Below are positions 1 to 33,974 of a stretch of DNA of 33,974 bases, in pieces; the first letter of the stretch is position 1; each line of letters opens with the position of its first letter. The notes under the pieces were generated by a model. It saw only the letters and a program-made list of their open reading frames with translations, did no database searches and had not been told where the DNA came from. This DNA is from Negativicutes bacterium. Lineage in GTDB: Bacteria > Bacillota > Negativicutes > Anaeromusales > Anaeromusaceae. The stretch spans positions 1-33,974 of the forward strand of contig SAAJ01000032.1 in the NCBI GenBank assembly GCA_009929485.1, written 5' to 3'. A program made the translations under genes and the position numbers.

Positions 1-1
1 T

Positions 2-115
2 AGAGGAAAGCTGAATTGCATTCTTGAGAACCTGGCGGAGCATCTTTCGGCGTATTATGTCGCGTTGTTTTTTAAAAATACTAGTTATGCAAAAGACTCG
101 TATCTATGGGGTTAA
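2..115 (+). CDS. C-terminal tail of an unidentified protein entering from the left edge
   Basis: An open frame runs from the window edge to a TAA at 113-115 and would encode the last 37 residues of a protein (ending KDSYLWG). It overlaps the ATG of the next gene by 10 bases, as translationally coupled genes often do. I do not recognise the sequence. It may be the end of a real upstream gene or a chance open frame, because only 37 codons are visible. Confidence 0.25.
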   Translation, partial: RGKLNCILENLAEHLSAYYVALFFKNTSYAKDSYLWG

Positions 116-2736
116 TAGGGTCATTGCTGTTTTCTGTTTTTACTTACTATGAAATTAGTAATGCCCGGGAGTTTGCGTTAAAGAGCTTTGAGCAAACAGT
201 TCTTTTGGAAACTAATTATATAACGCATTGGTTCGAAGATAATGCAAGCCGGGTGCGGACGTTGTCTCAACTGCCGTCTGTACGCCGCGGAGATATGAAT
301 TCTTTTTTTCAGCGAGCGGGACTGTTTGCTAAAAACAATCCTCATATTACTGGGATTACGTTCATTAATGCAACTGGAAGGGCGGTATCCGGCGAAGATG
401 TTTCAGATCGAGAATATTTTCAACGGGCAAAGCATGGAGAAGAGTATATTAGTGAAGCCTTGCAAGGTCGTTCTAGTAAAGAGTGGATTGTAGTATTCAG
501 TGCCCCTGTGTTTAATGATCAAGAAGAGTTTCTTGGCGCGGTTGTGAGCGCAGTAAAGCTTGATGCAATAGCTCAGGCGATGGAAGAATTTCATTTGGGT
601 GTTACTGGGGAGACCTATCTAGGCGCATATGGAAGTTTAGAGAAAAGTAGATGGGTGGTTGCTTGTGAGATTGCAGAATATGAAATATTAGAACCTGTTT
701 ACAATAAAATCCTAATTGCAGCTCTGATTAGTATAGGGTTAGGAATTTTGGTCTTATATTGCACAACCTTCTTTTCACGACGCATTAATCACCCTATTTC
801 AATTCTAATTGGGCAAGCTCAGAAAATTGAGCTTGGCAAGCTTCAATTTCTCCCGGAAACAGGAGTGTTTCCAGAAGAGAGTCCAAGAGAGCTAGGGGAA
901 ATTTACCGCGCGTTTCAAACGATGGCCAGGAAGCTAATTGAAGATATTCAAGAGCTAGACTGGATTAATACCAAACTAATGGAAACAGAAGAACGATTCC
1001 GCGTGTTAGCGGAAAGCTCTATGGTAGGCGTGTATATCATTGATGAAAGAGGAAAAGCTAACTATGTAAATCCTAGACTGTGTGAAATGCTTGGCTATTC
1101 CGCAAGAGAAATGGAAGCGCTAGGTTGTATTATGGAACTCATCCACCCCGAAGATAAACCAGCCGTGGAACGATGCTTTGAAGGCCGAAAAAATAATGAA
1201 ATGAAAGCGAATATGTCTTATGAGTTTAGAGTGGTTTCCAAAGAAGGAACAACAATTTACGCTGATATATATTCAACCGTTTGTTACATTGATGGAAAAT
1301 GGTCGATTATAGGGACTTTGATCGATAAAACACAACAAAAACAATGGGAAAAAATGATCTATGCAAGCGAAAGGAAAAGTAAGGCCATTATTAACGCTAT
1401 CCCAGATACGTTGCTGCGTTTAGATGCTAGAGGAAACGTGCTGGAAATAATAACTTATCCGAAAAATGGCAAGAAGGAACGCCTGGAAGATTGGCTTGAA
1501 TCCATGCGGGAATTAAATTGTATTTTCATTGAAAAACTCTTTGCAAGTGGTGAAATGCAGCACTATGAGCATGGGTTTTTACTCCATGGGAAGAAAATGA
1601 CTAAAGAAATTCGTATGGTTTCTTATGGCGATAACGAGATACTGCTATTGATTAGGGATATTACGGAACGTAAAGAAATGGAGGAACAACTGAAACATCT
1701 GAGTTACCATGACGCATTAACGGGATTGTATAATCGTGCGTATTTGGAGGAGCACCTTACAGACGAAAAATTGCAAAACAAACGGCCAGTTGGGATTATC
1801 GTGGCCGACGTAGATGGCTTAAAGCAGGTAAATGATAAGCTGGGCCATCAATTAGGGGATCGGCTGTTACAACGAGCAGCTAGTATTTTACGGGCGCAAG
1901 AGAACCATATCGTCGCGAGAGTTATGCCGTTTGGCCTGAAAGGCGTTGCCATGGCCTTGGTTATGGTAGTATTTGCTTATGCCGGCGTTGAAATGATTGG
2001 TATTACTGCGGGAGAAGCGGAAGATCCGAAGCATTCTTTGAAATCAGCCATTGATAAAGTGTTCTGGCGTATCCTCATTTTCTATGTTGGTACGATGACG
2101 GTTATCCTTTCCATTTGTCCGTGGGACACATTGCCTAAAGGGGTAAGCCCGTTTGTGATTATCTTTGAACGCATGGGAATTCCCTATGCGGCAGGAGTTA
2201 TGAACTTTGTCATTCTTTCCTCGGCGGCGTCCTGTCTGAACAGCTGTATCTATGTGTGCGGGCGGATGCTTTACGGTTTATCTCTGCGGGGAGAAGCTCC
2301 CCGGTTTTTGGGAACTCTTTCGAAACATCAAGTTCCTGCCAATGGAATTTTGTTTTCCAGCGCAGCTTGTCTGGTTGGCGTATATTTAAACTTTTCCTAT
2401 CCAGATACGGTGTTCTATTTTATGTCAGCGTGTACGGTCACTGGATGTATTTGGACTTGGGCTCTTATTATGTGTATTCACTTAAAATGGCGCAAAGGCT
2501 TAAGCGAAGAACAATTTAACCGCTTGCAGTATAAGATGCCTCTTTTTCCGTACGCAAACTACGGTGTGCTGCTTTTTTTGGGGGCCGTTGTATTAGGGAT
2601 GAGCTATGACCCGGATAATTTAGTAGGTCTTTATGTGGCGCCATTCTGGTATGGAGGCTTATTCTTGGTATATCAAGTCTTGAAGAGCCGCAATAAAGCG
2701 GTCGCCGTAGTGGAAGAGCGTTGCCAGGCCAATTGA
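106..2736 (+). CDS. Chimeric protein: Cache-HAMP-PAS-PAS-truncated GGDEF sensor fused in frame to the C-terminal half of an amino-acid permease
   Basis: Residues 1-605 read as a membrane sensor: an N-terminal TM segment, an extracytoplasmic Cache-like domain (about 30-195), a second TM (about 200-222), HAMP, two PAS domains (about 295-410 and 425-525), and the first part of a GGDEF domain starting HDALTGLYNRAYLEEHL. At residue 606, directly after IVAR, where the RxGGDEF signature should follow, the sequence switches to MPFGLKGVAMALVMVVFAYA, typical of TM6 of APC-superfamily amino-acid permeases (GabP/LysP-like), and continues through about seven TM segments to the end. The permease therefore lacks its first five TM helices (roughly 200 residues) and the cyclase lacks its active site. 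Neither half should work as in its family. The ATG at 106 has no strong ribosome site and leaves only a very short cytoplasmic start. This is a genomic fusion scar or an assembly join. Confidence 0.8.
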   Translation: MGLIGSLLFSVFTYYEISNAREFALKSFEQTVLLETNYITHWFEDNASRVRTLSQLPSVRRGDMNSFFQRAGLFAKNNPHITGITFINATGRAVSGEDVSDREYFQRAKHGEEYISEALQGRSSKEWIVVFSAPVFNDQEEFLGAVVSAVKLDAIAQAMEEFHLGVTGETYLGAYGSLEKSRWVVACEIAEYEILEPVYNKILIAALISIGLGILVLYCTTFFSRRINHPISILIGQAQKIELGKLQFLPETGVFPEESPRELGEIYRAFQTMARKLIEDIQELDWINTKLMETEERFRVLAESSMVGVYIIDERGKANYVNPRLCEMLGYSAREMEALGCIMELIHPEDKPAVERCFEGRKNNEMKANMSYEFRVVSKEGTTIYADIYSTVCYIDGKWSIIGTLIDKTQQKQWEKMIYASERKSKAIINAIPDTLLRLDARGNVLEIITYPKNGKKERLEDWLESMRELNCIFIEKLFASGEMQHYEHGFLLHGKKMTKEIRMVSYGDNEILLLIRDITERKEMEEQLKHLSYHDALTGLYNRAYLEEHLTDEKLQNKRPVGIIVADVDGLKQVNDKLGHQLGDRLLQRAASILRAQENHIVARVMPFGLKGVAMALVMVVFAYAGVEMIGITAGEAEDPKHSLKSAIDKVFWRILIFYVGTMTVILSICPWDTLPKGVSPFVIIFERMGIPYAAGVMNFVILSSAASCLNSCIYVCGRMLYGLSLRGEAPRFLGTLSKHQVPANGILFSSAACLVGVYLNFSYPDTVFYFMSACTVTGCIWTWALIMCIHLKWRKGLSEEQFNRLQYKMPLFPYANYGVLLFLGAVVLGMSYDPDNLVGLYVAPFWYGGLFLVYQVLKSRNKAVAVVEERCQAN

Positions 2737-2743
2737 AAAAGCA

Positions 2744-2830
2744 TCATGCGGCTGCTTCTTTATATTCTTGCATGTGATTAATGTCTTCTTGGAGAGCTTT
2801 TTGGAAACTGTTGTTGAACTTAATTGTACG
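2744..2830 (-). pseudogene. Possible C-terminal remnant of an unidentified gene
   Basis: On the minus strand a short frame after an in-frame TAA (2831-2833) reads RTIKFNNSFQKALQEDINHM and continues to a TGA at 2744-2746, 28 residues in all. The composition looks like coding sequence and the tail resembles the end of a larger protein, possibly a transposase, but there is no start codon or ribosome site. It lies between the chimeric gene and the 2900 hairpin. Support is weak. Confidence 0.2.
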
Positions 2831-2899
2831 TTATCTTTTGGGCATGGTTAGCAAACAACGACAGCAATAGTTAAAATCAAATAATAAACCGGCGGACTA

Positions 2900-2950
2900 G
2901 TATGAAACGCAAAAAACGTTCCAAGAGGGAACGTTTTTTGCGTTTCATAC
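2900..2950. terminator. Bidirectional terminator hairpin with a 23-bp perfect stem
   Basis: Bases 2900-2922 are perfectly complementary to 2928-2950 around a five-base loop (AAGAG). The inner part is a CGTTCC/GGAACG stem flanked by A6 on the left and T6 on the right, the layout of an intrinsic terminator that works in both directions. It sits between two convergent genes (ending at 2736 on + and 3048 on -), which fits that role. Confidence 0.7.
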
Positions 2951-3047
2951 GTCGTATTAGGTTGAGTTGCATACGCACTAGAAGCGGGGAACGAAAAAGA
3001 GGGGGAGTGAGGAGGGAAGATCTATTGATGTTAAGATTCGAAAACGG

Positions 3048-3497
3048 TTATTGTGAAGTTTTTTTTGCGTCAGTAGTAACTGCGGAGCGGTGCTGCGGAT
3101 ATAATTCTTTGGCCACTATTTTGGACTGAGCTTCGCTAAGTCCAGCCCCGGTAATCAGATCGCTTACTGTATTGTGAGCCCGAGTGATTTTTAATTTGTT
3201 TTTAGAATAAGCTTCACGTTCTGCAGGGGTCATTTTTTTGGTCTTTTTATATTCTGCACGGCGTTCTGCATCTTTTTTCTTATACATGGCAATGATTTTT
3301 CCTTTTTGCTGGTTGGTTATGGTTCCCTGAGCGACCAGAACTTTCAAGGTCTCTTCTGTGTGCTGCATAAAGGTTTTAAAGTAGTCTTGCTGCGGGACGG
3401 TTTGGGGGGCGCCAGCCAGAGCGACTCCAGCGAAGCTGAAACATATCAAGCCAAGAAGAAGGGAACGGCAAATTTTTTTCAAATGCATGAGCAGCAT
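3048..3497 (-). CDS. Small secreted protein of unknown function
   Basis: A 149-residue protein. The N-terminus has a basic stretch, a hydrophobic core (SLLLGLICFSFAGVALA) and a likely signal-peptidase site after ALA, so export is expected. The mature part is short, highly charged and helical (rich in Lys, Glu, Arg) with a GTITNQQKGKI segment. I start it at the ATG at 3497 because AGGAGG (3506-3511) lies 8 bases upstream. A TTG at 3503 would leave only 2 bases. It is monocistronic and convergent with the chimeric gene. I recognise no family with confidence. Confidence 0.65.
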   Translation of the reverse strand: MLLMHLKKICRSLLLGLICFSFAGVALAGAPQTVPQQDYFKTFMQHTEETLKVLVAQGTITNQQKGKIIAMYKKKDAERRAEYKKTKKMTPAEREAYSKNKLKITRAHNTVSDLITGAGLSEAQSKIVAKELYPQHRSAVTTDAKKTSQ

Positions 3498-3751
3498 CGG
3501 CAAATCCTCCTAAACAATATTTCTATTACATTGTAGACGCAAAACAAGGACTATTTCAATGCTTTTTTACCAGGTTAAAAATGGTCTAACAAGGTTGATT
3601 TCCAGAACCAAGAAGACGAAAAAGAAAGATTTTTTTGACAATGTCTAGTAGATTCTGTTTTTACGAAAGGAATAAGCAAAGTTTTGTTGAAATAAAACAT
3701 AAAATGATAACTATGTAATGTTGTAAGGAGGTTGTAAAAGGAGGCGACAAT

Positions 3752-3895
3752 ATGAAGCGTTCGATTGGGATCATGATTTTGGCAGGATGCCTAACTATTT
3801 GGCAAGCAGGAATTTGTGCTGCGTATACGGTAACATCTCCATTCGGGATGCGCATACACCCGATTCATGGTACTTGGCAGTTTCAGAGTTCGTAA
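3752..3895 (+). pseudogene. Truncated M23 (LytM-like) peptidase, N-terminal fragment
   Basis: A good ribosome site (AAAGGAGG) precedes an ATG that encodes a signal peptide and then AYTVTSPFGMRIHPIHGTWQF, the well-known start of the M23 zinc-peptidase domain (normally followed by a HxGxD motif). After QF the reading departs from the family and stops at TAA (3893-3895), giving only 47 residues. The catalytic domain is missing. The break at about 3885 coincides with entry into AT-rich sequence, so the gene was probably cut by a recombination or insertion event. The upstream 3498-3751 holds only candidate AT-rich promoter sequence. Confidence 0.6.
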
Positions 3896-3957
3896 GTAAG
3901 TTTTAACACAATAAATCAAAAAACACGAAAGTTCAACACAAAGTAAGAGGTGGCAAA

Positions 3958-4272
3958 ATGGATAATGATAATATAGATGAAATGGTTTCTAGTGTATTAA
4001 AAGTATTATCTAATCCGCTGAGAATAAAAGTTGTTCTCGTCCTTAGAGAGGGAGAAAAAAGAGTATCAGAAATAGCAGATAGAACTAATTGTCACCAAGC
4101 TAATCTTGCACGGCACTTAAATGAACTGAAAATAATAGATTTTATTGAATCCCGAAGAGAAGGTCAATCGAAGTATTATTTTTTAAAATCTCCGGAATTA
4201 TTAAAAGTAATAGATATTGGAGAGGCGTTTATTAAAGACAGGGCTAAGAGGAAATTAGCTAAACTTAGATAA
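3958..4272 (+). CDS. ArsR-family winged-helix transcriptional regulator
   Basis: A 104-residue protein with the ArsR/SmtB fold: LKVLSNPLRIKVVLVL (helix 1 region), a recognition helix around CHQANLARHLNELK, and a wing in which SRREGQSKYYFLKS follows. It binds DNA as a dimer in this family. A single Cys (in TNCHQ) lies close to the recognition helix, but no CxCxxC metal site is present, so the signal is unknown. GAGGTGG precedes the ATG by 5 bases. It stands alone in an AT-rich patch (3886-4978) whose flanks are broken genes, suggesting acquisition by transfer. Confidence 0.8.
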   Translation: MDNDNIDEMVSSVLKVLSNPLRIKVVLVLREGEKRVSEIADRTNCHQANLARHLNELKIIDFIESRREGQSKYYFLKSPELLKVIDIGEAFIKDRAKRKLAKLR

Positions 4273-4471
4273 TTAGACCGAATAATTTGAATTTTCCGAA
4301 TCAACATTAAAGAGACTTAGTGAAGGCGCTCTGGGTATCGAATATGAATGCAAGTGATTTCAATTTAGTGTAAATTATGGGAGAAAAATCAGATCAAATG
4401 ATGCATTAAATTAGTATGGCAAAATGACAAGATGAACTAGAATCAAATGCAAAGATGGCGTAAATGAAGTG

Positions 4472-4496
4472 AAAAGCAGCACGTTTAGGTGCTGCT
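4472..4496 (-). terminator. Intrinsic terminator for the minus-strand GNAT fragment
   Basis: An 8-bp stem (AGCAGCAC/GTGCTGCT) with a six-base loop is followed, reading on the minus strand, by a short T-run (complement of AAAA at 4472-4475). It lies 39 bases beyond the stop of the GNAT fragment. The T-run is short, so termination would be moderate. Confidence 0.45.
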
Positions 4497-4534
4497 AGTA
4501 AGTAATTCTTATAGGTCTGGCGGATGCAGATTAT

Positions 4535-4933
4535 TTAAAGATTAGCTATGTTATTAGTTTGTGTCAAGTCTTTAAATAGCAGGTTAGTGCCGTCAATAGA
4601 GTGGTAATCTAATTTGGAAAAGAAGCATTTTATGCTGGGGATAGCACAAGGGTCCTCTATGAAACAAGTATCTCCCTTTAAGAGTTCGGAACCGATTGGA
4701 AACGTAATTGCATAGTCGATCTTAAAGCCGGAGGAGTATGCTAATATGTGTTCTAAATTGCTGATTATTTGATGTCCAATGCCTTGTTTTCTATAGTGGG
4801 CATCAATATATAGACATTTTATGAAAAAAAGATTTTTTTCAGTACTTGCAAATTTTTTATTCGCAAATTGATTTATCTTCTTCGCACTATTTGACTCTTT
4901 TTGTTCAAAGGGTTGTCGATGATGATGAGGCAC
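4535..4933 (-). CDS. GNAT-family acetyltransferase, probably 5'-truncated
   Basis: The frame encodes the C-terminal part of a GNAT N-acetyltransferase: CLYIDAHYRKQGIGHQIISN is the motif A strand and acetyl-CoA pyrophosphate-binding loop (R/QxxGxG/A), and a C-terminal SIKCFFSKLDYHSID matches motif B. The first strands and helices of the fold are missing. The only start near the top is a GTG at 4933 without a ribosome site, and the first 25 residues do not look like GNAT. The gene probably lost its 5' end at the same junction that cut the divergent DUF192 gene. The substrate cannot be told. Confidence 0.5.
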   Translation of the reverse strand: MPHHHRQPFEQKESNSAKKINQFANKKFASTEKNLFFIKCLYIDAHYRKQGIGHQIISNLEHILAYSSGFKIDYAITFPIGSELLKGDTCFIEDPCAIPSIKCFFSKLDYHSIDGTNLLFKDLTQTNNIANL

Positions 4934-4978
4934 TTCAGTTGATGAGAAATAAAGTTACTATTTATTAAAAGTTTATGT

Positions 4979-5242
4979 TTGCGAGGGCTGCTGGGACGAA
5001 AGCAGTTCGGGGAAAATGAGGGGCTGGTCATCATTCCCTGTAATGCCGTGCATACCATCGGCATGGCTTTCGCGCTAGATTTGCTGTTTTTAGCGCGTGA
5101 CGGCACTGTCTTGCAGCTGGAACAAGATGTGCGGCCCTGGCGGATGCGCTTTTGTTTGAAGGCGCATGCAGTCGTGGAACTGCCTGCGGGCGTTTTGCAG
5201 CATTTGCCTTGCCAAATTGGTGAACAGGTTGTTTGGAGCTAA
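4979..5242 (+). CDS. DUF192-family protein, N-terminally truncated
   Basis: The 87-residue reading holds most of the DUF192 domain: RGLLGR near the start, EGLVIIPCNAVHTIGMAFAL, the FLARDG strand and the PWR...AVVELPAG core. Family members are usually about 110-150 residues and begin 20-30 residues earlier, often with a signal peptide. Here the open frame reaches back only to 4946, and the residues before LRGLLGR are encoded by AT-rich, non-family sequence. The TTG at 4979 has no ribosome site. I read it as a broken gene whose 5' end was replaced. The biochemical role of DUF192 is not established. Confidence 0.55.
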   Translation: MRGLLGRKQFGENEGLVIIPCNAVHTIGMAFALDLLFLARDGTVLQLEQDVRPWRMRFCLKAHAVVELPAGVLQHLPCQIGEQVVWS

Positions 5243-5368
5243 AAGGAGCATATCGCAAAGGCTGTTGTCTAGTTTATATAGGCAATGGCCTTTTAATTTA
5301 CACAGTAGGAATGCTGGGGAAAATGGCGAAGTTAAACTACATGAGCAATACATAGGGAGGTTTACCGC

Positions 5369-6133
5369 ATGGGAATGGGCGCGATAGGGATAGGCGTTGT
5401 TCTAGGATTATTTGTTGGCCATTTTCTTGCTGCTTGCATCTATTGCATTCCCAGGCAGCAATCACTATGGGGCTGGCGGAGACTATGCCCGCATTGTCAG
5501 GCTAATGTAGGATGGCAAGATAAGATTCCTTTGCTGGGGTATATGTTGAATCGAGGGCGCTGCCGTTATTGTCAGGAGGCAATCGGAGTACAGCAAGTGA
5601 CGGCGGAATTGGCGATGGCCGCATTGGGAGGCGTTGCGGTGTGGCAAGGCGAAACTTGGCTGCAAAGCGGGGCATTCATGGTTCTGGCGGCATTTTTATT
5701 GTTGATTTCTTTTATTGATTACGAGTGGCAGTTGATCTTTGATAAGGTTCTTGTTCTTTTTGCAGTATGCGGTTTGGCGATTAGTGTTTTTGGAAGTGAT
5801 TCCTGGCTGCAAGCGCTTTTGGCGCATGGCCTTTCTGTGCTTGGCGGCGGCGTTGTCATGGTGGTGATTGCGTTGGCCAGCCGCGGCGGCATGGGTGGGG
5901 GAGACGTCAAGTTTGTCATGGCTGCGGGGTGTTGGCTAACGGGGGCTCAATTGTTTTTGATGTTGTTGATAGCCTTCTTTGCAGGCGGTCTAATAGGGGG
6001 CTTGCTGCTGCTTTTAGGGCTTAAGGGACGTAAAGATTACATTCCTTTTGGGCCGTTTTTGGCGTTAGGCTGTTTGGTGGCGTATGTATATGGATATCAG
6101 CTGTTACAGTGGTATTGGCAGGGGCTTTTTTAA
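5369..6133 (+). CDS. Type 4 prepilin peptidase (A24 family)
   Basis: A membrane aspartic peptidase that cleaves and N-methylates type IV pilin-like leader peptides. The 254 residues show the full-length bacterial layout: TM1, a cytoplasmic zinc loop with CPHC (40-43) and CRYC (65-68), then the peptidase core with the catalytic aspartates in FIDYEW (D117) and GMGGGDVK (D179), within about eight TM helices. GGGAGG precedes the ATG by 9 bases. It is followed by a strong terminator and no pilin genes are in the window, so its substrates are encoded elsewhere. Equivalent names are PilD/ComC. Confidence 0.9.
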   Translation: MGMGAIGIGVVLGLFVGHFLAACIYCIPRQQSLWGWRRLCPHCQANVGWQDKIPLLGYMLNRGRCRYCQEAIGVQQVTAELAMAALGGVAVWQGETWLQSGAFMVLAAFLLLISFIDYEWQLIFDKVLVLFAVCGLAISVFGSDSWLQALLAHGLSVLGGGVVMVVIALASRGGMGGGDVKFVMAAGCWLTGAQLFLMLLIAFFAGGLIGGLLLLLGLKGRKDYIPFGPFLALGCLVAYVYGYQLLQWYWQGLF

Positions 6134-6194
6134 AGTGGGTCCTATGTCCCGTGTGGCGTGCAGCGCCAAGAAGTAAGTTTTTACCTGTAGCCTG

Positions 6195-6234
6195 GACTGT
6201 ATTGAGACGTAAGTTTCAATACAGTCTTTTTTTT
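6195..6234 (+). terminator. Rho-independent terminator after the prepilin peptidase
   Basis: An 11-bp perfect stem (GACTGTATTGA at 6195-6205 with 6216-6226) is followed directly by eight T residues (6227-6234), ending the 5369-6133 transcript before yqeC. Confidence 0.85.
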
Positions 6235-6329
6235 GCATTTGTTTTGTTTTTTACCTGGAAATTAGTGAAAAAAACAAGTAAATAGGGTACTCTGATATCA
6301 TAATAGAGAAAATGAAGGAGGTGTGGACT

Positions 6330-7094
6330 GTGCAGCAAGCCTGGCGATCCTTGAAGCTTCCTGGAAAGGGAATTATTTCTTTGGTGGGAGCTGGCGGGAA
6401 GACCTCTTTAGCGTTATCTCTGTTGGCAGAAGCGCAAGAAAAACAGTTGCCTGCTGTGCTGACGACGACGACAAAAATGCATTGGAAGCAACTGGCTCAA
6501 TTTCGGCCGATTGTTTGCGACTCAGCAGCGGAAACGGCAGGGAGGCTGGCTTTGCGGCAGTCTTTGGGGCAGACGGCTGCTTGGATAGGCGGCTGGCTTG
6601 GCGAGAAAGCGGTAGGAGTAGAACCGGAAGAAGTGGATTGGCTGCTTGAAATGCTGCCGGAGGCGGTTATTTTGGTGGAGGCGGATGGTGCCAAGGGTTG
6701 CTGGTTGAAAGCGCCGGCTTGTCATGAACCGGTAGTTCCTTCCGAAACGGCTGTGACCATTGGCGTCCTTAATATACGGGCTTTGGGGAAGAGGCTGGAA
6801 CAACGGTTTGTTTATCGGCTGCCCGAAGTTTGCAGCATACTGGGCAAAAAACCGGGCGAGTATGTGGATTTACAAGACTATGTACTATTGGCGACGTCTT
6901 CCAGAGGGGTTTTTCAATACGCCCAGGGCCGACGATTGCTATTGCTTACAGGGGGAGAGAAAAACAGCGATTTTCCGCTGGCGGAGTTTGCGGCTTGCTT
7001 GCAGGTGGAGCAGGCGGATATAGAGCTTTGCGCTTTAGCTCATCGCAACTCTAAAACATTGCGGTTGGAAATAATGGAGGTGCAAGAATTGTGA
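6330..7094 (+). CDS. yqeC: YqeC-family selenium-dependent hydroxylase accessory protein
   Basis: The protein has a Walker-A-like GAGGKT (residues 20-25 from this start), TTTTKM, and the family signature EADGAKG (117-123) followed by KAPACHEPVVP. These match YqeC, a probable accessory factor for selenium-dependent molybdenum hydroxylases; the biochemical step is not proven. I choose GTG at 6330 because AAGGAGG (6315-6321) lies 8 bases before it. An ATG at 6312 is upstream of that ribosome site and would add six residues. It overlaps mocA by four bases, so the two are coupled. The hydroxylase itself and selenium genes are not in the window. Confidence 0.85.
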   Translation: MQQAWRSLKLPGKGIISLVGAGGKTSLALSLLAEAQEKQLPAVLTTTTKMHWKQLAQFRPIVCDSAAETAGRLALRQSLGQTAAWIGGWLGEKAVGVEPEEVDWLLEMLPEAVILVEADGAKGCWLKAPACHEPVVPSETAVTIGVLNIRALGKRLEQRFVYRLPEVCSILGKKPGEYVDLQDYVLLATSSRGVFQYAQGRRLLLLTGGEKNSDFPLAEFAACLQVEQADIELCALAHRNSKTLRLEIMEVQEL

Positions 7095-7708
7095 GCGTAT
7101 CAATTGGCGCTGTGGTTTTGGCTGCAGGCATGGCGGTTCGCATGGGACGACAGAAATTGCTGCTGCCGTTAGATGGCAAACCAATGCTGGCTCATGTGCT
7201 GGAAGTGGTGGCTGCAGTTCCTTTTGCAAGCCGGGTTGTTGTTATTGGGGAACCGCAAGAACCATTGGCGGCCTTGTGCCAGGAGCAGGGAATACCCAGC
7301 GTTTTTAACGAAAAACGCAAAAGTGGACAAGCTTCTTCCGTTTGCCTGGGGTTGGCTGAACTGGGGGACGGTTTAGATGGAGTGCTTTTTTTGCAGGGAG
7401 ATCAGCCGTTGATTACGAAATCTTTGGTGAAGCGAATGCTGGAAGCTTTTTGCCAATTGCAGGATTCCAAGGCTATTTTGGTTCCGGTGCATGCCGGCGT
7501 GTTGCGCAGCCCAATTTTGTTTGGGGCGCATTGGCTGAAGGAATTAGCGTTGTTAAAGGATGACTGCGGCGGCAAGGAATTGGTGCGGCGTTACCCGGAG
7601 CATGTAAGAACGCTGGCTTGGGCGGAGCGCTTTGTATTTGAAGACGCGGATACTTGGGAGGAATATTTGCGGCTTCAGCGGTTGCTGGAAGCAAAAAGCA
7701 AGGAGTGA
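7091..7708 (+). CDS. mocA: Molybdenum cofactor cytidylyltransferase (MocA/YgfJ family)
   Basis: This nucleotidyltransferase-fold protein would convert molybdopterin cofactor plus CTP to the cytosine dinucleotide form used by xanthine-dehydrogenase-type enzymes. The N-terminal loop LAAGMAVRMGRQKLLLPL binds the nucleotide and the QGDQP motif (Asp104) binds metal; the usual length (about 200 residues) is kept. It starts with GTG overlapping the yqeC stop (GTGA) and has GGAGG about 9 bases upstream. With yqeC it forms a two-gene maturation operon. Confidence 0.85.
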   Translation: MSVSIGAVVLAAGMAVRMGRQKLLLPLDGKPMLAHVLEVVAAVPFASRVVVIGEPQEPLAALCQEQGIPSVFNEKRKSGQASSVCLGLAELGDGLDGVLFLQGDQPLITKSLVKRMLEAFCQLQDSKAILVPVHAGVLRSPILFGAHWLKELALLKDDCGGKELVRRYPEHVRTLAWAERFVFEDADTWEEYLRLQRLLEAKSKE

Positions 7709-7710
7709 AG

Positions 7711-8067
7711 CTACTTTATTCCTTGCTCGTAAATTTCCAGGATGCGGTTGTCGCGAAATAAAATAACCAAGGCGCTATCATCTTCGTTGCGCCAGACCAT
7801 GAAGCAGGTGCTGGCTGCGGGGCTGTTTGGGCTCTGCGGTACGGTGATGGAAGTAACTTCCTGGCCTTCGCGACGCAAAAGGCGCGCTGTTTCTTCATAA
7901 GTCATGCCAGGGCGCAGCTGTGATACATCGTTAGCTGTAATGAACTGCGATGCGGGCGGCTCTTTTTCAGAGACAGAGGAAAAAATGAAGGAAAAAAGCA
8001 GGGCGAGAAGACCAAGGAGCAGAACGGTGCGCGGCCGAAGCGATGTAGGAATTGGATTAGGGAGCAT
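7711..8067 (-). CDS. Membrane-anchored BamE/SmpA-like small protein
   Basis: A 118-residue protein with an N-terminal hydrophobic segment (about 14-31) that can act as an anchor or uncleaved signal. The remainder holds ITANDVSQLRPGMTYEETARLL and, later, a hydrophobic strand ending DNRILEIYEQG, which resembles the two-helix, three-strand fold of BamE/SmpA-type small envelope proteins. There is no lipobox. AGGAGG lies 8 bases before the ATG. Its stop is only two bases from the convergent mocA stop. The family call is by pattern and moderate. Confidence 0.55.
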   Translation of the reverse strand: MLPNPIPTSLRPRTVLLLGLLALLFSFIFSSVSEKEPPASQFITANDVSQLRPGMTYEETARLLRREGQEVTSITVPQSPNSPAASTCFMVWRNEDDSALVILFRDNRILEIYEQGIK

Positions 8068-8178
8068 ATAAATAGAGCCTCCTTATAAAATAAAAGAAAA
8101 CTGACAGTTCTCTGACAGAATTCTTCATCGTGACCGCAAATCCTTTTGCAACGGCTTCTGTAGCTTAGGGGCCTTGCT

Positions 8179-8207
8179 TTGACAAACCAGGAGAATGACA
8201 GTACAAT
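8179..8207 (+). promoter_or_regulatory. Sigma-70-type promoter for the thioesterase-murI operon
   Basis: TTGACA (8179-8184), a 17-base spacer, and TACAAT (8202-8207) form a near-consensus promoter. Transcription would start near 8214, about 107 bases before the thioesterase start. Confidence 0.75.
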
Positions 8208-8211
8208 AAAG

Positions 8212-8258
8212 AAAGCATTCCGACGTACGCTGCACGGCGTGCGTCGTTCCTGCTTTTT
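8212..8258 (+). promoter_or_regulatory. Leader hairpin at the very 5' end of the operon transcript
   Basis: A 10-bp stem (CGACGTACGC at 8221-8230 with 8237-8246, one G-T pair) around a six-base loop is flanked by a second pairing AAAGCA/TGCTTT (8212-8217 with 8251-8256) and then further T residues. It begins at the predicted transcription start, so it may protect the 5' end or act as a weak attenuator. Confidence 0.45.
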
Positions 8259-8320
8259 AAGGGGATGAAAGTTCCTGATTCCTTGAAAAATGCAACAACG
8301 GAAACGAGAGGTCGGATAGG

Positions 8321-8737
8321 ATGGTTCTTGTTGAAGAACAGGTTCGCTTTGCGGAAACAGACGCCATGGGAGTGGCGCATCATGCTAACTATTTTCGCTG
8401 GTTTGAAATTGGCAGGGTGGCGTTGCTGAAGAAGGCGGGAGTTTACTTAAACGAGCTGATGGCGCAAGATGTTTTATTCCCAATTACGGATGTATCCTGC
8501 CAATATCGGGCATCGGCGCGATTTGACGACATCTTGGCAATTGAGACCAAGCTGGTAAAGGCGTCGCGAGTAAAATTGGCTTTTTCCTATCGTGTGATAC
8601 GCTTGGCGGATCAAATGCTTTTGGCGACAGGAAAGACGCAAAATGCGTTTACAAATGCCGCCGGGCGTGTTGCGCGCGTGGAGCCTGAATTATATGAACG
8701 GCTGAGCAGGTGGGTGGAAGATGACTGGAAAGCATAA
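8321..8737 (+). CDS. Hotdog-fold acyl-CoA thioesterase (YbgC/FadM type)
   Basis: A 138-residue single hotdog domain. The sequence RFAETDAMGVAHHANYFRWF holds the family active-site pattern (Asp14, then HxxxYF/W) of 4-hydroxybenzoyl-CoA/YbgC-type thioesterases, which hydrolyse acyl-CoA thioesters. The remaining strands and length fit. A GAGAGG ribosome site lies about 9 bases before the ATG. Its last 17 bases overlap the murI start, so the two are co-translated. The substrate cannot be read from sequence. Confidence 0.85.
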   Translation: MVLVEEQVRFAETDAMGVAHHANYFRWFEIGRVALLKKAGVYLNELMAQDVLFPITDVSCQYRASARFDDILAIETKLVKASRVKLAFSYRVIRLADQMLLATGKTQNAFTNAAGRVARVEPELYERLSRWVEDDWKA

Positions 8738-9551
8738 AGCGCCGATAGGCGTGTTTGATTCCGGTGTGGGCGGTTTGACGGTGGTGCAACAATTACGCCG
8801 CCTGTTGCCGGCGGAGGATATTCTTTATTTTGGCGACACGGCTCGGGCGCCTTATGGCGGCAGAGAGCCAGCGGAAATTTGCTTGTTTATGCGGCAAATT
8901 CTTCAATTTATGGAAGAGCGCGGCGTGAAACTGGCTGTAGTGGCCTGTAATACCATGACCGCATGGGGCTTGGCAGATGCGCAAGGACGTTTCTCTTTTT
9001 CGGTAATCGGCATGGACAGCGGCGTGTCTCAGGCTTTGCAGGCCAGTCCTGGGAAGCGTATTGGCGTTATCGCTACGGCGGCGACTGTTAATAGCGGTAA
9101 GCATGAACGAGATGCGGCTGCGTTGTGCTCGAATGCGCACTTTTTGGGACAATCTTGCCCGGAGTTTGTACCGCTGATTGAACAAGAACTGCTGGAGTCT
9201 TCCGAATTGCGGCAAGCGGCATTGGCCTATTTACAGCCGCTGCGGCAGGCGGGAACGGAAGCCGTAATTTTGGGTTGCACTCATTACCCGGTGATTGGGA
9301 GTCTACTGCGAGAAATTCTGGGCGCAGAAGTGACTCTAATTGATCCGGCGGCGGCTACCGCGCAAGAGGCTAAGCGCGTCTTGCAGGAGCAAAGGCTGGA
9401 AGCGCCGCAGAGGCAGGGGAGCTTGCGACTGTATGTGTCCGGCGATCCATTGCGGGCGCAGCGCCTGGCGGCCATGATTTTGCAGGATGCGCAAGTGGAA
9501 ATTTTGCATGCGTCAATGGAAGAAAAAGAAATTAACCGTTTGGAGGCATGA
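8721..9551 (+). CDS. murI: Glutamate racemase
   Basis: It interconverts L- and D-glutamate for peptidoglycan synthesis. Family motifs are in order: GVFDSGVGGLTV (10-21), YFGDTARAPYG (36-46), the first catalytic Cys in ACNTMTA (Cys76) and the second in LGCTHYP (Cys186). The length (276) is normal. The ACNTMTA motif and the following GMDSGV region deviate from the usual ACNTASA and VxxPG, so it is a somewhat divergent member. It overlaps both neighbours, in the middle of a tightly packed operon. Confidence 0.88.
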   Translation: MTGKHKAPIGVFDSGVGGLTVVQQLRRLLPAEDILYFGDTARAPYGGREPAEICLFMRQILQFMEERGVKLAVVACNTMTAWGLADAQGRFSFSVIGMDSGVSQALQASPGKRIGVIATAATVNSGKHERDAAALCSNAHFLGQSCPEFVPLIEQELLESSELRQAALAYLQPLRQAGTEAVILGCTHYPVIGSLLREILGAEVTLIDPAAATAQEAKRVLQEQRLEAPQRQGSLRLYVSGDPLRAQRLAAMILQDAQVEILHASMEEKEINRLEA

Positions 9552-10138
9552 TGGTGGAATTGCTAGCAGTATTGATTTTGCTTGTAGGCTTGGGGATTTT
9601 AGGCGTATGGATCTACATTGTACGCCAGGGGGATACGGAGATCGAAATTTTGACGGCGCAGCGCACTGAATTGCAGTTGGTTTCCGCTGAGGATGGCAGA
9701 GCGGTGTTTGTTGCGCAGATTCCTTTATGTAATTTATCGGCGCAAGATGGAATTATCTTGGATGCGTTCCCGCGCCATTTGCTGCCGCAGGAGCAGTATG
9801 ATGCAGCGCGAGTCGAATCTCGTCTGGAATTGCTTACAGCGCCGCGGGAGGATGGGTACTTTGAAGCGGTCATCATTGAAGGAAACAAAGGGAATTCCTT
9901 TGTGCTGACGGTGACGTTGACTGCTAAGAACGGTTTGGTGGCCGAGGCCGTGGCAGGTATGGCGGACATGCCTGTGGAGTTGTATTACCAAATAGTAGGC
10001 CGCGGTGAATGTACGTTACATAAAGAACGACTGGTGTTGTCGGCTGCGGAATTCCGGGCGGCATTTGCGGCGCAGCCCGTTGTTTCTGATGCTGCGGAAG
10101 CTGAACCAGAACCAGCGACGGCGGAGGAGGAGGCATAA
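9548..10138 (+). CDS. Conserved-looking membrane-anchored protein, function unknown
   Basis: A 196-residue protein with one N-terminal TM helix (LLAVLILLVGLGILGVWIYI) and a soluble domain rich in beta-strand patterns, ending in an acidic Ala/Glu/Pro tail (EAEPEPATAEEE). No family is recognised. It overlaps the murI stop by four bases and has GGAGG immediately upstream. A second ATG three bases on is an alternative start. It is followed after two bases by the CofE-like gene, so it belongs to the same operon. Confidence 0.7.
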   Translation: MMVELLAVLILLVGLGILGVWIYIVRQGDTEIEILTAQRTELQLVSAEDGRAVFVAQIPLCNLSAQDGIILDAFPRHLLPQEQYDAARVESRLELLTAPREDGYFEAVIIEGNKGNSFVLTVTLTAKNGLVAEAVAGMADMPVELYYQIVGRGECTLHKERLVLSAAEFRAAFAAQPVVSDAAEAEPEPATAEEEA

Positions 10139-10140
10139 CC

Positions 10141-10803
10141 ATGGATAAGCTTGAATTAGTGCCGGTGCGTACGCGCATTTTAACGCCGGCCGATAATATT
10201 GTGGATGCTATTGAAACCTATGGCAAAGACTTGATCGGGCCGGATGATGTCGTCTCGGTGGCGGAAAGCGTGGTAGCCATTACCCAAGGGCGGATGGTGC
10301 GGCCTGAGGAAATGAATCCTTGCTTTTTAGCGAGGGTTTTGTGTCGCTTTATTCCGCAAAAAGCAAGTTTGAGCAGTATTTACGGCATGCAGCTGGCCAT
10401 GGACGCCGCTGGCAAATGGCGGATTGCTTTTTGGTTGTTTGTAGGCATGCTGGCCAAACTGGTTGGTAAATCCGGCGTGTTTTACGCCATGTCCGGCGAG
10501 CAAACCCGTCTGATTGACGATGTGACGGGGACGATGCCGCCGTTTGATAAGCATATTGTGTTGGGGCCGGAGGATCCCGATGGCGTCTCGCAAGCGATTA
10601 AAGAGCGTTTGGGGTGTTATGGCGCTGTTGTGGCGGATGTGAACGATTTGAAGCGCTCGTATGTACTGGGCGGTTCGCCGGGAGTGGATTTGCGAAAAGT
10701 GGAGAAAATGCTGATTGATAATCCCTTTGGCAATGCTTCGCAAAAGACTCCTATTGTCGTAATCAAGAATTATGCTAAAATTGCTTCGCATTATCGAGTA
10801 TGA
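10141..10803 (+). CDS. CofE-like protein (F420-0:gamma-glutamyl ligase domain)
   Basis: The 220 residues match the CofE fold: VPVRTRILTPADNIVDAI at the start, a DDVVSVAESVVAITQGR strand-loop that binds nucleotide and metal in CofE, and later AVVADVNDLKR. CofE proper adds glutamate to coenzyme F420, but Firmicutes of this type are not known to make F420, and a stand-alone member in a murI-rph operon probably has a different amide-ligase role. GGAGGAGGAGG lies just upstream of the ATG. Confidence 0.7.
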   Translation: MDKLELVPVRTRILTPADNIVDAIETYGKDLIGPDDVVSVAESVVAITQGRMVRPEEMNPCFLARVLCRFIPQKASLSSIYGMQLAMDAAGKWRIAFWLFVGMLAKLVGKSGVFYAMSGEQTRLIDDVTGTMPPFDKHIVLGPEDPDGVSQAIKERLGCYGAVVADVNDLKRSYVLGGSPGVDLRKVEKMLIDNPFGNASQKTPIVVIKNYAKIASHYRV

Positions 10804-10813
10804 ACAATTTGAC

Positions 10814-10849
10814 GGCCACGAAGACAATTGTCTTTGTGGTCGCTTTTCT
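10814..10849 (+). terminator. Hairpin between the CofE-like gene and rph
   Basis: A 12-bp stem with two G-T pairs (10814-10825 with 10830-10841) and an AATT loop is followed by GCTTTTCT. The T-run is short, so it may terminate only partly and reduce transcription into rph. Confidence 0.5.
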
Positions 10850-10869
10850 AAAGCTAACAGGAGGCAGTC

Positions 10870-11610
10870 ATGAAACGAATTGACGGACGTACGCCGGCGC
10901 AAATGCGCAAGGTGAATATTCAAAGAGACTATATGCGCTACGCCGAAGGGTCGGCTTTGATCGAGGTGGGCAATACGCGGGTCTTATGCGCGGCTACCAT
11001 AGAGGATAAGGTTCCGCATTTTTTAAGAGGCAGCGGCGAAGGCTGGATTACAGCGGAGTATGCCCTTTTGCCTCGTTCCACGCAAGTGCGTAATGTGCGC
11101 GAGTCGGCTAAAGGGAAGGTTACGGGCCGGACGCATGAAATTCAGCGTCTGATAGGCAGGGCGCTGCGCAGCGTGGTGAATCTCAAAGCATTAGGAGAAC
11201 GAACCGTATGGATTGACTGCGACGTACTGCAAGCCGATGGCGGCACTAGAACGGCGTCGATTACCGGCGCGTTTATCGCCTTGGTGGATGCGGTCAATAC
11301 TATTTATGATGAAAAGCGGCCTTTTGCAGTTACTGATTTTTTAGCAGCCGCTAGTGTAGGGATTGTCGACGGGCAAGCCTATTTAGATTTGTGCTATGAA
11401 GAAGACTCCAAGGCGATTGTAGACATGAATGTGGTCATGACCGGAAACGGACGCTTTGTCGAGGTGCAGGGAACCGGGGAACAACGTCCCTTTGATAGGG
11501 AGGAATTGACAGACATGCTGGCTTTGGCGGAGCAGGGCGTGGGGACTTTGATTGACTATCAAAAGGATATTCTTGGACCGTTGGTCTGGAAGGTAGGACG
11601 CGAGCCATGA
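10870..11610 (+). CDS. rph: Ribonuclease PH
   Basis: A phosphate-dependent 3'-5' exoribonuclease that trims tRNA 3' ends. The sequence starts [15 protein letters not shown] and keeps the family blocks [38 protein letters not shown] and the phosphate site/catalytic stretch [20 protein letters not shown]. Length (246) is standard. GGAGGC lies 5 bases before the ATG. It overlaps rdgB by four bases (ATGA). Confidence 0.95.
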
Positions 11611-12206
11611 TCGAGCTTGTTGTCGCTAGCAAGAACAAGGGGAAAATTGCTGAATTTGAAAAAGCCTTCAGCCAACTGCCTGTGAAGGTTTTGTCTTTAA
11701 AAGATTTTGGAGATATTCCTGAAGCAGTAGAAGACGGGGCAACGTTTGCCGAGAATGCTCGCAAAAAAGCGCAGCATTATTTGCAGTACACGAAGAAGCC
11801 TTGCTTGGCGGATGATTCGGGTTTAGAAGCAGATGCCTTGGGAGGATCGCCTGGCGTTTTCTCCGCTCGTTATGCAGGAGCGGGGGCCGATGATGCGGCC
11901 AATAACGCCAAGCTGCTGCAAAAGATGGCAGACGTCGAATCAAAACGGCGGACAGGGCGCTTTCGCTGCGCTTTGGCTTTAGCCTTTCCAGACGGCCGGA
12001 TGCTGGAAGCGGAAGGGACAGTGGAAGGGAGATTGCTTATGGCGGAGAAAGGCGATGGCGGTTTTGGCTATGATCCGTTGTTTTTTTTACCGGAATTGGC
12101 GAAGACTTTTGCTGAACTGACCTTGGCGGAAAAAAACGCCATCAGCCATCGGGGCAAGGCTATTGCAGCTATGGCGGCAAAACTGGCTGAGGCGGAGCTA
12201 AAATGA
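11607..12206 (+). CDS. rdgB: XTP/dITP diphosphatase (Ham1/RdgB)
   Basis: It removes deaminated purine nucleoside triphosphates from the pool. Motifs: [17 protein letters not shown] near the N-terminus, the metal-binding/catalytic [11 protein letters not shown] (Asp69-Asp70), [10 protein letters not shown], and [10 protein letters not shown] near the C-terminus. Length (199) is usual. The gene overlaps rph and the following phosphodiesterase by four bases each, so the three are coupled. Confidence 0.95.
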
Positions 12207-12709
12207 AACGCCTGGGGATTTTGAGCGATACCCACGGTAACCTGCAATTGCTAAAACAGGCGGTTGAGGAAACTGGGCCTGTAGACATGTGGCTGCATGC
12301 GGGAGATTATATCCGGGATGCACGTTGGCTGGCTACTTGGTGCCCTGTGCCGGTGATCGCTGTTGCCGGTAATTGCGATCGGCCGGGGGATGGCAAGGTT
12401 GAAGAATTTGTGGAGATCGAAAACCTATTAATTTGGCTGACTCATGGTCATCGGCAGCATGTAAAAAACGGACGAGGCGACCTAGTTTGGTGGGCGGAGC
12501 AGTATGGAGCGCAAATTGCGGTTTATGGCCATACCCATCAAAATGAAAACCAAGTACAGAACTCTGTATTAATATTCAACCCTGGAAGTTTGGACCATTT
12601 CCGGGATGAGGCGCCAAGCTGGGGGCGGGTCTCTATAGAAAACGGCAAGGTAGTGGAGGCGGAAATCCTTCATTTTCAAGGCTTTGAACCATTTTCGATA
12701 GAAAAGTAA
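12203..12709 (+). CDS. YfcE/MJ0936-family metallophosphoesterase
   Basis: A small calcineurin-like phosphodiesterase. Metal ligands are visible in ILSDTHGN (Asp9, His11), HAGDYI, AGNCDRP, LTHGHRQ and YGHTHQ. Length (168) fits the YfcE/MJ0936 group. The substrate is unknown; relatives hydrolyse phosphodiester model substrates. It is the last gene of the murI-rph-rdgB operon. Confidence 0.88.
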   Translation: MKRLGILSDTHGNLQLLKQAVEETGPVDMWLHAGDYIRDARWLATWCPVPVIAVAGNCDRPGDGKVEEFVEIENLLIWLTHGHRQHVKNGRGDLVWWAEQYGAQIAVYGHTHQNENQVQNSVLIFNPGSLDHFRDEAPSWGRVSIENGKVVEAEILHFQGFEPFSIEK

Positions 12710-12724
12710 TTAAAAAATTTAAGG

Positions 12725-12753
12725 TTGTAAAGGCGACGTGATTGTGCTAAAAT
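12725..12753 (+). promoter_or_regulatory. Candidate promoter for the fumarase/sdh block
   Basis: TTGTAA (12725-12730), 17 bases, and TAAAAT (12748-12753) form a plausible sigma-70-type promoter about 57 bases before the fumarase alpha start, in an AT-rich gap. Confidence 0.45.
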
Positions 12754-12809
12754 TAACGTAAAAATTATTTCCATCTATTTAAATTTATGTAGAAACAGGA
12801 GGAGTTGCT

Positions 12810-13652
12810 TTGCGTACCATTGAGGTTGCCAAAATTACTGAAGCTGTTGCCAAAATGTGCATGGATGCCTGCTACTATTTGTCGGACGACGTGTACAAAG
12901 CTTTAAAATCAGCTCAGGAGACCGAAGAATCTCCCCTCGGCAGAGACGTACTCAGTCAGATCGTCAAAAATGCCGACATCGCTCGTGAGGAAAGCGTGCC
13001 GATTTGCCAGGATACTGGCATGACCGTTATCTTTTTAGAGCTCGGTCAGGATGCGCATATCGTTGGAGGCGACTTAACGGAAGCCATCAATGCCGGCGTA
13101 GCGAAAGGTTATACCGAAGGATACTTGCGTAAATCGGTTGTGGAAGAGCCGCTGTTTAATCGTAAAAACACGACGAACAACACTCCCGCAGTCATTCATA
13201 CTACCATCGTGCCAGGGGATAAGCTGAAAATTAAGCTGGCCCCGAAAGGCTTCGGCAGCGAAAACAAAAGCGGCATGAAGATGTTGGTTCCGGCTGATGG
13301 CGTTGAAGGCGTGAAAGCCGCTGTTCTTGATATTATCAAGCACGCAGGCCCGAATCCCTGTCCTCCTATGGTTGTCGGCGTAGGTATCGGCGGCACCATG
13401 GAAAAAGCGGCGTTGTTGTCGAAAAAAGCGCTGGTGCGCCGGATCGACAAGCGAAATGACCATCCGGAGTACGCCAAGCTAGAAGGGGAACTGCTGGAAA
13501 TGATCAACAAGACCGGCATTGGACCTCAACTGGGCGGAACTACATCGGCTCTGGCAGTTAACATTGAATGGTATCCTACGCACATCGCCGGCTTGCCGGT
13601 ATCTGTAAATATCAGCTGTCATGCTACCCGGCATGCCGATGTGGAACTCTAA
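12810..13652 (+). CDS. Class I fumarate hydratase, alpha subunit
   Basis: The alpha chain of a two-subunit, oxygen-sensitive [4Fe-4S] hydro-lyase that interconverts fumarate and malate. Three conserved cysteines likely bind the cluster: Cys66 (PICQDTGM), Cys184 (PNPCPP) and Cys270 (ISCHATRH). The motif GSENKSGMKML and GIGGT are family hallmarks, and 280 residues is the usual length. The start is TTG at 12810 with AGGAGGAG about 6 bases upstream. The beta chain follows after 18 bases. The related L(+)-tartrate dehydratase is possible by fold, but linkage to sdhCAB favours fumarase. Confidence 0.9.
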   Translation: MRTIEVAKITEAVAKMCMDACYYLSDDVYKALKSAQETEESPLGRDVLSQIVKNADIAREESVPICQDTGMTVIFLELGQDAHIVGGDLTEAINAGVAKGYTEGYLRKSVVEEPLFNRKNTTNNTPAVIHTTIVPGDKLKIKLAPKGFGSENKSGMKMLVPADGVEGVKAAVLDIIKHAGPNPCPPMVVGVGIGGTMEKAALLSKKALVRRIDKRNDHPEYAKLEGELLEMINKTGIGPQLGGTTSALAVNIEWYPTHIAGLPVSVNISCHATRHADVEL

Positions 13653-13670
13653 GAAGGAGGTGTGAGAGAG

Positions 13671-14228
13671 ATGGCCGAGAAGAAACGTATTACTACTCCG
13701 CTGAGCGCAGAAGTTGTTCGCGATCTGAAAGCTGGCGACAGCGTTCTGATTACTGGCATTGTTTACAGCGCTCGTGATGCTGCTCATAAAGTTATGACGG
13801 AAACCTTGGCGCGCGGTGAAAAACTGCCGGTGGATTTGACGAACCAGGTTGTATACTATCTGGGACCAACCCCTGCCAAGCCAGGTGCTGTAATTGGTTC
13901 TGCGGGCCCGACGACTTCTGGTCGTATGGACGCTTATGCGCCTACTTTGCTTGAGCAAGGTCTGCGTGGCATGATTGGCAAGGGCTCCCGTTCTAAAGAA
14001 GTTGTTGAGTCCATGAAGAAGAACGGCGCCGTGTATTTTGCCGCTGTTGGCGGAGCTGCTGCATTGATTGCCAAATGCATCAAAAAATACGAAGTGCTGG
14101 CTTACCCTGAACTCGGTCCGGAGGCGCTAGCTGCATTGACGGTAGAAGATTTTCCTGCCATCGTCGTTGTCGATAGTGAAGGGAACAGTTTCTACGAAGA
14201 AGGACAAAAACCATACCGGAAGATTTAA
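13671..14228 (+). CDS. Class I fumarate hydratase, beta subunit
   Basis: The partner of the alpha chain; it carries the substrate-binding swivel domain. Key motifs are GDSVLITGIVYSARDAAHK, GPTPAKPGAVIGSAGPTTSG and GRMDAYAPTLL. I use the ATG at 13671, 10 bases after AAGGAGG (13654-13660); an in-frame GTG at 13662 lies only one base from that site. The gene ends 87 bases before sdhC, with a small CGGGC/GCCCG hairpin (14267-14279) in the gap that may mark processing or partial termination. Confidence 0.92.
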   Translation: MAEKKRITTPLSAEVVRDLKAGDSVLITGIVYSARDAAHKVMTETLARGEKLPVDLTNQVVYYLGPTPAKPGAVIGSAGPTTSGRMDAYAPTLLEQGLRGMIGKGSRSKEVVESMKKNGAVYFAAVGGAAALIAKCIKKYEVLAYPELGPEALAALTVEDFPAIVVVDSEGNSFYEEGQKPYRKI

Positions 14229-14315
14229 CTCCTTGTTGAGCAATCCTATTAATGTCCTAAAAAATGCGGGCTTAGCCCGTGCATCATGTGCCCATCGAAT
14301 ACAGGAGGTAAAAGC

Positions 14316-14936
14316 ATGAGCAACACTGAATTTTATATCCGGCGCCTTCATTCCATTTCGGGGATCGTGCCGATCGGACTGTTCCTCTTGGAGCATACTG
14401 CAACCATTTCTACAGCCTTGGTAGGTCCTCAAATGTTTAATGCCGGCGTTGAACACCTGGCATCCATTCCTACGTCGGTGATGATTCCTCTGGAAATCTT
14501 CGCCATTGCCATTCCTTTCTTGTTCCACATCATTTACGGTCTGATGTACGCGTTTGACGCACAGCACAATGTGGGCCGCTATACATACGCCCGCAACCGC
14601 CAGTTCTGGCTGCAACGGATGACGGCATTCATTACTGTAGCGTTCTTGATCTGGCATGTCGGTTATATGCGTTTCTTCATGAAATACAGCCCCGGCATCA
14701 ACTTCAATACGATGCATGACTATCTCAGCAATCCGATTGTTATGGTCTTGTATATTATTGGTTTTGTGGCTGCGATTTATCACTTCACAAACGGTCTCTT
14801 TACGTTCTGCATCACCTGGGGTATTGCTGTCGGTCCTAAGGCGCAAGACTTTGTCAATAAGCTGGCATGGGGCCTTTTCGCTTTGATGAGCGTAGCTGGC
14901 GTTGCTGCAGTTGTCAAGTTTGCTGCTGGCGCATAA
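14316..14936 (+). CDS. sdhC: Succinate dehydrogenase/fumarate reductase cytochrome b558 subunit
   Basis: A 206-residue, five-helix membrane anchor that binds two b-type haems and menaquinone. Histidines at 12, 27, 71, 114 and 156 occupy nearly the same positions as the haem-ligand histidines of Bacillus subtilis SdhC. The start is the ATG at 14316, just after CAGGAGGT; an upstream in-frame ATG at 14286 lacks a ribosome site. It begins the sdhC-sdhA-sdhB operon, following fumarase, so the enzymes act in sequence between malate and succinate. Confidence 0.92.
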   Translation: MSNTEFYIRRLHSISGIVPIGLFLLEHTATISTALVGPQMFNAGVEHLASIPTSVMIPLEIFAIAIPFLFHIIYGLMYAFDAQHNVGRYTYARNRQFWLQRMTAFITVAFLIWHVGYMRFFMKYSPGINFNTMHDYLSNPIVMVLYIIGFVAAIYHFTNGLFTFCITWGIAVGPKAQDFVNKLAWGLFALMSVAGVAAVVKFAAGA

Positions 14937-14993
14937 TCCTCCCCATTCCATGTTGCTGTAATCTTAAATTTTGGAAATAAGGAGAGAACCCTA

Positions 14994-16745
14994 GTGAAAA
15001 AGAAAATTATTGTTGTTGGCGGCGGCCTTTCGGGCTTGATGGCCACTATGAAGATCAGCGAAGCCGGTGGCGAAGTCGATCTCTTCTCCCTTTGCCCTGT
15101 TAAACGTTCGCATTCGGTTTGTGCGCAGGGCGGCATTAACGCCTGCATGAACACCAAAGGTCAAAACGACTCCATCGATGAGCATTTTGACGATACCGTC
15201 TACGGCGGTGACTTCCTGGCTGACCAGAAAGCCGTTCGCGGTATGATTGAATTGGCTCCGAAATTGATCGAAATGTTCGATCGCATGGGCGTAACCTGGA
15301 CCCGTACTGCAGAAGGTCTTTTGGACCTGCGTAATTTCGGCGGCCAGAAAAACAAAAGAACTTGCTTCTCCGGCGCTACTACCGGCCAGCAGCTTTTGTA
15401 CGCTCTCGATGAGCAGGTTCGTCATTGGGAAGTCAAAGGCACTGTTAAGAAATACGAAGGCTGGGATTTCCTGAAAGCCATTTTGAATGAAAAAGGCGAA
15501 TGCCGTGGTATTGTGGCTCAGAACATGACCACGATGGAAATCGAAGCATTCCCTGCTGACGCTGTTATTTTGGCTACCGGCGGCCCCGGACTGGTGTTCG
15601 GCAAGAGCACTAACTCCGTTATCTGCACTGGTTCTGCCGTATCCAGCGCGTACCAGCAAGGTGCGTACCTGGGCAACAGCGAGTTCATTCAGCTGCATCC
15701 GACTGCCATTCCTGGCGACGACAAGCTGCGCTTGATGTCCGAGTCGGCTCGTGGCGAAGGCGGTCGTGTTTGGACTTATAAAGACGGCAAGCCTTGGTAT
15801 TTCCTCGAAGAAATGTATCCGGCCTATGGCAACCTGGTGCCGCGTGACATCGCTGCTCGCGCCATCTTCAAGGTTTGCACGGAAATGAAGCTGGGCATCA
15901 ACGGCGAAAACCAGGTATATTTGGACCTGTCTCACATCGACAGCGACTACCTGGATCGCAAGCTGGGCGGCATTCTCGAGATTTACGAAGAGTTCGTCGG
16001 CGACGATCCGCGTAAAGTTCCTATGCGTATTTTCCCGGCCGTTCACTATTCCATGGGCGGCATCTGGGTTGATCGCGAGCACAGAACTAATATTCCTGGT
16101 CTGTTCGCTTCCGGCGAATGCGACTATCAATACCATGGCGCCAACCGTTTGGGTGCAAACTCCTTGCTGTCGGCCGCTTATTCCGGTACGGTGTCCGGTC
16201 CGAGCGCGATGCGCTGGGCGAAAGGCGAACAGGAAGGCTCTTCCTTGAGCGCAGAAGAACTGAAAGCCGCTAAGGATGCGGAAATTAAGCGTTTCGAAAC
16301 TATTTTGGACATGAATGGTCCTGAAAATGCGTACAAGCTGCATCAGGAACTCGGCGAAATCATGCTCGAAAACGTGGCGATTGTTCGTATCAATGCGAAT
16401 ATTGCTAAAGCGGATGGTCTCTTGAAAGATTTGTTGAAACGTTGGGATAACATTGGCTTGAATGATAAAGGACGTTATTGTAACCAGGAAGTCATGTTCA
16501 CCCGTCAGCTTCGCGATATGATCATTTACGCCCAGGCTATTACCAAAGCAGCTTTGCTGCGTAATGAAAGCCGCGGCGCTCACTACAAGCCGGAATTCCC
16601 TGAGCGTGACGATGAAAACTTCCTGAAAACCACGCGTGTTGCTTATACCCCGGAAGGACCGCAAATCGACTATATTGACTTTGATCATTCTCTGATCAAA
16701 CCGCGTCCTCGTCGTTACGACGTTGCTAAGGAGGTTAAGAAATAA
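14994..16745 (+). CDS. sdhA: Succinate dehydrogenase/fumarate reductase flavoprotein
   Basis: The catalytic FAD subunit. The N-terminal dinucleotide fold IIVVGGGLSGLMA is followed by KRSHSVCAQGGINA, in which His40 is the expected covalent FAD site. The active-site stretch HPTAIPGDDKLRLMSESARG and the HYSMGGIWVD and GANRLGANSLLSA blocks are intact. Length is 583. It begins with GTG at 14994, preceded by AAGGAGAG. Which direction it runs in the cell (succinate oxidation or fumarate reduction) cannot be read from the sequence; in an anaerobic fermenter fumarate reduction is plausible. Confidence 0.95.
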   Translation: MKKKIIVVGGGLSGLMATMKISEAGGEVDLFSLCPVKRSHSVCAQGGINACMNTKGQNDSIDEHFDDTVYGGDFLADQKAVRGMIELAPKLIEMFDRMGVTWTRTAEGLLDLRNFGGQKNKRTCFSGATTGQQLLYALDEQVRHWEVKGTVKKYEGWDFLKAILNEKGECRGIVAQNMTTMEIEAFPADAVILATGGPGLVFGKSTNSVICTGSAVSSAYQQGAYLGNSEFIQLHPTAIPGDDKLRLMSESARGEGGRVWTYKDGKPWYFLEEMYPAYGNLVPRDIAARAIFKVCTEMKLGINGENQVYLDLSHIDSDYLDRKLGGILEIYEEFVGDDPRKVPMRIFPAVHYSMGGIWVDREHRTNIPGLFASGECDYQYHGANRLGANSLLSAAYSGTVSGPSAMRWAKGEQEGSSLSAEELKAAKDAEIKRFETILDMNGPENAYKLHQELGEIMLENVAIVRINANIAKADGLLKDLLKRWDNIGLNDKGRYCNQEVMFTRQLRDMIIYAQAITKAALLRNESRGAHYKPEFPERDDENFLKTTRVAYTPEGPQIDYIDFDHSLIKPRPRRYDVAKEVKK

Positions 16746-16747
16746 GC

Positions 16748-17500
16748 ATGAGCAAGAAAAGCGTTCATTTTATTATTACCAGACAAGACTCGCCTACTAG
16801 CGCGCCGTATACGGAAGAGTTTGAGCTTCCATACCGCCCGGCGATGAATGTGGTTTCCTCCTTGATGGAAATCCAGAAAAATCCTGTGACCAAAGACGGC
16901 AAGAAAACTACTCCTGTCGTTTGGGAATGCAACTGCCTGGAAAAAGTTTGCGGCGCTTGCATGATGGTTATCAATGGCAAAGCTCAACAGGCTTGCGCCG
17001 CCTTGATCGATCATTTGGAACAGCCGATTCGTTTGGAAGCGGCTCGCACTTTCCCAGTGGTTCGCGACTTGATTATCGACCGTAGCGTCATGTTTGAAAG
17101 CCTGAAGCGCGTTCACGCTTGGGTTGAAGTTGACGGCTCTTGGCCGGTAAATCAAATGGCGCCCCGTCAGAATCCTAAAACGGCTACGACGACTTACGAA
17201 ATCTCTCGTTGTATGACTTGCGGCTGCTGCATGGAAGCATGCCCTAATGTTAATGCTGGTTCTAACTTCATTGGACCGGCTCCGATGGCGCAGGCTCATT
17301 TGTTCAACCTGCATCCTACCGGTGAATACAACAAGGAAGATCGTCTAGACGCCCTGATGGACAAAGGCGGCATCAGCAATTGCGGCAACAGCCAAAACTG
17401 CGTGCAAGCTTGCCCGAAAGACATCAAGCTGACCGATTATATCGCGCAGCTGAATCGGGACGTTAACAAACAGGCTATTAAGAACTTGTTGAACAAGTAA
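16748..17500 (+). CDS. sdhB: Succinate dehydrogenase/fumarate reductase iron-sulfur subunit
   Basis: The electron-transfer subunit with three clusters: the [2Fe-2S] site uses cysteines in CNCLEKVCGAC (61-71) plus Cys83; the [4Fe-4S] site is CMTCGCCMEACP (155-166); the [3Fe-4S] site is CGNSQNCVQACP (212-223). Length (250) and the motif VWECNCLE match Bacillus-type SdhB. It starts two bases after sdhA's stop, with AAGGAGG inside the end of sdhA. A strong terminator follows. Confidence 0.95.
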   Translation: MSKKSVHFIITRQDSPTSAPYTEEFELPYRPAMNVVSSLMEIQKNPVTKDGKKTTPVVWECNCLEKVCGACMMVINGKAQQACAALIDHLEQPIRLEAARTFPVVRDLIIDRSVMFESLKRVHAWVEVDGSWPVNQMAPRQNPKTATTTYEISRCMTCGCCMEACPNVNAGSNFIGPAPMAQAHLFNLHPTGEYNKEDRLDALMDKGGISNCGNSQNCVQACPKDIKLTDYIAQLNRDVNKQAIKNLLNK

Positions 17501-17507
17501 ACCTTTA

Positions 17508-17544
17508 AATAACCGGTTGCCAAAAGCAACCGGTTATTTTTTTT
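17508..17544 (+). terminator. Terminator of the sdhCAB operon
   Basis: A 13-bp perfect stem (AATAACCGGTTGC, 17508-17520, with 17526-17538), loop CAAAA, followed by six further T residues. Confidence 0.9.
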
Positions 17545-17545
17545 G

Positions 17546-17575
17546 TTGACAAAGCATGCGTTTATCGCGTATAAT
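17546..17575 (+). promoter_or_regulatory. Consensus promoter of the tRNA operon
   Basis: TTGACA (17546-17551) and TATAAT (17570-17575) separated by 18 bases match the sigma-70 consensus exactly and lie 16 bases before the first tRNA, as expected for a stable-RNA promoter. Confidence 0.85.
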
Positions 17576-17591
17576 ATGCCATGTGATTATA

Positions 17592-17668
17592 CGGGGCGTG
17601 GCTCAGCTTGGTAGAGCACCTGGCTTGGGACCAGGGGGTCGCAGGTTCGAATCCTGCCGCTCCGACCA
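17592..17668 (+). tRNA. tRNA-Pro (TGG)
   Basis: A complete cloverleaf with acceptor pairing CGGGGCG/CGCTCCG (G-T allowed), D-arm GGCTCAG, T-arm GGTTCGAATCC and an encoded CCA. The anticodon loop CTTGGGA gives TGG. Confidence 0.95.
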
Positions 17669-17677
17669 TTCAGACAT

Positions 17678-17751
17678 GCGGGTGTAGCTCAATGGTAGAG
17701 CACTAGCCTTCCAAGCTAGCTACGAGGGTTCGATTCCCTTCACCCGCTCCA
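17678..17751 (+). tRNA. tRNA-Gly (TCC)
   Basis: Acceptor GCGGGTG/CACCCGC, T-arm GGGTTCGATTCCC and encoded CCA. The anticodon loop CTTCCAA gives TCC. It lies nine bases after tRNA-Pro in the same transcript. Confidence 0.95.
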
Positions 17752-17764
17752 TTTTATTTCTCCT

Positions 17765-17841
<77 letters not shown>

Positions 17842-17850
17842 GGTATTATA

Positions 17851-17881
17851 GGCTTCTAGCAAACAGCTAGGAGCCTTTTTT
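17851..17881 (+). terminator. Element-borne terminator behind tRNA-Arg
   Basis: A 10-bp stem with one G-T pair (GGCTTCTAGC 17851-17860 with 17866-17875), loop AAACA, and six T residues. It lies inside the element, ten bases after the tRNA, and now ends the tRNA transcript. Confidence 0.85.
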
Positions 17882-17888
17882 GTGTCTG

Positions 17889-17911
17889 TGGGGCAATAAA
17901 TGGGGCAATAG
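17889..17911 (+). repeat. Left paired TGGGGCAATA sites (candidate integrase arm sites)
   Basis: TGGGGCAATA occurs at 17889-17898 and again at 17901-17910, a 12-base period. An equivalent pair with the same period lies near the right end (27189-27211). Paired short direct repeats inside both ends are typical of arm-type sites of tyrosine integrases with an N-terminal arm-binding domain. Confidence 0.6.
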
Positions 17912-18006
17912 AAAAATTAGAGAGAACGACAGAACAAATGAAAAAATAGACTGTTTAATATAAAACCTATTGCATGATATGTGGTTGAGGGTGTAGAATA
18001 AATATA

Positions 18007-18029
18007 AAACAGAAATATTGATTCCGTTT
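18007..18029. promoter_or_regulatory. Dyad operator O1 before the MerR-like gene
   Basis: AAACAGAA, seven bases, TTCCGTTT: an inverted repeat with one mismatch, 12 bases before the start of the regulator gene. The same dyad recurs at 18568-18589 just after that gene. Confidence 0.6.
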
Positions 18030-18041
18030 TTAGAGGGGGCC

Positions 18042-18530
18042 ATGATGACTCCGCAAGAAATTATTGAGAAACTGGCAAATCTAGGCGTTATTATTACAGA
18101 CAGGACACTCTATAATTATTCTTCATGGGGGCTAATATCGAGCCCACAGAGAGGAGCTAGTCGATCTGGTAAGTGGGTTGAATATCCAGACATTGCTTTT
18201 GAAGAAGCTTATGCGGCATATTGCATGCTACATGGCAAGTACTGGGATGGGCCAGTTCATCGTGAACTTGGGCTAAAACCGCCTAAGCTAAGCCCTGAGA
18301 CGGTGGCGGCAATTAGGCGTATTGCTTATCTATGTAAAAATCAAAAATGGGAAGAATATAAAAAAGAGCCTAAGTCTGTTGGCAAACGTATTGTGGATGG
18401 AATAAAAGCAGCTGGAATAAGTGATGCTGAGTCGATTGTGTTGCTTACGGGGCTTATAGAAATGTGGTTCGTTCTTGGCTTTAAAGAAAGATCATTTGAT
18501 GAATCCCAAGGGACTGACGAACCATATTAA
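18042..18530 (+). CDS. MerR-like helix-turn-helix regulator of the element
   Basis: A 162-residue protein. The N-terminal 40 residues (TPQEIIEKLANLGVIITDRT then LYNYSSWGLISSP) fit the winged-helix DNA-binding domain of MerR/excisionase-type proteins, in which a recognition helix is followed by a short wing; the C-terminal part is helical and unassigned. I start at ATG 18042 behind GAGGGGG; ATG 18045 is equally possible. The gene lies between two copies of a dyad operator, which suggests that it, or another element protein, controls this locus. It is the leftmost gene of the element. Confidence 0.65.
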   Translation: MMTPQEIIEKLANLGVIITDRTLYNYSSWGLISSPQRGASRSGKWVEYPDIAFEEAYAAYCMLHGKYWDGPVHRELGLKPPKLSPETVAAIRRIAYLCKNQKWEEYKKEPKSVGKRIVDGIKAAGISDAESIVLLTGLIEMWFVLGFKERSFDESQGTDEPY

Positions 18531-18567
18531 GTTAAAAGCCGGTATATCCGGCATTTTAATTAACTTT

Positions 18568-18589
18568 AAACAGAAATAATGTTTCCGTT
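18568..18589. promoter_or_regulatory. Dyad operator O2 before the 38-residue gene
   Basis: AAACAGAA, seven bases, TTCCGTT: the same dyad and spacing as at 18007-18029. It precedes the small basic gene at 18616 by 26 bases, so it probably overlaps that gene's promoter. Confidence 0.6.
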
Positions 18590-18615
18590 GCAATACTGTA
18601 AAAGGAGGCCAAAAC

Positions 18616-18732
18616 ATGAGCCAATACTCGCTTAAAATCGCGGTCCTGCCTAATGGCAAAACAAGGCGCTGCCGAGAGAGGAACAATAAGCGGCAGCCAA
18701 GCCCGCCCGCTGGGGCCAAGAAAACTGAATAA
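18616..18732 (+). CDS. Small basic protein, 38 residues, unknown
   Basis: The frame MSQYSLKIAVLPNGKTRRCR... has a very strong ribosome site (AAAGGAGG, 7 bases before ATG) and ends at a TAA. It is rich in Arg, Lys and Pro toward the C-terminus. The ribosome site and operator in front make it a likely real gene; no family is recognised. A structured terminator follows. Confidence 0.5.
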   Translation: MSQYSLKIAVLPNGKTRRCRERNNKRQPSPPAGAKKTE

Positions 18733-18755
18733 CTGTAGTCGGATGTGTGATTTAT

Positions 18756-18828
18756 CCTGCCGGCGCTGTGAAGCCTAGCTTTTAGGGTGTATTCCCTGGA
18801 GGTGGGTGCAGCGTTTGGCAGGTTTTTT
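18756..18828 (+). terminator. Structured terminator with a long internal domain
   Basis: CCTGCC (18756-18761) pairs with GGCAGG (18817-18822), and CGCTG (18764-18768) with CAGCG (18809-18813), enclosing about 40 bases that include an AGGG/CCCT hairpin. Six T residues follow (18823-18828). It would end the transcript of the 38-residue gene; the large enclosed part could also be a small regulatory RNA. Confidence 0.5.
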
Positions 18829-18888
18829 ATTTTGGAAAAACGAGGGGGGCAAGAACTGACAAAAGCAAAAATAAAAATCTACAGATGA

Positions 18889-18918
18889 GGGGGTAAGCAA
18901 GTGCCAAAAGGCCCAAAA
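18889..18918 (+). repeat. Composite repeat copy A (plus orientation)
   Basis: GGGGGTA, five bases, then GTGCCAAAA and GGCCCAAAA back to back. The preceding bases AATCTACAGATGA are also shared with copy B2 in inverted form, so the similarity extends over about 43 bases. Confidence 0.65.
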
Positions 18919-19105
18919 CTCAGAAGGCTAGTAAATACAGGCATTTGAGGACATGAATTGCACAACAGCCCAAGGCCCAAAAGGTCCCAAAACCCCATGC
19001 ACAGGGTTAGGGTACCTACAAAATTAATGAGAGGGGTGATGGCCTGGAATTGGTGCGGTCGGGGCGTGTGGCTAAATTTTGACGAAATGAAAGGGGAAAA
19101 ACACT

Positions 19106-19309
19106 ATGTCGGATGCAAAAAACTTTTATGATTTGGACGAATTGCGTGAGGAGGTTTTCCAAAACAAGATTAGCAAGGCTCATATCTACAATCTATGCAA
19201 TCGTGGCGACATTCCCACGGTGCGGATCGGGCGGCGGCTGCTTATTCCTAGCTGGTATGTGGAAAAGCTTCTGCATGGGCCGGAAGAAGGCGAACAGGCA
19301 AGCGTTTAA
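19106..19309 (+). CDS. Excisionase-like helix-turn-helix protein
   Basis: A 67-residue protein of the HTH_17/Xis type: SKAHIYNLCNRGDIPTVRIG and then RRLLIPSWYVEKLL is the usual helix-turn-helix plus wing pattern of small excisionases and their relatives. Such proteins bend DNA and steer integrase toward excision, or act as repressors. AAGGGG lies 9 bases before the ATG. It opens the run of genes leading to the replication proteins. Confidence 0.7.
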   Translation: MSDAKNFYDLDELREEVFQNKISKAHIYNLCNRGDIPTVRIGRRLLIPSWYVEKLLHGPEEGEQASV

Positions 19310-19322
19310 GGAGGCGGGTGCC

Positions 19323-19553
19323 ATGCTTACAGAGGCATACCTGCAAGGGTTTAGTTTCTCGTTTGTGACGGTTGATTATGTGGTTTATACGAATGCCCAA
19401 GGGAATGATGCTTGCATAGTCTTTAGGCATGGAGAAGATGGCTATGGGCATATTAACCAGGCAGGGGAAAAGCCTATAGAGCTGACAGCAGAGCAAGCAA
19501 GGCTGATTGCAGGGGCGGCCTATGAAAGGCAAATAAAAAACCCTGCCAGGTGA
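19323..19553 (+). CDS. Small unknown element protein, 76 residues
   Basis: Begins MLTEAYLQGFSFSFVTVDYV at an ATG with AAGGAGG 8 bases upstream. I see alternating beta-strand and helix patterns but no known family. A CCCTGCC/GGCAGGG hairpin (19541-19561) overlaps its stop codon, which may limit read-through into the next gene. Confidence 0.55.
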   Translation: MLTEAYLQGFSFSFVTVDYVVYTNAQGNDACIVFRHGEDGYGHINQAGEKPIELTAEQARLIAGAAYERQIKNPAR

Positions 19554-19581
19554 CGGCAGGGTAGGAAATGGGGTTATCTAC

Positions 19582-20169
19582 TTGCATTATACAGCGGGCG
19601 GCATAGTACAGGCAATAAAGGGCCGGTACAGCTTGCAGGATGCGTTGCAAGAAGCTGGCGTAAAGGTCGGGCGGAATAAAAAGGCGTTGTGCTTATGGCA
19701 TAATGACCGGTCGCCGTCTATGCACGTCTACCGGGAAAAAGTGCATTGCTTTGCTTGCGGGCGGGGCGGCGATGCTATCGACGTATTTGCAGCCGCTAAC
19801 GGCATAGAAACAAAAGCGGCTGTACAAGCATTGGCGGCGCGATTTGGGTTTAAAGATGGCATCCCGCCCAGCGCGATAGAGGAATGGAATTGGCGGCAAT
19901 GGCAGCTGCAGAGCGAGCGGCAGGAAGAACAAGACATAGAGGCCGCTTATTGGGGCCTGTGCGGGCTGCTACACAGCTTAGAGGACAGCATGAGGGTTGT
20001 ACTACCTACGCCAGAAGCAGCGGAAGACGAGGCTGCCAGTGCGGCAGCTGCGCGGATCGGCGCGCTACGGTCTGTTGTTGAGGCTGTTCTAGATGGATTG
20101 GCAAGCGAAAACCAGGAAGAGCAGCGCAAGGCGCTACAGATTGCAAAAGAGAGGGGGTTGCTTACTTAA
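19582..20169 (+). CDS. CHC2 zinc-finger (DnaG-type N-terminal) protein
   Basis: 195 residues with the CHC2 zinc ribbon of bacterial primases: CLWH (Cys37, His40), SPSMHVY, then CFAC (Cys56, Cys59) followed by GGDAIDV. In DnaG this finger binds single-stranded template. The rest (about 100-195) is helical; I see neither a TOPRIM nor an AEP catalytic domain, so this is the template-binding part alone. The start is TTG at 19582 with only a weak ribosome site. Its stop overlaps the ATG of the next gene by one base, so the two proteins are made together and probably act together. Confidence 0.75.
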   Translation: MHYTAGGIVQAIKGRYSLQDALQEAGVKVGRNKKALCLWHNDRSPSMHVYREKVHCFACGRGGDAIDVFAAANGIETKAAVQALAARFGFKDGIPPSAIEEWNWRQWQLQSERQEEQDIEAAYWGLCGLLHSLEDSMRVVLPTPEAAEDEAASAAAARIGALRSVVEAVLDGLASENQEEQRKALQIAKERGLLT

Positions 20170-21746
20170 TGTTACAGATTGCGAGCGTTACACAATTATT
20201 AGCAAATGAAAAACCGGCGGCGGTTGACGATTGGCCGGAACCGGGAGAAATAAAAGAAAGTGTATTGCTTCCAGTAGCGCAGATAACGCCGGAAATGCTG
20301 CCAAAGGCGTTTAGGGAGTGGTTGTTTGATGTGTCCTATAGGATGCAATGCCCGTTAGAGTTCGTCGCTGTAGGGGCGATGGTAGCGGCGTCATCGGTTA
20401 TTGGGGCGGGGTGTGCTATTCGTCCCAAGCGCCGCGACAACTGGACGGTAATACCTAATCTATGGGGGGCCATTGTGGCAAGGCCTTCACAGAAGAAAAG
20501 TCCTAGCTTAAAAGAAGTGCTGCGGCCACTTGATGCACTGGAAGAAGCGGCGGCAGAGCAAAACGAGATTGACGCTATGCTGCACGAAGCCAAAAGAGAA
20601 AGCTTTAAGGCAACTAAAGAAGCCATAAAAAAAGATATGGTTAAGGCAGCAGCACGGCAGCCCAACAAAGCCAAGGATAAGCCAACCAAGAGCATGCAGG
20701 ACTTGGAAATAGAGTATGCGGCAATGGTCGAGCCTGAACCAGCAGGGGCTAAGCGCTTTATTGCCAAGGATGCAACGATAGAGCGTCTAGGAGAGCTACT
20801 AAGAGATAATCCGCGGGGGCTGCTAGTGTTCCGGGATGAATTGATGGGGCTGTTGGCGTCCTGGGAACGGGAAGACCGGCTGCAGGATAGAGCGTTCTAC
20901 CTTGAGGCATGGAATGGGAACCAAGGGTTTATTACGGACCGGATCGGGCGGGGAACGGTTGTAATTAAAAATACCTGCTTGGCGCTATTGGGCGGTATTC
21001 AGCCAGGGAAGCTGCAGATGTATTTGGTTCAATGTGCAGACGGCTTGAAAAATGACGGAATGCTGCAGCGCTTTCAACTCTTGGTATATCCCGACGAACC
21101 GCAGGGAGGGAAAATTATTGATGAATACCCAAACGGCGAAGCGCTTAAGAATGCCTATGTAGTTTTCAAGAAGCTGGCTGAAATGGACTTTTTACAAGCT
21201 GGGGCGGTATCGGAAATCAGCGAAGGCGACAAAGAAAATGTGTTCTTTCGCTTTACCGATAGGGCGCAGGAATTATTCTATGAGTGGCTGCCAGACATTG
21301 AGGCAAGGGCTAAAGCGGAAGAGTACCCGCCTATGTGCGAGCACTTGTCAAAATATCCTAGCCTGGTACCGTCTTTGGCGCTGGTGTTCCACTTGATAGA
21401 GGTCGCTGGCGGGGCTGCGCCGGGGCCAGTGAGTGAGGCGGCAATGATACTTGCCTGCACCTGGGCAGACGTTCTGGAAAGTCACGCTCGCAGGGTCTAT
21501 GGCATGTCGGGCGATACAAGACAGGCGGCAGCGGCAGCGCTTGCCAAGAAGATAAAGGCTGGCAAGCTGGGGAAAAGGTTTACTGTGCGAGATGTGTATA
21601 AAAAACATTGGGCATTATTAGAAGAAGATGACACGAGGGCTGCTTGCCAAGAATTAGAAGCGGAAGGTTGGCTGCGAAGGGTACCGTTTGAGGGGCCAGG
21701 GAGGCCAAAAGAAGAATACGAGGTAAACCCTAAAATTTTTACTTAG
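20169..21746 (+). CDS. DUF3987-family helicase-like ATPase, element replication protein
   Basis: A 525-residue protein of the DUF3987/YfjI type, P-loop ATPases related to the helicase part of phage and plasmid primase-helicases. The N-terminal core (LEFVAVGAMVAASSVIGAG, IPNLWGAIVARPSQKKSPSL at 95-114) holds an altered Walker A (SQKKS in place of GxGKS). A Walker-B-like LLVFRDELMGLL follows at about 217-228, and IKNTCLALLGGIQPGKL further on. A basic, helical linker occupies about 120-200. The C-terminus looks like a winged helix. Coupled to the CHC2 gene and followed by inverted composite repeats, it is the likely replication initiator or helicase. Confidence 0.75.
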   Translation: MLQIASVTQLLANEKPAAVDDWPEPGEIKESVLLPVAQITPEMLPKAFREWLFDVSYRMQCPLEFVAVGAMVAASSVIGAGCAIRPKRRDNWTVIPNLWGAIVARPSQKKSPSLKEVLRPLDALEEAAAEQNEIDAMLHEAKRESFKATKEAIKKDMVKAAARQPNKAKDKPTKSMQDLEIEYAAMVEPEPAGAKRFIAKDATIERLGELLRDNPRGLLVFRDELMGLLASWEREDRLQDRAFYLEAWNGNQGFITDRIGRGTVVIKNTCLALLGGIQPGKLQMYLVQCADGLKNDGMLQRFQLLVYPDEPQGGKIIDEYPNGEALKNAYVVFKKLAEMDFLQAGAVSEISEGDKENVFFRFTDRAQELFYEWLPDIEARAKAEEYPPMCEHLSKYPSLVPSLALVFHLIEVAGGAAPGPVSEAAMILACTWADVLESHARRVYGMSGDTRQAAAAALAKKIKAGKLGKRFTVRDVYKKHWALLEEDDTRAACQELEAEGWLRRVPFEGPGRPKEEYEVNPKIFT

Positions 21747-21748
21747 AT

Positions 21749-21780
21749 GGGGGGGTAAGGAAGGCCCAAAAGTGACAAAA
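21749..21780 (+). repeat. Composite repeat copy B1 (plus orientation)
   Basis: GGGGGGGTA, five bases, then GGCCCAAAA and GTGACAAAA back to back, starting three bases after the DUF3987 stop. It faces copy B2 to form a long inverted structure. Confidence 0.65.
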
Positions 21781-21785
21781 AGGGT

Positions 21786-21815
21786 TTTTGGGCCTTTTGT
21801 CACCTCGTACCCCCC
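21786..21815 (-). repeat. Composite repeat copy B2 (minus orientation)
   Basis: Read on the minus strand: GGGGGGTA, four bases, GTGACAAAA then GGCCCAAAA. Together with B1 it makes an inverted repeat (21745-21821) followed by eight T residues (21827-21834), so the same segment could also terminate the replication operon. Confidence 0.65.
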
Positions 21816-21853
21816 TCATCTGTAGATTTTTTTTAGAAATGGAGGCGTTTTTA

Positions 21854-22240
21854 GTGGAAACATTGCCGGTAAGTAAATGGATGGCCCGCCTTTATGAGTT
21901 GGAAGGGAAGCCCTTGCCGGATGCGGCTGCGAAGCCGAAGCCTTCTTTGGATGTAGACGGGGGCAGGCAGGCCCTTCTTAAGGCATACAATGGAGCATTG
22001 AAGGAGCCTGTCCTGCTGGCGGTAGCGGCGGAATACCAAAGCTTGTGGGGATGTGAACGGCTGTGGGTCGTACCCGCCCAACAGGACAAGGAAGGGCGGG
22101 ACGCGCTAGCTTTTACACAAGATGAATTGTTTACGGTGATTGATGCTGTAATGGCCAACAAAGATGGAGCTCATGCCTTGATTCAAGGCTACAGGATGGC
22201 AGGTGGCCGGATTGAGTGCAAGAAAGAGGAACCGTATTGA
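21854..22240 (+). CDS. Unknown element protein, 128 residues
   Basis: The frame reads VETLPVSKWMARLYELEGKP and continues as a mixed helical protein with an acidic patch around 60-100. I start at GTG 21854 because GGAGG (21841-21845) lies 8 bases upstream; an ATG at 21839 sits on top of that site. No family is recognised. It begins a second run of small genes after the replication pair. Confidence 0.55.
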   Translation: METLPVSKWMARLYELEGKPLPDAAAKPKPSLDVDGGRQALLKAYNGALKEPVLLAVAAEYQSLWGCERLWVVPAQQDKEGRDALAFTQDELFTVIDAVMANKDGAHALIQGYRMAGGRIECKKEEPY

Positions 22241-22255
22241 TGGAGGAGGCAAGAC

Positions 22256-22489
22256 ATGAAAGGTTTTATTTATTGTTCTGGCATTCCAAGCGGTAATGAC
22301 ATATACATTAAGGCTGATTGTATTGTTTTGGTTAGGGAATGCACGGAAGAAAAATGGTGGACTGGTGAAGCAACGCGAGTAAAATGCACCAAGATAGAAT
22401 ACGCTGGCGGGTGTAAGAGCGTTTTAGTCTGGGAAACGCCGTATGAAGTCTTTAGGCTGATAGAAGACGCTTTGACCGTCAATGATTAA
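22256..22489 (+). CDS. Unknown small element protein, 77 residues
   Basis: MKGFIYCSGIPSGNDIYIKA and then strand-rich sequence to TAA; five cysteines but no CxxC pair. GGAGGAGG lies 6-7 bases before the ATG. Followed by a small CGCCG/CGGCG hairpin (22500-22513). No family is recognised. Confidence 0.55.
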   Translation: MKGFIYCSGIPSGNDIYIKADCIVLVRECTEEKWWTGEATRVKCTKIEYAGGCKSVLVWETPYEVFRLIEDALTVND

Positions 22490-22529
22490 ATAAGAAAACC
22501 GCCGTCAACGGCGTATTTGAGGAGTGTTA

Positions 22530-22676
22530 ATGAGCATGAAAGAAACGAGTATAGAAGACCTTGAACATTTGGCAATGATTTGCAATGAAGCGAGACGGCT
22601 GAAGATAACGCCTATCGAGTATATGGAAAAAATGCGGGTTGCTATGCGGATTCTAGGGTTGGAGGCAGCACAATGA
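22530..22676 (+). CDS. Unknown small element protein, 48 residues
   Basis: MSMKETSIEDLEHLAMICNE and on to a TGA that overlaps the ATG of the next gene (ATGA). GAGGAG precedes by 5 bases (11 for the second ATG at 22536). The sequence is helical and amphipathic. The ribosome site and the coupling to the next gene support it as real. Confidence 0.5.
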   Translation: MSMKETSIEDLEHLAMICNEARRLKITPIEYMEKMRVAMRILGLEAAQ

Positions 22677-22972
22677 AGAGTAAAATTACCGGGCGGGATT
22701 TCCAAGAAGGAGAGTTTGAGGCTAACTGGCAACAGTTTTGCGGCCGGCGGCAAGAGGACCTGGAAGAAAAGCTGGGCAGCTTAGGCGGTTCTAGTGAGTA
22801 TGTCCGCCTGGATCGTTTCCTGGGGGATGCGCTTGGCAGTATAGACGACCAGGAAAAAGCAGATGAAATCATGGGTGCAGTGATAGCTTTGCAGGCAAAT
22901 GCTACATACGCGCACTACAACAGAGGCTTTTTGGATGGTATCAAGTTTGCCTTAATGGCAGGAAAGTTGTAG
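22673..22972 (+). CDS. Unknown element protein, 99 residues
   Basis: A mostly helical, charged protein (MKSKITGRDFQEGEFEANWQ ...). GGAGG is 7 bases before the ATG, inside the end of the preceding small gene. The C-terminal part has an HYNRGFLDGIKFALM helix, similar in style to the small protein at 24891-25163 (YKKGLRDGFKLAEEL), so the two may be distant relatives. Function unknown. Confidence 0.55.
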   Translation: MKSKITGRDFQEGEFEANWQQFCGRRQEDLEEKLGSLGGSSEYVRLDRFLGDALGSIDDQEKADEIMGAVIALQANATYAHYNRGFLDGIKFALMAGKL

Positions 22973-22978
22973 GCGGAT

Positions 22979-23365
22979 ATGGAGGCGGTTGATTTTGACG
23001 AGCTATGGGGAGTGCTTTTGACCATGCCCAAGGTATACCAGCGCCTCTTGATGCTGCGTGAACGAACGGGTTTAAGCGCCGGCAATTACGGAGATAGAGT
23101 ACAAACCAGCAAGGTAAGCGACAGAACGGCAGCCATGGCTATTAGCCGAATGGAAGCCGAGAGAAAGGCGCGGCTACTGCGTATGGCTAGGCGTTGGATT
23201 GAGCTAGAAATGCCTGTAGCGGGGCGGGTGCTGCTCTTGGAATACTGGCGCGGGCATGACATAGAGGAAGCTGCAAAGGAGGCCAGATTACAATTAGGAA
23301 GTGCAATGAAAGTATGGGTTCAAATGGGGAACAGCCTGCGAGCGTTCGCGGCAGCAGAAGGGTGA
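22979..23365 (+). CDS. Possible ArpU/RinA-like late transcription regulator
   Basis: 128 residues. The C-terminal half, EMPVAGRVLLLEYWRGHDIE followed by EAAKEARLQLGSAMKVWVQM, has the spacing of a sigma-70 region-4-like helix-turn-helix as found in ArpU/DUF1492 proteins, which switch on late phage genes. The N-terminal half has a MLRERTG helix and a SDRTAAMAISRME segment. The match is by pattern only and the recognition helix is degenerate. It lies just before a short zinc-ribbon-like gene, as such regulators often lie at the end of early phage operons. Confidence 0.4.
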   Translation: MEAVDFDELWGVLLTMPKVYQRLLMLRERTGLSAGNYGDRVQTSKVSDRTAAMAISRMEAERKARLLRMARRWIELEMPVAGRVLLLEYWRGHDIEEAAKEARLQLGSAMKVWVQMGNSLRAFAAAEG

Positions 23366-23508
23366 AGGGCCTGTGTTCTTCTTGCCTGCGGTATGGCTGG
23401 CAGGTGATATGTCCTATGCCAGACAGAGCGCCCAGGGGCGCACGCATGGAGAAGGGGGCAGTTGTTTTCTGTCCCTTTCGATGGCCGGGAAGAACGGGTC
23501 CTTCCTAG
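23362..23508 (+). CDS. Small Cys-rich (zinc-ribbon-like) protein, 48 residues
   Basis: The GTG start overlaps the preceding stop (GTGA) and has AGAAG in front. The product begins VKGLCSSCLRYGWQVICPMP and has four cysteines (5, 8, 17, 37), the first two as CxxC, which would suit a small zinc-binding fold. It is too short to assign. Confidence 0.35.
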   Translation: MKGLCSSCLRYGWQVICPMPDRAPRGARMEKGAVVFCPFRWPGRTGPS

Positions 23509-23544
23509 CTGGGTGGGGGCTGTAGGGGTCGTTTATGTAGAAAA

Positions 23545-23584
23545 ACTGTTGGAGAATGTTGGAAAATGCTGAGAAATGTTGAAA
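23545..23584 (+). repeat. Four tandem 10-bp repeats (AATGTTGGAA-like)
   Basis: Four units in register, ACTGTTGGAG, AATGTTGGAA, AATGCTGAGA and AATGTTGAAA, lie end to end. The 10-base period places the same face of the helix toward a binding protein. They are in the 271-bp gap between the small Cys-rich gene and the 206-residue gene. Confidence 0.6.
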
Positions 23585-23718
23585 TTACTCTGCTGAAAAG
23601 TCAGCTCAGAACGGGCAAAATGAATTTTGCGAGGCCATAAAAAAAGGAAGAGCTAAAACCGACGCCTAGGTGGTCAAAATCCAGATTTGGATTCTGATTT
23701 AAGAGGGAGGCGGGGAAT

Positions 23719-23844
23719 ATGCTTAAACTGGATCATGGCAGCGAATTATGTAACACGCTAAAAAAAAGAGGTGGCGAACATGTTCAAACTAATTCACGGC
23801 GGCGCGGATCGGCGGCGAGTAGACAAGGCGGGCTTGTATCTTAA
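23719..23844 (+). pseudogene. Duplicated start region of the 206-residue gene
   Basis: GGGAGGCGGGGAAT precedes an ATG whose product starts MLKLDHGSEL. Sixty bases downstream, GAGGTGGCGAAC precedes the ATG of the next gene, whose product starts MFKLIHGGAD. The ribosome site, spacing and first codons are clearly alike. The first frame then runs only 41 codons and overlaps the second in another frame, so it is probably a relic of a local duplication or a short leader peptide. Confidence 0.35.
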
Positions 23845-24400
23845 GGCATTAGACCGAACGGCAGGCAAGCTGCAGCAGGAGCCAGAAAACAAGCTACTGC
23901 AAATGAGGTCCGTATTTTATGGTGTGCGCTATGTTGTGGCTGCAATGCGGGGCCGTCCAGCCAGTAAAGAACTCATTGGCAGGGTTGTTGATCTGATCGG
24001 CCAGTTGACGCCTAGAGAGCTGCTGCAGATATTCCCTGTGGAAAAGACCTACGACGGCGAGCGCTGGGAGGCAAAAGACTATTTCTTTACTATGGATGTG
24101 CTGCGCAAGCATGGCCTGGATAAGCCATTAGGCAAGAACGTGCTTGACGTTCTTTGGGATTATACCAACATTCACGTTAGGTTGTTTAATGTGGCTATGC
24201 TGAACGCTGTTGATGCGCTGCGGCGTATGGAAGGGCAAGAGACATTGATGCAAGAATGGGCAGCCAGTAATGGTGAGAAGCTGACCACATATACGCTGCA
24301 CAGGGACAGAAAGGGGAGGCGTTGGATGATAAACAACGAGACAGGCGAGCGGCAGCGGGTAAAGGCAAGGCGGCCACACTGGTATATACCCCGGGGCTAA
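23780..24400 (+). CDS. Unknown element protein, 206 residues
   Basis: A basic, helical protein: MFKLIHGGADRRRVDKAGLY at the start, a hydrophobic central part (TMDVLRKHGLDKPLG, NIHVRLFNVAMLNAVDALRR) and a C-terminal HRDRKGRRWMINNETGERQ strand pair ending in a basic tail. GAGGTGG precedes the ATG at 23780 by 5 bases; a GTG at 23771 is a less likely start. I recognise no family. Basic tail and position after a late-regulator-like gene would allow a DNA-binding role, but this is inference. Confidence 0.55.
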   Translation: MFKLIHGGADRRRVDKAGLYLKALDRTAGKLQQEPENKLLQMRSVFYGVRYVVAAMRGRPASKELIGRVVDLIGQLTPRELLQIFPVEKTYDGERWEAKDYFFTMDVLRKHGLDKPLGKNVLDVLWDYTNIHVRLFNVAMLNAVDALRRMEGQETLMQEWAASNGEKLTTYTLHRDRKGRRWMINNETGERQRVKARRPHWYIPRG

Positions 24401-24423
24401 AAAATGAATTTCCCTGTCAAATA

Positions 24424-24438
24424 CCCGGACCGGGTGGG
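24424..24438. repeat. CCCGGACCGGGTGGG motif, copy 1
   Basis: The CCCGG/CCGGG arms are a perfect inverted repeat around one A, followed by TGGG. Copies 2 and 3 share the flanking TGGG. Confidence 0.7.
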
Positions 24439-24564
24439 AACAAGACAAAATAAATTTTTTATCTGTTTCATGTGAGTGGGGGGTATTGAGTAGATAGGCC
24501 ACGCTGGGCGCGGGTGCAGCAGAAGCATGAGCCCCCCCGGCTTGGCTAGTGATTAGCCTATTTG

Positions 24565-24578
24565 CCCGGACCGGTGGG
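24565..24578. repeat. CCCGGACCGGTGGG motif, copy 2
   Basis: One G shorter than copies 1 and 3, 141 bases after copy 1. Confidence 0.65.
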
Positions 24579-24663
24579 GCTCCTTCACGTAATACACAGG
24601 TTGCGCGCGTAACCCCCTACCCAAAAGGCAGGCCCCCCTATGGTCGTGAAATTCTCTTTTTCT

Positions 24664-24678
24664 CCCGGACCGGGTGGG
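24664..24678. repeat. CCCGGACCGGGTGGG motif, copy 3
   Basis: Identical to copy 1, 99 bases after copy 2. A half site GACCGGGTG follows at 24709-24717. Confidence 0.7.
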
Positions 24679-24890
24679 GGCCTTAAATTTTGTGCGCTAT
24701 GCTCGCGTGACCGGGTGTAGTCTGGCGGGGTTCGCGTAGGCGTGGTAATTGACGCTTGAAGAACGAGAAGACAGGCTTGCTAACACTTGGACGCAAGAAC
24801 AAAGAAAACAGCGCTACAGTCATTTCTGTGCGCCTTAAGGCATAACGGGCGGCGGGCCCTTCTGGCGAAAAAAGATTAGGGGGCGTTAGT

Positions 24891-25163
24891 ATGAGAACGA
24901 GAACTGCAACAGGTGCCGAACTTCTTGAGGCTGCCTTTAGTCTCTATTTAGAAGGGCCGTTGGCGGCCGCCCGTGTGAAAGAAGAGAAGGCGCAGGGATT
25001 GTTTGAGCAATGGGAAGCAGTAATGGAAGGGCTAGATATTGAGAAGGTCAGGGAGATCGAGGCGGTATACATGGACAGGGTTCTTTATGCGGAGCGTAGT
25101 TTTTACAAGAAGGGTTTGCGTGATGGTTTTAAGCTGGCAGAAGAATTGCGGAAGACGCGGTGA
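24891..25163 (+). CDS. Unknown element protein, 90 residues
   Basis: A helical, charged protein (MRTRTATGAELLEAAFSLYL ...) with the C-terminal segment YKKGLRDGFKLAEELRKT. AGGGGG lies about 7 bases before the ATG. It converges with the minus-strand coiled-coil gene. No known family. Confidence 0.55.
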   Translation: MRTRTATGAELLEAAFSLYLEGPLAAARVKEEKAQGLFEQWEAVMEGLDIEKVREIEAVYMDRVLYAERSFYKKGLRDGFKLAEELRKTR

Positions 25164-25190
25164 CGGATCCAATGTTGGATTGGTGAGGGT

Positions 25191-25215
25191 AAAAGAAAAA
25201 CCGCCACGCTGGCGG
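25191..25215 (-). terminator. Terminator of the coiled-coil gene
   Basis: On the minus strand CCGCC/GGCGG (25211-25215 with 25201-25205) around a five-base loop is followed by TTTTTCTTTT (complement of 25191-25200). It ends the gene at 25234. Confidence 0.7.
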
Positions 25216-25233
25216 CGGGCGGTTCGTCAATGC

Positions 25234-25548
25234 TTAGGCTTTCTTGCGAAGGCGGACAAAGTTTCTGTCGTGCTGGGCTACTTTGCCCACGACATAGGAG
25301 AGATCGGTTTGGATTGAATCAAGGCGCTCGTCTAAGTGTTCCTGCAGGCGCTCTATTTGTTCGCCGCGCAGGGTGTAGCCGTCAAAGAGGGCTGCAATCT
25401 TGGTACCCATATCATTTTCCATGCGGGCAAGGGAGCCTTCCATGGAGCTAAGGCGAGTGTCTGTGCGTTCTTGGCTGGCCTTCATTTCGGATACGTCAGA
25501 TTTGAGCTCTTTCATTTCAGACAGGAGCTGCTTAAGCAATTCTTCCAT
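25234..25548 (-). CDS. Small coiled-coil protein of unknown role
   Basis: 104 residues that are almost wholly coiled coil: MEELLKQLLSEMKELKSDVS, then MKASQERTDTRLSSMEGSLA, heptads continuing to the basic end FVRLRKKA. Proteins of this style are widespread in Firmicutes and their mobile elements without known function. AAAGG lies 10 bases before the ATG at 25548; an ATG at 25557 adds three residues. It is the only minus-strand gene of the element and is transcribed away from the integrase. Confidence 0.65.
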   Translation of the reverse strand: MEELLKQLLSEMKELKSDVSEMKASQERTDTRLSSMEGSLARMENDMGTKIAALFDGYTLRGEQIERLQEHLDERLDSIQTDLSYVVGKVAQHDRNFVRLRKKA

Positions 25549-25617
25549 GTGGTTCATCCTTTCTTGGGAGTGTGTGCTTATAGTATAGCGCCAAGAATAG
25601 CAGAATGGAAGAGGGGG

Positions 25618-25646
25618 TTTTGTCACTTTTGGCACTACCTACCCCC
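25618..25646 (-). repeat. Composite repeat copy C (minus orientation)
   Basis: Read on the minus strand: GGGGGTA, four bases, GTGCCAAAA then GTGACAAAA. It lies in the gap between the coiled-coil gene and the integrase, 3.8 kb from the B copies. Confidence 0.65.
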
Positions 25647-25740
25647 TGCGTTTCAACTTTTTTGTTTTAATAGATAGGCATAAAGTAGGCGAAAGTGTAA
25701 ATTTACAAAGTAGTTCTATTTAGTCTATATAATATGTATA

Positions 25741-25767
25741 CGTCCAATAACTATACATTATCGGACG
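25741..25767. promoter_or_regulatory. Dyad operator in the integrase upstream region
   Basis: CGTCCAATA, nine bases, TATCGGACG: an inverted repeat with one mismatch, just after a TATAAT-like sequence (25727-25732) and about 107 bases before the integrase start. Its sequence differs from the AAACAGAA dyad at the left end. Confidence 0.5.
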
Positions 25768-25873
25768 GAATAAAATTAGGCTTCAGTGCGAGCAAGTCAA
25801 GATAGAGAGAAGAAAAAATGTAACTTTTAGGCATGGGCGTAACGTGCCTTTTTATTCAGGAGGTGAAACCGTA

Positions 25874-27112
25874 ATGGCTAAAGCAAGGGCTGCTGGCGAA
25901 GGAACAGTTTACCGGAATGCAAAAACAGACCGGTGGGAAGGTCAATTTTCTTATGAAGACCCGAAGACAGGGAAAAAAGGCATTCGCAAGAAGTTTGCTG
26001 GTGCTACGCAAAAAGAAGTTGCAGCAAAAGGCAAGGCTTTTCTTGATGGCCTAAAGGAAGGGCTGCTGCCCAATGCCGGGAAGATGACGGTGTGGGAGTG
26101 GCTGGATCGGTGGCTGACTGACTATATCAAGCCCAAGGTGCGGCTGAAGACCTATGAAAAGTATGAGACATGCTTGCGCCTATACATTAAGCCAACTCTT
26201 GGGGCTTTTGTTATGATGCGGCTAAAGGCGCCGGATGTGCAGCGGGTTTTCAACGAAATGCGTAGCAGCGGCGGGCAAAAAGGGGAAGGGTTGTCTGCAT
26301 CTACAGTGCGAGGGACGCGAAGATATTTCATCATGGCAATTGAGAAAGCAGTTCGCCTGGGGTATTTGGGCCGGAATGTGGTCAAGGATACGGACCCGCC
26401 TCAGTTGGTGAAGGAGCCAATTCATCCACTCACCAAGGAGCAGGCAGAAGCTTTGCTTGCTGCGGCGAAGGATGGGGAGTACATTTACTATGGCCTAAAG
26501 CAGCGACGGAAGCCAACGCCGGACAGCAACTATCAGAAGGAGCTGGCGTATACAGCGGTACTGCTGGCACTCAATACGGGAATGCGTCTGGGAGAAGTAC
26601 TGGGGCTGAAATGGATAGACATTGATTTTAAGGCCAATGTAGTAAACGTGCAGCGCTCCCTGGTGTCTACCAGAGCCAAGAGTATGATTTTTGAAGAGCC
26701 GAAAACTAAAGGATCCAAAAGAAAGATACCTATTCCGGCAAAGGTGACGAAAGCTTTAGAATGCTACGAGGAAGAGCAGCAGCGGTACAGTGATTTACTG
26801 GGCGATAAATTCAAAAATACAGAAGGACTTGTATTTGCCAACCTGTGGGGGCATCCATTGAATAACAGCAACTTTACAGGCAGGTATTTCAAAAAGCTGG
26901 CGGCCTATGTGGGACTTGATAAAAGCTTTTCCTTTCATGATTTGCGGCATACTCACGCGACGATGCTTTTAAGTAAAGGGGTCAACATTAAAGTTATATC
27001 GGAACGGCTGGGCCATTGCAAAATACAAATGACGCTAGATACCTATAGTCACTTAATGCCGGACATGCAGGAAACGGCTGTATTGGCATTAGAAAGCTTG
27101 AATATTCTTTGA
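25874..27112 (+). CDS. int: Tyrosine-family site-specific integrase
   Basis: A 412-residue lambda/Tn916-type recombinase. The N-terminal part (GEGTVYRNAKTDRWEGQFSY ...) is an arm-site-binding domain, residues about 65-185 are the SAM-like core-binding domain (TVWEWLDRWL ...), and the catalytic domain carries Arg238 (GMRLGEVLG), a beta-hairpin Lys region (KTKGSKRKIPI), His355 and Arg358 (HDLRHTHAT), His381 (LGHCK) and the nucleophile Tyr391 (DTYSHL). All key residues are present. The start is ATG 25874 behind AGGAGGTGA. It reads toward attR, 210 bases away, and is expected to recombine the 45-bp tRNA-Arg repeats. Confidence 0.95.
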   Translation: MAKARAAGEGTVYRNAKTDRWEGQFSYEDPKTGKKGIRKKFAGATQKEVAAKGKAFLDGLKEGLLPNAGKMTVWEWLDRWLTDYIKPKVRLKTYEKYETCLRLYIKPTLGAFVMMRLKAPDVQRVFNEMRSSGGQKGEGLSASTVRGTRRYFIMAIEKAVRLGYLGRNVVKDTDPPQLVKEPIHPLTKEQAEALLAAAKDGEYIYYGLKQRRKPTPDSNYQKELAYTAVLLALNTGMRLGEVLGLKWIDIDFKANVVNVQRSLVSTRAKSMIFEEPKTKGSKRKIPIPAKVTKALECYEEEQQRYSDLLGDKFKNTEGLVFANLWGHPLNNSNFTGRYFKKLAAYVGLDKSFSFHDLRHTHATMLLSKGVNIKVISERLGHCKIQMTLDTYSHLMPDMQETAVLALESLNIL

Positions 27113-27115
27113 AAG

Positions 27116-27160
27116 AAAGACTGCTAGGTAATGCAAATATTACTACGCAGTCTTTTCTTT
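27116..27160 (+). terminator. Terminator after the integrase gene
   Basis: AAAGACTGC (27116-27124) pairs with GCAGTCTTT (27147-27155), with further inner pairing GTAAT/ATTAC, followed by T-rich sequence (TCTTT). Confidence 0.75.
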
Positions 27161-27188
27161 ATATATAATGAAGGGAAAAAGTAGTTTA

Positions 27189-27211
27189 TGGGGCAAGTTA
27201 TGGGGCAATAG
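27189..27211 (+). repeat. Right paired TGGGGCAA sites (candidate integrase arm sites)
   Basis: TGGGGCAA at 27189-27196 and TGGGGCAATAG at 27201-27211 repeat the 12-base period of the left pair (17889-17911). They lie 112 bases inside attR. Confidence 0.6.
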
Positions 27212-27322
27212 CTTATAAATAGAAGTAGAAAACGTAGATTTTATAAACTATGTATAGCGGGAAACCATTGGATTTATTGGCCGGAAGGTGGTTCTGTATT
27301 ATGGAAAACGGCTTTATATTCA

Positions 27323-27367
27323 CTTCTAAGCCGTCGGTCGGGAGTTCGAATCTCTCCTGGGACACCA
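27323..27367 (+). repeat. attR: partial tRNA-Arg copy
   Basis: A perfect 45-bp copy of the 3' part of tRNA-Arg (17797-17841), without the 5' half, so it is not a functional tRNA gene. It marks the right boundary of the element. Confidence 0.95.
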
Positions 27368-27428
27368 TTGAAAATTGGCTGTCAGGAGAACCCAATGAAA
27401 TAACAAGGGTTTCAGACGTTTATAAAGT

Positions 27429-27469
27429 GGTTTGTATCCATAGAAATGTGGAATACAGACCATTTTTTT
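27429..27469 (+). terminator. Displaced original terminator of the tRNA operon
   Basis: GGTTTGTATCCA (27429-27440) pairs with TGGAATACAGACC (27449-27461) with one bulge, followed by A and seven T residues. It starts 62 bases after the attR copy of the tRNA end. Before integration it would have ended the tRNA transcript. Confidence 0.65.
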
Positions 27470-27595
27470 ATGCAGAACATAGAAAATGCGGGAGATGTAT
27501 AGTTTAGGATAATAACCTGATTTAGGGAGATGTGTTGGCAGGAAATCAGAAGTATAACGCGAAGTATACAAGCGAAGTTGGAGAGGGGGATTTTT

Positions 27596-29134
27596 ATGCG
27601 GCAGTGGAGCCGGATTTTTTTGTTATGCCTATTCATTTGTTGGGGAAGTGTTGCAGCGCAAGCCCAGCAGATTCAGTTGGATGTATTGACCGTGAACGAT
27701 TTTCATGGCGCCTTGGCGCCGGAAGAGCGGCGTCCTGGTGCTGCGGTGCTGATGGGGGCGATTGAGCAGGAACGCACTAACAATCCCCAAGGAACGCTTC
27801 TTCTAGCGGCAGGAGATATGCTGCAGGGAAGTGTGGACTCCAATTTGCTCTATGGGCGTCCGGTTGTTGAAATGATGAATGCTATGCAAGTTGACGCCAT
27901 GGCTTTGGGGAATCATGAATTTGACTGGGGCTTGCGGGTATTGCAGGAACGGGCCAAAGAAGCGCATTTTCCTTTTTTGTGCGGCAATGTAGTGGATAAG
28001 CAGACGGCTATGCCGTTGGAGTTTGTGAAGCCCTATGTTATTTTAGAAAGACAAGGCGTTAAAATTGCCGTCATTGGTGCGGTTACGCAGGAAACCCTCT
28101 ATAAAAGTCATCCTAATGCGGTATTTGGTCTGGAAATTCAAGATCCTGCGGTTAGGATCAACGCTTGGGCTCAAGAGGCGCGTAAACATGGTGCATCCAT
28201 CGTCATTGCGTTGACTCATTTGGCTTCCTATATGGATAAGGATGGCAAGATAACTGGAGAGGCTGCAGAGGCAGCCTCTAAGCTGACTGGAGTGAACGTG
28301 CTGGTAAGCGCACATTCTCATGAGCGGGTGGCTGGTTTTGTTAAAGGCATAGCCGTGCTGCAGGCGGAAGCCTATGGCCGCGGTTTTGGGAAAGTACGTC
28401 TTAACTATGATTCAAAAACGAGAACCGTACAGATGCTTTCTGCCAGCGTGACGGATTTGGTGGCGCATCCGGCACCGCCGGAGCCGCGCATGCAGGAACT
28501 GGTGCGCCGTCAGGAGGAACCGATTATAGCCTTAAAAGGACAGACGGTAGGTAGTTCGCTTTATCCCTTGGAGCATAGCCGTAATGCTTTTTCGCCATTG
28601 GGACAGTGGGTGGCGGATGCCATGCGTTCTTCTGTGCAAGCGGATGTGGCCTTTCTAAATGGAGGCGGTGTGCGTTTGGGGCTGCCGGCAGGGGAAATTT
28701 CTCTAGGACAGGTATATGCGGCGCTTCCCTTTGACAACACGCTATATACGGTACAACTGAGCGGGAAAGAAATCCGTAAAATTCTGGAGCATGGCTTATT
28801 TAATCCGACCTTTGGGATGCTGCAATTTTCGGGCTTAAAAGTCGTTTGCGATCCGGATATGCCAGAGGGATTTCGTATTAAAGAAGTCCGGTTGGCTAGC
28901 GGCGATGAGCTTGCAGATGGTAAGCACTATTTGGTGGTTGCCAATGACTTTATGGCAGCAGGCGGCGACGGGTACACGATGCTGCGTGAAGGCTTGGAGG
29001 GACGAGACACGTATATCTTCTTGCGTGATATCGTTTTACGCGAAATGAAGCGCCAACAACCGATTGACTTTACTGGCGATGAACGGCTGCTCGAACGTAA
29101 GGGAGACAGCTTGCGGCTGCCTGATGCGGCTTAA
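27596..29134 (+). CDS. Secreted 5'-nucleotidase/2',3'-cyclic phosphodiesterase (UshA family)
   Basis: 512 residues with a signal peptide (FLLCLFICWGSVAAQA). The N-terminal metallophosphatase domain has the dimetal motifs VNDFHG (Asp35, His37), AGDMLQGS (Asp74), GNHEFDWG (Asn106, His107), LTHL and AHSH. The C-terminal 5'-nucleotidase domain carries NGGGVR, LPFDNTLY, and VANDFMAAGGDGYTM. It hydrolyses nucleotides outside the cytoplasm to nucleosides and phosphate. The start is ATG 27596 behind GAGAGGGGG. It stands alone between the element and an MFS gene. Confidence 0.9.
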   Translation: MRQWSRIFLLCLFICWGSVAAQAQQIQLDVLTVNDFHGALAPEERRPGAAVLMGAIEQERTNNPQGTLLLAAGDMLQGSVDSNLLYGRPVVEMMNAMQVDAMALGNHEFDWGLRVLQERAKEAHFPFLCGNVVDKQTAMPLEFVKPYVILERQGVKIAVIGAVTQETLYKSHPNAVFGLEIQDPAVRINAWAQEARKHGASIVIALTHLASYMDKDGKITGEAAEAASKLTGVNVLVSAHSHERVAGFVKGIAVLQAEAYGRGFGKVRLNYDSKTRTVQMLSASVTDLVAHPAPPEPRMQELVRRQEEPIIALKGQTVGSSLYPLEHSRNAFSPLGQWVADAMRSSVQADVAFLNGGGVRLGLPAGEISLGQVYAALPFDNTLYTVQLSGKEIRKILEHGLFNPTFGMLQFSGLKVVCDPDMPEGFRIKEVRLASGDELADGKHYLVVANDFMAAGGDGYTMLREGLEGRDTYIFLRDIVLREMKRQQPIDFTGDERLLERKGDSLRLPDAA

Positions 29135-29161
29135 GGGACTTTGTAAAGAAGGTAAGAGCAG

Positions 29162-29198
29162 GGGGCTTGGATAAAATACATCCAGGCCTCTTTTTTTT
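29162..29198 (+). terminator. Terminator of the 5'-nucleotidase gene
   Basis: A 9-bp stem (GGCTTGGAT 29164-29172 with ATCCAGGCC 29180-29188, one G-T pair) followed by eight T residues (29191-29198). Confidence 0.85.
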
Positions 29199-29358
29199 AT
29201 TTATGAAGCATGTTGGAAGCCGATAGTTAGAAGTACTTAGGGCAGGAATTTTTTATCTGTGCTAGGAATATAAATTTATAGACGTCAGAAACGATCAAGG
29301 GGCTGGGCTGAGGTAGTTAGTGATGTGAAAAAAGCGTTGGAGGATGTAATACGGAATC

Positions 29359-30693
29359 ATGAATGAAGATGCTAGATGGTTAGGACAGATAAAACGGCTG
29401 GAGCGAAAAAGAAAATGGATTTGGCTGTGTGCGGCCCTGGCTTTTTTAGCTGCTTATTTTCATCGCACTGTAACCGGCGTTGTTGCGGACAGTTTAATGC
29501 GGGATTTTTCCATTGCGCAGGCGTCGGAGCTGGGCATGTTGTCGTCTATTTACTTTTATACGTATGCTGTGTTGCAGGTGCCTTCCGGCATGCTGGCGGA
29601 TCGCTATGGACCGCGTTTGGTTATCAGCGCCTCAATCGTCATCGCAGCGGCGGGAGCGGCGCTGATTGCCGGTGCAGAAAGCCTGAGCAGTCTCTACCTT
29701 GGCCGCTTTTTAGCAAGCGTGGGCGTCAGCGTGATTTATGTTAATGTGGTTAAGCTGCAGGCGGAATGGTTTCGTCTGCGGGAATTTGCGACCATGCTAG
29801 GCTTATTGACGCTCGTGGGAAACGGCGGTTCCTTACTGTCGGCTACGCCGTTAGCTGTGTTGGTAGAATCAACTGGGTGGCGATCCGCGTTTTTTTTGGT
29901 GGCGTTATATTCCGTGCTTATGGCGGGCGCTTGCTGGCTGGTGATTCGTAATCGTCCTGCAGAAGAGGGGCTTCCTTCTATGAAAGAGCTTGCAGCGCAC
30001 GAATTTGGCGGTACCGTCGCAAGTTCTTCCGCGCAAACGGGGATGAAGTTGGGCTTGTTGACGGTGCTGCGCAACCGGCATACCTGGACGCCGTTTTTTG
30101 CATCGGTTGCGGTTTTTGGCGTCTATATGACCTTTAGCGGGATTTGGGGCGTACCTTATTTCATGCAGGTAATGCACATGTCGCGTGTGGAAGCGGCGAA
30201 TCAAGTGCTGCTCATGTTTCTGGGAAATATGGCAGGAGCGCCCCTTGTAGGCTATTTTTCTGACCGCTTGGGGCGGCGGCGTAGTCCGTATATCGTGACA
30301 ACTCTTTTGTTTCTGGCGGCTCTGGCTGGCTTAATGCTAGGCGGAGAGCAAATGCCTGCGTGGCTGTTATCCCTGCTTTGTTTTTTCTTTGGTATCGGCG
30401 TATCCGGCGTATCAGTGGCTGTTGTATGCGCCAAGGAGGTGAATCCGCCGCAGCTGACAGGGATTGCTGCTGGCGTGGTAAACTCGGCTCCTTTTGTTGG
30501 AGCGGCTCTCATGCAGCCGGCTTTTGGCTGGGTATTGGACCAGTTTTGGCAAGGCAGCATAGAGCATGGCGTAAAAATATATACATCCGAAGCATATCAA
30601 AATGCCTTTGGTCTGTGTGCTGTGGTTTTGCTGCTTGGTTTATTAGCGACCTTTTTGATTAAAGAGACCTATGGCAAACAGATAGGAAGTTGA
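29359..30693 (+). CDS. Major facilitator superfamily transporter
   Basis: 444 residues, 12 predicted TM helices in two halves. The MFS loop 2-3 motif appears as GMLADRYGPRLV and its repeat in the second half as GYFSDRLGRRRSP. The style is that of anion:cation or organic-acid symporters, but the substrate cannot be assigned. GGAGG lies rather far (about 15 bases) from the ATG at 29359. Monocistronic, ending at a bidirectional terminator shared with the next, convergent gene. Confidence 0.85.
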   Translation: MNEDARWLGQIKRLERKRKWIWLCAALAFLAAYFHRTVTGVVADSLMRDFSIAQASELGMLSSIYFYTYAVLQVPSGMLADRYGPRLVISASIVIAAAGAALIAGAESLSSLYLGRFLASVGVSVIYVNVVKLQAEWFRLREFATMLGLLTLVGNGGSLLSATPLAVLVESTGWRSAFFLVALYSVLMAGACWLVIRNRPAEEGLPSMKELAAHEFGGTVASSSAQTGMKLGLLTVLRNRHTWTPFFASVAVFGVYMTFSGIWGVPYFMQVMHMSRVEAANQVLLMFLGNMAGAPLVGYFSDRLGRRRSPYIVTTLLFLAALAGLMLGGEQMPAWLLSLLCFFFGIGVSGVSVAVVCAKEVNPPQLTGIAAGVVNSAPFVGAALMQPAFGWVLDQFWQGSIEHGVKIYTSEAYQNAFGLCAVVLLLGLLATFLIKETYGKQIGS

Positions 30694-30716
30694 TACCGGG
30701 CTTAAGCGGATAAAAC

Positions 30717-30746
30717 AAAACTCCTGCAGAAAACCGCAGGAGTTTT
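30717..30746. terminator. Bidirectional terminator between convergent genes
   Basis: An 11-bp perfect stem (AAAACTCCTGC 30717-30727 with 30736-30746) whose arms end in A4 and T4, placed between the MFS gene and the minus-strand secreted protein. Confidence 0.8.
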
Positions 30747-30764
30747 GCTGCAGGAGCTTGGTAT

Positions 30765-31310
30765 TCAAATTTCACTAGTTGGCTTTTGCGTGGACGGAGT
30801 TGCCAAACTGGAACTGGAGAGGTCTAGTATTCTTTGCCAGTCGGCGACTGCAGCAGGGGATAATTTGTAAGAGCTTGTTTTGCCGTCCGCCGAGGTCAGC
30901 GTTAAACGAATGGAAGAACATTTACGAAACGCATCAAGCTCTGTTGAGGATAAGCCGTACATTGTGCTGCGCCAGGGGCTTAGAACGGCCGGATCCGGAG
31001 TTCCTGTGCGATTGTACATGGTATCGGCTTCAAGACGTTTTATTTGCAAGATATTATTGTCAATTTGCAAGTAAGCATGCTCTTGAAAGGTGCCGCGGTT
31101 GCTGTCCATGCGCAGCCAGAACGTAGGAGAAGCCCCTAAATCTATGTATTTTACCAAGGAACAGTAAGTCGTAGCATGGTTGTCGGTAAACTTTTGCCAA
31201 CTCGAAAAGGCAATATTGTCGACGTCGCTTTCTCCAGCGATGCTGGCCAAAGAAAGACTGCAGCCCCACAAAAGAAAGAAGCAGAAAGTCAAAACAGATA
31301 TTTTTTTCAT
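30765..31310 (-). CDS. Secreted protein of unknown function, 181 residues
   Basis: The N-terminus MKKISVLTFCFFLLWGCSLS then LASIAGES is a signal peptide; LWGC is a poor lipobox, so ordinary cleavage after the Ala-Ser region or lipidation are both possible. The mature part has a WQKFTDNHATTYCSLVKYID strand region and later IRLTLTSADGKTSSYKLSP, typical of small beta-rich envelope proteins. No known family. GAGGTG lies 6 bases before the ATG. Confidence 0.65.
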   Translation of the reverse strand: MKKISVLTFCFFLLWGCSLSLASIAGESDVDNIAFSSWQKFTDNHATTYCSLVKYIDLGASPTFWLRMDSNRGTFQEHAYLQIDNNILQIKRLEADTMYNRTGTPDPAVLSPWRSTMYGLSSTELDAFRKCSSIRLTLTSADGKTSSYKLSPAAVADWQRILDLSSSSLATPSTQKPTSEI

Positions 31311-31646
31311 TACACACCTCCGCGGGATTTTTATTGTTACTTCCCTAGAAAGAGGATTTTATCCTGCCAAGATTATGTGGAATAAAAAAATGTGATGAAT
31401 TGCAGATGGACATAAGTCGCTTGTAGGAAATCGAGATGCCTGAGATTCCCATGTAAAGCAATTTCTTACAGGCTTGAAAGGAAAACCATAACTAACGTTA
31501 TATGGCAGATTCGCGATTTTTGGCTTGCCGGGAAATTTAGATTATGTATTATCGCTGAAAAATCAACAATTTTCGCCGGAGAGTGCTATAATAAAAAATA
31601 AGGAAACCAGAGAAATGCAATTTTTAAAAGTATGGGAGGAGAAAAC
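31311..31646. other. 336-bp intergenic region between divergent genes
   Basis: AT-rich, no gene visible. It must hold the promoters of the minus-strand secreted protein and of larA; the larA promoter is proposed at 31584-31592. I see no clear riboswitch or operator beyond that. Confidence 0.5.
31584..31592 (+). promoter_or_regulatory. Extended -10 promoter of larA
   Basis: TGC directly before TATAAT (31587-31592) gives an extended -10 element. The -35 (TCAACA, 18 bases upstream) is weak. It lies 54 bases before the larA start. Confidence 0.55.
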
Positions 31647-32921
31647 ATGGCTGTAGTAAAAATTCCGTATAGCAAGGGTTTTATCGAGGCCCAATTTGAT
31701 GATGCAAGATTAGTTGGTGTGCTTGAGTCTAAAGCGCACCATTATAAACCGGAGGCTGGCGAACAGGAGCTGGTGAAAAAAGCGTTGGAGAATCCAATTG
31801 GTTCTCCGAGGCTGCGTGACTTGGTCAAAGGGAAAAACAAAATTGTGATCATTGCCAGCGACCATACTCGTCCAGTGCCTAGTAAAATTATGGCGCCGAT
31901 TATGCTTGAAGAGATTCGCAGCGGTAATCCGGAGGCGGACATTACTTTCTTGATTGCTACTGGCTTCCATCGTCCGACAACCAAAGAAGAGTTGATCGGC
32001 AAATTTGGGGAGAAAGTCGTTGCTGAAGAAAAAATAGTAGTTCATAATGCCTTTGAGCCGGAAGCTATGGTGAATATTGGCAAGCTTCCTTCGGGCGGCG
32101 ATATTGTCATTAATAAATTGGCTGTAGAAGCGGACTTGCTGATTTCTGAAGGGTTTATTGAGCCGCACTTCTTTGCGGGCTTCTCGGGCGGTCGTAAAAG
32201 CGTTTTGCCGGGCGTAGTAAGCAAGGTAACGGTATTGGCTAATCACAATTCCCGTTTTATTGCCAGCGACAAAGCTAGAACCGGTAATTTGGAAGGCAAT
32301 CCGATTCACATTGACATGCTGCATGCTGCTAAAACCGCTAAATTACAATTTATCTTGAATGTTGTTATTGATGCGGACAAAAAAATTATCAAAGCCTTTG
32401 CTGGCGATCTTGAAAAAGCGCATGCTGAAGGTACAAAATTTGCCGGTGAATTGGCTAATGTAGCCGCGAAACCTGCGGATATTGCTATTACTTCTAATGG
32501 TGGCTATCCGTTGGATCAAAATATCTATCAAGCGGTTAAGGGAATGAGCGCGGCAGAAGCCACTTGCCGTAAAGGCGGCGTGATTATCATCTGTGCAGCT
32601 TGTAACGACGGGCACGGCGGCGAAGACTTCTATGAGTGGTTTAAAAAGGCTGAGAGCGCACAAGCGGTTATGGATGAAATTATGGCCATTGAGCCCCAGC
32701 ATACGCTGCCGGATCAATGGGAAGCCCAAATTTTGGCGCGCATCTTGATTGACCATACGGTCATTATGGTGACCGATCAGTGCGATCACAGCATGATCAC
32801 AGACATGAAAATGAAAGTTGCCAATACGCTTCCGGAAGCGATGAAAATGGCTGAGGAAATTGTTGGCAAAGACGCCAGTATTACTGTGGTTCCGGATGGC
32901 GTTTCCGTAATCGTAAAATAG
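31647..32921 (+). CDS. larA: LarA-type nickel-pincer lactate racemase
   Basis: 424 residues. It would interconvert D- and L-lactate (or a related 2-hydroxyacid) with a nickel-pincer nucleotide cofactor. The key residues sit at exactly the numbers known from LarA: SDHTRP (71-76), His108 (GFHRP), His174 (EPHFFAGFSGGRKS), Lys184 which carries the cofactor, and the nickel ligand His200. GGAGGAG precedes the ATG at 31647 by 5 bases; an in-frame ATG at 31632 lies upstream of that site. The cofactor genes larB, larC and larE are not in the window. LarA homologues include racemases for other hydroxyacids, so lactate is likely but not certain. Confidence 0.88.
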   Translation: MAVVKIPYSKGFIEAQFDDARLVGVLESKAHHYKPEAGEQELVKKALENPIGSPRLRDLVKGKNKIVIIASDHTRPVPSKIMAPIMLEEIRSGNPEADITFLIATGFHRPTTKEELIGKFGEKVVAEEKIVVHNAFEPEAMVNIGKLPSGGDIVINKLAVEADLLISEGFIEPHFFAGFSGGRKSVLPGVVSKVTVLANHNSRFIASDKARTGNLEGNPIHIDMLHAAKTAKLQFILNVVIDADKKIIKAFAGDLEKAHAEGTKFAGELANVAAKPADIAITSNGGYPLDQNIYQAVKGMSAAEATCRKGGVIIICAACNDGHGGEDFYEWFKKAESAQAVMDEIMAIEPQHTLPDQWEAQILARILIDHTVIMVTDQCDHSMITDMKMKVANTLPEAMKMAEEIVGKDASITVVPDGVSVIVK

Positions 32922-32940
32922 AAGAACCAGAAACCAACTA

Positions 32941-32972
32941 AAGGAGCTGCGGAATAATCCGCAGCTCCTTTT
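32941..32972. terminator. Terminator after larA
   Basis: A 12-bp perfect stem (AAGGAGCTGCGG 32941-32952 with 32959-32970) and loop AATAAT, ending in a short T-run. It faces the convergent cheW gene. Confidence 0.8.
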
Positions 32973-33026
32973 ACAGTGGGGCGTTTTGAGATTAGCGTGG
33001 TTTGAAACATGATTTGCAGCTGTTTC

Positions 33027-33479
33027 TCAACCTGTTAACGCCTCATATTCTTCGGTAGACAAGATGTTTTCAGGATTCAGGATGATGATTAAACGTTCGT
33101 CTATTTTTCCGATGCCTACAAGGTATTTACTGCTGAGATTTGCCACAAATTCTGGCTGTTGTTGAATTTGCTCGTCCGAGATGGTAACAATGTCAGTTAC
33201 TTCATCTACAATACATCCCGCAACCGTGTTTTGAATGTTCAGCATAATAAACTTGCTTTCTTCTGCAATTACTGTTTTTTTAAGTCCTAGCTTAATGCCG
33301 AGATTAAAAATATAATTGATTTGTCCCCGCAAGTCAATCATACCTTCAATTACATCGGGCAAGCCAGGAACTTTGTGGATTTTGAATTTTTGAGGACGCA
33401 GTATGCCGCTTACGGCTAAAGCGTCAACACCATATTCTTCGCCGTTTAATTCAAAAACGACAAGTTGAATTTGAGCCAT
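33027..33479 (-). CDS. cheW: Chemotaxis coupling protein CheW
   Basis: 150 residues that link chemoreceptors to the CheA kinase. The start MAQIQLVVFELNGEEYGVDA, the IHKVPGLPDVIEGMIDLRGQ segment and the later FIMLNIQNTVAGCIVDEV are standard CheW. The start is ATG 33479 with AGGAGGTG 5-6 bases upstream. It follows a chemoreceptor gene on the same strand, only 31 bases away, so the pair forms a receptor-CheW operon. Confidence 0.92.
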   Translation of the reverse strand: MAQIQLVVFELNGEEYGVDALAVSGILRPQKFKIHKVPGLPDVIEGMIDLRGQINYIFNLGIKLGLKKTVIAEESKFIMLNIQNTVAGCIVDEVTDIVTISDEQIQQQPEFVANLSSKYLVGIGKIDERLIIILNPENILSTEEYEALTG

Positions 33480-33510
33480 GGTTTCACCTCCTAATATAGT
33501 GGGCGCTTTA

Positions 33511-33927
33511 CTAGCGTTCATCAGCTAAAGCATTTAGTTGTTCGGTGAGACTTTGAATTTCTTCGACGCTGGCAGTTACTTCTTCGATGGCAGCGGCTTG
33601 TTGTTCGGAAGTTAAAGCTGTTTCTTGTCCCATGGCTACGGTTTTTTCAACGGAACCGCTGATGGCAGTGGTAAATTCTTGGATTTTACCAACGGTTTGT
33701 TTAGAATCGGCGGAAAGTTTTCTGATTTCCTGGGCGACTACGCCGAAACCCAGGCCGGCTTCACCAGCTCGGGCGGCTTCAATGGCCGCGTTTAAACCCA
33801 AGAGGCGTGTTTCGTCGGCAATGTCTTTAATTAAGGTCGTTACCTGATTTATTTCGCCGGTAACGGTATTTACATTTTCGTAAATTGCAAGTGCAAGTTG
33901 AACACTTTGGTAAAGTAGAACAGTAGT
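33511..33927 (-). pseudogene. Methyl-accepting chemotaxis protein, C-terminal part only
   Basis: The reading contains the conserved signalling hairpin [20 protein letters not shown] followed by [20 protein letters not shown], then a C-terminal helix ending ALADER. Upstream, an in-frame TAA (complement of 33928-33930) closes the frame after at most 139 residues, and no start codon or ligand or HAMP region is present; receptors are normally at least 250 residues. Family-like sequence is clear up to about 33840. The 5' part has been removed or displaced, probably by the element whose end appears at 33928-33974. Confidence 0.65.
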
Positions 33928-33932
33928 TTAAA

Positions 33933-33974
33933 TCAAGCAGCATAAGCAGAGTCGAGAAAGTCTTCGAAAAGCTC
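33933..33974 (-). CDS. C-terminal end of an unknown protein, possibly a transposase
   Basis: From the window edge on the minus strand, 13 codons ELFEDFLDSAYAA end at TGA (33933-33935). The stop lies just before the break in the chemoreceptor gene, as expected for a transposase at the end of an insertion sequence. Too short to assign to a family. Confidence 0.3.
   Translation of the reverse strand, partial: ELFEDFLDSAYAA

Follow-up and report, generated by a model that had tools for sequence, protein, structure and literature searches.

The DUF3987 helicase family appears, from comparison of its gene loci, to carry its replication origin on the tail of its own gene. The window, i.e. the whole stretch of 33,974 nucleotides analysed here, contains an integrated element in which two pairs of 9-mers in opposite orientation, designated B1 and B2, directly follow the DUF3987 gene. 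B1/B2 is probably the replication origin of this tRNA-Arg element, with the 9-mers bound by the winged helix of the DUF3987 protein, and the repeats are most likely the places at which the element's own helicase docks to copy the DNA. At the 3' ends of DUF3987 genes, in this element and, with other letters, in many unrelated bacteria, paired and inverted 9-mers recur, and they do so with a specific period.

The element comprises 9.57 kb and is inserted in a tRNA-Arg gene, with its borders at positions 17797 and 27367 according to a comparison with a genome of the same species (G060) that lacks the element and contains the 45-bp att sequence once. The attL site (17797..17841, plus strand) forms the 3' end of the tRNA-Arg gene (17765-17841) and is repeated perfectly and in direct orientation as attR at the right end of the element (27323..27367, plus strand). 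The plus strand encodes a 67-aa Xis/AlpA-like HTH_17 protein (19106..19309; PF12728, E 1e-07), a 195-aa CHC2 zinc-ribbon primase-type protein (19582..20169; PF01807, E 4.9e-14; phrog_11992), the DUF3987 protein as candidate initiator (20169..21746; PF13148, E 2.1e-86) and a tyrosine integrase (25844..27112; PF00589). Accordingly, integrase, excision gene and attachment site, the features by which a PICI or phage satellite is recognized, are all present; a megablast search of the element against phages gave no match. No second Pfam domain was found in the CHC2 protein, which seems by its sequence to be a reduced primase module.

The four composite copies described in the sequence-only reading were recovered exactly and at the same positions. 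Copy A (18889-18918, plus strand; GGGGGTA-AGCAA-GTGCCAAAA-GGCCCAAAA) precedes the xis-like gene by about 190 bp. Copy B1 (21749-21780, plus strand; GGGGGGGTA-AGGAA-GGCCCAAAA-GTGACAAAA) begins 3 bp behind the stop codon of DUF3987 and is separated by the 5-bp spacer AGGGT from copy B2 (21786-21815, minus strand; GGGGGGTA-CGAG-GTGACAAAA-GGCCCAAAA), and copy C (25618-25646, minus strand; GGGGGTA-GGTA-GTGCCAAAA-GTGACAAAA) stands alone as a single pair ahead of the integrase gene. The additional 9-mers that had been listed at 18974-18992 (plus strand) are present as GGCCCAAAA and the 10-mer GGTCCCAAAA, and the Pfam assignments agree with the Xis-like, CHC2 and DUF3987 genes that had been placed between A and B2. 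The stretch that A and B2 had been said to share in inverted orientation belongs to the arms of a 49-nt inverted repeat with 86% complementarity (18870-18918 and 21786-21834). A fifth, degenerate copy (18844-18873, plus strand; GGGGGGCA-AGAA-CTGACAAAA-GCAAAAATA), detected by a repeat search at 64% identity, had been overlooked. The DNA just before the G-run of each of the four copies has an AT content of 75-85%, the average of the element being 51%, and these AT-rich tracts stand outside both unit sets of B1/B2, not between them.

The composite repeats are real and specific to this element. The pattern GGGGTA-N3..7-GKSMCAAAA-GKSMCAAAA has four matches in the whole 3.2-Mb genome (3,216,546 bases), all of them inside the window; the pattern read backwards has none, and the composite pattern itself has none in 59 other genomes and, in its exact form, none in the viral contig collection. 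The repeats are therefore not due to chance. The lack of exact matches in viral contigs is explained by the fact that the unit sequence changes from one element to another.

Among related elements, the exact letters of the repeats are not conserved, but their arrangement and place are. The conserved architecture consists of two tandem 9-mers, a spacer and two inverted 9-mers, positioned at the DUF3987 stop codon. Two members of the class, L008 and L009, encode DUF3987 proteins that are 57% and 54% identical, respectively, to that of the window, and contain right after the stop codon the units GTGTCAAAA-GGCACAAAA in tandem and GTATCAAAA-GTATCAGAA inverted (L008) and the units CCAACAAAA-CCTACAAAA in tandem and CCTACAAAA-CCTACAGAA inverted (L009). 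The same design is found in a Pelotomaculum contig and in an Acinetobacter plasmid (CTGACAAAA-CTGACAGAA), and it is from these four arrays with other letters that the retention of arrangement and place is deduced. Absence of the repeats from relatives, which had been named as grounds for giving up the original proposal, thus applies to the exact sequence, but not to the architecture at the DUF3987 stop codon. Likewise, four copies do bracket the genes in the window, as had been claimed, but only B1/B2 is conserved, since no counterparts of A and C exist in L009, the closest relative with long flanks.

Some further features were observed at these loci. In L008 (15000-14960, minus strand), L013 (7640-7690) and L015 (5640-5710) the array is followed by a small gene, the product of which begins with MG[KR]W; further 9-mer pairs or a whole array lie within its coding sequence, where the 9-mers encode TDKTD- or VLAVP-like peptides. 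The alphaproteobacterial plasmids L033 (8150-8270) and L034 (5266-5290) share, at the stop codon of DUF3987, a stretch of the TTGCTTGCGCGCG type, which in L033 is a long inverted repeat and represents a different-looking version of the same place. Moreover, relatives were noticed whose DUF3987 chain is extended at the N-terminus by a long additional part (711 and 772 aa), in contrast to the small CHC2 protein of the window.

To determine the distribution of the architecture, the region from -250 to +550 around the DUF3987 stop codon was scanned, and an array was scored where one tandem pair and one inverted tandem pair together showed no more than 4 mismatches relative to a single unit. A first set of 67 DUF3987 loci, mostly from Pseudomonadota and Bacillota along with plasmids and one phage, yielded arrays of period 9 at 23 of the 67 loci. 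The corresponding controls were 1/63 for upstream sequence, 1/57 for sequence far downstream, 0/66 for the gene interior and 0/134 for shuffled sequences. Being linked by descent, the loci tested do not count as independent cases. Arrays of period 8 were detected at 7 of the 67 loci and in none of the controls, and periods 7, 10, 11 and 12 gave no array in this set. With thresholds fixed beforehand and left unchanged, a second set of 29 loci from genomes not used before yielded arrays of period 9 at 12 loci (interior 0/29, upstream 0/26, shuffled 0/116), and one locus passed at period 11; the shuffled sequences of both sets together amount to 0/250. Strict matches begin between -91 and +186 nt from the DUF3987 stop codon, sometimes within the last codons, and some arrays are located inside coding sequence (L230-L237, L211). 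About 60% of the DUF3987 loci have no array at the strict threshold, and none passed it at the 3' end of yfjI in CP4-57 of E. coli K-12. The B1/B2 array of the window is itself heterogeneous and, with 6 mismatches to one consensus, falls below this threshold. The flanking G-run plus TA occurs in 9 of 68 cases at array-bearing loci versus 38 of 1700 in the background and is accordingly enriched, but not general.

Additionally, viral contigs were scanned with the CAAAA inverted-tandem pattern only, without protein information. This motif-first approach delivered loci with perfect or near-perfect agreement of four units; in L071, L083, L129 and L143 a DUF3987 gene is present and the array adjoins its 3' end, the four units being identical in L071 and L143. 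Good-to-perfect four-unit arrays were also seen in the viral contigs L066, L111, L130 and L142 (perfect in L066, L111 and L142), with no DUF3987 gene in the stretch examined. By eye, the array of L111 stands beside a DnaB-like N-terminal fragment. The four-unit array may serve other helicase families too.

The unit sequence is uniform within one element and differs widely between elements (CTGACAAAA, CCATCAAAA, CTGCTACTT, TTGCGACAC, TGCCGCCA, CGCAATATC, TGCTAAAGT and others). Among five close relatives the unit appears to follow the C-terminal domain of DUF3987 and not the helicase core. In alignment columns 465-515, which precede the part encoded by the array, pairs with the same unit are 66-82% identical and pairs with different units 50-62%, whereas the ranges of core identity overlap (80-90% and 78-95%, respectively). 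The loci L234 and L237, for example, share 95% identity in the core and 58% in columns 465-515, and their units are different. When all 31 elements are taken together, the distance between units is correlated with identity in the core as well as in the C-terminus, and the C-terminus is not favoured: its partial correlation given the core (-0.20) is weaker than the reverse (-0.41).

Structure prediction suggests that the DUF3987 protein ends in a winged helix at residues of about 450-524 and that its core is an MCM-like AAA+ helicase. The model, based on an alignment of 10 sequences, has a mean pLDDT of 74.7, with values of 50-60 at core residues 200-310, and its C-terminus (450-519) is arranged as helix-helix-helix-strand-wing-strand. 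Among solved structures, MCM replicative helicases come closest (Z 13-14 over about 270 residues, core rmsd 4 Å), some of these matches extending to residue 520, with weak Foldseek E-values. A first model from 6 sequences (pLDDT 64.5) gave no match below E 0.001 and many weak matches to winged-helix proteins, and a search of PDB sequences with the DUF3987 profile gave no match.

These data can be combined into a possible course of replication. Integrase and Xis would excise the element, whereupon the winged helix of DUF3987 would bind the 9-mers and two rings of the helicase would be loaded face to face by the inverted unit sets. Adjacent AT-rich DNA might then melt, the tracts directly outside each G-run being a possible place of opening, and priming by the CHC2 protein or a host primase would follow. 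Copy A, which precedes the xis-rep operon, and copy C, which precedes int, probably serve as additional control sites bound by the same initiator, with a potential role in autoregulation or copy control; copy A probably represents secondary or operator iterons. The 9-mer sequence would co-evolve with the winged helix of DUF3987, so each element would have its own specificity. On balance we lean towards the wider view that DUF3987 proteins are widespread MCM-like self-loading initiators, the origins of which form one undescribed class in Bacillota, Pseudomonadota, phages and plasmids, built of inverted sets of tandem 9-bp iterons that lie at or within the 3'-terminal part of the initiator gene and the unit sequence of which diversifies with the winged helix. 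An origin running into the gene may explain the odd repeated C-terminal tails of some DUF3987 proteins (TKPTK, VPKVPK, CANCANCA). This view provides a testable function for DUF3987, a large family in satellites, plasmids, phages and genomic islands, as well as a simple rule for locating DUF3987 origins, and the agreement of unit and winged helix seen in close relatives would make it possible to predict element incompatibility and to study a recognition code.

The proposed origin resembles known replicons of mobile elements. The C-terminal domains of SaPI Rep and Cch2 bind iterons located directly downstream of their own genes (PMC7581432), and in E. coli PICIs two iteron sets flank an AT-rich region, the pri-rep-ori segment of one such PICI replicating a plasmid (PMC6092414). 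As in the pri-rep-ori modules of SaPIs and PICIs, the initiator helicase gene is directly followed here, in B1/B2 and in the relatives, by a two-set origin of short iterons, with xis, int and att nearby (PMC7581432, PMC6092414). The C-terminal DNA-binding domain that gives specificity in SaPIs and PICIs has its predicted counterpart in the winged helix of DUF3987, a fold expected to bind dsDNA. In contrast to these systems, the helicase belongs to the family DUF3987, the units are tandem 9-mers or in some cases 8-mers, and the two sets flank the 5-bp spacer AGGGT, or a short and mostly G/C-rich one in compact relatives, instead of an AT-rich melting region. The putative origin of SCCmec Cch2 (and Cch) likewise lies just downstream of the helicase gene, where direct repeats are bound by the helicase through its C-terminal domain (PMC7581432), as is proposed here for the winged helix of DUF3987. 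However, the iterons of that direct-repeat region are 5 nt long, inverted repeats are not needed for binding there, and the helicase families differ.

Comparison with other DUF3987 loci lends good support to the earlier suggestion that the iteron-like units form an origin, or a system for initiator binding, beside a helicase-type protein, but the label "new type" was too strong, because SaPI/PICI and SCCmec replicons already have helicase-bound iterons downstream of the gene (PMC7581432, PMC6092414). New with respect to known iteron replicons are the unusual 9-bp unit, the very short spacer of this element and the broad spread. A helicase function has been predicted for DUF3987 (PMC5862659), which also serves as the primase marker of the Vibrio PICMI satellites; the search model for these satellites demands int, AlpA/HTH_17 and a primase of the DUF3987 or DUF5906 type (PMC10803314). 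PICMIs are likewise small tyrosine-integrase elements, but reside at fis and use a helper phage, the present element being located at tRNA-Arg; their description mentions no iterons (PMC10803314). In our incomplete coverage of the literature, DUF3987 is treated as a helicase or primase only, without iterons or an origin (PMC5862659, PMC10803314).

The first alternative is that the 9-mers are operators or excision sites of the HTH_17 protein, which resembles Xis, AlpA and Cox and would bind tandem 9-bp repeats and control the xis-rep operon and int. The positions of A upstream of the xis-like gene and of C upstream of int agree with this assumption. The Cox protein of P2 binds tandem 9-bp boxes. 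AlpA is moreover known to activate a satellite in E. coli (PMC6092414). An operator of the Cox/AlpA kind would, however, be expected at the xis/alpA promoter or at the att arms, and only copy A is located before xis; the place conserved across elements is the 3' end of DUF3987, and the units track the DUF3987 C-terminus in the five close relatives. No sigma-70 promoter was found around A, B or C, and both A and C lie over 1 kb from the element ends and att sites, which also rules out att arm sites as an explanation of the arrays. Operators of the HTH_17 protein are unlikely as an explanation of the 9-mers, although this protein may bind copies A and C.

That the inverted arrays act as RNA hairpins, in a terminator or attenuator, or as ssDNA hairpin structures is highly improbable, although compact relatives (e.g. 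L066, L071 and L142) can form an 18-bp stem. The argument rests on unit counts and order: the numbers of units on the two sides can be unequal (3/5, 4/5, 2/3), A and C are solitary pairs with no inverted partner nearby, and the unit types of B1 and B2 occur in swapped order, so that the arms do not pair in full. Furthermore, the arrays of L230-L237 and L211 are within coding sequence, and no terminator was found at 21600-21950. It is scarcely credible that xis, CHC2 and DUF3987 form a small transposable unit with A and B2 as its terminal inverted repeats. The 49-nt inverted arms do surround these genes, but no transposase was identified among them, the actual borders of the element are formed by the 45-bp att repeats, and in relatives the B-type array is retained at the 3' end while an A-type partner is missing.

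Apart from the origin region in which the DUF3987 protein is the proposed initiator, two minor features of the window were recorded. The sequence CCCGGACCGGGTGGG occurs in three copies, one of them 87% alike, at 24424-24678 in a 360-bp non-coding stretch between genes of the element, and this triplet is a possible packaging or regulatory site. Outside the element, at 106-2733, dCache, HAMP and PAS domains and a GGDEF domain reduced to its first half are fused in a single ORF of 876 aa with an amino-acid permease, of which the C-terminal half is present; this ORF is a chimeric gene or an assembly join.
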